Origin: Halichondria panicea
Lineage: Eukaryota; Porifera; Demospongiae; Suberitida; Halichondriidae
Reading direction: 5' to 3'
Assembly: GCF_963675165.1 (NCBI RefSeq)
Contig: NC_087383.1
Span: forward strand, 3,812,979-3,876,978
DNA length: 64,000 nucleotides
Every line of letters begins with the position of its first letter. The stretch's first letter is position 1. The notes below the pieces were generated by a model. It did no database searches. It was not told where the DNA came from and was given only the letters and a program-made list of their open reading frames with translations. Positions 1 to 64,000 of the stretch are shown in pieces. The translations under genes were made by a program, and so were the position numbers.

Positions 1-392
1 TACATATGGACGGAAAACTTCAAATGTTGAAGGAAAATGGAAAGTCATATATGGAACCACCTGTACAAAATGAGCGATAAATGGACCATCGAGAACCTTC
101 TACAATTGTGACCCTTCGTGGCAATAATTATTTGTATCAGTCTAATCTCCCTGCTCTCAAAAGTGCATTAATATTGCTTGCCTGTAGGTAGAATAGAGTG
201 GGGTATAGCCAGGCAGAAGGAGATTCTTTGAGGGACAACAGCACTGCTATCACAATAGTGTCTGCTATCACTGAATTGAAGGAAAAATAGTAACGTATAC
301 TGGTACTAAGAATATGTACATATAAAATTATACATCCATACATGCACACAAGTGAAATGCACCAATACAGCAGTTATTATACTAGGGGTCAC

Positions 393-3300
393 CTAAGGCT
401 ACAATGTAGAGCATATTTTCGTAACCGCATGTGTCACAAGTATTCAAGAGAGCTGTAAATCCATCACTCTCATTCTTGCAACTTCCGCAAAGTATACCTG
501 CACACAGACAGAAGCGAAACATAGGAGTAAACATTCCATTCAAAGTATGATACAAGTTGGAGAAGTGAATATACCGTATAGCAGGTAATTTTTGGGGGAC
601 AAAATATTCGTGGATAATATTTTCGTGGTTGCTGCTTGCACTGCAGGTAAAAGTAGACAAGGTCGCTTCATTTGTGGGTAAAATATTCGTGATCAGACCT
701 TCAACCACGAAAACCACAAATATTTTGCCCCCACAAAACTACCCTCTATATACATGTTATGGTAGCTAATGACACTTGAATGTAGCTTGACAGTCTCAAT
801 TTTCCGATTACATTTTTTAAATAGCTTACCTTTTCTCTTACAATGACACTGCTGATCAGGATACGTGGAGTTGAATTTGTATTTGCACTCCACAGTCTTG
901 TTAGCTATCACACTCAAACACTGACAATAATAATGAGGACATTGGTGTACCACTAGCTTATCTTTGGCGCTGTCCTCATTAGACTCACTAGCCCATAGTC
1001 CGTTCTGCACATGCATGACGGAAATAACAGAGTACATAATAGCTAGACAATAGACTATCAACAGTAATTATCGATAATGTTCGGTGAAGCCTGTAAATAA
1101 GAACACTTTGAGGTCTACAGTCACATGCAGCGACTGTATCATTTCATTCTAAATTGGAGGTTAATTAATTCTCAAACAGGGATAATTATTTGATTCAATT
1201 ATCAAGATCACCTTTAGTATTATTGTTTCTCCTTCACATTTTAGTATGTTCTCATTATTGTTTTCATTGCAGTCACAATAGTAGAATGACTTGTTACTCT
1301 CCTTTTCAGTAATCTGGATGCCCTTCTCTTTCTCAATAAGATGGAACCCCACCGGACAGGATTTTGGAATCAAGGTGACTTGGAGAGGAGCCACTGCCTG
1401 CATGCATAGAAAGTAATATCTTTGTGATCCTCTAAAATGCACGCACATTTTGGCATTGTGTGTATGTGACACAGGAGCTAGCTTGTAAAGATTGTATCTA
1501 TATCAACCTTACATCTGCTATGATTGTGTTGATAGTTATATTGGTAGCACCGTACTCCTTAACATCTTCTTCAGTAGAGGCAGTCGTGTAGTATTTTGTT
1601 GTGATACTCTCAAAATGTATTGCATCAGGAGCAGCTGCTGATGGACTGAATAGGATATCACCCTGTGTAATGAAGCACATTCAAAATCCAGCATTATAGA
1701 GTGCACTCATGTGTTATGATAATTTATGTCACAGAGCAATACTAATATATGAAGCAATACACCGAATCGCAATATCCGCCTAGCTTTTGTAAACTGACAT
1801 CATACAAATGAGAGGCTTCAGATATTGGCTGTCCAAGCTGATCAATTCCAGTAATGTTCAGTGAGAATTTCTGGCCCGGGTAAGCAGTTATCTGCATGCA
1901 GAGACATTTGAGGTGAGAACCAACAATTTTTAACTCACTGTCTTATTGCCACTGTTGACTATTCTTTCTGCTCGTGTTTGAACGTGCCACTTTGAATTGT
2001 ATTGATCAGGAAAATGGGCTATATTGTCGTTGTCGTTTCTATTTAAGTTAAAATAAGTATATAGTGATAAGACTTGAATGGACTTACGTATAGTTGATGA
2101 AGTTCCAACGAAAAACTTGTTGCCTATCGAAATGTTCAGCGGTAGAGCCGGTCCAGGAGCATAGATCGATATTATCAATGAGAACTGTTGAGCCAAAGGT
2201 GGAAGTGTTGTTGGAAAACTGGATACTCACCTGCCAAACAAACACAAATACTACTAACAATTTTTTGGGTGCATGTTTATTTTAGCGTCCTTTAGATTTT
2301 AATGCAAAAGAAGTAACATAATTATACTGACAATGAATAACATACATTTTCCCATGTATTTGGTGGCATAGTGGGCTGCTCATACCGAAGCACACATAGT
2401 GGATTGTTCTGGAGTTGCGAGTAGCTTCTTGATATGTTCGGTATGATACTGATAATCATGGCAGCCCCTATCCTAATCACAACAGATAATTATCAAGGAC
2501 GTATAAAGAGAAGAGGGCATGCAACTATTAAAAATGGACAGGGACGTGCTCTAAAAACAGGCGATGGATGACCAGTTAGCTAACTATTTATCTGCTGAGC
2601 ATGCATGAGGTACGTACGTAGAGCAAAGATATTATCTTTGGGTATAGAGTTAGCCACAAACAGCAGCTCTACTTACGTTCCATAATTTCCATCAAATTTA
2701 ATACTTGCTCCTTTGTACAGACGTAACTGGCTAAAAGAAGTGGCGAGCATTGCAATGCTTATGATACCTCCTCCTTTCTTATTTCCAGAGAACACAAGAG
2801 ATCCATGAATATCAGCTCGAGTCCCACTAAGCTGTATAGCAGCATAGAACGCAATCGATCACATTTCCTTAAAATGAATGCAATACCATTATCAAGCTAG
2901 CAATACGTGCATTAATTGTAGCTTTCATACAATAATATTATTATATATAGTCGTTATAAGAACTGGTATGACAAACGTACCACTAGACCAAATCCTTCAT
3001 TATCATCAAATACATTGTGTCCATAAAAGGCCAGAGGAAGATGAGCAATGCTCAGTGTTGTTCCAGTATTTGTATATTTTCCTTTGTTCTTGATGAACAT
3101 GCTGTAGTATAGTCAAATCAGGGCAAAACCACATGCAATGTACAATGTCAACAGCCATTGTCTGATGATTGATGATTGTGCTTGCAAACAACTATGCATT
3201 GTACTCAACACCAAATATATGTGGCAACATGCATGGATGCATGAAATGTCTACTAGACAATAGACGTACTTCTCAACTCTAATATTAAGAGCTTTAACAC

Positions 3301-5030
3301 CTATAGTTACTGGTAGTAAGTTAATGCATATCGTATATTAAACTTACCAGTCCCTGAAAACCAATGGCAGCACACGACTTGTATCCACCAGTAAGAGGAG
3401 AGAGGAGAGAGATATGGCTGCACCAAACTCCGCAGTGTTTCCAGTGAACAAGCAATTGTTGATGTTCGCAGAATAACTCAGTTGAGCACTGCTTGTAAAC
3501 TCACGTTCTATTGAAGTGATAATTATTTTACGATTATAATTATAGTACCACACATGCACTGATCGATACCACACATGCACTGACTAACTCAGTTGCATTG
3601 GTGCATGGTATGCAATTGCTAGTATAATTACATACTTAACCATGCATATTATTTTACTTACGATTGGTAAGCACATGAATTGCTCCTCCAAAATCAGCTG
3701 AATTCTTCTTAAACACAGAAGAATCCATTTTGAGGCTAGAAGCAAATAAATACGGTCCTTCTACATATCCGATATGAATTCCACCTCCTGGGCCATCACA
3801 ATTATTCGTGATGAAATATGTTGAGTTTATGACAGTCGTGTGACTAGCAAGTCCACTGAACACAATATACATTCCTCCACCAGAAGATCGAGCATAGCCA
3901 TTTTTAATGACGCAGTCTTGAATGATGACATTATAGGAGAAAGTCGAGTTTATACTCACGGCAATGGAACCGCCTCGTCCTACAAACTGGTAAACCTGAA
4001 ATAAACGAGTGGTGGAGATAGGAGGGCCGTCTGGCTTGCTGGTATTATTTCTGAAGACACAGTCTGAGACTAATAAACCTCGATTGATGGAAGACAATAT
4101 CTCAGTACCATTATCGTCATAGCCTATACAGAGTAAATGCAGTCAAATCTGATAGACTACGTGAAAATTAATGTAGTATGCTGCATGCAGGTTTGAATAA
4201 TGCAGTTAGTTATTCTACTGTGTCTCACCTACAGAGAGACCTCCAGCGTGGCCTCTGTATTGGTCTTGTTTGGTCACTCCAGAGAATCCATTGTCCTCAA
4301 ATGTGCAGTTGTGAACCACAACTCTCAAGCACATGTACATATCTAGAGCACCTCGATCAAACGAACTGAATGAGTAAAACCGTAGCTATATAATTATAGG
4401 GAGACTATAAGGGTATATTATGTATTAGTAAACATAAACCAACGTTATAATGTCAGTGCTGCTTAGATAATCACTTGTATATACATCTACAGCTGACCTG
4501 AAATGACAATGCGACACATGTATGTATGCAATGCTCTCCATAGCGATGATCCCGGGGCTGCCTATGAACTTTATCCCTTTGAGTACCACATAATCAGCAT
4601 TCTTGAAAGTGATGACATTAAAGGTACTGACATTTTCTTGTGTAGAGACATTAAATTTGACAATAACATCATCATAAGAGTCATTAGCCAACATTTTCAG
4701 ATTCTGTGCAATAACAACTTTGCTGGTTACTGTGTGTGTTCCGGTGGGGATCACAAGTTGTACACAACTGTCGGTACTGGGAAAATCTGTCGTGTTTAGA
4801 GCTGAAAGTGCTTCTTGAAGGCTGTAAAATCTCAGGTAAATCGTCTCAGTAAGGTTTCTTTCATTCTTCACGTATTGAGCATATTGTTGTCTCCACTCTT
4901 CAACTGCTACAGAAGCTTCTTTTGACACAGATAAATGTATCTCACATAGCTCCTGGAGCTGGTCTTCCATGTGCGCAGAAGCAATGAGTAACAGAAGACT
5001 GATACAACAGCTGTAACTTCTAAGCCACAT
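393..5030 (-). CDS. Multi-exon right-handed beta-helix receptor-like gene, C-terminal part beyond left edge
   Basis: Fourteen exons can be read with GT-AG borders: 4498-5030, 4229-4365, 3662-4123, 3348-3507, 2981-3101, 2677-2831, 2346-2472, 2088-2230, 1939-2038, 1799-1891, 1513-1662, 1212-1397, 830-1004 and 393-497. The start at 5030 is followed by a hydrophobic signal-like segment (WLRSYSCCISLLLLIASA). Exons 2-7 give short beta-helix-type repeats rich in N-x-S/T and in 'NxCxFxxNxxxxGGAI' patterns. Exon 10 has 'YPGQKFSLNI', exon 12 'CPVGF', exon 13 a cysteine-rich stretch and exon 14 'GILCGSCKNE...CDTCGYEN'. The same blocks occur in the same order in the single-exon genes at 20089-23664 and elsewhere, so this is an intron-containing paralogue. 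By analogy the missing part should be a multi-pass membrane domain. Function is unknown; a surface receptor is an inference. Borders of exons 9-14 are less certain than 1-8. Confidence 0.72.
569..753. repeat. MITE-like inverted repeat in the last visible intron of the multi-exon receptor gene
   Basis: The left end (ATATACCGTATAGCAGGTAA, then TTTTTGGGGGACAAAATATTCGTGG) is an imperfect inverted match to the right end, whose reverse complement begins GTATATAGAGGGTAGTTTTG and continues TGGGGGCAAAATATTTGTGG. The ACCGTATA start and the 'TTTTCGTGG' interior are shared with elements at 45838-45985 and 56656-56864. Confidence 0.55.
2495..2530. repeat. Solo terminal-repeat fragment (AGAGAAGAGGGCATGCAACT)
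   Basis: AGAGAAGAGGGCATGCAACT lies in an intron of the multi-exon receptor gene and again at about 28985-29007 in its duplicate. The same string forms the terminal inverted repeats of the element at 51563-52191. It looks like a leftover end of that family. Confidence 0.5.
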
Positions 5031-5390
5031 GTGGTACAATAATTGAACATACGCAGAGAGAAGGGCAGTCACTAAAATTAATCTAGGAAACTCGATTGAT
5101 ACTTCATATAAATCAGCTGAGGGATGAATGACCATGAATGACCAAATAAAGCACTCAACTGAACACTGCTACAAATCAAAAGAACACAATACCTTCAACA
5201 ATGATTAAATACTGTCTCAGATCATGCAACAATACATAATTATGAGACCTGTCACTGACAAACCTCATTCTATACTGCATGCATGGGATATGACAGTGTC
5301 ATGCAGTGACTGAATGACAGTCATACAAGTTGCATTCTAAATGTAGATATCTATAGTGCCACCACCATAATTATAGATCTACTCCAATGC

Positions 5391-5432
5391 TATTAAAGTT
5401 AAACCACCCGGATGGTTTAATAGCATTGGAGT
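5391..5432. repeat. Short perfect-stem hairpin
   Basis: ACTCCAATGCTATTAAA is followed, across a short spacer with CCACCCGGATGG, by its reverse complement TTTAATAGCATTGGAGT. It lies 0.4 kb upstream of the multi-exon receptor gene. No target duplication was recognised. Confidence 0.6.
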
Positions 5433-5731
5433 ATAATGAGACATATGTTTTGTATCATGTTTTACAAGGAATTAAGTCTGTTCACTAATAACCATGGTCA
5501 ATAGGCAGCATGAAAATAATAGTGATAAAGTGCTCTGTTTGTAGCTAATGTGTGTTATGTGAGGTATTATGTGACACCATAAATTATTGTATCCACTACG
5601 GCTGGCATATTGCGATCTTTAACTTCTTGGAATACAGTCTTTCTCTTGTCCAAACAGTTACTCTTGTGGTAACAGTTAAAAGTTGAAGTGCACATGGTTA
5701 ACTTGCACATAGATCTACCAATCAACCTATA

Positions 5732-5780
5732 GTTGGGTATGGCCCGACCTTCCGTAAGAAAGGTCGGGCCACACCCAACT
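5732..5780. repeat. GC-rich hairpin
   Basis: GTTGGGTATGGCCCGACCTT pairs with AAGGTCGGGCCACACCCAAC across a short loop, with one mismatch. It is much richer in GC than its surroundings. It is probably a minimal foldback element. Confidence 0.6.
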
Positions 5781-5998
5781 ACAGTTAACTAACAATTGAA
5801 ATCCTCTGTCAGTATACCAGTACACATTATTCCATACCCACTTAATTAGTACTGTACAGCGGGAAATTTTTGTCAAGTGTAAAATTTCGCATTTTTCGAG
5901 GGCAGATAGAAGACACGAACATTAAAACTGAGGTAAACTCCCACGCACAAGTACTTCACATGCAAAGCTATTGGTGGGTGTGGTTTCCTGGCATTTAA

Positions 5999-6340
5999 AT
6001 GCGAATATTAGAACCCACAAACATTTCTGCCGCTTGTTATCGCAAACATGAAGCTATCAAAAAGAGGGCATATGAACAGAGAGTGAGAGAAGTAGAACAC
6101 TCGTCATTCACTCCACTTGTATTGTGCACCACTGGAGGCTTGGCCACGGAAGCCACTACTTTTTACAAAAGGTTATCCGCGTGTCTTGCCGACAAATGGG
6201 AGCAATCCTACTCAACCACCCTGGCCTGGCTCTGCTGCCGCCTTACCTTCTCTCTTCTCCGATCAGCTATTCAATGCATTCGATCAAGGTGCTCGTTCAT
6301 ATCGGACACGCTTCCAAAGTTCCGCCTTCTATATTGACCT
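5999..6340 (+). pseudogene. Retroelement polyprotein C-terminal remnant
   Basis: A 112-codon open stretch contains 'KRAYEQRVREVEHSSFTPLV', then 'CTTGGLATEATTFYKRL' and 'TTLAWLCCRLTFSLLRSAI'. These resemble the C-terminal end found after reverse transcriptase in many invertebrate retroelement proteins (E-K-x-x-Y-x-x-R-V-x-x-V-E-x-x-S-F-T-P-L-V, then a tract ending C-R-L-x-F-x-L-L-R-S-A). No polymerase domain lies upstream, so this is a 5'-truncated relic of the kind non-LTR elements leave. The family match is from memory of the motif and has not been searched. A T-rich tract follows the stop. Confidence 0.5.
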
Positions 6341-6853
6341 GGTAACAGCCGAAATGGACATAAACTGAACTGTTCACACCCTAATTTTATTCCTTTTATT
6401 TTATACATATCTCTAACGCTTCACATGTATAATTATTTAAGGGGCTTCCTCCCCCCATGAAAAAAAAGGGTTCTGGAGCTGCAAATAACGAACATTTACA
6501 CCAGCGAAAATTTTCCGCTATACGTATGGTAAAATTAAAATGTTTTCTCCAATTAAGTCCCATTACTATAATTACCATTTCTGGCACTGTCTTACAATAC
6601 TCTTCTACTAGTATTAAGAAGCCAGCCCATATTTATAGAGAATGTGAATACTGAGATGCTGATGGCTAGCTTCATGGGGAGACACTGTATCTGTACTTTT
6701 ATCCGAATAAGTGAATAATGTCATTGCAATCCTCCAAATGATTCATAAATTGCTAAGCTATAGAAAAAACAAAACAAAAACAAGCTACATGAAGAAAAAG
6801 CATTGTCTAAGGGCTGCATAATTATAGCATAATTATAATAATGCACTGTCTTA
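6341..6853. other. Intergenic, 3' flank of receptor copy 1
   Basis: No gene was recognised. From about 6680 the sequence (GACACTGTAT...TGCCATTGCAATCCT) begins to match the 3' flanks of receptor copies 2 (about 19925) and 3 (about 33290). This marks the outer edge of the repeated unit. Confidence 0.5.
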
Positions 6854-9800
6854 TCAATTTCTTAGTGCATGACTGTCACTCTCCAGCAATTCTTCTCTCA
6901 GTGGGCAGTAATCTTGAGTTGCATCATCGTGCAATGAAACCACATAATGAGTGGGAGGGACACACTCTATTTTAGAGTCATTCATACCATTGATGTTTTC
7001 ATACTCTCTACGTACACCAGTTCTGCAGTGACAAAGTGTCTTCACTTGAGTGTACCCTTGTACACAGATTATTAGTAGGAATGTGAGGAATGCAATACCA
7101 ACAGAAACACTAGCAAAAGCATTCTGAAAATGTTCATTAGATATTGTACTTGAGTACAAAAATCCTCCTGCAAGAACGATCACATTAACAACAAAGGAGC
7201 TTTCAAGAATTGAGATATACCATTTTCTATACGAAAAACCAACCACAGACAGTAATAGTGAAGACAAAGCTATTGTTACAAGAAGATTGATAGTGGGATC
7301 AATAGCTTGAATTGCAACATTGGTAATGGCCAGTATCACACGTACAAGCAGTGTCAATCCAATCCAGTACTGGTGCTTGTCTTTGAGGGGGCCATAATGA
7401 GCATCAAAGAATGGCTTTAGCTTGTTAATCCATGAGATGTTACCACATTTCCTCAGGCATGGAGCTAGCAGTATTGTTACTGTATAAGGCAGCAAGAATA
7501 TTATCAAAGCAAATATTGCCGCTATGAAAAGGAATGAGTGGCGTACACCAAAATATGGAAGATTACCATCTGCTAGCCACACAACTCTTGTCCCACCAGG
7601 ATAGTTAAGAGTAGCAAACCCCAATGATGTAATAATTGTACGGAGAAGCTTGGAGTACGAGAGTAGGAATAGTGTAGCTAAAACATGAACTGAATTATTA
7701 CCGAACAGTTTAGTAGCTTTGTCAGAATAGCGGCAGGCTAAAATGATGAGCCCGGCTAGACTCCAAACGTAAAGAGGAAACAAAAATTGCAACCAAGTTT
7801 TCCAATACATATCCAAACCCTGTATAAAACAGGTTTTAATTCCAAGATCCAAATTGAGCCACGCCACAAATGTGACAAAAAAAGAAGATGACTGGCGAAT
7901 TGCATGAGGAAAGAAAATGCTTTGATTAGTCCACAGAATGTTAGCATACAAAAGCAGTCCATTGACAGCTCCTTTGGTTATCGTGAGATCAAACAACTTA
8001 ATGAAAAGCACTAACACCAAACCAGCAATTGCAAATGGAACAAAGAAAGCCACGTGTCCATTATCGGAGCAAGGCAGACACTGAGGGCTACCCAACGCTA
8101 AGCTGAGGTTTGGGGCACAACCTCCACACAGAACACCACTGTGATTGAAAGTACACTGACTGTCAGGCTTGTTCAGGTTAACAGCAATCTCTTCTGTTTC
8201 ACAGTAATCAAATGGGCAATATTTGTATGCAACAACACCTGTCTCATTGTCTACAGCTTCTAAGTTGCTCACCCAGATCGTACCACTGCGGGTTATCAGC
8301 CCCTCTCCATGTACAGTAGCACATGTTGTAATTCCATAGTCCGTTAGCCTTTGGACACAATGACAAGAAGATGTGTTTCTATTGAGTGTCAAACCCAGTG
8401 GGCATTTCTGTAGAGTGATGTTCAGAAGAACTGGAGTTGTGGCCAAAATATTGTCAATTTCAGTATGGTTATGGTATTTGAAGATGGACACATTGTTGGG
8501 GGAAAAATTATATTTATTTTTCTTAATAGAGATTACGTCGGAACCAAAATATAGCAGAACTGTACTATTTTCATTATTCGAGTACACCTCATACTCAAGT
8601 AGGGAGCAAACTGTACCAGAAAAAAATTTGACAGATTGATTGAAAGAAAGTATTTTTCCTTGCTCAGAAAACAAAAGAGCATGGACTGGTCCACCAGTAA
8701 CACCAAAATCGCCACCGACCAGTGCCAAACTGACATTGAACTTCTCACCTGGGGAAAGTGTTCGATGCTGAACAATGTAAGAATAGGAAGCACACTTTGG
8801 TCTCCCATTTTCATCACAGAAGCAAACTCGGGTTGGGTCGGAAGAAACTGATGAAAGTTTTGAGTGTGTGTTTGAATCAAATTTAAATATATCACTCTGA
8901 ACCTCATAGCTAAAGTTTTGCCATGCGCTAGGAGTAACAAAACAATCTGACTTCAGTGAAGTACCATATACATCACTACCACCGTTCTTTGCACTGTTTC
9001 CTTTAAAGATAACTGAACTATTGGGTCTTTCTCCATCAGTAAGATTGTACGATAAACTGAACACACACTGATGCCTCCTCTTCATGTCCACTGATGGAAA
9101 ATTGATTTCTGTTCCAAGTTCATTGTCAATTGGATTTTGTACATATACAGCACCACCCTTGTCTTGTGCAGTATTGTTTTGAAATATTACTTTAGACTGG
9201 TTTGTAAGATACATTTTAGTATTGAAGAAATACATTGCTCCACCACGATAGCCAATATTGTTCCTGAATATTGTAATCCCGTTAAAGTGCAAGTCCACAA
9301 AAGACAGGATTAATGGTGAATAAGAACTTCTTATATCTGTTGCATTTTCAAATATACATCCATCGATAACTACTGTTGAACGGCCGCCAATATACATGCC
9401 AGGACTGCTTGAAACATTAATATTTTCAAGTCTACAGTACTTCGTCAACAGAAATATTTCAGAAAGATTTAGTGAAAGCTGGCTGAGAGTGACATTTGTA
9501 ACATTTTCACAATCAAGTACTCCATCAAAGATAGAGCTATTCGAAACCCTGATTACTGCATTTTTTTGAAGTTGTGAGCTCCACAGAATTATTGATTCAA
9601 CCTTACTACCTTCAACTCTTAGCTTAAACCTGCTAATCATCGAATTTAACTGAATGTTAATTCCTATTTTGTGACAGCCATTTACTGTTAGGTACACCGT
9701 GAAACCTGGACTAGCAATTACTGACTCAATAGAAACACCATGCGAACTGCTAATGGTTCCATTAAAAGTTGTGTTAATTGCACTGTTCAGATTTATGGAA

Positions 9801-10445
9801 AGTTCAGACGACACAAATGAACAATGGTGAATAGACATTGAAATCAAATCCAATCTATGAGTATTAATGATCGTTCGATTGGTATAAACAATTTTTCCAT
9901 TATTATAGAATGAATTGTATAGCTGAAATTCCCTCGTCATTTCAAGGGTTAAACAAACGCGGGTATATAGATTTAATGTGATTTTGCGAGAATCTCCTAA
10001 TGTAAGACACACTTACTTTTGTTTCACACGCTGACTCCGAAAGGTTTACGGAGTCATATTGAAAGAACAAGTTGCTTATTACTAGCTCATCAATCATCGT
10101 AAAATTAAATTGTCCACCAACTGAAAAACTAACATTAGGAGCTTGAATGGATATGCCAACCAGCGCTACATTCGTTGTATTAGCAATTTCAAACTTTGGT
10201 TCGGTTAAAAGATGGACACCCTCAACAAACAGTAATGTGACATTGCTTTTTCCACTAAGCAATGTAGCGTTCTGAGCATAGTAATTGAGAGTGTGACACG
10301 GCTTACTAGGACAGTTGGTGTTTGGAGGCTGTGAAGGTTTGACATAGTACACCTGAGCCCTGCATACTGAGGAGGCCAGGAGACAACCCAACACCACCAC
10401 CACTAACAAGGACACTCGAAGCATTCTGTTAGAATTAATTAACAT
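6854..10445 (-). pseudogene. Beta-helix/multi-pass receptor-like gene, copy 1, broken by a 4-bp insertion
   Basis: This is the closest relative of the intact gene at 20089-23664: same signal peptide (MLRVSLL...), same beta-helix ectodomain, cysteine-rich linker, multi-pass membrane domain and cytoplasmic tail. The N-terminal part reads from 10445 (or the conserved inner ATG at 10424) to about 9960. There this copy has GGGTATATAGATT where copy 2 has GGGTAGATT, and the four extra bases shift the frame. The rest, about 1,030 codons, is open in the other frame down to 6854, so decay is recent. The tail ends ...DYCPLREELLES with seven residues more than copy 2. An unseen intron or assembly error could explain the break, but copy 2 reads straight through the same place without an intron. 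Confidence 0.8.
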
Positions 10446-11456
10446 ATAAAGTCAAAATTATGCATGGCAGTTGAACAGAATAATTGTTTGATTTATTTAC
10501 TCTAGAGCTAGGCCAAATAATTGAATAGTAAACCACGCCTATAGTTATATACATGTTCCACTTAATTGATAAACAGCAGGGCAAATGTAGGGCGCGTGCC
10601 ACGGTGGTCGCCTGCGTATCTGCACATGAAAAATACACCTATCTCTACGATATAAACATAATATTTATATCACACTTAGCAATAAGTGTTTTAACGTGTG
10701 CATGCACGAGCGAGCAGAACCTCCGAGTTTGGGAACAGAGCTTTTGTCCTCTTTTCAGAGGTTGTCCTCTAGCTGGTGGGAGGTTCATTAAAAATAGCCG
10801 GTATCAAAGAATTATATAGTATGTTTATATGTATGGTCTGTATGGACCCAATTTCTAGTTCAAGAAGCAAAGGAACGTACTGAAATCTATATAAAGCAAG
10901 AAGATGCTCGTAAGAGCATCCACCCGGCCCGTGTGTTGACACAATAACTTTTTACCGTAATGACGATTATGAATCGGGAATGATCGCGAATCTATACAGC
11001 AACAATTAGATCGATTAGAAAACAGTTTTTATCACCTTCGAAAATCGCCTACAAGTTTTAACCGTATCATTCTTTTTTCAACTACTGCATCTCATTTGCA
11101 GAAACGGTCGACAGAGTGTCTAGTTCACTCAAACAGTTCATTTTTGTGTCCACAATCAGTGTTATTTTGCTGAATTGAGTGGCACTTGTACTAAATGTAA
11201 CTATGGTTTTAGATAGCTTGTGATTTGTGTAAATAGTGATCATAAGCTGTCACTATTCTAGTGGTAGCTTTAGTTGCCTGACCTAAGTTCTATATTAGTG
11301 TTCTAGAATTTCTTTTGGTTTTCCGTTTTGTACAATATTTTTCGGTGTGCATACTGATTCTGATTGTTGTTACCTGAACCTCTGTCTTCAAGCATAATTA
11401 GTGCATCATCCTCGTGCTACAAATTAACATAGCTAAGTGTGATATAACTTTAATTA
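10446..11456. other. Duplicated upstream region of receptor copy 1
   Basis: No gene was recognised. The stretch is almost base-for-base identical to 23665-24660 upstream of receptor copy 2, and its first ~390 bases also match the upstream of copy 3 (37091-37440). It may hold the receptor promoter. No clear TATA box was fixed. Confidence 0.45.
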
Positions 11457-12092
11457 GAAAATGCTTGTAGTAATACTGCAATCTGATAGGTCACTGAGAG
11501 GTCCATTATTTCACTTATGGACCTGAGGTCTTCTAAGTAGGTCTATTATACTGATTATGCCTACAGGCAAGATGATGTCAAGATTAACTTGTATGGAACA
11601 TGGCAACATCACACAGTTTATGTTGAAGTCATAGTAACGATGATACAGTGCATCATTAAAAATTAAAGTTTTGCGTTCTGCAGTGCCGCTTTGCAGCTTT
11701 TGTCTCTCTCTTGCAGCTACAATAGCTAGTGCTCTAGTGCAGAGCTAACTACTATGACAATAGCAACTTTTTATTTGCAATGCGTGATTCTCAAGAAACA
11801 GAAACTGCCTTCATCAATGTGAGTTTTTTTATGTAGACTAGCCAGAGCAAAGCTTTAACGTTGCTTGAGGCTTGTAGAAACTCTTGGTTTCAGAGTCTTC
11901 TTTGTGTTAATATAGCCTAGCTTGCTTAGCACTATTCTAAACCAGTTATAGGCCTCGTCAACGGTCACTATGGAGTTTTGAGACCCTCAGGCCCTTAGTA
12001 GCACCCTCGCTACGCTCGAGATGCTACAGCCTCGGGCCTTCAGGTCTCAAAACCCCATAGAGACCTTGGACTCAGTCTATAACTATTATTTG
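11457..12092. mobile_element. Non-autonomous tyrosine-recombinase-type element, present in copy 1 only
   Basis: Copy 2 reads straight across this point (about 24660: ACTTTAATT then GGTACTATGG), while copy 1 carries ~636 extra bases. The insert starts with GCAATCTGATAGGTCA followed by an inverted pair (AGGTCCATTATTTCACTTATGGACCT). It ends in a long foldback (11968-12060, arms CTATGGAGTTTTGAGACC / GGTCTCAAAACCCCATAG) and the terminal string CTATAACTATTAT. The recombinase-bearing copies at 37721-38870 and 39431-41259 share the layout: GCAATCTGATTGGTCA near one end, a foldback with a 'CCCTCGCT..CGCTCG' loop and ATCTAACTATTAT at the other. No coding capacity is visible. Confidence 0.65.
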
Positions 12093-12842
12093 GTACTATG
12101 GTAGAATGAAAATACAAAACACTGCCACAAGTATAAACTTTGATACGAGGCTGCGGGTATTTGGTGGGCGTAAACCTCGCCGTTGGTTCTACAGAAAAGG
12201 TGCAACTTACATGCGCATGAGCAAGTACCTACTTTGCTCTCACGAAAGTATGTCCATGCAGGTTTTAGGGTGTACATACATAATTATAGGTGCCAACTGT
12301 TCCAGATTTGGAGGCTCTGTCTTGTGTCCCGTCTGGAAAGCACGTACCTGAAATGTCCCGGACTTTCAAGGTTGCTGCTCCTGAGCTGGGATAATAAAGT
12401 CCAAAGAAGCTCAAAAATACTGTAACTATGCATGGCTTGAAAGCTTAGAAGAGTATGCTGTTTGCTTATTGCTACGATAAAACATTGTTTTGCAGTTTGT
12501 GGGTGGGGCTCTCCAGCATGCTGATCGTACTGACTATATGCACAGGAAGCAACTGTTCTCATAATAACTTTCCGTGAGTGTCAATACAATGGGGCTAAAA
12601 GCCCTCAATTTTTTTGTCCCGGATATTTTTCTTTTAAGGTTGGCCTTGCATCACTACCATAGCAACCATATATGGCATAATGCACTGAGATTATATGCAC
12701 TTGCACTGTGTGTAAATGTAGTAGATTTTAAGAAAGAAATTTACGTTTTGACTTAAACTCGATCATTATAGGCTGCTATATACCTTTCCCCATAAGTTGT
12801 GGGAACAAAACCTAAGAATTTACTATGGAATTCCTGAATACA

Positions 12843-13015
12843 ATGATGTCTTTTATAGGGAAAAAACTTGACCAATCAGAAGAGTTTGACGTCATTGGGC
12901 AACAAGTTAGTTATTGCAGGTGCCCTCGTGCAATATATGGCATCAGGCATTATGTTACTCCAGTGCAATATAATTATGGCATGTTATTGCACTCGTGCTG
13001 GGCAATAACTAATAC
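12843..13015. repeat. Foldback repeat (TTAGTTATTGC...GCAATAACTAA)
   Basis: TTAGTTATTGCAGGTGCCCT at 12906 pairs imperfectly with a block ending GGGCAATAACTAA at 13012. A CAATCAGAAG...GACGTCATTGGG stretch lies just upstream. Copy 2 has it too (about 25421-25593). Its 'CCAATCAG' start and foldback end resemble the tyrosine-recombinase element layout, but the relation is only suggestive. Confidence 0.4.
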
Positions 13016-13316
13016 AATGCTATAATTGTGGCCAGTTGCATTGTCAATCCTTATGTGTGTGTGAACAATGCTGGCTACTATATTGTCAAGGGATTCTTCA
13101 TACAGCAGGGTCGTAGCTAGCTTAGGTTTTCAAGGGTGGCACAATTATTTTGTTCTGCTTAAAAAAAAGGTTAACTGTTATTTCATATCCAGCTTTTCCT
13201 GGTAACTTGTATAACTATAGCCCTGGTACCAACCTATTATAACTGTAGGGAGTGAGCGACTAAGGTAAGGTAGTTTGAGATAAGAAGGTACTCCTGCACC
13301 AGTGCTTCCTACGACA

Positions 13317-13378
13317 CCGCCCCACAATGCACTGTATAGTTCAATCTTTATTGAACTATACAGTGCATTGTGGGGCGG
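13317..13378. repeat. Perfect 62-base palindrome
   Basis: CCGCCCCACAATGCACTGTA (continuing TAGTTCAAT) is followed after a tiny loop by its exact reverse complement ending GCATTGTGGGGCGG. The copy 2 version at 25895-25958 has a 2-base insertion and a G-to-A change in one arm. Confidence 0.8.
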
Positions 13379-13655
13379 TTGCATTGCGCATGTTCAGATA
13401 TTATTGTACAATGCTAAATGCTAGATCTAGAATGCCAGGGGGGGGCAGTTTCCCTCTGCCTCCCGCTGTCTACGGCCTTGAAGTCGACCCAGTTTCTAAA
13501 CTGACACTTGCGATAGTATGAAATGCTTTGTTTTGCAATTTATACAAGTGCATGCATGCATGCATGTAAGAGTTACAATTAAATACCCTATAAAATTGGC
13601 GCTCAACTGCAAATTCTGCATCATCCATACGTTCATGATATGCATGTGTTAGCTA

Positions 13656-14161
13656 TAGCCTCGTTCCCAGGCCGATCCGTCTCCAATTGAACGCTAGGTC
13701 GACTCCTAGGCCTGGTATTGATTGTATCTGGGCGTGGTTGGAATTCGCTCAAACGAGCGAATTCCTAGATTTCGATGGAGCAATAGCTTATGCCCTGTCT
13801 TGCACGAAGCAAGAAGGCCTTACTCTCTTGAAGGAACAGGCCCAGCCCTCAAGCTCCTGTCTGATGGAAGGGATGTGTTTGTGTGATTCCCCAACGCAAT
13901 AGGATATGGCAAGTCTCTCTGTTACCATTTTTGATGGACTACAAGCTTGGTAGGACCAGAGCTCTCCTTGTCCATCGAAATCCAGAACTGAAGTCTATAT
14001 AGTCGAGTCACAGGTAGCTAGCTAAGCTAAACACCTTGATGTGGTCGCTTAGGAATTCGCTCGTTTGAGCGAATTCCAACCACGCCCAGATACAATCAAT
14101 ACCAGGCCTAGGAGTCGACCTAGTGTTCAATTGGAGACGGATCGGCCTGGGAACGAGGCTA
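13656..14161. mobile_element. TAGCCTCG-terminal DNA element with 10-bp target duplication, carrying a helicase-like fragment
   Basis: Terminal inverted repeats of about 112 bases (13656-13767 and 14050-14161) start TAGCCTCGTTCCCAGGCC and differ at about one base. They are flanked by an exact 10-bp direct repeat, GTGTTAGCTA (13646-13655 and 14162-14171). The corresponding place at about 42970-42985 in the NBAS-proximal copy lacks the insert. Copy 2 (26110-27170) keeps the right arm but has lost the left arm. Target duplications of 9-10 bp are typical of Mutator-like (MULE) elements, though no transposase is present, so superfamily is inferred. Confidence 0.75.
13768..13985 (+). pseudogene. RecQ-type helicase fragment captured inside the TAGCCTCG element
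   Basis: Translated across frames, this internal segment gives 'ALSCTKQEGLTLLKEQ', 'LLSDGRDVFV', 'GYGKSLCY' and 'MDYKLG'. These are in the order seen around the Walker A motif of RecQ-like helicases (L-K-x-x-Q, DGxDVFVxxPTGxGKSLCYQ, FDYKLG). It contains stops and frameshifts. Only this small part of a helicase is present, enclosed by the element's arms, which resembles gene-fragment capture. The match is by eye; a database search should confirm it. Confidence 0.45.
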
Positions 14162-14171
14162 GTGTTAGCTA

Positions 14172-14898
14172 TAGATATAAGGTGAAACTGGTTGGGACGT
14201 ACATTTTGGACAGGCTGATTTTATGGTTATAGACTATAATCTGATCTATATTATCCCACACAATATGCACCATGCATGCAGCCCCCCCCCGGCCCCCCGT
14301 TTTTCTATCATAATCAGTACATGTTTGGCCAAAAATAGGGTCTAGTGAAGCATAGATCAGTACTATAAATGACACTGACAGATATAAAACTAGTATGCTT
14401 CACACGCCAAGGAATTCTTTGTGTGTTAATTAATAAGCAAGAAAGTTGCTAGAGTTTTACTGTAAATCTAAATGTGTGCGGCAGGCGTGCAGGCTAGATC
14501 TACATTAGATATAAATAAAATTAGATATAAATAATACCTTAGGTTTTGTTTTCAGAGAGAGCTTTGTAATCAGAGTGACACCTCTGGGACCTGAAATCAG
14601 ACCTAAAACAGAGAGCCAGCGAGCCCCTCCCACAATTCAAGGAAGTGGGACTGGCCAGCGAGTCGTGCTCTTGTCCTGTGTCTCTCTAAAGCTAGCTAGC
14701 CATAGATTATAGTATCTATGAGCTAGCTCTGCTCAGTTGACATTATAGATCTACTAATCGTGTGCTGTATTGATTGTCTGGATCCATTTGTATCTGGGGT
14801 AAATGTACTAGACTATAGACAGGTCACCCCTAGCCCTTGACTTGTGATCATGTTTATTATAATAATTATTAGATCTATAATAATTATGCAGAATCAGA
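14172..14898. other. Duplicated region upstream of NBAS exon 1 (copy 1)
   Basis: This region matches 27175-28355 (copy 2) and 42985-43694 (copy 3, upstream of the complete NBAS). It contains a poly-C tract near 14281 and a block, TTTTCAGAGAGAGCTTTGTA, kept in all three. No other gene was recognised. Confidence 0.45.
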
Positions 14899-15930
14899 AT
14901 GACCACAGTTGTTGAAGGTTCCATCACTGAGGAGAAGATCCTTTACGACCTGACCGTTCCCTGTGAGTGGCCGGAGGTTGTCACAGCTGTGGTGAGATCT
15001 TGAAACAGTAATTAGCGGAATTCAGTTTATAGTCTACATTAATTTTACGTGTGACTTTAGACATTAATTGGAGGCTGTTTGATTTAATTTGCCAATGATT
15101 ATAGTACATTGATTATTAATACAAGAGCTTGTACATTGCTTGTACAGGAACGAGCCTGTAAGACCGCAAAATGACCATCCTACAAAATGGCCATCCTATG
15201 AGCTTTTAGTATAGATCTACAAGTTGCTGTAGATTCAAAATACGTACGTAACACTGCAATTTGACCTGCAGCCCACCCGGGAGGGGGTGTCACTATGGAG
15301 AACGCTAGCTGCTGTCACCAGAGGTATATCATTCTACACACATGATCAATTACCTCTCTTTATACGTATGAACCTCTGATTGGTACGCCCAATTTACATT
15401 TAGCGGGAAGAAATTTCTTTCGCCCACTCCAGTCGAAAGATTAGTTAAAATTTCTTTTTCCTGTAGCATTTGCTCATTTTGCTGTTGACAAGCTTCAGTA
15501 TCCACTCAGGTAACGAAACATTTTCTACCTTTATTATCCACTTCATAATTGCTTGCTTATACCCTTTATAATAACTTCATGTACTGGCTTACTTCTTAGG
15601 TTGCTAAGTGGTCACCAAGGAGTACCGGCTGCACTGAGTGCTATATACTTGAGGCTAGACTCACATGGAAAATAGCAATCACTGAGTAATTAAGTCTTTA
15701 ATTGGTGTTCTTGTTTGCATTTTATAACCCTGTCTCAATTTTGATCAATGCAATAGCTTGTTTGTTTTGTAGAGACAGAACTCTGTTGGCTGTGCTCAAA
15801 GAAGATCATCTTGAAATAAGGTGAATGTCAACTGCTAGGAAGAAAGCACACTGTACGTATAGCTATACCCTCAATATAATTATGCAGGTCTATTGTGGAT
15901 GAGTTTTAATCTGGCAGGACCTCATGTCAA
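14899..15930 (+). pseudogene. NBAS 5' fragment, exons 1-6, copy 1
   Basis: Exon 1 (14899-14991, [18 protein letters not shown]...) and exons 2-6 match those of the complete gene at 43695-44959 with conserved splice sites. In exon 4 (about 15601-15690) 'GTGCTATATACTTGAG' has two bases more than 'GTGCTATACTTGAG' and shifts the frame. In exon 6 GAGTTTGAATCTG has become GAGTTTTAATCTG, giving a stop. After about 15930 similarity to NBAS ends and cadherin-like sequence begins. It cannot make NBAS. A short N-terminal transcript from its copied promoter is possible but unproven. Confidence 0.85.
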
Positions 15931-15959
15931 GGAGTGTATGATGAGTTCTTTTTTCATTG

Positions 15960-18653
15960 AATGGAACGGTATAGAGAATATCAATTCACATTCACGCTAC
16001 CTTAAGGAACGTACCAAGATGACCATAGTATTGGGTTTATCACAGCTACTGATCTAGATGAACCTGGCACGAATGCATGCAGCCACCATTGAATTCGGCA
16101 TTGTTGGAAGCTTAATTGGAACCCAGATGAATATTCAATTCAATCTCAAACTGGAGAATTGTTTGTGAAAGAAGGTTCTACTTTAGACTATGAAAGATTC
16201 CAGAATATTACTCTTGTGGTCTGAGCCTGTGATTTGGGTGAGCCAAGTGCTAAAGTTAATTCAGTAATTGTGGCCCTGTTCTTGACTGATATCAATGACA
16301 ACGATCCTGAGTTTGTCCCAGTCGATGTGGTGGAATACATCGTCCTTCTCGGGAAGGAAGACGTACTTGCTATAACACACGTATAAACATTATTGTAGCC
16401 ATACTGCCCAAGAACATTCAAAGTAAGGCAAACAGATTTGCATTCACTGATCCCGACACTTCAAGCAATGTCACATTGTTGATCAATACTTCAAAAAACA
16501 ATTATTTCAGACTCAAGCAAAATTTGTCGGAAAATACAGCGATTCTATTATCCAATGAGAAGATATCAGCCGCAGAAACAAATGATGTCATATCCCTACA
16601 GATAGCACTATCAGATGAGCCAAACGAACAAAATCCTATCATCAGAAACATAACCGTGTATTTCACCGACACTGTCCCTGTAACTCCTAGTATTGGACCA
16701 CTGACTCCGACTGTCCCATTCTTTCAGTCTGAAATTGGGATTGCTGTGATTGTTGTGATTTGGATGCTCATCCTTGCTCTGCTTTCAATCTTCCTTTGTA
16801 TGTGTTGCTATTGCTACTTGAGATTGAGAAGGGAGAAAGACCCACTCAGAAATGTGTAAGTTATGTTCACATGCGCATGGTGTAGATATAGCTTTTGCAT
16901 TCGGTATAATTATTATAAGTGGCCATGGGTTGATCAAGTCAATTATGCCTCAGGCGTAGGATTAGGGGGTAAAACTGACTGTGTGTGTGTATAGTGTGTG
17001 TCCATCTGTTTTTGTATGCAGGCCCTATGCCGGTCAGTTTTACTGCTCAAAGTATTATAACTAACGGCTTCTTGTGTTACAGGGTGCATTATTGTTTATG
17101 ACAATATAGATCTATAAGTACGTCATGCTATCAAGCACAGATACGTCTACTCATTTACTGCAGAGATCGTATGATCACAGCAGCACAAAGACTGAACACT
17201 GAGACAGACAGGAAAGGAAAAAAGTCTTATGGCCGCCCTATGAACTACTTTGGCTACTCTGATCTTGATCCTTTGGACTTCCCGGAATATTCTACACGTA
17301 AGTTTTCAACACTAAAGAAACATGCTGCTCTATCTTTTGTAGTTTTTGTGTACAAAGATCAAAGGAAAAACTATGCTAACAAATGCCATTGACTAGGATC
17401 TACAACTGTAGTAACCACAGACCATGCTCTATTATTCTGTGGTTGGTATTTTTTAGTAGTTAGAGCACCGCTGGAGTAGTTAGAGCACGGTTGGTGGTCA
17501 AAATAATTGATTTTTAAGCCATCGAATTTATAATAGCTACAACTTCTCCATGGTTGCAATGCGAGTACAGCTAAGTGATTCTATAATTATAAGCTTCTAG
17601 CAATGCTATCTTGCTAACAAAGGCTTTATTCTCGAGTAAAGGCTAGTTTTGCTTACCAGTATGTTGAAGGCCATTGCAGTCTCTCCAGAATCAGGAATAG
17701 CAAAATCTTTTCGTAGAAGGTTGCTATTCTACTTAGTAGTTAGCTCTATACTAGAGCCGATAGCTATTGGTAGCTGCAAGAAACTAAAAACTACAAACCA
17801 GTTAATGCACTGTTTTATGCTCGTGCTCTATGGATATTAAGCACTCGCAACCGTGCATTAACTAGTACATAATGTGTTCTTTATAATGTGTGACATTGAT
17901 TCTTGATTCGGAATTCTTTCTGCGCAGAAGACCCAGACACTAACTTGCTGTATTCACCGAATATCAATGGAGAATTTGAATCCTCGTTCATGGTGAGTGT
18001 ATACAATCATGTGATACAATTAAACTATTTTAATAAAACATTGGCTACTAAAATGCTTCGCCGGAGACAATTATTTTGGCAGCACTATCCAGAGTTTTTT
18101 TGTCAATTGTGCCCATTATGTTGGGTTTCCACTAGCCTCGATCCCAGGCCGAGTTTTCGCTTTTATAACGGTTAGGCGAACAACTAGCGAACGGCTTTTA
18201 TAACGGTTAGGCTAGTTGTTCGCCTAACCGTTATAAAAGCGAAAACTCGGCCTGGGATCGAGGCTAGGTTTCCACCTATGCCGTAATTGCAAAGTCTCTT
18301 CTAGAACAAGCATGTAGATATAACATATGCATGCAAATATGACTTTCTGTACTGCTTTTCTACTTACCCCTTAGGGTGAGGACTATGATACAGAAATGGC
18401 AGAAGACTTGGTGGATCAGTTTGATCCTTCTACTGACACCTCCGTCCTCTCGTCCTTTCCTATGGAGGACAAAACAGCGATACTAGTCGTGGGTACATGA
18501 TGGGCCCGGTGTTAAAAGCCATGCCAGTGGAAGAGTGGGACAAGAGAGATGAAATGTTCGTCAAAAGTAAGAAGAAAAGGAGCCTGAAAAACGAAAGAAA
18601 AACAACCTGTAAGCCAGAAAGAAGACGAATTCTTGTACTAGATCTATAAACCT
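15960..18653 (+). pseudogene. Cadherin 3' end: last repeat, membrane segment and cytoplasmic tail, decayed
   Basis: Near 15970-16330 the translation shows cadherin-repeat signatures, 'ATDLDEPGTN', 'QTGELFVKEGSTLDYERF' and 'DINDNDPEF', broken by stops and a frameshift. From 16430 to 16855 an open exon gives a membrane-proximal domain and one membrane segment (EIGIAVIVVIWMLILALLSI followed by cysteines and basic residues). The tail continues in exons 17164-17297, 17928-17992 and from 18375 with intact GT-AG borders, ending near 18498 or, after a frame change, near 18650. Cadherins mediate calcium-dependent adhesion. The 5' part is missing because the fragment is fused to an NBAS relic at about 15930. 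The acidic tail (DEFxxSTD-like) is plausible but unassigned. Confidence 0.65.
18133..18266. mobile_element. Palindromic TAGCCTCG MITE with 9-bp target duplication
   Basis: The 134-base insert starts TAGCCTCGATCCCAGGCCGA and ends in the exact reverse complement. Most of the element folds on itself (CGCTTTTATAACGGTTAGGC arms). It is flanked by GGTTTCCAC on both sides (18124-18132 and 18267-18275). It lies in the last intron of the cadherin relic. Confidence 0.85.
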
Positions 18654-19098
18654 ATACTATGAACCATTCATTATTCGAAGTAAAATTAATATTTTTCCGT
18701 TTATTTTGTATCTATACTGATTGTGTTTATCATTATACACATGCAGAGCCACACAATGTTGTACATTGTTTACTCTATAGATGCCAAATTAAAGGAGAAA
18801 GACAATATGTATGTGTAGTGCATGAGTCCGATAAACATTTTTGGTTTGCAGGCTGGAACAACAAATTACACTCTATATAATTACATCATATCAATAAATT
18901 ATACTGAGAAAAGCATACAGTACAAATATTAGTTGTCAGATTCATCTACTTGTTGAAGTTCTATGAGCTCAAACTCATCAGGATTGTCTTTCTTGATGGA
19001 AGTTGAACTTCTACGATTTCATTATGATTGATTTTTGAACTTGATCTTGGCTTTACACTTATCTTGTGTTTTGTTAGCGTAGTCGGTTCGGAAGAGTA

Positions 19099-19641
19099 TT
19101 AGTTGGCAGACATTGTAATCCTCTCTTCGACGGCGACTGAAAATCGCCCGAATAAGTTCCGATAGAGGTATTTGTTGACCACTGAGTTCGACAGAGAAAC
19201 TATAGCAGCAGTGTTGTCCTCAGCTCTGTAATAGTAGCTTCTGTATTGGTTGTCATTGTGCTGTTCCTCAAGCTCCATCTTCTGGCGTGTACAGCATCGA
19301 TTCCTGCAGGAAAGGAAGGCATACAGGCAGGCAAGGTAATATAAATTTATCCAAGGATTTAATGAGGTTATGGTTTAATTGGTAATTCATGTGAGATTAT
19401 AGATTTTGTAAGGAAACGAGGTGTCTTACCTTAGAAGCACAACTCCACTGACAGCTGCTATAGAGATGAAGGTAACCAGGGGGATGTAATAGAAGGGTGC
19501 GAGTACAAAAGAGACAAAGCTGGTGGCCTGTATTCCTCCATCCAAGCACTGGTTGTCAGTTCCAGGGCCCTCGAATACAAAGAAAATTGTTGTGTATCTA
19601 AGATCCACATCTACATTACGGATTTCTAGTAACACCAACAC
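19099..19641 (-). CDS. Single-pass membrane protein, 3' end only
   Basis: Two exons are visible: 19430 to about 19641 and 19099-19303, joined by GT-AG. The first encodes an extracellular stretch (LEIRNVDVDLRYTTIFFVFE) that resembles the end of an Ig-like or fibronectin-like strand, and then a membrane segment (YYIPLVTFISIAAVSGVVLL). The second starts with a cysteine/arginine stop-transfer (NRCCTRQKME) and gives a ~65-residue cytoplasmic tail ending ...RITMSAN. No 5' exons were found; receptor copy 2's repeated unit begins just to the right, so the gene was probably cut by the duplication. It converges with the cadherin relic. Family unknown. Confidence 0.45.
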
Positions 19642-20088
19642 TAAAACTGGCTTTTATGACGTTAGCAAAGACACTCTTGTAAGGCTGAAGAAATAGGCAT
19701 AATCCAATGGACATCATCAGAGAGAAGATCAGTGGAAACTACGGAGGATATAGTAGAAATGATCACGATTGGGACATCTATAGCTTACATGCAATAGCTA
19801 TAATTATACTATTCGCCCATACATACTGTATCACAAGCAATATTTTACAGGCTTATGGTCATGCATACAGCTACAAATTCAAACATATATACACACATTG
19901 TGTGGAAAACCGAGCAGTGCTGAGGGACACTGTATACTAAATGCCATTGCAATCCTATAATAAAAGGTATATTCATATAATAAAAACCATAAAAGCTAAT
20001 AATAATCTGGCAACTTTCAAAAACAAGATTTATTTAGATATCTATTAAGAAACAGTATTATCTATTAAGGGCTGCATATGCACTGTCT

Positions 20089-23000
20089 TCAGTGACGGTC
20101 ACTTTCCAGCAATTCTTCTCTCAGTGGGAAGTAGTCTTGGGTCGTGTCATCGTGCAATGACACCACGGAATAGGTGAGGGGGATACTCTCTGTTTTAGAG
20201 TCATTCACACCGTTAATGTTTTCATACTCTCTACGCACACCAGTTTTGCAACGATAAAGTGTCTTCACTTGAGTGTACCCTTGTACACAGATTATTAGTA
20301 GGAATGTGAGGAATGCAATACCAACAGAAACACTAGCAAAAGCATTCTGAAAATGTTCGTTAGATATTGTACTTGAGTACAAAAATCCTCCTGCAAGAAC
20401 GATCACATTAACAACAAAGGAGCTTTCAAGAATCGAGATACACCATTTTCTATACGAAAAACCAACCACAGACAGTAATAGTGAAGACAAAGCTATAGTT
20501 ACAAGAAGATTGATAGTGGGATCAATAGCTTGAATTGCAACATTGGTAACGGCCAGTATCACACGTACAAGCAGTGTCAATCCAATCCAGTACTGGTGCT
20601 TGTCTTTGAGGGGGCCATAATGAGCATCAAAGAATGGCTTTAGCTTGTTGATCCATGAGATATTACCACATTTCCTCAGCCATGGAACTAGCAGTATTGT
20701 TACTGTATAAGGCAGCAAGAATATTATCAAAGCAAATATTGCCGCTATGAAAAGGAATGAGTGGCATACACCAAAATATGGAAGATTACCATCTGCTAGC
20801 CACACAACTCTCGTCCCACCAGGATAGTTAAGAGTAGCAAACCCCAATGATGTAATAATTGTACGGAGAAGCTTGGAATACGAGAGTAGAAATAGTGTAG
20901 CTAAAACATGAACTGAATTGTTACCAAACAGTTTAGTAGCTTTGTCAGAGTAGCGGCAGGCTAAGATGATGAGCCCGGCTAGACTCCAAACGTAAAGAGG
21001 GAACAAAAATTGCAACCAAGTTTTCCAATACATATCTAGGCCCTGAATAAAACAGGTTTTAATTCCAAGATCCAAATTGAGCCACGCCACAAATGTGACA
21101 AAAAAAGAAGATGACTGGCGAACTGCATGAGGAAAGAAAATGCTTTGATTAGTCCACAGAATGTTAGCATACAAAAGCAGTCCATTGACAGCTCCTTTGG
21201 TTATCGTGAGATCAAACAACTTAATGAAAAGCACTAACACCAAACCAGCAATTGCAAATGGAACAAAGAATGCCACGTGTCCATTATCGGAGCAAGGCAG
21301 ACACTGAGGGCTACCCAACGCTAGGCTGAGGTTTGGGGAACAACCTCCACACAGAATACCACTGTGATTGAAAGCACACTGAGTGTTCGGCTTGTTCAGG
21401 TTAACAGCAACCTCTTCTGCTGTACAGTAATCAAATGGGCAATATTTGTATGCAACAACACCTGTCTCATTGTCTACAGCTTCTGAGTTACTCACCCAGA
21501 TCGTACCATTGCGGGTTATCAGCCCCTCTCCATTTACAGTAGCACATGTTGTAATTCCATAGTCTGTTAGCCTTTGGACACAATGACAAGAAAATGTGTC
21601 TCTTTTGAGTGTCAAACCCAGTGGGCATTTCTGTAGAGTGATGTTCAGAAGAACTGGAGTTGTGGCCAAAATATTGTCAATTTCAGTATGGTTATGGTAT
21701 TTGAAGATGGACACATTGTTGGGGGAAAAATTATATTTATTTTTCTTAATAGAGATTACGTCGGAACCAAAATATAGCAGAACTGTACTATTTTCATTAT
21801 TCGAGTACACCTCATACTCAAGTAGGGAGCAAACTGTACCAGAAAAAAATTTGACAGATTGATTGAAAGAAAGTATTTTTCCTTGCTCAGAAAACAAAAG
21901 AGCATGGACTGGTCCACCAGTAACACCAAAATCGCCACCGACCAGTGCCAAACTGACATTGAACTTCTCACCTGGGGAAAGTGTTCGATGCTGAACAATG
22001 TAAGAATAGGAAGCACACTTTGGTCTCCCATTTTCATCACAGAAGCAAACTCGGGTTGGGTCGGAAGAAACTGATGAAAGTTTTGAGTGTGTGTTTGAAT
22101 CAAATTTAAATATATCACTCTGAACCTCATAGCTAAAGTTTTGCCATGCGCTAGGAGTAACAAAACAATCTGACTTCAGTGAAGTACCATATACATCACT
22201 ACCACCGTTCTTTGCACTGTTTCCTTTAAAGATAACTGAACTATTGGGTCTTTCTCCATCAGTAAGATTGTACGATAAACTGAACACACACTGATGCCTC
22301 CTCTTCATGTCCACTGATGGAAAATTGATTTCTGTTCCAAGTTCATTGTCAATTGGATTTTGTACATATACAGCACCACCCTTGTCTTGTGCAGTATTGT
22401 TTTGAAATATTACTTTAGACTGGTTTGTAAGATACATTTTAGTATTGAAGAAATACATTGCTCCACCACGATAGCCAATATTGTTCCTGAATATTGTAAT
22501 CCCGTTAAAGTGCAAGTCCACAAAAGACAGGATTAATGGTGAATAAGAACTTCTTATATCTGTTGCATTTTCAAATATACATCCATCGATAACTACTGTT
22601 GAACGGCCGCCAATATACATGCCAGGACTGCTTGAAACATTAATATTTTCAAGTCTACAGTACTTCGTCAACAGAAATATTTCAGAAAGATTTAGTGAAA
22701 GCTGGCTGAGAGTGACATTTGTAACATTTTCACAATCAAGTACTCCATCAAAGATAGAGCTATTCGAAACCCTGATTACTGCATTTTTTTGAAGTTGTGA
22801 GCTCCACAGAATTATTGATTCAACCTTACTACCTTCAACTCTTAGCTTAAACCTGCTAATCATCGAATTTAACTGAATGTTAATTCCTATTTTGTGACAG
22901 CCATTTACTGTTAGGTACACCGTGAAACCTGGACTAGCAATTACTGACTCAATAGAAACACCATGCGAACTGCTAATGGTTCCATTAAAAGTTGTGTTAA

Positions 23001-23664
23001 TTGCACTGTTCAGATTTATGGAAAGTTCAGACGACACAAATGAACAATGGTGAATAGACATTGAAATCAAATCCAATCTATGAGTATTAATGATCGTTCG
23101 ATTGGTATAAACAATTTTTCCATTATTATAGAATGAATTGTATAGCTGAAATTCCCTCGTCATTTCAAGGGTTAAACAAACGCGGGTAGATTTAATGTGA
23201 TTTTGCGAGAATCTCCTAATGTGAGACACACTTACTTTTGTTTCACACGCTGACTCCGAAAGGTTTACGGAGTCATATTGAAAGAACAAGTTGCTTATTA
23301 CTAGCTCATCAATCATCGTAAAATTAAATTGTCCACCAACTGAAAAACTAACATTAGGAGCTTGAATGGATATGCCAACCAGCGCTACATTCGTTGTATT
23401 AGCAATTTCAAACTTTGGCTCGGTTAAAAGATGGACACCCTCAACAAACAGTAATGTGACATTGCTTTTTCCACTAAGCAATGTAGCGTTCTGAGCATAG
23501 TAATTGAGAGTGTGACACGGCTTACTAGGACAGTTGGTGTTTGGAGGCTGTGAAGGTTTGACATAGTACACCTGAGCCCTGCATACTGAGGAGGCCAGGA
23601 GACAACCCAACACCACCACCACTAACAAGGACACTCGAAGCATTCTGTTAGAATTAATTAACAT
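20089..23664 (-). CDS. Beta-helix/multi-pass membrane receptor-like protein, intact copy 2 (1191 codons)
   Basis: This is the only uninterrupted member here, and it has a single exon. The ATG at 23643 (residue 8) is the best start because the signal peptide MLRVSLLVVVVLGCLLASS and its context are conserved in all three copies; the ATG at 23664 adds seven residues. Residues ~30-60 hold a cysteine block ending 'CHTLNYYAQNA'. About 70-500 is an N-glycosylation-rich beta-helix-like region. 'SPGEKFNVSL' (about 565), 'CPLGL' (about 680) and 'GILCGGC...CLPC' (about 770) precede eight to ten hydrophobic segments (about 795-1135) with 'SVHVLATLFLLSYSKLLRTI' and 'DAHYGPLKDKHQYW'. The ~55-residue tail carries YENI and DYFPLREELLE, candidate tyrosine and dileucine sorting signals. 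Similar proteins are widespread and uncharacterised in invertebrates. Receptor or channel roles are inferences. Confidence 0.85.
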   Translation of the reverse strand: MLINSNRMLRVSLLVVVVLGCLLASSVCRAQVYYVKPSQPPNTNCPSKPCHTLNYYAQNATLLSGKSNVTLLFVEGVHLLTEPKFEIANTTNVALVGISIQAPNVSFSVGGQFNFTMIDELVISNLFFQYDSVNLSESACETKVSVSHIRRFSQNHIKSTRVCLTLEMTREFQLYNSFYNNGKIVYTNRTIINTHRLDLISMSIHHCSFVSSELSINLNSAINTTFNGTISSSHGVSIESVIASPGFTVYLTVNGCHKIGINIQLNSMISRFKLRVEGSKVESIILWSSQLQKNAVIRVSNSSIFDGVLDCENVTNVTLSQLSLNLSEIFLLTKYCRLENINVSSSPGMYIGGRSTVVIDGCIFENATDIRSSYSPLILSFVDLHFNGITIFRNNIGYRGGAMYFFNTKMYLTNQSKVIFQNNTAQDKGGAVYVQNPIDNELGTEINFPSVDMKRRHQCVFSLSYNLTDGERPNSSVIFKGNSAKNGGSDVYGTSLKSDCFVTPSAWQNFSYEVQSDIFKFDSNTHSKLSSVSSDPTRVCFCDENGRPKCASYSYIVQHRTLSPGEKFNVSLALVGGDFGVTGGPVHALLFSEQGKILSFNQSVKFFSGTVCSLLEYEVYSNNENSTVLLYFGSDVISIKKNKYNFSPNNVSIFKYHNHTEIDNILATTPVLLNITLQKCPLGLTLKRDTFSCHCVQRLTDYGITTCATVNGEGLITRNGTIWVSNSEAVDNETGVVAYKYCPFDYCTAEEVAVNLNKPNTQCAFNHSGILCGGCSPNLSLALGSPQCLPCSDNGHVAFFVPFAIAGLVLVLFIKLFDLTITKGAVNGLLLYANILWTNQSIFFPHAVRQSSSFFVTFVAWLNLDLGIKTCFIQGLDMYWKTWLQFLFPLYVWSLAGLIILACRYSDKATKLFGNNSVHVLATLFLLSYSKLLRTIITSLGFATLNYPGGTRVVWLADGNLPYFGVCHSFLFIAAIFALIIFLLPYTVTILLVPWLRKCGNISWINKLKPFFDAHYGPLKDKHQYWIGLTLLVRVILAVTNVAIQAIDPTINLLVTIALSSLLLSVVGFSYRKWCISILESSFVVNVIVLAGGFLYSSTISNEHFQNAFASVSVGIAFLTFLLIICVQGYTQVKTLYRCKTGVRREYENINGVNDSKTESIPLTYSVVSLHDDTTQDYFPLREELLESDRH

Positions 23665-26100
23665 ATAAAGTCAAAATTATGCATGGCAGTTGAACAGAAT
23701 AATTGTTTGATTTATTTACTCTAGAGCTAGGCCAAATAATTGAATAGTAAACCACGCCTATAGTTATATACATGTTCCACTTAATTGATAAACAGCAGGG
23801 CAAATGTAGGGCGCGTGCCACGGTGGTCGCCTGCGTATCTGCACATGAAAAATACACCTATCTCTACGATATAAACATAATATTTATATAACACTTAGCA
23901 ATAAGTGTTTTAACGTGTGCATGCACGAGCGAGCAGAACCTCCGAGTTTGGGAACAGAGCTTTTGTCCTCTTTTCAGAGGTTGTCCTCTAGCTGGTGGGA
24001 GGTTCATTAAAAATAGCCGGTATCAAAGAATTATATAGTATGTTTATATGTATGGTCTGTATGGACCCAATTTCTAGTTCAAGAAGCAAAGGAACGTACT
24101 GAAATCTATATAAAGCAAGAAGATGCTCGTAAGAGCATCCACCCGGCCCGTGTGTTGACACAATAACTTTTTACCGTAATGACGATTATGAATCGGGAAT
24201 GATCGCGAATCTATACAGCAACAATTTGATCGATTAGAAAACAGTTTTTATCACCTTCGAAAATCGCCTACAAGTTTTAACCGTATCATTCTTTTTTCAA
24301 CCACTGCATCTCATTTGCAGAAACGGTCGACAGAGTGTCTAGTTCACTCAAACAGTTTATTTTTGTGTCCACAATCAGTGTTATTTTGCTGAATTGAGTG
24401 GCACTTGTACTAAATGTAACTATGGTTTTAGATAGCTTGTGATCTGTGTAAATAGTGATCATAAGCTGTCACTATTCTAGTGGTAGCTTTAGTTGCCTGA
24501 CCTAAGTTCTATATTAGTGTTCTAGAATTTCTTTTGGTTTTCCGTTTTGTACAATATTTTTCGGTGTGCATACTGATTCTGATTGTTGTTACCTGAACCT
24601 CTGTCTTCAAGCATAATTAGTGCATCATCTACAAATTAACATAGCTAAGTGTGATATAACTTTAATTGGTACTATGGTAGAATGAAAATACAAAACACTG
24701 CCACAAGTATAAACTTTGATACGAGGCTGCGAGTATTTGGTGGGCGTAAACCTCGCCGTTGGTTCTACAGAAAAGGTGCAACTTACATGCGCATGAGCAA
24801 GTACCTACTTTGCTCTCACGAAAGTACGTCCATGCAGGTTTTAGGGTGTACATACATAATTATAGGTGCCAACTGTTCCAGATTTGGAGGCTCTGTCTTG
24901 TGTCCCGTCTGGAAAGCACGTACCTGAAATGTCCCGGACTTTCAAGGTTGCTGCTCCTGAGCTGGGATAATAAAGTCCAAAGAAGCTCAAAAATACTGTA
25001 ACTATATGCATGGCTTGAAAGCTTAGAAGAGTATGCTGTTTGCTTATTGCTACGATAAAACATTGTTTTGCAGTTTGTGGGTGGGGCTCTCCAGCATGCT
25101 GATCGTACTGACTATATGCACAGGAAGCAACTGTTCTCATAATAACTTTCCGTGAGTGTCAATACAATGGGGCTAAAAGCCCTCAATTTTTTTGTCCCGG
25201 ATATTTTTCTTTTAAGGTTGGCCTTGCATCACTACCATAGCAACCATATATGGCATAATGCACTGAGATTATATGCACTTGCACTGTGTGTAAATGTAGT
25301 AGATTTTAAGAAAGAAATTTACGTTTTGACTTAAACTCGATCATTATAGGCTGCTATATACCTTTCCCCATAAGTTGTGGGAACAAAACCTAAGAATTTA
25401 CTATGGAATTCCTGAATACAATGATGTCTTTTATAGGGAAAAAACTTGACCAATCAGAAGAGTTTGACGTCATTGGGCAACAAGTTAGTTATTGCAGGTG
25501 CCCTCGTGCAATATATGGCATCAGGCATTATGTTACTCCAGTGCAATATAATTATGGCATGTTATTGCACTCGTGCTGGGCAATAACTAATACAATGCTA
25601 TAATTGTGGCCAGTTGCATTGTCAATCCTTATGTGTGTGTGAACAATGCTGGCTACTATATTGTCAAGGGATTCTTCATACAGCAGGGTCGTAGCTAGCT
25701 TAGGTTTTCAAGGGTGGCACAATTATTTTGTTCTGCTTAAAAAAAAGGTTAACTGTTATTTCATATCTAGCTTTTCCTGGTAACTTGTATAACTATAGCC
25801 CTGGCACGAACCTATTATAACTGTAGGGAGCGAGCGACTAAGGTAAGGTAGTTTGAGATAAGAAGGTACTCCTGCACCAGTGCTTCCTACGACACCGCCC
25901 CACAATGCACTGTATAGTTCAATCTTTATTGAACTATATACAGTGCATTGTGAGGCGGTTGCATTGCGCATGTTCAGATATTATTGTACAATGCTAAATG
26001 CTAGATCTAGAATGCCAGGGGGGGGGGGCAGTTTCCCTCTGCCTCCCGCTGTCTACGGCCTTGAAGTTGACCCAGTTTCTAAACTGACACTTGCGATAGT
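23665..26100. other. Duplicated intergenic region of copy 2
   Basis: No gene was recognised. It is collinear with 10446-13520 apart from the missing 636-base element at about 24660, and it includes the second copy of the perfect palindrome (25895-25958). Short open frames here recur in copy 1 without conserved coding signs. Confidence 0.5.
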
Positions 26101-26328
26101 ATGAAAATTAATGCTTTGTTTTGCAATTCGCTCAAACGAGCGAATTCCTAGATTTCGATGGAGCAATAGCTTATGCCCTGTCTTGCACGAAGCAAGAAGG
26201 CCTTACTCTCTTGAAGGAACAGACCCAGCTCTCAAGCTCCTGTCTGAGGGAAGGGATGTGTTTGTGTGATTCCCCAACACAATAGGATATGGCAAGTCTC
26301 TCTGCTACCATTTTTGATGGACTACAAG

Positions 26329-26952
26329 TATAGGATATACCACACCTACTCGGAGGATATGCACCCATATATCCTCCGCTACCGTGGTTACATACCCCTC
26401 GGCTCCGCCTCGGAGTAACCACGGTAGCGGAGGATATATAGAGTGCATATCCTCCGAGTAGGTGTGGCATATTTGACTTATACCACGTGACCGCAGCACT
26501 ATAAAAGGACCTCCCCCTAGCAACAATTCAATCGCAATGCAGACTGCAAAAAAGAACAAGACTATGCCGGATTTTGCAGGCGTCAAACAGCTAGTTGAGC
26601 AACATGTTGACTCCTACAGATGCTCAAGAGCTTCCTTGGTCCAAGCGTTGACCATTCGACGTCCCTTACTGGAGTTGCAAGCTCTTCTTGGATAAAATGT
26701 ATCTAAACCGCGCCCATGGACCATGGAAGCTTAGCCATCTTGTTGGAGAGCACCTTCCGTGTTTCTGCCGTCGCTTTGAGTCTTAGTACCGTCGAGCATG
26801 GCTCTTTTCTCTTTGCTTACTTTCTTGAACAAATGAAAAAACTAAAAAACAACTTGAAAAACTGTGCATGCCTGGGGCTGTAGGCTAATATTCTATATAT
26901 CCTACAGCTGTTGACCAATGAGATCAATTTGTGGTGACGTAAGTGTGGTATA
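26329..26952. mobile_element. 624-base insertion in copy 2 with foldback and TATA-containing core
   Basis: Copy 1 reads ACTACAAGCTTGG uninterrupted at this place, while copy 2 is split by sequence with TATACCACAC near the left end and GTGTGGTATA at the right end. Positions 26331-26476 form a long hairpin (CTACTCGGAGGATAT... / ...ATATCCTCCGAGTAG; inner arms TCCGCTACCGTGGTTAC). To the right are CTATAAAAGG (26499) and a 52-codon open frame from the ATG at 26537. Superfamily not recognised. Confidence 0.6.
26537..26695 (+). CDS. Small hypothetical reading frame inside the copy 2 insertion
   Basis: The 52-residue frame starts MQTAKKNKTMPDF and ends ...LELQALLG. It begins 28-38 bases after a good TATA box (CTATAAAAGG at 26499) and lies wholly inside the insertion at 26329-26952. 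Basic at the start, leucine-rich at the end. No family recognised. It may equally be a 5' piece captured from a host gene, with the reading frame ending by chance. Confidence 0.25.
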   Translation: MQTAKKNKTMPDFAGVKQLVEQHVDSYRCSRASLVQALTIRRPLLELQALLG

Positions 26953-27715
26953 AGCTTGGTAAGACCAGAGCTCCCCTTGTCCATCGAAATCCAGAACTGA
27001 AGTCTCCATAGTCGAGTCACAGGTAGCTAGCTAAGCTAAACACCTTGATGTGGTCGCTTAGGAATTCGCTCGTTTGAGCGAATTCCAACCACGCCCAGAT
27101 ACAATCAATACCAGGCCTAGGAGTCGACCTAGCGTTCAATTGGAGATGGATCGGCCTGAGAACGAGGCTAGTGTTAGCTATAGATATAAGATGAAACTGG
27201 TTGGGACGTACATTTTGGACAGGCTGATTTTATGGTTATAGACTATAATCTGATCTATATTATCCCACACAATATGCACCATGCATGCAGCCCCCCCCCC
27301 CGGCCCCCCGTTTTTCTATCATAATCAGTGCATGTTTGGCCAAAAATAGGGTCTAGTGAAGCATAGATCAGTACTATAAATGACACTGACAGATATAAAA
27401 CTAGTATGCTTCACACGCCAAGGAATTCTTTGTGTGTTAATAAGCAAGAAAGTTGCTAGAGTTTTACTGTAAATCTAAATGTGTGCGGCAGGCGTGCAGG
27501 CTACATTAGATATAAATAAGATTAGATATAAATAATACCTTAGGTTTTGTTTTCAGAGAGAGCTTTGTAATCAGAGTGACACCTAGTACCTCTGGGACCT
27601 GAAATCAGACCTAAAACAGAGAGAGAGCCAGCGAGCCCCTCCCACAATTCAAGGAAGTGGGACTGGCCAGCAAGTCCGTGCTCTTGTCCTGTGCATGTGT
27701 CTCTCTAAAGCTAGC

Positions 27716-28150
27716 CAGGGGCGGATCCAGGAAAAACAAAAGGGGGGGGCTAGCTAGAAAGGGGCGAAGCCCCTTCGAGGGCGGCAGAGCCGCCCAGGGC
27801 AGCCTCGCCGGCGAATTTTTTTGCAAGATTTGACCTTTGAACTTTCATATTAATGAGTAGAATACGTTGACCTCTGCACTTACTTTTAATACTATGGTGA
27901 TACTGTACTGATCAGATGTACGTACGTACGTACGTACAGCTAGCTAGCTAGCTAGGTACGTCCAGCTAGCTACCCTAGATCCTTTATACTCCTAGTAGCT
28001 GTTGTCTAGCATCTCTCAAGTGATTTCAAGTGAGTCTACAGATGCATAATTGGTGGCAAAATTGTTGTAGAGTCAGACTACAACACATGGTAGTTTTTTC
28101 AAAAGGGGGGGGGCTTCAGCCCCTCAAAATCACCCCTGGATCCGCCCCTG
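27716..28150. mobile_element. hAT-like MITE (CAGGGGCGGATCCAGG ends)
   Basis: The 435-base insert in copy 2 begins CAGGGGCGGATCCAGG and ends CCTGGATCCGCCCCTG; copy 1 lacks it. Inside are G-rich tracts next to each end and a simple repeat of TACG/CTAG (27917-27962). The flanks share CTAGC on both sides. The terminal sequence is one typical of non-autonomous hAT elements in many animals (established knowledge). The visible flanking duplication is shorter than the usual 8 bp. Confidence 0.75.
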
Positions 28151-28355
28151 CTAGCCATAGATTATAGTATCTATGAGCTAGCTCTGCTCAGTTGACATTA
28201 TAGATCTACTAATCGTGTGCTGTATTGATTGTCTGGATCCATTTGTATCTAGGGTAAATGTACTATAGACAGGTCACCTCTAGCCCTTGACTTGTGATCA
28301 TGTTCTATAATTATTATTAAAAAGTAGATATCTATAATAATTATGCAGAATCAGA

Positions 28356-28449
28356 ATGACCACAGTTGTTGAAGGTTCCATCACTGAGGAGAAGATCCTT
28401 TTACGACCTGACCGTTCCCTGTGATTGGCCGGAGGTCGTCACAGCTGTG
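28356..28449 (+). pseudogene. NBAS exon 1, copy 2, frameshifted
   Basis: The exon starts ATGACCACAGTTGTTGAAGG and ends at a conserved GTGAGA donor. It has CCTTTTACG where the others have CCTTTACG (one extra T), and GTGATTGGCC instead of GTGAGTGGCC. No exon 2 follows: the NBAS similarity ends about 19 bases into the intron. Confidence 0.85.
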
Positions 28450-28468
28450 GTGAGATCTTGAAACACTT

Positions 28469-28929
28469 AGTGGAATCATAGATACACAAAAGAAAGGGAT
28501 AGGCAACACCCAGTACTTCCGTTGGATGAGGCGAGTTGCTAAAAAGGGGCGTGTAATGAGCAAAAAGGGGTGTGTGCAAACTTTAGAGTAAAACTCTAGC
28601 AACATTCTTGCTTATTAACACAAAGAATTCCTTGGCGTGTGAAGCATACTAGTTTTAGTTTTTTTAGTTCTATCTGTCAGTGTCATTTATAGTACAAACT
28701 ATTAATATCAGTAAAGATATTAATAGTTTGTAGTATTATAGCAAACTGTGCTCTTGAGGAGACACCAGATACACTTAGACATAGGCTATTAATCTTTTAG
28801 AGCTACTATATGCAAAGTGATGAGAAAGTGAACTCCAAAGGGGGTGTCAGTACACTCTACAAACCATAACAGGTCTGTTCCCAAGTCCTTCAAATGCCAT
28901 CTCTTCGATCACACAATACAGATAGATAC
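28469..28929. other. Junction region between duplicated blocks
   Basis: No gene was recognised. Around 28570-28665 lies an inverted copy of the piece found at about 27380-27475 (AGTAAAACTCTAGCAACATT, AAAGAATTCCTTGGCGTGTG). TATTAATA arms flank a short spacer near 28698-28722. This looks like repair debris at the boundary between the NBAS exon 1 copy and the next block. Confidence 0.5.
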
Positions 28930-31558
28930 TGATAATCATGGCAGCCCCTATCCTAATCACAACAGATAATTATCAAGGACGTATAAAGAGAAGAGGGCAT
29001 GCAACTACTATCTTTTCATATTAAAAATGGACAGGGAAGTGCTCTAAAAACAGGCGATGGATGACCGGTTAGCTAACTATTTATCTGCTGAGCATGCATG
29101 AGGTACGTACGTAGAGCAAAGATAGTATCTTTGGGTATAGAGTTAGCCACAAACAGCAGCTCTACTTATGTTCCATAATTTCCATCAAATTTAATACTTG
29201 CTCCTTTGTACAGACGTAACTGGCTAAAAGAAGTGGCGAGCATTGCAATGCTTATGATACCTCCTCCTTTCTTATTTCCAGAGAACACAAGAGATCCATG
29301 AATATCAGCCCGAGTCCCACTAAGCTGTATAGCAGTATAGAACACAATCGATCACATTTCCATTAAAATGAATGTATTAAATGCAACCTTAGCTTACCAT
29401 TATCAAGCTAGCAATACGTACATTAATTGTAGCTTTCATACAATAATATTATTATATAGTCGTTATAAGAACCGGTATGACAAACGTACCACTAGACCAA
29501 ATCCTTCATTATCATCAAATACATTGTGTCCATAAAAGGCCAGAGAAAGATGAGCAATGCTCAGTGTTGTTCCAGTATTTGTATATTTTCCTTTGTTCTT
29601 GATGAACATGCTGTAGTATAGTCAAATCAGGGCAAAACCATATGCAATGTACAATGTCAACAGCCATTGTCTGATGATTGATGATTGTGCTTGCAAACAA
29701 CTATGCATTGTACTCAACACCAAATATATGTGGCAACATGCATGGATGCATGAAATGTCTACTAGACAATAGACGTACTTCTCAACTCTAATATTAAGAG
29801 CTTTAACACCTATAGTTACTGGTAGTAAGTTAATGCATATCGTATATTAAACTTACCAGTCCCTGAAAACCAATGGCAGCACACGACTTGTATCCACCAG
29901 TAAGAGGAGAGAGGAGAGAGATATGGCTGCGCCAAACTCCGCAGTGTTTCCAGTGAACAAGCAATTGTTGATGTTCGCAGAATAACTCAGTTGAGCACTG
30001 CTTGTAAACTCACGTTCTATTGAAGTGATAATTATTTTACGATTATAATTATAGTACCACACATGCACTGATACCACACATGCACTGACTAACTCAGTTG
30101 CATTGGTGCATGGTATGCAATTGCTAGTATAATTACATACTTAACCATGCATGATTATTTTACTTACGATTGGTAAGCACATGAATTGCTCCTCCAAAAT
30201 CAGCTGAATTCTTCTTAAACACAGAAGAATCCATTTTGAGGCTAGAAGCAAATAAATACGGTCCTTCTACATATCCGATATGAATTCCACCTCCTGGGCC
30301 ATCACGATTATTCGTGATGAAATATGTTGAGTTTATGACAGTCGTGTGACTAGCAAGTCCACTGAACACAATATACATTCCTCCACCAGAAGATCGAGCA
30401 TAGCCATTTTTAATGACGCAGTCTTGAATGATGACATCATAGGAGAAAGTCGAGTTTATACTCACGGCGATGGAACCGCCTCGTCCTACAAACTGGTAAA
30501 TCTGAAATAAACGAGTGGTGGAGATAGGAGGGCCGTCTGGCTTGCTGGTATTATTTCTGAAGACACAGTCTGAGACTAATAAACCTCGATTGATGGAAGA
30601 CAATATCTCAGTACCATTATCGTCATAGCCTATACAGAGCAAATGCAGTAAATTATCTTCAAATCTGATAGACTACGTGAAAATTAATGTAGTATACTGC
30701 ATGCAGGTTTGAATAATGCAGTTAGTTATTCTACTGTGTCTCACCTACAGAGAGACCTCCAGCGTGGCCTCTGTATTGGTCTTGTTTGGTCACTCCAGAG
30801 AATCCATTGTCCTCAAATGTGCAGTTGTGAACCACAACTCTCAAGCACATGTACATATCTAGAGCACCTCGATCAAACGAACTGAATGAGTAAAACCGTA
30901 GCTATATAATTATAGGGAGACTATAAGGGTATATTAATTAGCAAACATAAACCAACGTTATAATGTCAGTGCTGCTTAGATAATCACTTGTATATGCATC
31001 TACAGCTGGCCTGAAATGACAATGCGACACATGTATGTATGCAATGCTCTCCATAGCGATGATCCCGGGGCTGCTTATGAACTTTATCCCTTTGAGTACC
31101 ACATAATCAGCATTCTTGAAAGTTATGACATTAAAGGTACTAACATTTTCTTGTGTAGAGACATTAAATTTGACAATAACATCATCATAAGAGTCATTAG
31201 CCAACATTTTCAGATTCTATGCAATAACAACTTTGCTGGTTACTGTGTGTGTTCCGTTGGGGATCACAAGTTGTACACAACTGTCGGTACTGGGAAAATC
31301 TGTCGTGTTTAGAGCTGAAAGTGCTTCTTGAAGGCTGTAAAATCTCAGGTACATCGTCTCAGTAAGGTTTCTTTCATTCTTTACGTATTGAGCATAATAT
31401 TATTGTTGTCTCCACTCTTCAACTGCTACAGAAGCTTCTTTTGACACAGATAGATGTATCTCACATCGCTCCTGGAGCTGGTCTTCCGTGTGAACAGAAG
31501 CAATGGACACAAAGAGTAACAGAACACTGATACTACAGCTGTAACTTCTAAGCCACAT
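28930..31558 (-). pseudogene. Duplicate of exons 1-7 of the multi-exon receptor gene, decayed
   Basis: This block is collinear with 2440-5030: exon 1 about 31011-31558, exon 2 about 30742-30878, exon 3 about 30168-30628, exon 4 about 29860-30020, then the remaining small exons. In exon 1 a 6-base insertion (GAGCATAATATTATTG for GAGCATATTG) puts an in-frame stop after the 'RQQ' codons. The exon 1 donor GTCAGC has become GCCAGC. Nothing corresponding to exons 8-14 follows. A shortened protein from a later start is conceivable, but the missing C-terminal half argues for a pseudogene. Confidence 0.8.
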
Positions 31559-33264
31559 GTTGTATAATAATTAAGAGAACTGGAGTCTGAGAAGGGCAGT
31601 CACTAAACCTATACACTTAGGAGGGCTAAATGACCAAATAAACTGAATGGCCAAATAAAGCACTCAACTGAACACTTGCTACAAATCATAAGAACAGTCA
31701 ATACATTAACAACTTACAATGATTAAAATACTCTCTCAATGCAGAATGCAACTTGTGACAAGTTGCATCCTGCATGCATGCATGCATATAATCTACGTGT
31801 GGTATGTGGTGGTTTAATCTGAGCATTAGGGTACAAGGGGTGTAGCTATAGGCCATGATATTTAATATGCTCGGAATAAAATTTAGCGCTAGCATGATTA
31901 ATTAGTGCTTTCACATGATCTTCAGCAAAAAATAGTCAGCTAGGTGGCCATGCATGCTTTTTGAATAACTTAATCCACACCTACTTTTTTCACGAAAAAT
32001 AAGACATTGGATATTCAAATGTAGCCAGGTACAAAACAGGTCAAGCTATATACATAGTGCATGCATGCAGGCTGTACATGAGGCTATAATTATAGATCAT
32101 GTGACAGCATGCACTAAATCCTTTAGAACACACCTGCCAAAATCCCGTATTTTAATTCTGGTGTACTTAGATGGACTCTCGGTTACGTAATGCACTCGAC
32201 TGTGCCTCGTCACGTGCACCACGTTAACCTTGAGTCTATGCATGGCACCTTGGTTCGCAGATTATCTCGGGCGCTAGGTGTGTTCTAAATAATACTTAGA
32301 CACTAGTAGAGATAAGATGTACATGGGAAGTACATGGGAAAAGTGCCTCAGAGCAGGTATATATACATGGGACTTCAGTATACCTGCAAATTTACTTAGT
32401 ATACCTAGTATTCCGTTGTCAAGTAATTGTATTGTAGTCAAGCGGCGTGCGCATGCGCACTAGTATCTAAATGAGTTAGACACTGTTTTGTCGGTGTCCA
32501 TGTGATTTAGAAGCCCCCAGCCACTTATTTAGTAATCAATGTCCATTTTTCATTAAGTTTTATGCATAATGTCCTTATGCTTATGGCATGCCTGTTCTAG
32601 ATCATCAGGAAGATAATACTGAGAGTCATTGAGATTATGATAATAGGCGCTTTCCTTTTTATTGTGTGAGGTGGGGCGGGTAGTTGAAACGCACATTTCA
32701 AGAATTAAAGAATAGAGTAATGGGATCTTCATGAATTGTTTGGACCCCTGTCTAACAGGAAGCAAGTCTGTTCACTAATAACTTAATAACTATGGTCAGT
32801 CAATAGCTTTTAGGGTTTGCATGAAAGCAAGTGAAAGTGAAAGTGCTTTGTTTGCGCTGATGTTAGTTTTTAGTGATTGTATTGATTCGGATGTTATGAG
32901 ACGAGGAGAAATTATGAGACACCATTGCTGACTTTTAATTCCTTCTCCTGTCTACAAAAACAGTTGCTTGAAGTTGTGGTAACAGATACCAGTGCTACAA
33001 TTATTTCACACCTAATACTACGGTAAATTAAAATGTTTTCTCCATGCAATTAAATTCTGTACTTGAAACAAACTATTGCGGTATCTCTGTATACACAAGC
33101 ATATACGACTCCAAATCTGTAACTGAAGTACTTTTTTCTTAAAGGTGACCTGTCTCATAATTTGTATACAGTCTATCTCACAGTACTCTCTTCTACTAGA
33201 TAGAGAGCTATATAGCGAATGTGCATGTCCACATGTATACGATAGTCTGTCCTCTGTCAGACTA
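31559..33264. other. Intergenic, no gene recognised
   Basis: The stretch holds an inverted-repeat element (32123-32288, annotated separately), TGCATGCA repeats near 31770 and a hairpin-like GCATGCGCAC motif near 32447. No conserved reading frame was found on either strand. Part of it (32760-33000) loosely resembles 5460-5700 next to the other copy of the multi-exon gene. Confidence 0.45.
32123..32288. repeat. MITE with TTAGAACACACCT termini
   Basis: TTAGAACACACCT at 32123 is matched by AGGTGTGTTCTAA ending at 32288, exactly inverted, 166 bases apart. The interior is richer in GC than its flanks. No clear target duplication beyond an A/T-rich context. Confidence 0.65.
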
Positions 33265-36200
33265 TAGTGTGGAAAACCGAGGCTTCATGAGAGATACTGT
33301 ATACGTCTACTTTCACCTGAATAAGTTAATGATGCCATTGCAATCCTCTAAATGTATACTATATTCATGATAAAAACCATAAAGCTATTCTGTCACCTTT
33401 CAAAAACAAGATCAGATATCCAGTAACTACAGTATAATTATATTAGAAACAGTATTATCTAGGGCTGCAAAACGTAATCATGCACTGTCTTCAGTGACTG
33501 TCACTTTCCAGCAATTCTTCTCTCAGCGGGTAGTAGTCTTGGGTCGTGTCATTGTACAATGAAACCACAGAATGAGTGGGAGGGACACACTCTGTTTTAG
33601 AGTCATTCACACCATTAATATTTTTGTATTTTCTATACACACAAGTTCTGCAGTGACAAAGTGTCTTCAATTGAGTGTACCCTTGTACACAGATTATTAG
33701 TAGGAATGTGAGGAATGCAATACCAACAGAAAAACTAGCAAAAGCAATCTGATTACTTGAGTACAAAAATCCTCCCCCAAGAATAATCACGTTGGCAACA
33801 AAGGAGGCCTCAAGAATCGAAAGATACAATTTTCTATATGAAAAAGCAACCACATAGAGCAATAATGAAGACAAAGCTATAGTTACAAGAAGATTGATAG
33901 TGGGATCAATAGCTTGAATGGCAACATTGGTAATGGCCAGTATCACACGTACTAATAGTGTCAATCCAATCCAGTACTGGTGCTTGTCTTTGAGGGGGCC
34001 ATAATGAGCATCAAAGAATGGCTTTAGTTTGTTAACCCATGAGATGTTACCATATTTCCTAAGCCAAGGAACTATCAGTATTGTTACTGTGTATGGCAAC
34101 CAGAATATTATCAGAGCAAATATTGCCGCTATGAAAAGGAATGAGTGACGTACACCAAAATATGGAACATTACCATCTGCTAGCCACATAATTCTCATCC
34201 CACCAGGGTAGTCAAGAATAGCAACCCCCAATGATGTAATAATTGTACGGAGAAGCTTCGAGTACGAGAGTAGGACCAATGTAGCTAAAACATGAACTGA
34301 ATTGTTGCCGAATAGTTTAGTAGCTTTGTCAGAATAGTGGCAGGCTAAGATGATGAGTCCGGCTAAACTCCAAATGTAAAGAGGGAACAAAAATTGCAAC
34401 CAAGTTTTCCAATACATATCCAGGCCCTGAATAAAACAGGTTTCAATTCCAAGATCCAAATTGAGCCATGCCACAAACGTGGTGAAAAAATGAAACAGCG
34501 AAGATGATTGGCGAAATGCATGAGGAAAGAAAATGCTTTGATTAGTCCACAGAATGTTAGCATACAAAAGTAGTCCATTGACGGCTCCTTTTGTTATCGT
34601 CATATCTAACAACTTAATGAAGAGCACTAATACCAAACCAGCAATTGCAAACAGAACAAAGAAAGCCACATATCCATTATCAGAGCAAGGCAGACACTGA
34701 GAACTACCCAACGCTAAGCTGAGGTTTGGGGAACAACCTCCACACAGAATACCACTGTGATCGAAAGCACACTGAGTGTTCGGCTTATATAGGTTAACAG
34801 CAACCTCTTCTGCTGTACAGTAATCAAATGGGCAATATTTGTATGCAACAACACCTGTCTCATTGTCTACAGCTTCTGAGTTACTCACCCAGATCGTACC
34901 ATTGCGGGTTATCAGCCCCTCTCCATTTACAGTAGCACATGTTTTAATTCCATAGTCTGTTAGCCTTTGGACACAATGACAAGAAGATGTGTCTCTGTTG
35001 AGTGCCAAACCCAGTGGGCATTTCTGTAGAGTGATTTTCAGAAGAATTGGAATTGTGGCCAAAATGTTGTCAATTTCACTGTGGTTATGGTATTTGAATA
35101 TGGACTTATTTTGGGGGGAAAAATTGTATTTATTTTTCTTAATAGAGATTACGTCGGAACCAAAATAATTATAGCAAAACTGTATCACTTTTCTTATCTA
35201 AGTACACCTCATACTCAAATAAGGAGCAAATCGTACCAGAAAAAATTTTAACAGAATGATTGAAAGTAAGTATTTTTCCTTGCTCAGAAAACAAAAGAGC
35301 GTGAACTGGTCCACCAGTAACACCAAAATCACCACCGACAAGTGCTAAACTGACATTGAACTTCTCACCAGGGGAAACTTTTTGATGCTGAACAATGTAA
35401 GAATAGGAAGCACACTTTGGAATCCCATTTTCATCACAAAAGCAAACTCGGGTTGGGTCGGAAGAAACTGATGAAAGGTTTGAGTGTGTGTTTGAATCAA
35501 ATTTAAATATATCACTCTGAACCTCGTAGCTAAAAGTTTGCCATGCGTTAGGAGTAACGAAACAATCTGACTTCAGTGAAGTTCCATATACATCACTACC
35601 ACCGTTCTTTGCACTGTTTCCTTTAAAGGTAACTAAACTATTGGGTTTTTCTCCATCAGTAAGATTGTACGATAAACTGAACACACACTGGCGCCTCTTT
35701 ATGTCCACTGATTGAAAATTCTTTTCTGTTCCAAGAATTTTTAGTTCATTGTCCACTGGATTTTGTACATATACAGCACCACCCTTGTCTTGTGCAGTAT
35801 TGTTTTGAAATATTATTTTAGACTGGTTAGTAAGATAAATCATGCTATTGAACAAACGTATTGCTCCACCACGATAGCCGATATTGTTCCTGAACACAGT
35901 AGTCCCATAAAAGTACGCTTCCACAAAAGACAAGACTAATGTGAATAAATCAAGTCACCAAAGTCTGTTCCGTTTTCAAATACACAACCATCAATGTTTA
36001 CTGTTGAAGGGCCGCCAATATACACGGGAGGACTATTTGAAACATTGACATTTTCAAGTCTACATTTCTTCGTCAACAGAAAGATACTGCATCTGTTTAG
36101 TGAAAGCTGGCTTAGGGCAACATTTGTAACATTTGTGCACTGAATTTGTCCACCAAAGAAAGAGCTATTTGAAATCCCAATCATTGCATTTTTTTGAATT

Positions 36201-37440
36201 TGTGAGCTAGTCAGAATTATTGATTGTGTCTTACTATCTTGAACTCTCAGCTCAAACTTATTAATCATGACTGCCAACCAAATGTTTATCATTGTTCGTC
36301 CACCTCCACTACTGAATTCGTGACAGTCATTTACCGTTATGTACACCGTGAAACCTGGACTAGCAATTACTGTATAAATGGAAACACCATACGAACTGCT
36401 AATGGTTCCATTAAAAGTTGTGTTGCTTGCACTGTTCAGATATATGGAAAGCTCAGACGACACAAATGAACAATGGTGAATAGACATTGAAATCGAGTCC
36501 GATCTATGAGTATTGTTAATGATAGTTTGATCGGTATAGGCAACTTTTCCGTACTTATAAGTTGAATTGTTTTTGTATAGTTGAAATTGGCTCGTCATTT
36601 CAAGCATCCAAAAAATGCAGGTAGATTGAATATGATTTTGTGAGAATCTCCTAATTTGAGACACACTAAATACTGTTGGTTCATACTCTGACTCTGAACA
36701 GTTTACAGAGTCATACAGAAAGGTCAAGTGGCTTATTACTAACTTATCGATCATAGTAAGATTAAACTGTCCAGCTGAAAATTTAACACTAGGAGGAGCT
36801 TGAATGGATATGCCCATCAGTGTTACATTCGTCGTATTAGCAATTTCAAAATTCGGCTCGGTGAAAAGATGGACACCCCCAACAAACACTAATGTGACAT
36901 TACTTTTTCCACTAAGCAATGATGCAGCGTTCTGGGCATAGTAATTGAGAGTGTGACACGGCTCGATCTTACCAGGACAGGTGGTGTTTTGAGACTGTGA
37001 AGGTTTGACATAGAACACCTGAGCCCTGCATACTGAGGAGGTCAGGAGACAACCCAACACCACCACCACTAACAAGGACACTCGAAGCATTCTATTTAAA
37101 CATAAAGTCAACATTATGCATGATTGGATATGACTAAATATGCCAAATAAGCAAATGGTACCATGCCATGCAATAGTTATATACATGGTCCACCCACTTA
37201 ATTGAACAACAGGGCAAATGTAGGGCACCTGCCATGGTGGTTGCCTGCGTATCCGCATTTGAAAAATACACCTATCTCTACGACATAAATAATATTTATA
37301 TCACACTTAGCAATAAGTATTTGATGTGTGTTTGCACGAGCATAACAGTGGAACCTCCGAGTTTGGGAACAGAGCTTTTGTCCTCTGGTAGGAGATTCAT
37401 TCGATCAACTTACTATTAAATAGCGGTATCAAAGACTAGC
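33265..37440. repeat. Segmental duplication unit, copy 3 (receptor half)
   Basis: It matches copies 1 and 2 from the receptor 3' flank (GACACTGTAT-like motif, CCATTGCAATCCT) to about 350 bases upstream of the receptor start. It is more diverged than copies 1 and 2 are from each other. The other half of the unit resumes at about 42362, beyond a block of mobile elements. Confidence 0.8.
33491..37090 (-). pseudogene. Beta-helix/multi-pass receptor-like gene, copy 3, two frameshifts
   Basis: The conserved start MLRVSLLVVVV is at 37090; an upstream in-frame extension to 37258 is unlikely to be translated. Domain order equals the intact copy 2. Near 35940 the base run GGATTAATGGTGAATA has become AGACTAATGTGAATAA (one base lost). 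Near 35165 CCAAAATATAGC has become CCAAAATAATTATAGC (four bases gained). Both shift the frame, leaving open segments 35936-37258, 35169-35933 and 33491-35188. The last one encodes the cysteine linker and the whole membrane domain and tail (DYYPLREELLES) without damage. Divergence from copies 1 and 2 is moderate and spread out. Confidence 0.8.
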
Positions 37441-37493
37441 TAAATCATGGCCCGTATCGACCTAATTTCTAGTTCAGGAAGCTAAGAAACTTG

Positions 37494-37511
37494 TAGCCTC
37501 GATCCCAGGCC
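37494..37511. repeat. Solo TAGCCTCG terminal repeat
   Basis: TAGCCTCGATCCCAGGCC is followed by a stretch ending near 'GGTCTGGTATTGATATCTCTGG', like the arm of the element at 13656. The partner arm was not located. Confidence 0.5.
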
Positions 37512-37720
37512 AATTTGTTTTAATAAAACAACGTTGAAAAATACGGTCTGGTATTGATATCTCTGGACGTGGCAGAAACCGGAAACAAAGCAGAGATTCT
37601 CCATAATTATACATTTTGTTTCCTGCCATCTTTCCCCATATCAGTTTAACACCGTAATTTAGCTCCATGTATATGCGCTCAAGAAACTAAAATCTAGCCA
37701 TAGATTATCTACCAGGTAGC

Positions 37721-38870
37721 TTTAGTTACTAGTAGCCCAGAATCCAGCAATCTGATTGGTCAGTACAGGGTTTATATTTCCCATATTAACCTGTAAATTC
37801 TCATATAAACCTGTAATTTTCATGTTCACAACAACCATTCATTATTAATTTTTGTGTTTTTCAAACATGTTTTTTGTATATTGTATTATAAAAAACAATG
37901 AGAAGTAACTGTTTTGTTTTGGTAATGACAAAAAATTATAATGTTCAGTCGCTGTTAATACGTTGGTTGTTGGATGTAGGCATATAGAGAGATTGATGGT
38001 ATAACGTTGCAGGCACTAAAGTTAAAGTTTGGAGGCATAAATTGACAGCAGTTGGTTTGTGAGTTTTGTTGCACTGCCATCTGTGAGTGATCAGTGTGTG
38101 CCAGTATGTTAATTGGCTTTACGTTGAGGATGTCTGAAACTGACTTCTTTTGACACTCAGAAGTTCTCTTGTAGCTGCGAACTCCTTCCAAGCTTCGGTG
38201 TCCAGTTGTTTCCATTATCATTTGTTCGTCCACTCCAGCGTTGTAGAGTCTAGTAGCAGCAGTTGCACGGAGTATGTATTAGAGGTTCAGCCTTCTTTTG
38301 TGACTCTAGTCCAGCTCTCTGCAAACGCTTCATTTCGGAGTCTAGGCACACTCGAAAGTCAGCAAAACAAGCATCCTTGAACAGGTCAATCCCGGGATTT
38401 CCATTCTAATTATTCACCTTATGCAGATATCACTATCCAAACTGTACACTGCACCTGCCGTGATAAGAGGCCTGCAGACACTTTGCTTCATTCGCTTTGA
38501 GTTAGGTAGAGAAGATTGTGCAGGTTCTGTTGGCTTGTCCAGCTCCTCCTCCTTTCTTTGTTCTGTAGAAAGAGTAGCCAGCTCCGCCTCCACATTTAGA
38601 GGGCGGGGTCTATGGGCTCGGTCATTATTATGCCGAGTACTTCTTCAGAAAAGAGCTTGTCTAGGCCTAGGTCTTCGTCCACGTCCATTCTTTCGGTTAG
38701 TTTTTGAAATGAACCTAGCAACTAAACTCGTTAGATACTGTTTAGTCGGTATCTATGGGAATTATAAGCCCGCAGGCACTCGTAGTACCCTCGCTTCGCT
38801 CGGGATACTACAGCAGGCCTTTGGGCTTATAATTCCCATAGATACCTCCTAAACAGTATCTAACTATTAT
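37721..38870. mobile_element. Crypton-type tyrosine-recombinase element, internally deleted copy A
   Basis: The left end (TTTAGTTACTAGTAGCCCAG, then AATCCAGCAATCTGATTGGT) equals that of copy B at 39431. The right end is a long foldback (38731-38864, arms TTAGATACTGTTTAG... / ...CTAAACAGTATCTAAC) followed by TATTAT. Between them, on the minus strand, are the C-terminal recombinase codons (about 37955-38260, with GHRS and SYKR motifs) and N-terminal pieces (about 38270-38700). Roughly 700 bases of the middle found in copy B are missing. Not able to make recombinase. Confidence 0.7.
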
Positions 38871-39430
38871 ATATAGCCTCGATTCCAGGCCGATTATAAT
38901 ACAGCCAGCTGTCTGGTACCTATTGCATGGTGATAGTGCGCATGAGTTAGTTTATTCTCCAGAATCTGGGGAATCCCTTTTTTTCTTTCTCTCATCTATT
39001 TTTTATCTATGCATATATACATCAGCTTAACTCTCTGTTGCGTCCAGAAGGCTTTCACACTAGTCTGAAGCCAAAGAGGATCTGCATGATCATCTACCTC
39101 TATGACAGTTGTATGGTCAGGATGTCTTACCTTGGATCTGTACAGGCTATGGGAAGTGCATGGTGCCTCTTAACTGCTACTTGCGAAGAGAACCCGGCAT
39201 ATACGATCAATTCGCAACAATAAAATCCACAAAGCCTAAACTATTACACACAATCCTTGCCAGAACGCAATGTAGATGAGAGCCTTTTCTGTCTTCAAAC
39301 TAGTGTTTAAGCCTAGCTTCACAGCAAAAACACATTTTATATATATGAGATGCATCAGTGTTAAAATGACCGAAATGTATGTCATTTCTACATTAAATTT
39401 CAAAAAATGTTTCTTTCTTTATGTTTTATG

Positions 39431-41259
39431 TTACTTTAGTTACTAGTAGCCCAGAATCCAGCAATCTGATTGGTCAGTACAGGGTTTATATTTCCCATAT
39501 TAACCTGTAAATTCTCATATAAACCTGTAATTTTCATGTTCACAACAACCATTCATTATTTTATGTTTTTCAAACATTTTTTTGTAGATTGTATTATAAA
39601 CAATGAGAAGTAACTGTTCTGTTTTTGGTAATGACATAAAATTATAATGTTCAGTCGCTGTTAATACGTTGGTTGTTCGATGTAGGCATAGAGAGATTGA
39701 TGGTAACGTTGCAGGTACTAAAGTTAAAGTTTGGAGGCATAAATTGACAGCAGTTGGTTTGTGAGTTCTGTTGCACTGCCATCTGTGAGTGATCAGTGTG
39801 TGCCAGTATGTTAATTGGCTTTACGTTGAGAATGTCTGAAACTGACTTCTTTTGACACTCAGAAGTTCTCTTGTAGCTGCGAACTCCTTCCAAGCTTCGG
39901 TGTCCAGTTGTTTCCATTATCATTTGTTCGTCCACTCCAGCGTTGTAGAGTCTAGTAGCAGCAGTTGCACGGAGAAAATGATTCGTTCGGTACCCCTTAA
40001 TACTAGCTGCAGAGCATAGTCGAGCCACTGTTTGGTCCAGCGTATTGTGGCCAATTGGTTTGTTCAAAAACCAAGTAGTAGTGTTGGGTTTTTCAAGGCT
40101 CGAAAGTAAAATGAATTTTTAGGACAATCTTTTGGCAGGAGCTGTTGGTAAAGCTTGAATAGCCGAACGAAGCATCTTCAGGGTTTTCGGGATTGTTGTA
40201 GTGAGACACTACTTTTGGCTTGAGTTTCCTGCCTTTTAAGCCTCCTGGTCGATTTTTAGATATGTCTTCTGTGTATTTCAAATACGACCGCTGTCCTTCA
40301 ACTTCAATTACTTGAATTTGGCATGGTTCTGACCTCAATTCACGATGTTTGCTACCACTTCGTAGAGCAAAGTAGACACCATTCATAAAAAGTACCATAT
40401 CAACCAGTGCTTGTGGAGTTTTGCATCCAAGAAGACCTTTGTTCCATAGAAGTTCTTCTTCTTATTCTGTTAGAGGTTCAGCCTTCTTCTTTTGTGACCC
40501 TTGTCCAGCTCTCTGCAAGCGCTTCATTTCGGAGTCTAGGCACATTCGAAAGTCAGCAAAACAAGCATCCTTGAACAGGTCAATCCCAGGAATTCCATTC
40601 CATCGCAAATACCTCTGTAGCCACTCACAATGTGGTGCAGTGTATCAGTGGAAATTCTGAGCCATCGTTCTTCCGAATCTGAAAAATTAAGCATTTCAGG
40701 TTCTCGGATAGTTCCTCGGATTTCAGGTCACTCAATATAGTGGAATAACATCCCCATGGCACTTTAATCGGTACTCACACCAGTCATTCCATAGCTTGAA
40801 GCAGTACTTTGTATCTGAAGTTGTGCTATTAGGAATAGCACTCTTCTTCAATTTTTCCATCTCGTTAATTGAGGTGCAAATGCACGCACTTGCTTGGAGG
40901 TAGAGGCACTGCTAAAGAAAGCTTCATTCGCCCTGAGTTAGGTAGAGAAGATTGTGCAGGTTCTGTTGGCTCGTCCAGCTCCTCCTCCTTTCTTTGTTCT
41001 GTAGAAAGAGTAGCCAGCTCCGCCTCCACATTTATGTCGTAGAGGGCGGGGTCTATGGGCTCGGTCATTATTATGCCGAGTACTTCTTCAGAAAAGAGCT
41101 TGTCTATAGGCCTAGGTCTTCGTCCGCGTCCATTCTTTGGGTTAGTTTTTGAAATGAACCTAGCAACTAAACTCGTTAGATACTGCTTAGGAGGTGTCTA
41201 TGGGAATTATAATCCCAAAGGCCTGCTGTAGTATCCCAAGCAAAGTATCTAACTATTAT
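39431..41259. mobile_element. Crypton-type tyrosine-recombinase element, copy B
   Basis: It has the same left end as copy A and ends in AGTATCTAACTATTAT at 41259. Only one arm of the terminal foldback is left (GTCTATGGGAATTATAATCCC). It contains a damaged recombinase gene on the minus strand and is nested between inverted TAGCCTCG ends. Confidence 0.65.
39651..41068 (-). pseudogene. Tyrosine recombinase (Crypton/KIAA1958-like), frameshifted
   Basis: Start is MTEPIDPALYD at 41068. A middle part (40093-40398) has 'ALRSGSKHRELR' (first catalytic arginine region), 'YTEDISKNRPGGLKGRK' and 'HYNNPENP'. The C-terminal part (39651-40067) has 'GHNTLDQTVARLC', 'HFLRATAATRL' (H-x-x-R), 'GHRS' and 'VRSYKR' (tyrosine). 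These are the features of the DUF3504-type recombinases of Cryptons and their domesticated vertebrate relatives. At least two frame breaks near 40080-40150 and more between 40400 and 40865 make it inactive. Such enzymes cut and join DNA through a covalent tyrosine link. Confidence 0.75.
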
Positions 41260-41487
41260 GTAACGAATGTGTTTTTACTGTGTTAATTCTATACTCACGT
41301 GTGTTAATTCTATAGTCACGGAACTCAATCATGGAAATAACGGAACATATTCTTAGTAAACGGACTATTTTACGATATAGGTTTTACGTTCGTAGTACGA
41401 TTACCAATATTCTGAAGCGCATGCGCACTATGACCCATGCAATATAGGTACCAGGCCGTATTTTAATGCGGTCTGGAATCGAGGCTA

Positions 41488-41920
41488 CTAGAGTAAGGCA
41501 TCTATATTCAGACACAATGCATGTTCAGAGAATCATTCTGAGGAAACAAGCAGTGATAAAAAATTTTCTTTTGCACCATCTGATCAAGCATGTGTTACTA
41601 TGAATGTATGGAAAAAAGAATTGATAAATATCAACTACTACGTCTTCAAGAGCTGAAAATGTGCTAGTGTCTGATAAACGGTAAGAACAGACAAAAAAAT
41701 CGATCATCAGACACAACCTACCGTTTCTTCTGTAAGGGGATATGCTGAGAGTCACATAGTAATTATGTAAGGACAATAACTAAACAATAAAACCCCCAAA
41801 GTTGGAGTTGCATCAGATTGCAGACTGTTTACGTAATACATTTCAGCACCATGTATAGTTCTTACGTAATGCATTCCTTAACATGCATTGTGTCTGATTA
41901 TCTGAGATGCCTTACTCTAG
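41488..41920. repeat. 433-base inverted-repeat element (CTAGAGTAAGGCATCT)
   Basis: CTAGAGTAAGGCATCTATAT and TCAGACACAATGCATGTT at the left are matched in inverse by AACATGCATTGTGTCTGA and GAGATGCCTTACTCTAG at the right (arms about 36-40 bases). No reading frame of note. It abuts the right TAGCCTCG end. Confidence 0.7.
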
Positions 41921-42361
41921 CTAGCTACAGCAAGTTTAATTGTCAGATTTACATATATACACTGTCTGTTTACACATTACAAAAACACTATTATACACAC
42001 GTGATTTTTTATTAATTTACCTCTGAGGTATAGGTAGGTCTGAGGGTGGTCGAAGTTGAGACTGGTTTGAAGGTGGAGGGAAGGGTGATTTCTGTGGAAT
42101 ACAGCAACAACATTCAGGGCTACATTCAGTCAGCTTGAAAAATCGGTGTAAATTTCCTGTCAATTGCAGTACGTGGAATACTGCATTGTCAGCTTTTGAC
42201 CTTCAATACATAATACGTAATCGCTGACATAATTATGACCAATTCATACGGCAAGTAAACAGTAATGAGGGCGAAACAGGTTAGCAACTATACACGTGTC
42301 CTTCCTTACAAAGTCATATATAGCTGTACGTAGTAACAAACACACTAATGATTGAAAATCA

Positions 42362-43694
42362 CAATGCTATAATTGTGGCCAGTGCATGTCAATCCTTATA
42401 CGTGTGTGTGTGAACAATGCTACTATTGTTCTGCATGCAGCAGGGCGGTAGATAGATAGCTTATAGGTTTCAGGGGTGGCACAATTTGTTCAGAACTGTT
42501 ATTTCATATTATCTTCCGAGTATATAGCTGTTCCTGGTAACTTGTAACTATATAGCCCTGGCACAAACCTATTATAAAAACAGTTGACCTGAAAAATGTT
42601 TTGTCCCGCCCTTGATAACTGTTCAGGAAGCGAGCAACTAAGGTAAGGTAGCTTGAGATAAGAAGGTCCTCCTGCACCAGTGCATGCTCTCTACGATAGT
42701 TCAATAATTTAAGCGTTAATTGTGCATGTTTAGAGCACAATGCTAAATGCTAGATCTAGAATGCCAGGGGGGGGCAGTTTCCCTTTGCCTCCCGCTGTCT
42801 ACGGCCTTGAAGTTGACCCAGTTTCTAAACTGACGCTTGCGATAGTATGAAATGCTTTGTTTTTGCAATTTATACAAGTGCATGCATTCATGTAAGAAAT
42901 TAATATATAAATAAAAACCCTATAAAATTGGCGCTCAACTGCAAATTCTGCATCATCCATACGTTCATGCATGTGATATAAGGTTGGGACATTTTGAACA
43001 GGCTGATTTTATGGTTATAGACTAGAATCAGATCTATATTATCCCATACAATATGCACCATGCATGCAGCCCCGTTTTTCTATCAGTGCATGTTTGGCCA
43101 AAAATAGGGTCTAGTTAAGCATAGACCAGTATAAATGACACTGACAGTATCTATATGATATAAAACTAGTGTGCTTCACACGCCAAGGAATTCTTTGTGT
43201 GTTAACCACTGTGGTATAATATTGAGGCAAGAAGAAAGTTGCTAGAGTTTACTAAATGTGTGCGGCAGGCGTGCAGGGTGCTGGTTCTACATTAAATATA
43301 AATAATACCTTAGGTTTTGTTTTCAGAGAGAGCTTTGTAATCAGAGTGACACCTCCACTTCATAGCATTATAGTCTAGCATAATATTATAATATTGACCT
43401 GAAATCAGACCTAAAAACAGAGAGCCAGCGAGCCCCTCCCACAATTCAAGGAAGTGGGACTGGCCAGCAAGTCGCCTTGTGCTCTTGTCTCTCTAGTTCT
43501 AGCTCTATAGCTCCAAGCTCTAAAGCTAGCTCTGCTCAGTTGACATTATAGATCTACTAATCGTGTGCTGTATTGATTGTCTGGATCCATTTGTATCTGG
43601 GGTAAATGTACTAGACTATAGACAGGTCACCCCTAGCCCTTTACTTGTGATCATGTTTATTATTAATAATCTATAATAATTATGCAGAATCAGA
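42362..43694. promoter_or_regulatory. Region upstream of complete NBAS, shared with both duplicate units
   Basis: From AATGCTATAATTGTGGCCAG on, this is the counterpart of 13015-14898 and 25595-28355. It lacks the TAGCCTCG element of copy 1, showing the empty site. Blocks preserved in all three copies just before exon 1 include TTTTCAGAGAGAGCTTTGTA and CAAGGAAGTGGGACTGGCCA, the latter with an ETS-like GGAAGTG core. Promoter status is inferred from position and conservation. Confidence 0.35.
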
Positions 43695-46600
43695 ATGACC
43701 ACAGTAGTTGAAGGTTCTATCACTGAGGAGAAGATCCTTTACGACCTGACCGTTCCCTGTGAGTGGCCGGAGGTCGTCACAGCTTTGGTGAGATCTTGAA
43801 ACAGTTAGCGGAATTCAGTTTATAGTCTACATTAATTTTACGTGTGACTTTAGACATTAATTGGAGGCTGTTTGATTTTGCCAATGATTATAGTAACTAT
43901 ATTGATTATTAATACAAGAGCTTGTACATTGCTTATACAGGAACGAGCCTGTAAGACCGCGAAATGACCATCCTACAAAATGACCATCCTATAAGCTTTT
44001 AGTATAGATCTACAAGTTGCTGTAGATTCAAAATACGTACGTAACACTACAATTTGACCTGCAGCCCACCCGGGAGGGGGTGTCACTATGGAGAACGCTG
44101 GCTGCTGTCACCAGAGGTATATCATTCTACACACATGATCAATTAACTCTCTTTATACGTATGAACCTCTGATTGGTACGCCCAATTTGCATTTAGCAGG
44201 AAGGAATTTCTTTCGCCCACTCCAGTCGAAAGATATAATTACAAAAGTTAAAATTGGACATTCTCTTTTTCCTGTAGCATTTGCTCATTTTGCTGTTGAC
44301 AAGGTTCAGTATCCACTCAGGTAACGAAACATTCTGTACCTTTATCATATACTTGCTTGCTTACCGTATTACTAGAATATTTTGCGGGTGAAAAACCTTT
44401 TCGAATGAGCCAAATCAGCAGAAAATTTGACCCTTTGCGATCTAACTATTGTGTTCTGGCAAGGATCGTGTGTATTTACTAGTAATAATTTAGGTTTTGT
44501 GGATTTTATTGTTGCGAATTGATTAACCCTCGCAAAGTTCCCAAATGTTTGATGCTTGCAAAACATTCTAGTAATACGGTATACCCTTTATAATAACTTC
44601 ATGTACTTGCTTTTCTTAGGTTGCTAAGTGGTCACCAAGGAGTACCGGCAGCACTGAGTGCTATACTTGAGGCTAGACTCCCATGGAAAATAGCGATCAC
44701 TGAGTAGGTTTTTAATTTGTTTGCTTTTCAAAAAAATTTCCCCCGTCTCAATTTTGATCAATGCAATAGCTTAGTTTTAAACATATATTTGGTTTTGTAG
44801 AGACGGAACTCTGTTGGCTGTGCTCAAAGAAGATTATCTTGAAATAAGGTGAATGTCAACTGCTAGGAAGAAAGCACACTGTACGTATAGCTATACCCTC
44901 AATATAATTATGCAGGTCTATTGTGGATGAGTTTGAATCTGTTATGACCACATGTCAAGGTAATAAAATTATAACAGTATCACGAAGTTGTTGACCAATT
45001 TCACATTTACATGTGCATTACATGCATGTGTATAATTCTGTTGTAGCTATATCTAGCAATTAATACAAGCATTCCTACCATTAATAACCGCCTCTTTCAC
45101 CCCCCACAGTGCCCGTGGACCCCCTGCCATGTCATAGGAGACTAGCGTGGGACAAGGAGGGCAATACACTGGCAGTGGGCCTCAGGTATGTAAGGGCTAG
45201 TGTGGGAAAACGAGGGCAATACACTGGCAGTGGGCCTCAGGTATGTAAGGGCTAGTGTGGGAAAACGAGGGTAATAGACTGGCAGGGGCCTTAGGTATGT
45301 ACTGGGACTACTTATTCATAAACATGCATGCCTTCATGTAGGTAAACGAATTACACTCCGTTTCCCCTTTTTCTGGAATTTGTGACTAAGCGTACAAGTT
45401 TTATATATCTATACATTATTATAATTATGCTATAATACTACAGTCATGTAATTCCCACGGCTTCATTCCTCCCCTAGTTCAGGGGCGGTGTATGTGTTCT
45501 GTTCCAATGGAAGGCTGCTGACTCAGCTTATTGATAGAGTTGCCCCTGGTGATGTGGGAAAGCTATTGCCACTCTCTGATTTGACCTTCGTGCCCTCTCC
45601 GTCTACCAGTGAAGAAGAACATGTGTAAGTTGGTACAGTATCATTAATTTGGTGAATATCTGCAGTAGTCGACAACATGAAAAATAGTAATTCCGTTGAT
45701 AATATGTAGAGTGTCTCTCCTTTGTGTTCTCTACCATGGAAAGAATTTAGAGACCTATGAAATCAAGTGAGTCTTCGAGTTATAATTATTATTGAGTCTG
45801 CATACATACTCTCATAACTGGTTTGCCTGTCCCAATGTATAGTGGGTAATTTTCGTGGGTAAGCTAACCTCCACGAAATTTTAACGTAGGCGTGGCTTAC
45901 CGGAACGTATGAATGCAGTGCAGGCAATGAAATTTTTACTCACGAAAATCACCGTTTTCACCCCACAAAAATTACCCGCTGTATGGTACTCAGTGATACA
46001 TTTATTGTGTATGGCACCCCGTACCAGTGCAACTAATATCTCCTCTCCTCACACACATACACACGTACAGGGAAGAGGGTGGTCCTGTCTTTTTGCACAG
46101 CTTCTCTTTTAGTGATTACTTTCCCAGTGGAGTGGACAGCCTTCTTTATCACCACTCATTAAATATTCTGATTGTAGGAGCTGCACCATCCGAGGGTGAG
46201 TATGACTGCATGAGACTAGGGATCTGTTACTAGTATGCGTGTGCACTCTATTATATGTCCTTCAGGAGAGGCTTTAATCGAGTATACCGTATAACGGGTA
46301 TATTTGGCGATTATAACATTTTGAACGAATTAGCGGTTTTAATTAGTGTCTCGGGTGTGGGTACTATTCTCAATGACGTGTGTCTGCCGCTTAGCTTTAA
46401 CACTGGCTGTTTTAAATTCGATCTTTGGTAAAATTCGCCTGTTACGTATGCTTGTGATTATGTATGGTCAATTTATTATTGCAGATGTTCACTCAGCGGT
46501 TGTGAGTGGGTGGAGACTGATCGACGGTGCCCCCTACTGGGCGCCCAAACTGGGCCAAGAAGGACTGCTCAACAAGGTACTTATTCACAAAAGTGTATAA

Positions 46601-49600
46601 TTGTATGCAGCAGGTGTATATAGCAGGGAAGTAGATGGTAGATATTAATAACCTTCTAACTGTGCTACTGTAGGACGAGAAATGTTTAGTAGTTGCAGTA
46701 ACTGTTACTTGGTGACTTCATCAGCAGCCTCCTTCAACTTATCATAACTATGAATGATATTTTGATGCAAAGCTTCACAATTAAGTCTCTTTAATTCCCA
46801 CCTCCCAGAAACCCAAGAGTGTCCTCTCTGGAATGAAGTTGTTTGGAAAATCAAATGCTCTGAAAGGAAACGTACGTGAGCTTAATTGGGTTATGGCTGA
46901 AAAGTTATTCATGCACTGGCATTGTATACTACATTGTACGTACCTCGGTGTACAAGTTCAATGATCGAGATGAAGCAATCATTATTATAATCTTTTTGCC
47001 GGCACATGCATGTACAGCTAATAGTTAGACCATGCCCACTGAGTTTTGTTATGTATACATGTATTATTATTGTGAAATGTGCACATCATTTTGTAGGGTG
47101 TGGTATTCTGTATGAGTGTTAGTCCTGGCGGCCACCTCCTGGCCACTCTGGAGGTGTCTGGTCGCCTCTCCATATGGGATCTCCCCTCCCTTAAACTGAA
47201 TAAGACCTGGTCACAAGAAGAGCAGGTGCGAAGACTCACTACCATATACATGTATAGCGGGTATATTTCGAGAGTATAAACTGTCTTAGAATGACCGTTA
47301 GAAAGGTTTTCGCGGATTTAATTTTCGCGGAATAGTAGCCTCTTTGGCAATTAAGAGTATATAATAGAGAGAGAGAGTATCGAACGTAGGCACCAGATGT
47401 ATGCGGAGAGCAAAAAGTAGATTTACAACCCACACTTGGATATTGGTCAGGCCCATTAAAGATACAGAAAGTCACGTTACTCTCCGCATACATCTGATGC
47501 ATAGTATGCCTACGTTCGAAACTCTCTCTCTATTATTCCTCATGGCGATATCTAATTCGTAAGTATAAGGTATAATTACATATGTTCGCGGTACATGCTT
47601 AATCAGTGAATTATTTGAAATATACACAGTATTTAATTAAACTGCAATAATTATTGGTTCATCCTGATTAATGCATTTAACCTCTTATACATGTGTAACG
47701 GATATTTGTTGTTTTGGCTGCTTCCGTAGTGTCAGAAATGCATGCATGATACTGACTACCCGAGCGGCTACCACGTCGCATATAATCATTTATTGCACAA
47801 TTAAATTGGCTTCTATGTTCAAGACCTTTACAAATCGCGACGTTTAATCGAGGTTATCAATTGCATAGATAAAACTAATAATTATTGCTTTGTCCAAAAC
47901 AATGCTCGCATTTATTTCTAGCACTACGGTATAATAACAGATGTGGCAAGCTAGGGTCGTTTTGAACACAAAATGATATTGGAACTTATGGTATGTGTGC
48001 GTGGCATTTAAATTTGTCTTCACAGAACATGCACTTTGGTTAGACCGTTCATTGTTTATTATTGCATAAATGTGCCCTAACCTAACCCTAATTAACTCTA
48101 TTTTGCTATAAATACAGCCATATGCTTCGATCTTTCTGTACAGTTCTTGATTCAATTATAATTATTTCACTTGAATTGCTAGCGCTGATCCCCAACACCA
48201 TTGCACATGCACGTATTAAACCTCAATCTTATCCTCATGCAGCCTTACCTTACTCAAGTTGGAAGTGCACTTCGCAACAAACAAAAAGGTGTGTGTATAT
48301 ATTCATTACAGTTAATAGTGTGCGTGTAGAAAACTTGTACATTTTAGCAGTCAAAACAATAAAAGTAGTGTAAGTTTCACAATAGTAAGTTTTTAGGCTA
48401 CAAATCTTCTCACTGGGAAGTGTCTGCAATGGTCTTGAGAACACATGAAGCAAGAGCTGTATGTTTGGCTACTCTGAGTGACCTCTGACCTGAGTACTTC
48501 TCTCTGATAGCTTGTTGACGGAGGAGGGGCAGGGTGAGGATTGTCTTGGCAATGTCATGCTTGATGGGTTGGAGGTCAGCGAGAGAGTAGCTATTGTTAG
48601 GGTTCTGCGGGGCGGTAGAAGGTGGCAAGTTAATGTGTAATGTGTGTCGTTATTGGTAACCTTAAATCTCATTAGTGATGTAAACATTGCTTTGTATGAA
48701 AATTAATGTGTTTTGACTATAAACCCGACTCACCCAATCTCCTAAGTCGAGCAGCTCTATGGAGATTGAGAGGGAGGCAGCTGCAATCTGAGAAGGTAGA
48801 TAGCGAAGAAGGGAATAGTCCATCAGGCACACCTCCATGATGTACTTGGCCATCGTGTGAGCTTGAATTGACGCCTGCAGGAAAATAGGATTGTAATTAT
48901 TAGCAGCAAGGTCACATTATTTAATCGCTAGATCATACCTTGGATATTTTTGAATACCTCCTAAGAAACTGAATGGCACCAGGGGAGCCAAGGCTGTAGT
49001 TGAGAGATTTCAGTATGATTCTCTCCATCTGGCGCATTTGCTCAGCCGTGTAAGAGTCATCAGTAATGTAAACAAAGTCTGCGATCTCTGGGAAATAGAT
49101 CTCCTCGTATTTAGCAGCTAGGAACATTGCTGTGACTCCCACCAACTGCAGCTGTCCCTTACATGTAGGGAATACCTATAGATGGTGTTAACATAGGACA
49201 AGTGTAACATGTCAATACTGCTTTATAGAGCTACAAGCAATACATGTACAGTATGCTCAATTTTCGTTTGTAACTTATAGCCGGCCAGACTTAAAAGTTG
49301 TACATAATAATAATTATATGTCTGTACCTCAAGGAATCTGTCGATGATGTTGACTGTTAAATAGAACGTCTCTTGCATTAGGTTGAACTTCATATGCACC
49401 AACACCAGCCAATCAATGAGAATGGCTCTCATTCTTGGGTTGATCTTGGGCTGTCTACTCATGTAGTCAGGGTCAGGATGGAGCTGTCGCTATGTTCCAG
49501 TGTGTGTGTGTGTGTGTGTGTGCGTGCGTGGTCTGTAACAATTGGTACTTGGCATAACGACCTAGTTTTAATTTAGGTAATTCTTTGGGATGCTGGGTTT

Positions 49601-52600
49601 GCAGAATAACAGCATTGCGCAGTTGCTTATAGTTATGGTATATACCATAGACAACAGCCATGTAGGTAGTACTCCCGATATTACACACAGTGCAAAGTGT
49701 ATACCATGAACAACAGCCATGTATGTATGTAGTACTACTCCTAGTACATGTACATAGAGTGCAAAATGTCCATATAAGGAGCTCTTAAGTCAGTGTTGAG
49801 TGTGCTGTATTGCAATCTATGTCACCTCTAGCTCATGTAGGTACGAGTAGATGTCCTCCACGTAGAGACTACAAGCGTAGGGGTCTTCCATGTCAGCTAT
49901 GTTCACGCCATCGACCAACTTTAACCGTCTCTGGATCTCCCCCGCCATATCTGTGACATCAATAGGCTGTGGTGTCACAGTCCTCACCCTCTTCTGACCT
50001 CCATTCTCTGTGTCTCTAGCCTGCATGTAATTAGGGGATGAAAATAAGAACAGGGTGATAGGCTACCAGGAGTCGATCTATTCATATAAAAATTTGTACC
50101 AAAGATGTAAACTCCCTTCTAAAGTGTGCTAAATTGCAGGCTACCAGGAGTCGATCTATTCATATAAAAATTTGTACCAAAGATGTAAACTCCCTTCTAA
50201 AGTGTGCTAAATTGCAGGCTATTTGGCAAAATCTATTCTAGCACTGACCTGGTTCTGTGGTGGGTTTGTAGTGGTGTCAATGACTGGCTCAGTTGTTGGT
50301 TTCTGTGTGGTGGTTTTGTTGGGCTTATTAGCTTTCTGTGCTTTAGTGAGCTGGGATTGCTTTATTCCCGCCTTGGGTGCATGTAGGGCTGTTCTTTTGG
50401 ACAGAAAGGATACGTTTCTGGTTGTTGGGGCTGGTTTGACATCATCCCGAGGCTTCTGCAATGTTGGTATATAATAAAACTATATATAAAGTACAGCTTA
50501 GAGAGATTAAGTCTACATCTACAGGCGAAACAATCCTTCATTTTCGAAAACATTTTGGCCTGAACACAAATATGTATCTAATATTCACCTTAGTGTCAAG
50601 TTGGGTGTAACATCTAGTTGTTCTTCTGTTGGCCATGTTTCCCAGAGCTTGTCTTTGCAGTTCAGTCATGGAGAGCTTCCCCTTGGCGATGCCAGTTGAA
50701 TCATTGCCAGCAGGATGGGACTGTAGGGAAGATACCATAGCCATATTTCTCAGTCTGCTGAAGAGCTTTTGTTTTCTTGGAGCTTGAAATCTTGCAGAGT
50801 TAGTGTAGTGATAAGTGAAGTGTGACAGTTGCTATGGGCCCTTATTTTATACTCACACAGCCCTGGCAGACCAAGTAGAACTAGTTTGACAGGTTTGACC
50901 TTTTACAATGTGGAAGTGACTATGACATGCACATGTAAATTCCTAGTTGCATTTCTCAGGTTTATCATGAGTGCCATGTGTGCCAGTGTGAAAAGGTCAG
51001 CCCATCTTTATCATCTTGTTTTCATTGATCAACAGGTGGTGTTCTACCAATCGAAGTCAGCTGGTGGTCCGATGATGTGAGTACATTCACTTTTGCCATG
51101 CATATTTTGTATTCAGAGATTCTATATAATTTATTAATATGCATTGTCCCCGTCCCGCCTGGATGTTGATGTTTTAAGGGCTAAAGTGCATTACGCTTAT
51201 ACACTCCGGCATACCTATAGGTAGTACAACCTTATGTGGTGTTCATGACCATGCTTCCACCCAAACACAGGCCCTTATTCTGGTGGACACGGCTGGTCAT
51301 GTGACTGTACCTTCTGTTCGTAGCCTCCGCAATCTCTTAGGAGACCACCCTGAGCCGGGCCTAGCCGTTACTCATGCTTGCAATGGACAGTTCTTCGTAC
51401 TTGATGTGAGTATGCAGGGTCGGTGGTTAATTTTGAGTTCTCAGATTGAATAACAGAGTATTGTGTTAATTAATGTATATAGCAAGTACGTAGCTTTTAT
51501 ATACTGTACTAGAACTAGGTGCATGCAGTTTTCGACTTTGAATACCGAGGCACAGTATACAGTATAGCCAAGGGTGTATACAGAGAAGAGGGCATGCAAC
51601 TCGCCCTATTCTCAGAATCATCCGACTTCGTATTGAGCTATTTTTAGAACTGCCCACAAAAACGCCCACGCGTAACCTTTGACCGCACAAGGTAAATCAA
51701 AGTTTTTTTTATATCTGAGCTAGCTAGCTAGCTAGCTCGATTGCAGCATAGTAAAACTAGTTCTCAGCAGCAGTATGGCTCATACTAGCAGTGTCAAAGG
51801 CAAAGGCAAACCATCCAACAGTTGCAACTCCAAGAAGAAGAAACCTAGGTACAATAAACCTGTCTTCCTTAGTCTCTGGTACTTCTTAACAATACGCCCA
51901 GCACTTAACTTCCCGCTCAAAGGGGTTGTCTTGGACCTGGATGGACTAGGACTGGTCATGACACTTCTCTAAAATAATACTGCACTGTTAGCTAGCTAGC
52001 TAAACAAAGGCAGCTCTGATCTGATGTACACGCCCATAATTATAACTCCGTAAATAACACCGCCCACTTGTTCACGTCCGTATACTGGATTCTATTTTTA
52101 GCATATCCGGTCTCTGATACGAAGTCGGATGAGTACGTAGGGTACATAGTGAGTTGCATGCCCTCTTCTCTGTATATGCCCTTGGTATAGCTTATAACAT
52201 CACTTTAACATCTTAATAATTAGGCCATGCAGTTATTAGTTACGTACATGTATGGCACACCAAAACTGTATCTACAGTGTGAGTCTTCAAAGACGGCAGT
52301 TGGTAGTCGGTTTCGAGTTCCTTCCCTTTCCGAAGAGTTTGAACAAGAAGATTACTCCTCCCTCAACTCACAAACAGAGCTCTCCTTTGCCGGAGCTTCT
52401 TCTAGACTACTCAAACAAGTGAGCAAAAATTCAATGTATTCCACCTCGTGGAATCAGGTAGCGTGTTCGTGCATATTCAATATTTTGTTACTATGCAACT
52501 GCATGTACAGTGTAAATAGTACCGTATCACTGCAAGGTTTCATTTGCGAGTGAACACTTTTGCTATAATTATAATGAGCCAAATCCCCCAAAAATACATG

Positions 52601-55600
52601 TGACACTTTGCTCTCTAACTTTTTCCACCAGGCATGTCGTTCAAGTACTGGTATGGCGGGTTTTTGCGATCTTAGTTGTAAACACTCACAAAGTTCGCAA
52701 ATGCATAATTATTATTCACTCAGGTGATGTTCTTCTTGACTGAGAGTGACCGCTTTCGTCCTCCAAAGAAAAAACCAAAGTCAGTACAATGAGTACTATA
52801 GATATTCCATTGCGTTTGGCTTATAACTTCCATGCGAATTGTACATATACCGTTGACTAAACCTGAATTGTGCATGCAGAGTGATCAAGAGCAGATACAG
52901 CCTGGCTTGTCTTAAGTCCATGCCTCCAGAAGAATGCTACGAAAGAAAGGTGTGTTTTAGTGACTGTACCAAACATAATTATTTAGCTCGTCATTTGATT
53001 TGTATTACGTATTGAATGTTTACCTATATAAAGAATATACTTTTCAATGTATAATTACTTACAGCCAGCACCTGACTTTGAATTCAGGTGAATGGAAAGG
53101 AATTCTGTTCTTGCGTATACAATTGCTGTAGATTTAATAATTATGTACAGCCATGTACATGTACATGCACGGGTGCAGCGAGGTATATGCGGTAGTGTGT
53201 GTGTATGTCACTGTGTGTGTACTGCTACTAACAACTACTCAATGATAAATAATTAGTTGTAAGTAAGAGTTTCAATGGGCTTCTAGTAACGTTTCATTAG
53301 ATTTGCAAAATAATGCTTCGTTCTCAAGTTTGCTTGTTTATAGGCCATTGCAACGGAATCATATACCCGCGGGCGGTGCTTATTTTTTTATTGTTCTTTC
53401 ACTACATGTATATATACCTCAGATGATGAATGAGGAGTATGGAGAGGCGTTAATGCTGGCTCAGCAGTACGGACTTAATTGTGACCTTGTATATCTACGG
53501 CAGTGGAGATCATACCCTGTCTCCATAGCAACGATACAAGATTATCTCGTAAGCATTTTATTATGCTGTAATGTGTGTACAAAAGAACTTTTTAATTCAG
53601 CCATAAACTAATACCGTACCCTCGCAAAAATAAGCCTATCTTGAATATACGCCCATCCCCTCTTTTGCTTCAAGTTCTTGCACAAGAGTATTTTCACTCG
53701 ATTATAAGCCCACCCAGAATGAAGATTTTGAGCGTGCGCAGTAGCTAAATCCCACATTAATTTTAGTGAAGAAAGCAAGTTTTAGGTAGTAGCTAGTTAG
53801 ACTATACTCCTTGCTGGACCAAGATCAGACATATAACTTTTTCTGTGTTGATCTGTTTGCCCTTGAAGATGGGAACAACTAGTCCTACATGTATATCAGA
53901 GAAAGGGAACAATTAACAAATATGAGAATAAAGGCTCATTACCCAGGCCAATTTTGCAGGTTACCTTGGTTTTCTGAAACAAAGTACCTGATAGCTCTGT
54001 AAGAGTATGACCTACATGTACCATACATCAGGAAGTTCCTGCTGTTACATCTGACGCAACAAATAGAGTTAGGGTCCACTTAATTAGGAATAACATTATT
54101 GTTGTCAATGAAATGTTCATACTACTATCCGTATGAATAAGGAATGGTAAAGCCAAGTGTAAACCTCGATTTGAGGCCGCAGGTGGGCGTATATTTGAAT
54201 GAAAATTCGTCATTCGCGATTAAACGAATATTTACGGTATAGTATTGTTTTCATGTTCCATAATTATAAGTGTAGCATGCTGCATGTATTGTGGCCAGAT
54301 TTTTACGTCATTAGTTCATTGACAATCCATGCAGTCTAAGATAACCCAAAGGTCGGAGGTGCTGCAGGAGTGCATTAACAGAGTACCTGATGACTACGAG
54401 ACAACCAAGCAGCTGCTGCAGTACGGGCTGTCAAGAACATCATTCAAGTGAGTATAATAATGCCTCGTGCATAGACGGATAAAATTAATGATTTTCGCTG
54501 TTTCCCTGAGTATGAAATTATACATGCCCTCTCCCTCCTACGCCATTAGGGAAAACAGATTACGTACATGCATGTACATGTACATGTTAGTATTACATGG
54601 AAATAAACACAGTTTATTAGCATGTGCATGTGGGTGGGATGCAATAACTAATACGTGGACTGAAAACTTTAAACTTATCACTCAACTGTTCTGTCCTCAG
54701 TGTATGCACATGTATAATTATAATGACAAAATTAATTATGATTTTGAAGCTTTGATCTTTTAAGGATTCATGTAATGAAGATATAGTGCCTGTACAAGGC
54801 CGACAGGCATGATCTTAGTGTGAGAATTCATAAGTTAATGTGGTTTGTCCGATGGAATGGAGCCCGACTGTTTGGTCTCGTTAAATTAAAACTTAGCGTT
54901 CATCTACGTACATAATTAATTGTGGTTTTAATTGCATGCCTTCAAGATGTGCGAAAGTTAGCGTGCTAAAGTAGTGGTTAAACTGATAATGAATGGATCA
55001 TGTGATTTAATAATCGAATACACATGGTGTAAATATACTCTTTAAAAGGTCTACTTTAAAGAAATAGTGAAAGATTGAATTGTTGCAACGTGTTTTGCTC
55101 ATCACCAAGATGGCCTACCCTCAGTATTATCTCATGGCTAATGTGACTAAGGCACAGCTACATGAAAGTCCCTCGATGAAGAAATTTGAATGGGGGGTTG
55201 AAGGGAACCAAGACTTTGAATTCTGGTTGATGATTCTTCTGCTAGACATTGAGCATCAAAAAGAAGGTCATCAAAAAGGTGCATCCACTCTGGAAAACTT
55301 ATGTTTCAAGTCCTTGGCAGAAATTGAAAATCGAGAAAACTACACTAAATTACTGCCCAGTCTCTTGGAACGAAAAGCTGACACATTCTTCCTCTCTCAG
55401 CAACTTGTTGGAAAATGGGCCAGAGATCGCCTCATACTCACGGGAGACTGCTGTGAATATGGTCCATTCCCACCCAACGGAGACTGGGAGGAGGGTAACC
55501 TGTTCTCTTATGCTGCTGAAACATTCACTGATTCGCAAGTTCCCGAAAAATTCTATCCATCACAAACTTTGAAGAAGACATTTCAAGGAAAAGAGTTAAA

Positions 55601-58600
55601 AGTAGTGAACTTAGACAGGAAACAGTACCTGGATCCTAAATCGTTTGAAAGTAGAAGTATAATTGATTGCATTATGGCTGGAGAAAGTCACCAGGTGATG
55701 GTCGCTTTAGTAATAGCTTTACTTCAGTCCCATACTCGGGAATCGATGGGAAAATTTCCTCCCTCCCAGCGACCACTTGGTATTTGGGCAGGAGACAAAA
55801 TTGCAATCTGCACATCGCAACAAGTGGAGAAATTTCAGAGGTATAAAGATGTGAGCAAACTTTTCAAGGAGTAGTTACTTTATCACAATAACTTTTTATT
55901 GGAGTATTTACACACATATCCCTATATGCCACAATAATTATACCTGTAACAATTATATAAAATTAATGATGCGCACTTATGTGTGTATGCCATGCAGTCA
56001 ACACAAGAAACGTTAACCCTCTGCAGGCCATTCCACCTACATAGAATGGGAGCAATAATTTGTTCTCATACATACTGTAAATTGTTGGTGTACATCTATA
56101 GTGTACTGCATCATGTTTGTTGTATAGCATTCTCACCAAGGTGACAAAGTTTAGTTTCATGTCACAAAGCATACTACGCCATGTAGATACAATAATTTCC
56201 ATGGCTACTCTGAATATAATTATTCACCCCATTTTCACCAGCCTAGAGGGGTATATAGCCTCGTTCCCAGGCCGAGTTGTTTAAAGTTACGGTAAACAGT
56301 TTGCTCATAATAATGATTTTTGTGAAACTATAAGTGCCATGATAGAAGTTTGAAGCACATGATAAATATATTGGTGTATCAATCTGTATGACAAGTATCT
56401 ATCTTTAAAACATCTTCCAGTGAAAGCTCTGAGCGATCATCAAGTTTCTAGAAACAACACAAACTAGTATAGTCGTTTTAAACGGCCAAAAATACTTGTA
56501 AAGTCTATTTGCGTTGAGTTTGACCCCGGAAGTTATGTGGTCAATTATGGCTTCATTCATCTTTATGTGGTGGACATAATTATATGCCTGCATGGGACTT
56601 CTACATGGAAAATGCTAACTTTTAGCTGGTTGGAGCTTACCAGCTCTACAGCACATACCGTATAGCGCGAAATTTTCGCGGATTTCGTGGGTTAGCAATC
56701 CTACACGAAAATTGTTCTTTAATTAGAATTATCTGTTATAACGTGCAAATATTTAAAGGTGTGGCTTTCGGTAAGCAGTTATTCCGCGAACGTTGTGCAG
56801 CGAAATGCTTTTAGAGGCTAATCCACGAAATATAAGTGCCTCGAAAATTTCGCACTATACGGTAGATAGAAGCGCTTTTAACAAGGAATCCAATGGTGTA
56901 TGAAACTTGAATTTCAGTGAAGTATGACAAAGTTACGATAACTTTATGAAGGTCACTGACAGTAAATTTTGTGCGGATCGAGTCAGAGGAGAAACAGAAA
57001 AACAAAATTTGTAAAATCTCTGTAGCCAGATGGTGGTATGGTAGTTTGTATCTGGGCGTGGTTAGGAACCGGAAACCACGCACAGACAAACTACCATACC
57101 ACCATCTGGGTGCAGTAGACGTTGAGTTAAGAAGATGTACGGGTCAATTTAATAGAGGAACTAAATTACTGCGTGCTGAAGAAAATGTTGATGTCTACTT
57201 CTTCTCCTGGTAACTTGTTTGGAGGGTGGGCCAGAGATCGCCTCATCGTCACAGGAAAAAAGGGAAAAGTTCAGAAAAAGTCGATACGTAATTCACTAAA
57301 AAGTAGCTAAGAATGTGACAATAAGTTAATGTGCTTACTATAGCAATATACGTGGGGTAAAAAAATCGTTCATCTTGACCACAGGGATTTTCGTAAGTAA
57401 AATTTCGTTTAACTTCATTGCCTGCACTGCATTCATGCATTCCGGTAAACCTCGCTTCGGTTTTCGGGGGGGGGGGCGTTGTGGAGGTCAGCTTGCCTAC
57501 AAAATTACGTATAATTATAGCTGCAGTTGGGATACCATATATCAGGTTTTGAATGCGATTGTGAATGACACTGTGAATACAAGCCTGATGGCATTTTTAA
57601 CTATTGTGCAAATCATAGGAAATGCATGCGTACGCTCACTTTGATTTATGTGAACTCGTAATTCGCAATTGAAAGAACGTCGCATTCGAAACCCGATATA
57701 TGGTACGCACGTGGGCAGGAAATGGATTGTAATTTGCATCCCACATGTTGATGTTTTAATGATGTGAGCAATGTCTTTCAAGTGCATTAAATCTTTAACT
57801 TTATTGTCAGTTTGAGCTTTGAATTTATCATCGCATCCTATTTGCATACGTGCTTATACCCTCTGGTATGGTTGGTAGATTAATTATGCTCGAGATCATT
57901 ATTACCTATTCTTTTATGCTCAAGTTAACATTCTATTATTCTTTTCAAATCGCCTATTATTCCCACATTATTCCTCCAAAGCACAATAACATAGAGACCC
58001 CATGTCATTGCATAAGTAACATTAAACTATAATATTATTGATATGGCCAGATGACTCTATCTATTAACACGAATGCCAAGGAGACAATTATCCATCAGTA
58101 TACTTCTATCACGACCATCAGGCCTACAAGTTTATACTATGATTCGTACTGACTTGTACTTTCCAAAACCTGCCTATTATTCTCATAAACGTGCCTATTA
58201 TGCCAGCATAATTCTCACCAAAAGAATGTGCTTATATTATGCTCAAAATTATGCCAGCATATAATATCAATTACCCCTATGCCCTCTGGCGTATGTCAGT
58301 CAGCACATGCATGCTTTTTTGTCTGAATTTGAATGAAATCAATTTGCTATTTCATACGTTGTGCCTTACAAAATTAATCAAGCTTTATAGTCTCAGAAAG
58401 TTGGTGGCTTAACTGGATGCAGATTTGTATTATAGCCTCATTTCCAAGCCCAAGGAATGAGGCCTGGTGTCTATTGCGTGTGATAGTGCGCTATTGCAGA
58501 ATATGGGGAACTCCTTCTCTTTTCTATCTATGGTGAACAGTGCTTAGCTGTGTCTTATGAATTGGTTAATAAGGCTTGCACACTAGTCTGAAGCCAGAAA

Positions 58601-61600
58601 AGAGGTTTTCATCTACCTCTCCGATGATTGTATGGTTGATCGGGATGTCTGCTCGGTTTTGTACACTGTAAAAAATAAATTGTGCTGAGTGCGCAATACG
58701 CGACAAAAAACGTGTAATACACACGGCGGCCTAGTGTGCTCAGTACTCTCTACATTGTGCAGGCTATAATACCGCTATGGCAAGTCTTTGTACTTCCTAT
58801 GGTGCTGCTGTTGCGAATAAAATTCGAACATACGACCATTGTAGAGGTAGATAAAAGCCATTTCTGGCATTGGACTAGTGTGTCTTCTTGGCCAACACGC
58901 ATAAGCCATAGCTTCAATCATGGGTAAGTATTACAGAACATATTCCTATAGTAAACGGATTAGTTTACGGTGTAGTTTTACGTTTGTAGTACGATTACAG
59001 TGCCTTTAGTCTAGAGAGTAAATAAACACAATTTTGTTTCTATTGGTAAGAGATTGGAACATTTGCTGTTAGTTACCGTTGTGTGGGTAAAAGAATGATC
59101 TAAAACATATCTAAAAAGATTTCCATGCGCAACCAAAGGTTTGGTGGTTTATAGTGGACAATCGCTTAGCGATGGAAAAGACCAATCGCCGCGTCGGATA
59201 AGGTCTGGAACTCTGTGGCACAACATTCCTGAAAAGTTGTATGATTTCGTTTAGCTTACATAAATACACACACAAACACCCGATTACTACTCATTATCGG
59301 GTTTTTATGGTGCTTTTTGCTTACGACGTTATACAGGCTTGTAATCAATGAATTTCCTGCCGCGTGGGCAGTGACTGTACGTGACCAGTACCTACCGCAA
59401 CGTTGATGAAGCCATTTCTCTGATGTCAGTGAAACATCACTCCAAGATGGCCGCTCCACACACAGTATAGATAGAGAAAATAGCGCTTAGCTATCTATCC
59501 ATTGCCTCATTGAATTGCTTTCAGACTATAATGGTTGGGCTTATGCATGCAAAGTAAGTTGAAATAAATTATATCATCAATTTCCACCAACAAGTGAGAA
59601 AAAAATTTACTCTCTACCCAGATTCTTGGTATAGGTTGTGCATGGTGCGTATGTGCACTAACACCCATGCAATACTAATGGACATCAGAATTTTTCGAAC
59701 TAGCGTTTAAAATAAAAAAAACGGCCTGGGACCAAGCATGCAAGAGTGCATGAACCCAGAACCCAATTAACTGCCAAAGTATTAGAAGTGATAAGCATCA
59801 TGTGGTTAACACTCTCAGACCATGAGGAGTGGGCTCTAAAATCAAGACAATTATTTATAGGGTATCTACTGTTGTGCTCACCTTCAAGATAGCACGTGAT
59901 AATGGGACAGTATTACATCTTCGCTAATGTGACTAAGTCACAGGCTATGGATCCGTCCTGCTTCAGCAAGGCATGTTCAATAGTTGGCGCTGAAGACTTC
60001 CAATTCTGGTTGACGGTTCTTTTGTTAGACATCGAACATCAAGAAAATGAGCACACTCTGGAAAATATATGCCTTAAATCCTTGGCAGAAATTGAGAATC
60101 CAGAAGACTACACCAAGTTTCTGCCCAGTCATTTGGAAAGAAAGGTTGACATCTGCCTTCTCTCTCAGCAACTGTTTGGAAGGTGGGCCAGAGACCGCCT
60201 CATCACGGGTGACTACTCTGATTTCTCTCCATTCCCACCCAATGGAGACTGGAAGAAGGGTAATTTATATAATGATGTTGAGAAAACGTTCTCCTATTCC
60301 CATGCGCACAAACAATTCCACGAAAATAAAACAAAAATAGTTCAAACTCTAAAAAAGATAACTGAAGGAAAAGATCTAAAAATAGTAAACTTGGACAAGA
60401 AAGAGTATATGGCGTTTGGTGGGAGAAGCATAATTGATTGCATTGTGGCTGAGAAGAATACCGAATCAATGGGTAGTTTGATAATAACTTTGATTCACTC
60501 TACTGGCTCTGGAGGTGGAGATTTGTCGTCCCGTTGTGAATCACAAGGCATGTGGGCAGGATTGTAATTTGCACCCCACAACAAATTGACGACTTTCCAA
60601 GTTATACTACAAATGTGGCCATGCCCTATGATGAACCTTGGTGGGATTGATATTGCCTGTCGAACTGAACGAACATATTACAGTAACCATGTATTGTTTT
60701 AAGTTAAATTGTGTTACTGTTTTTGAATGATTTTGCGTGACATGTACGCACTATTTATGTATGATGTCATGGTAGTATGATTGCAGCAGTAAATTAATAT
60801 TGAAGTTGAAAAGTAACACTTGTTACTGATACATGTATGAATACCCACGATAGAATGTTGTGTCTTTTTGAAATCTGCGTGACGTTTGTAGCAAGTATAC
60901 ATAGAGCACTATTAATATAATTTCCTACTCGCAATCTGTTTAGCCGGAAACAAAAGTAGCGATTTACTCAACACTCTTGTCGACAAGAGCAGCGTTGGTC
61001 CTACCTATAGTGTGTAGTCCATCACAAAGGTATAAGGGCATCAAAGAAATTTGCCCTACCTCATTGGAAATTATGCAGACAAAAGTTTGAGGGTGGGCCA
61101 TAGATCGCCTTATCGTCACAGGATTACAAATCTGGAAGTATCGTCACGGGAAAAAAGGGAAAAGTTCAGAAAAAGTCGATACATAATTCAACCTAAAAAG
61201 TAGCTAAGAATAAAACTTGGTGATTGAAGTAATAATTATTAGCGAGTAATAATTATACGTAGGGCAGGGTTTCATCTAGTGGGGGGGGGGGCTGGGGTGA
61301 ACCTTCCCCCCCCAAAATGTTTGTATAATAATGACATCATCACATTAGTACTGTCTCTATATGATATGCAATATGTAACTAGATCTACTGTGATGCACTA
61401 GCATGTAATAGGGTGTGTGGTCAATAAATGTGTGAGTGGCCAAACATTTTGCGGCGTGCGTAACCTTCCCCCCAAACTTTTAATCCTAGATGAAACCCTG
61501 TAGAGTAAACAATTCGTTCACCTTGACCATTTTCGTAAGTATTAACTTCATTCCTGCACTGCATTCATGCATCCCGGTAAACCTCGCCTAGGTTTTCGGG

Positions 61601-64000
61601 GGGGGGGTTCGTGGAGGTCAGCTTGCCTACCAAATTACCCACTGTACAATATACGTAGCTGCAGTTGGGATACCGTATGTCAGGTTTTGAATGCGATTAA
61701 TTGTGAATGACACTGTGAATACAAGCCTGATTGCATTTCTAACTATTGCGCAAAGCATAGAAAATTGCACGCGTACGCTCACTTTGTGTTTCTTTGATTG
61801 CGATTTATGCTAGAACTCGTAATTCTCCATCGAAAGAACATCGCATTCGAAACACGATAATTATATGGTACGCAGGCAGGAAACGAGAATGAGTGTCTGA
61901 ACATCCATTGTGTCTGAATATAGACGCCTTGCTCTAACACCCATGCAGTATTAATTGACACCAGAATTTTTCCGACCTAGCGTTCAATATGAAAAAAACG
62001 ACCTGGGACCAATTAAGCATGCAGGAGTGCATGAACCAAGGTTAAGAAGGTTAATAAGAGTATTTCAGTCCTATTCGTTTAAGAGCCTGGAATTTTGATT
62101 GATTTTTCGGTATAGCTTCCGCAGTAAAATTGTGCTAAGCTGGTACACCCTTTTATTGAAGTAAAATCAATGCCAGCCTCTGCATTCTGCAGTACATGCG
62201 AAGTTGTGAAATATTGAATAAGAGCTACACCATCCCAGAGAGTGTTTGTCAACACTGTAGTTATAGTGGGCTTCAAAAAGCTATCAAAATTCCAGTGTTA
62301 GAAGTGATAAAGCATCATGTGGTGGTCAGACCATGAGGAGTGGGCTCTAAAATTAATTATAGTGAATCTACTGCTGTGCTCACCACCAACTCCTTCAAGA
62401 TAGCACATCATAATGGGACAGGGTTCCGTCGTGACTCTGTCACAGGTTTTGTCTTCGTGCTCGTTCAACTACGCATGTTCAATAGTCGGCAATGAAGAGT
62501 TTCAATTCTGGTTGATGATTTTTTTGTTAGACGTTGAGCATAAAGAAAATGTGCACACTCTGGAAAATATATGCGTCAAATCCTTGGCAGCAATTGAGAA
62601 TCGAGAAGACTACACCAAGTTTCTGCCCAGCCACTTAGAAAAAAAAGGTTGACATCTGCTTCCTCTCTCGGCAACTCTTTGGAAGGTGGGCCAGAGTCCG
62701 CCTCATCATCACGGGTGATTGCTCTGATTTCTTTCCATTCCCACCCAATGGAGACTGGAAGAAGGGTAGTTTGTGTGATGAATTTAAAAATACATTCTCG
62801 TATTCCCATGCGATGCAAGTGCACGAAAAATTCGACGAAAACAATACAAAAATATTCCAAACTCTAAAGAAGATAACTCAAGGGAAAGATCTAAAAATAG
62901 TTAACTTGGACAAGAAAGAGTATATGGATCCAAAAGCGTTTGATGGGAAAAGATTCATTGATTCCATTAATGCTGAAGAGAACCCAATGTTTAGGTACAT
63001 TATGGCTAAGAATCGCGAATCAATGTGTTATAGTTCGATAATAACTTTGATTCACTCCACTGGCCGTAGAAATGGAGATTTGCCGTTCCTTTTCGAATCA
63101 AAAGACGCGTGGGCAGGAGACAGGATTGTAATTTGCACCCCACAGCAAATTGACGACTTTCCGAGTTATACTGCAATTGCGTGGCCAATCCCTAGGGGCC
63201 CTAAGGTTATTATTACCTGATACATTGTCAAACTGAACGAATATATATGCATGTATGTAATTATTTTACTTTTTGCTGTTTTTGAATGACTTTGCATGAC
63301 ATGTACACACTACTTATGTATAATTATGTGTGATGTCAATTGCAGTAAAATTAATATTGAAGTTGGAATGTAACACTTGTTACTGCTGATATACATGCAT
63401 GAAACCCACGATTGAATGTTGTGTCGTTTTGAAATCCGGCTGCATGACGTTTGTAGTAGGTATATATAGCACTAATATAAACTCCTAAGATTTTCTCGCA
63501 ATCTGTTTAGGATCCTGCTTCCATTTGATGCAGGGAGCTGAAGCTAGATGGAGGAGATTATTACCTAGAACCCATTGACCTTAATGACTGTGATGAGGTC
63601 ACCCTGAGAGAGATGGAGGAAGATATTAGCGGCTGGGAGAAGTAAGAGCAATCTCAATTATTACTGTGTTAAGAATTTGTGCATGCATTAGTGGTAGAAT
63701 AATGATGGTTGCTGAAAAGCCATTTGTCAGTTGTTTACAAGATTAGCAAATTCAGCAAATCAATGCACAATGTCACTAAATTATGTACCTTCTCTGTTAA
63801 TGTTGCCATGCAGGTTGAACCACGAGCAGATCTCCATTTGCCAGTACAGGCACTTGCTGCAGATGTACTTGGATAGGTTGGCCACATATGAGGTACGTAT
63901 ATACGGTCTGTCACGAGTTTTTAACTCAATTATCGTCTTTTCCAGGTCTCCCTGGGTGGTCCACGAGCAGCTGATGAGAAGTTTAGGTCGAGTGTGTATG
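43695..64000 (+). CDS. NBAS: NBAS (neuroblastoma-amplified sequence) homologue, 5' part, runs off the right edge
   Basis: Exons: 43695-43787, 44065-44116, 44278-44320, 44620-44703, 44801-44848, 44916-44959, 45110-45185, 45478-45624, 45710-45766, 46071-46195, 46485-46576, 46809-46871, 47097-47225, 50960-50987 (uncertain), 51036-51076, 51271-51405, 52278-52418, 52724-52779, 52880-52949, 53423-53548, 54335-54447, 63534-63641, 63814-63892 and 63946 on. About 668 codons, against ~2370 in human NBAS. Matches to the vertebrate protein are collinear: 'EKILYDL..CEWP', '[14 protein letters not shown]', '[17 protein letters not shown]', '[11 protein letters not shown]', 'EVSWWSDD', '[15 protein letters not shown]', '[16 protein letters not shown]', 'DLVYLRQWR', '[13 protein letters not shown]'. 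The N-terminal half is a WD40-like propeller and the Sec39-type domain begins near the edge. NBAS acts in Golgi-to-ER SNARE tethering and nonsense-mediated decay. Two introns host other genes. Confidence 0.92.
44362..44581. repeat. TACCGTAT-terminal MITE in NBAS intron 3
   Basis: TACCGTATTACTAGAATATT with TTGC at the left is inverted at the right as GCAA(A)ACATTCTAGTAATACGGTA. It is 220 bases long and absent from the equivalent intron of the copy 1 NBAS fragment (about 15540-15560). Confidence 0.8.
45142..45306. repeat. NBAS: 55-base tandem repeat of the end of NBAS exon 7 and its splice donor
   Basis: The block starting CTAGCGTGGGACAAGGAGGG and running through GGGCCTCAG|GTATGT is repeated with a period of 55 bases (45142, 45197, 45252), each copy ending with GTATGT. 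The first is the coding exon end. The second and third lie in the intron and differ by a few bases. Confidence 0.85.
45838..45985. repeat. MITE in NBAS intron 9 (TAGTGGGTAATTTTCGTGGG)
   Basis: TATAGTGGGTAATTTTCGTG at the left is inverted at the right as CACAAAAATTACCCGCTGTA. The interior has CCGGAACGTATGAATGCAGTGCAGGCAATG, related to pieces at 57420 and 61555. It belongs to the ACCGTATA/GGGTAATTTT family seen at 569 and 56656. Confidence 0.65.
47361..47536. repeat. Foldback element in NBAS intron 13
   Basis: AATAGAGAGAGAGAGTATCG, AACGTAGGCA and ATGTATGCGGAGAG at the left pair with CTCTCCGCATACATCTGATG, TGCCTACGTTCGAAACTCTC and TCTCTATTATT at the right. It is about 176 bases and lies just after exon 13. 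Confidence 0.75.
47540..48400. other. Non-coding part of NBAS intron 13 downstream of cyclin B
   Basis: No gene was recognised. The 3' end of the antisense cyclin B gene is at 48410; the bases just left of it (CAATAAAAGTAGTG plus strand near 48358) do not show a clear minus-strand polyadenylation signal. Confidence 0.4.
48410..50744 (-). CDS. CCNB: Cyclin B, complete, seven exons, antisense within an NBAS intron
   Basis: Exons 50589-50744, 50249-50455, 49826-50020, 49328-49489, 48939-49175, 48734-48874 and 48410-48604 join in frame to 430 codons, the usual size for B cyclins. Residues 31-39 (RQALGNMAN) are a destruction box R-x-x-L-x-x-x-x-N for APC/C. The cyclin box starts at '[13 protein letters not shown]', followed by '[16 protein letters not shown]', '[16 protein letters not shown]', '[17 protein letters not shown]', '[13 protein letters not shown]', '[10 protein letters not shown]', '[10 protein letters not shown]' and 'PSQIAAAS'. 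The protein activates CDK1 for mitotic entry. Start 50744 was chosen because it places the D-box in the usual N-terminal position. The whole gene lies between NBAS exons at 47225 and 50960 in opposite orientation. Subtype (B1/B2 or B3) is not settled from the sequence. Confidence 0.93.
49501..49530. repeat. TG microsatellite beside a cyclin B acceptor site
   Basis: About ten TG units followed by CGTGCGTG lie directly upstream (on the minus strand) of the exon 4 acceptor. On the transcript they read as a CA-type run just before the splice site. Confidence 0.9.
50061..50220. repeat. 78-base tandem duplication in cyclin B intron 2
   Basis: The block from GGCTACCAGGAGTCGATCTA to CTAAATTGCA occurs at 50061 and again at 50139, with no difference seen. 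Confidence 0.9.
51563..52191. mobile_element. 629-base element with AGAGAAGAGGGCATGCAACT ends in an NBAS intron
   Basis: TATAGCCAAGGGTGTATACA then GAGAAGAGGGCATGCAACT at the left is matched inversely by AGTTGCATGCCCTCTTCTC then TGTATATGCCCTTGGTATAG at the right. A second inverted pair, CATCCGACTTCGTAT / ATACGAAGTCGGATG, lies further in. It contains a 65-codon frame (51775-51972) rich in lysine and serine with no recognised family, probably not a gene. Confidence 0.75.
53611..54243. repeat. Probable DNA element in an NBAS intron (ATACCGTA ends)
   Basis: ATACCGTACCCTCGCAAAAA ... GAATATACGCCCATCCCCTC at the left resembles, on the other strand, the right end TACCGTAAATATTCG ... CAAATATACGCCCACCTGCG. 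The match is partial. Another 'GGTGGGCGTA' piece is at about 12165 and 24745. Confidence 0.4.
55110..55874 (+). CDS. Uncharacterised two-domain 'NLDKKEY/WAGDRI' protein, intact copy 1, inside an NBAS intron
   Basis: It has a single exon of 254 codons from the ATG at 55110, chosen because [14 protein letters not shown] aligns with [12 protein letters not shown] of copy 2; an upstream in-frame ATG-like start at 55080 is not shared. The protein has two similar halves. Residues 1-135 hold '[11 protein letters not shown]', '[15 protein letters not shown]' and '[23 protein letters not shown]'. Residues 165-254 hold '[16 protein letters not shown]', '[10 protein letters not shown]' and '[16 protein letters not shown]'. 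Single-domain proteins of the type [16 protein letters not shown]...[10 protein letters not shown] are found in bacteria and fungi as uncharacterised families (from memory). No catalytic motif or signal peptide. Same strand as the host gene. Most diverged of the three copies. Confidence 0.75.
   Translation: MAYPQYYLMANVTKAQLHESPSMKKFEWGVEGNQDFEFWLMILLLDIEHQKEGHQKGASTLENLCFKSLAEIENRENYTKLLPSLLERKADTFFLSQQLVGKWARDRLILTGDCCEYGPFPPNGDWEEGNLFSYAAETFTDSQVPEKFYPSQTLKKTFQGKELKVVNLDRKQYLDPKSFESRSIIDCIMAGESHQVMVALVIALLQSHTRESMGKFPPSQRPLGIWAGDKIAICTSQQVEKFQRYKDVSKLFKE
56256..56276. repeat. Solo TAGCCTCG terminal repeat
   Basis: TAGCCTCGTTCCCAGGCCGA sits 0.4 kb after copy 1 of the two-domain gene. A partner arm was not identified. 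Confidence 0.5.
56656..56864. repeat. TACCGTATAGCGCGAAATTT MITE
   Basis: TACCGTATAGCGCGAAATTT with TCG at the left is inverted at the right as CGAAAATTTCGCACTATACGGTA; 209 bases. The interior has TCGTGGGTTAGCAATCC and GTGGCTTTCGGTAAGCAG, similar to the 45838 element. Confidence 0.85.
57027..57109. repeat. Hairpin (CAGATGGTGGTATGGTAGTT)
   Basis: CAGATGGTGGTATGGTAGTT with TGT at the left pairs with ACAAACTACCATACCACCATCTG at the right; the loop side contains GGGCGTGGTTAGGAACCGGAAACCACGC. Part of it (TGTATCTGGGCGTGGTT) is also in the arms of the element at 13656. Confidence 0.75.
57195..57310 (+). pseudogene. Remnant of the two-domain family (fragment 1)
   Basis: TTTGGAGGGTGGGCCAGAGATCGCCTCATCGTCACAGG corresponds to the codons [13 protein letters not shown] at the end of the first domain. 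Upstream it retains AAATTACTG..GAAGAAAATGTTGAT..CTACTTCTTCTC-like decayed sequence (cf. ERK.D.CLLSQQL). It then changes to unrelated sequence shared with 61140-61210. No open frame. Confidence 0.6.
57363..57500. repeat. Dispersed repeat with poly-G tract, pair with 61505-61630
   Basis: CCTTGACCA..GATTTTCGTAAGTA...CTGCACTGCATTCATGCAT, CCCGGTAAACCTCGC, a run of ten G and GTGGAGGTCAGCTTGCCTAC occur in both places in the same order. They resemble decayed copies of the MITE at 45838-45985. The same order of neighbours (family remnant, then this repeat) in both places shows they were copied together. Confidence 0.6.
58433..59737. mobile_element. Deletion derivative of the composite TAGCCTCG element
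   Basis: The left end TAGCCTCATTTCCAAGCC is followed by GGTGTCTATTGCGTGTGATAGTGCGC, like 38874-38945. An inner part (CACACTAGTCTGAAGCCA, CATCTACCTCT, TTGTATGGTC, GGATGTCT) matches 39047-39130. The right end (CATGCAATACTAATGGACAT ... CGGCCTGGGACCAAG) is a degraded inverted end. No recombinase codons remain. Confidence 0.5.
59765..59901 (+). promoter_or_regulatory. Shared upstream block of two-domain gene copies 2 and 3
   Basis: GAAGTGATAA(A)GCATCATGTGG, CAGACCATGAGGAGTGGGCT, CTAAAAT and CTTCAAGATAGCAC precede both copy 2 and copy 3 (62290-62412). Gene 1 keeps only a weak trace (GCTCATCACCAAGATGG). Could be promoter and 5' leader; equally it is just part of the recent tandem duplication. Confidence 0.35.
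59902..60567 (+). CDS. Two-domain 'NLDKKEY/WAGDRI' protein, copy 2, C-terminus truncated by a 7-bp deletion
   Basis: It reads from [14 protein letters not shown] at 59902 to a stop at 60565-60567 (221 residues). The first domain is complete ('[15 protein letters not shown]', '[18 protein letters not shown]', '[12 protein letters not shown]'). The second has '[14 protein letters not shown]' and '[10 protein letters not shown]', but ends 'GMWAGL'. Copy 3 has GGGCAGGAGACAGGATTG where this copy has GGGCAGGATTG: seven bases lost between CAGGA repeats, so the frame meets TAA before the D-R-I-V-I part. The sequence after the stop still matches the normal 3' codons (CAACAAATTGACGACTTTCC). It may be a pseudogene or a shortened protein. 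Confidence 0.65.
   Translation: MGQYYIFANVTKSQAMDPSCFSKACSIVGAEDFQFWLTVLLLDIEHQENEHTLENICLKSLAEIENPEDYTKFLPSHLERKVDICLLSQQLFGRWARDRLITGDYSDFSPFPPNGDWKKGNLYNDVEKTFSYSHAHKQFHENKTKIVQTLKKITEGKDLKIVNLDKKEYMAFGGRSIIDCIVAEKNTESMGSLIITLIHSTGSGGGDLSSRCESQGMWAGL
60570..60960. other. 3' flank of copy 2, duplicated downstream of copy 3
   Basis: GAATGATTTTGCGTGACATG, AACACTTGTTACTG and the final GCAATCTGTTTAG recur at 63240-63510, where they lead directly into the next NBAS exon. The tandem unit therefore contains the last part of the host intron. No gene here. Confidence 0.6.
61085..61210 (+). pseudogene. Remnant of the two-domain family (fragment 2)
   Basis: GAGGGTGGGCCATAGATCGCCTTATCGTCACAGG corresponds to GRWA-x-DRLIVTG with a stop (TAG) replacing the arginine-region codon. 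The following ACGGGAAAAAAGGGAAAAGTTCAGAAAAAGTC is the same as after fragment 1 (57250-57290). No reading frame. Confidence 0.6.
61505..61640. repeat. Second member of the 57363 repeat pair
   Basis: It has the same blocks as 57363-57500 (CTTGACCATTTTCGTAAGTA, CTGCACTGCATTCATGCAT, poly-G, GTGGAGGTCAGCTTGCCTAC). The next ~150 bases also match (CAGTTGGGATACCGTATGTC, ATGCGATTAATTGTGAATGA). Confidence 0.6.
62413..63220 (+). pseudogene. Two-domain 'NLDKKEY/WAGDRI' gene, copy 3, frameshifted in an A8 run
   Basis: The N-terminal frame 62413-62652 ([11 protein letters not shown]..., '[15 protein letters not shown]') stops just after a run of eight A at 62639-62646, where copy 2 has AAAGAAAGG and one base fewer. 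The remaining codons continue in another frame through 'GRWARVRL', '[12 protein letters not shown]' and 62771-63220 with '[17 protein letters not shown]', '[10 protein letters not shown]', '[19 protein letters not shown]' and a C-terminus ...GPKVIIT. The start differs from copies 1 and 2: the 'YYxxANVTK' motif is lost by a small internal deletion. This copy preserves the best second domain. A sequencing error in the A run is possible. Confidence 0.65.
63221..63533. other. End of the large NBAS intron
   Basis: No gene; it matches the 3' flank of copy 2 (60570-60960) and ends with the acceptor TTTGATGCAG at 63533. Confidence 0.6.

Follow-up and report, generated by a model that had tools for sequence, protein, structure and literature searches.

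A candidate gene of a phage- and bacterial-type domain family and its decaying copies inside an NBAS intron of a sponge

The window, a 64,000-nucleotide stretch of contig NC_087383.1 of the sponge Halichondria panicea, harbors one intact intronless open reading frame within an intron of an NBAS-like gene, together with two broken copies of it and two remnants; every one of them has the orientation of the host gene. On the basis of sequence comparisons, we consider the intact frame, copy 1, to be probably a living nuclear gene of a phage- and bacterial-type domain family (probability about 0.6). An animal gene tied to this large nameless family of phage proteins gives the family one more context and is an argument for its curation. 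The preliminary description of this DNA had proposed a gene family expanding inside the intron, which overstates what is one intact gene accompanied by decaying copies. Its count of three copies and two remnants, their strand and their lack of introns were correct, with copy 1 alone intact.

The host intron and the layout of the copies

The intron extends from 54448 to 63533 on the forward strand (9,086 bases). As read from the sequence, it has GT...AG ends and its flanking exons splice together in frame, ...TTC AA joining G GAG CTG.... An upstream exon at 47097-47225 matches the Pfam Nbas_N model with an E-value of 1.1e-9, and we take the protein around the intron to be NBAS; the earlier reading of a single NBAS intron of about 9.1 kb thus holds. 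Searches of the whole genome (a 131.5-Mb assembly in 39 contigs) with the Pfam Sec39 model and with the phrog_3156 model gave zero matches, and since the positive controls were likewise silent, no inference is drawn from either result.

Copy 1 (55110-55874, forward strand, as are all features below) is an intact frame of 254 amino acids encoding two related domains, half A and half B. Remnant 1 (57158-57257, frame 3, with its core at 57216-57257 and its extent judged by eye) is a decayed end of half A. Copy 2 (59902-60567) is open for 221 amino acids, until seven bases missing at its last WAGDR motif put it out of frame and lead to a stop, with homology continuing to about 60657. Remnant 2 (61086-61122) is the counterpart of remnant 1 in a second duplicated unit, and copy 3 (62413-63220) is broken, with a degraded start, a frame break near 62645 and an open half B.

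Remnant 1 and copy 2 lie in duplicated unit 1 (57215-60945), and remnant 2 and copy 3 in duplicated unit 2 (61084-63511). About 1.9 kb of unit 1 (57722 to 59654) is absent from unit 2. The same end junction, CTCGCAATCTGTTTAG, closes both units, and since unit 2 stops 22 bases before the next exon, the copying took place in situ, which bears out the tandem copying proposed earlier; the two units also have their flanks in common. Judged from these alignments, the two remnants are a single remnant duplicated along with copies 2 and 3. The coding DNA of copies 2 and 3 is 84.2% identical, within the range of the remnant and flank pieces of the two units (92.4, 87.6, 75.1 and 83.2%), so the coding part shows no special preservation. 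The coding sequences of copies 1 and 2 share 68.7% identity, and the 300-base flanks on either side of them, at 44.0% and 48.1%, are at the random level defined by 30 random pairs (median 45.0%, maximum 51.6%). Some 20 bases immediately 5' of the two starts look similar by eye.

Several repeats were also observed in the intron. The segment at 56278-56500, just 3' of copy 1, is a dispersed repeat with at least 39 further genomic matches at 81-90% identity (scoring covered 40 of 154 candidates), and it is possibly longer because the query ended there. By eye, near-complementary ends ACCGTATAGCGCGAAATTTTCG ... CGAAAATTTCGCACTATACGGT at 56657-56865 resemble those of a short inverted-repeat element, and 57027-57110 holds a 24-base inverted repeat, CCAGATGGTGGTATGGTAGTTTGT and its complement, with about 40 bases between. 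An insertion in unit 2 at 61266-61502 has no counterpart in unit 1 and appears, again by eye, MITE-like, with inverted ends GGGTTTCATCTAG / CTAGATGAAACCC.

Two halves of one domain family

In copy 1, half A (55110-55463) reads ANVTK... and half B (55572-55871) reads ...WAGDKIAIC. When half A is aligned with the family, some 45 of its residues form an additional stretch that was not seen in the prokaryotic domain. The motifs run N-V-T-K...LLLDIEH...WARDR in half A and N-L-D-K-K...LIHS...WAGDRI in half B.

The halves were compared with profiles of single-domain relatives. A 41-row profile comprised 10 bacterial and 31 viral proteins; 12 of its rows had been collected with queries that included window rows, and the test was therefore repeated with the 29 others and with an 11-row profile, A4, built entirely from a viral-contig scan with a consensus query. 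The 29-row viral profile matched half B of copies 1, 2 and 3 with E-values of 6e-9, 5.1e-8 and 2.4e-7, respectively, and half A of copies 2 and 1 with 4.3e-7 and 1.5e-4; among 2,000 shuffled halves the lowest E-value was 0.4. The pieces of half A in copy 3 were not significant, one giving an E-value of 0.1 and the other no listed match. The 41-row and A4 profiles agreed with the 29-row result. In single comparisons with hhalign, to which the E-values refer, half B matched the single-domain proteins at 3.2e-18 and half A at 8.3e-11 over just 20 columns. By these profiles both halves of the window protein belong to the same domain family. Compared directly, half A and half B gave an hhalign probability of 4.4% over 16 columns, and the internal duplication is visible only through the outside family. 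The two similar halves proposed from their motifs are thus upheld, for copies 1 and 2, as members of a shared family, while the direct resemblance between them is weak.

Two further motifs, a GDY and a glycine-rich GGD loop, are distributed between the halves. In copy 2, half A contains GDY and half B contains GGGD. This pattern is degenerate in copies 1 and 3, and half B of copy 1 has neither the GGD loop nor GDY, its glycine loop having been lost. Measured against the single-domain pattern, in which loop and GDY occur in the same domain, the halves of copy 2 carry one each.

The structure model of a single-domain protein was of high confidence (mean pLDDT 88.9, pTM 0.82), and that of copy 1 had a mean pLDDT of 65.8, half B being better than the low-confidence half A. 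Half B of copy 1 is predicted to run strand, strand, helix, helix, helix, strand, the same succession as in the single-domain model. Foldseek searches of the PDB with the single-domain and copy 1 models gave no match below an E-value of 7, and the best viral fold match was to an uncharacterised 109-aa phage protein (probability 0.96, E-value 0.091, TM 0.60 on the target).

Relatives in phages, viral contigs and bacteria, and their gene neighborhoods

Searches with the window proteins against Pfam, NCBIfam and PHROG gave no convincing family match, including no match to phrog_3156 or phrog_35050. Copy 1 likewise had no convincing match in PADLOC and 0 matches to solved structures by phmmer. Half B of copy 3 gave chance-level rows only by tblastn against plasmids and phages, and a scan of viral contigs with copy 2 identified no relative. 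A consensus query, in turn, identified 46 viral-contig relatives, with identities reaching 83%, in single-domain and two-domain forms. All five two-domain viral proteins scanned matched phrog_3156 (best E-value 9.8e-33) and phrog_35050, both annotated as function unknown; single-domain viral proteins matched these two weakly or partially, and the single-domain viral and bacterial proteins scanned had no convincing Pfam or NCBIfam match. The family is uncharacterised, as first described. Two motif strings of the family, searched as letter strings, did not occur in the literature searched.

In bacterial and viral searches that scored the best candidates only, profile scans of viral contigs identified 259 relatives with a two-domain profile and 83 with a single-domain profile, of which 80 each were kept. 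With a two-domain query, matches were obtained in 187 phage records; 186 carry the names of Mycobacterium or Mycolicibacterium phages, and gp66 of Mycobacterium phage Alice is a relative by tblastn. The two-domain architecture had been presented as a version of a motif known only from single-domain proteins, a claim that these numbers contradict. A single-domain viral query (L027) had no match by tblastn in phage and plasmid records, so with this query the single-domain form of viral contigs was not found in named phage records. In bacteria the single-domain form is sparse, with 10 loci in a one-pattern scan, 6 of 294 genomes of one phylum (the central genome included; four of the matches are weak, with E-values of 8e-8 to 6e-4) and 1 of 398 genomes of another, which is the central genome itself.

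From 160 distinct family proteins, 41 were used as single-domain and 54 of 67 as two-domain (13 were unsplittable); the other 52 fitted neither strict pattern, many being plainly family members with a variant loop. A set of at least 100 amino acids retained 155 proteins (75 single-domain, 80 two-domain), reduced to 63 and 53 by removal of near copies, with a few fragments remaining. Three single-domain viral proteins (L012, L017 and L020) carry a C-terminal C-x-C...C-x-H stretch resembling a SWIM zinc finger; the Pfam SWIM model matched L012 below its cut-off (E-value 0.024), and the other two were judged by eye. In a 409-aa protein (L220:3001-4227), the family domain forms the N-terminal part; a long insertion precedes its W-x-G-D-R end, and a long unassigned tail follows.

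The gene neighborhoods offer leads to function. The scans covered 80 of 185 neighbors of two-domain genes and 69 of 213 neighbors of single-domain genes, the longer ones being picked by eye from the first 140. The two-domain neighbors matched 107 PHROG families. Among the 25 families listed, 9 are nameless and the other 16 all have a role in DNA metabolism, including DnaB-like helicase, primase/helicase, helicases, ParB-like, ribonucleotide reductase, UvsX and HNH proteins, each family occurring in at most 4 of the 80 proteins. Single-domain neighbors had no common theme, and two Mycobacterium phage neighborhoods consisted nearly throughout of hypothetical proteins.

At four of seven non-redundant bacterial loci, the single-domain gene is flanked by a DUF3150-like gene on one side and a DUF2201 metallopeptidase-VWA gene on the other, and in two of these four a MoxR-like AAA gene precedes the set. 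The arrangement was assigned by Pfam at L053 and L058, and by profile at L051 and L055, where the AAA end was not covered; the DUF3150 match lies below Pfam's cut-off. The AAA gene of L053 also has an intein/Hint match. Because the neighbor models were built from the bacterial loci themselves, only viral cases are independent, and here AAA, DUF3150-like and DUF2201 genes were found together at 1 of 56 single-domain loci (L031, in a different gene order), with a weak AAA match only at another (L197), and at 0 of 53 two-domain loci. DUF2201_N was not found in the sponge genome by a search whose control matched in 2 of 14.

Although it comprises few loci, this operon, which combines a MoxR AAA ATPase with a VWA-metallopeptidase, offers an initial lead to what the domain does. 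Kaur et al. 2020 (PMC7159879) discuss how MoxR and vWA proteins are coupled in complex assembly and in conflict systems, and the NLDKKEY/WAGDRI domain goes unmentioned in the parts of that discussion consulted; in the literature passages searched, DUF2201 appears as a list entry. Judging from nothing beyond predicted secondary structure and gene context, copy 1 may be a small, soluble binding or adaptor module. The ancestral module may have worked with a phage replication apparatus or an AAA-VWA machine, an altered form being kept in the animal. If the ancestral activity depended on the conserved glycine loop, copy 1, in which the loop is missing, has probably lost that activity, and binding through a rebuilt surface would probably be what was kept.

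Origin of the gene and comparison with known systems

A fuller account, which we put forward tentatively, is that the animal acquired a bacteriophage-type gene, keeps it under selection in the NBAS intron and has remodelled it through the extra stretch of half A and the loss of the glycine loop, the dead tandem copies recording this history. On the main reading, the ancestor would have entered horizontally from a phage or bacterium (alternatively, it has a eukaryotic past) and would have been duplicated in place at least twice, copy 1 alone being kept. Such a transfer would not be unprecedented, as an earlier report on a sponge genome lists, in the part consulted, 227 putative transferred genes of prokaryotic type, 29% of them of unknown function (PMC4784904). 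If copy 1 is expressed, it would be a testable case of a phage-type gene domesticated in an animal by insertion into an intron.

Whether the phage likeness extends to the two-domain form itself is evenly balanced, since that form may equally have arisen here independently from a single-domain gene, in parallel with the phage proteins. The distribution of motifs argues against an independent origin. In two-domain viral proteins, GDY is present in every N half (53 of 53), where the GGD loop is rare (4 of 53). Their C halves usually carry the loop (51 of 53) and never a GDY following it (0 of 53), the two that lack a loop match being counted as no. A looser pattern, which left 2 of the 53 two-domain rows unparsed, found GDY after the loop in 2 of 51 C halves. 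Single-domain proteins (56 viral, 7 bacterial) carry the loop in 55 of 63 cases and GDY in 59 of 63. Copy 2 splits the motifs between its halves just as the two-domain phage proteins do. Also against independent origin, the hhalign match of the full window protein to the two-domain viral proteins covers 110 columns and runs through the linker into half B, with an E-value for this single comparison of 1.1e-9.

Other comparisons favor two separate duplications. Profiles of the phage halves fit the window halves poorly: the N-half profile matched half A of copy 2 at an E-value of 0.045 and of copy 1 at 7.1 (best shuffle 0.092), and the C-half profile matched half B of copies 2, 1 and 3 at 0.0012, 0.0023 and 0.093 (best shuffle 0.67). 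When relatives were ranked against a profile of the window proteins, all 25 best rows listed were single-domain proteins, several relatives matching more than one stretch of it (for L052, 47.6 bits in total and 34.0 in the best stretch); this ranking took in one of four loci (L250) from the search of 294 genomes. A domain tree of 94 columns, built from every second row (32 single-domain, 25 two-domain), did not join halves A and B to the main phage N and C groups, the exception being one very long C row that groups with half B. Its branches are long and poorly resolved.

The gene may instead belong to an old eukaryotic or early animal family that has been lost or is unsampled elsewhere. On this reading, which is possible though we would not favor it, the gene would have inherited its lack of introns or reached NBAS by retroposition, and no recent transfer from phage or bacteria would be involved. 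In its favor, the identity of the window proteins to their viral and bacterial relatives is low, about 25-40%, and the halves form long separate branches in the domain tree. Against it stands the confinement of the family to the intron. A protein search of the whole genome with copy 1 matched the intron copies only, and one with the single-domain viral protein L027 matched three half-B stretches only (E-values of 9.0e-6 for copy 1, 0.0049 and 0.0070 for the others). These searches, run exon by exon and so with possible gaps, identified neither an intron-bearing parent gene nor any further member of the family, intronless or not. On reading the intron by eye, no retrocopy mark, such as a poly-A tail or target-site repeat, was noticed. 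Between the two origins first suggested, retrocopy is rejected as the favored one because these protein searches found no parent gene, and horizontal acquisition is compatible with the viral and bacterial relatives and the lack of any other member in the genome.

It is also conceivable, though unlikely, that all copies are dead and copy 1 is simply a less decayed pseudogene. Copies 2 and 3 are broken and diverge nearly neutrally, their coding identity lying within that of the other unit pieces, and copy 1 has lost the conserved glycine loop. Against this, the 254-codon frame of copy 1 is open despite a synonymous divergence of 0.86 from copy 2. The dN/dS ratio between copies 1 and 2 is 0.37 (bootstrap 0.24-0.56; 0 of 500 bootstraps at or above 1), which points to purifying selection, a constraint that could predate the decay of the copies. 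The corresponding values are 0.50 (0.33-0.71) for copies 1 and 3 and 0.73 (0.44-1.21; 58 of 500 at or above 1) for copies 2 and 3. We read this pattern as old constraint, with which continued selection on copy 1 is compatible, and as relaxed evolution of the two broken copies. Contamination of the assembly by a phage or symbiont, which the prokaryotic and viral nature of the relatives might suggest, is rejected as highly improbable, as the copies lie between NBAS exons in units duplicated in place up to 22 bases before the next exon and a dispersed genomic repeat adjoins copy 1.

Our preferred reading, a living gene of a phage- and bacterial-type family, can be set beside three known systems. 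The bacterial operon of MoxR-AAA, DUF3150-like and DUF2201 genes contains one gene from the same domain family as the window gene, although no such partner was noticed near the latter. Each half of the window protein corresponds to one domain of the single-domain family, of which it has two per chain; both loop motifs are usual in the single-domain 'MGQYY-IVNLDK-EY...GNGRGGGD...' proteins, whereas the halves of copy 2 have one each. The proteins of phrog_3156 and phrog_35050 share with the window protein the two-domain form and, we consider, a W-A-x-D near each end, and the phrog_3156 type has GDY in its first half and the GGD loop in its second, both of which copy 2 shows. Unlike these proteins, the window gene is nuclear and nested in an intron, has about 45 additional residues in half A and scores higher with single-domain proteins.
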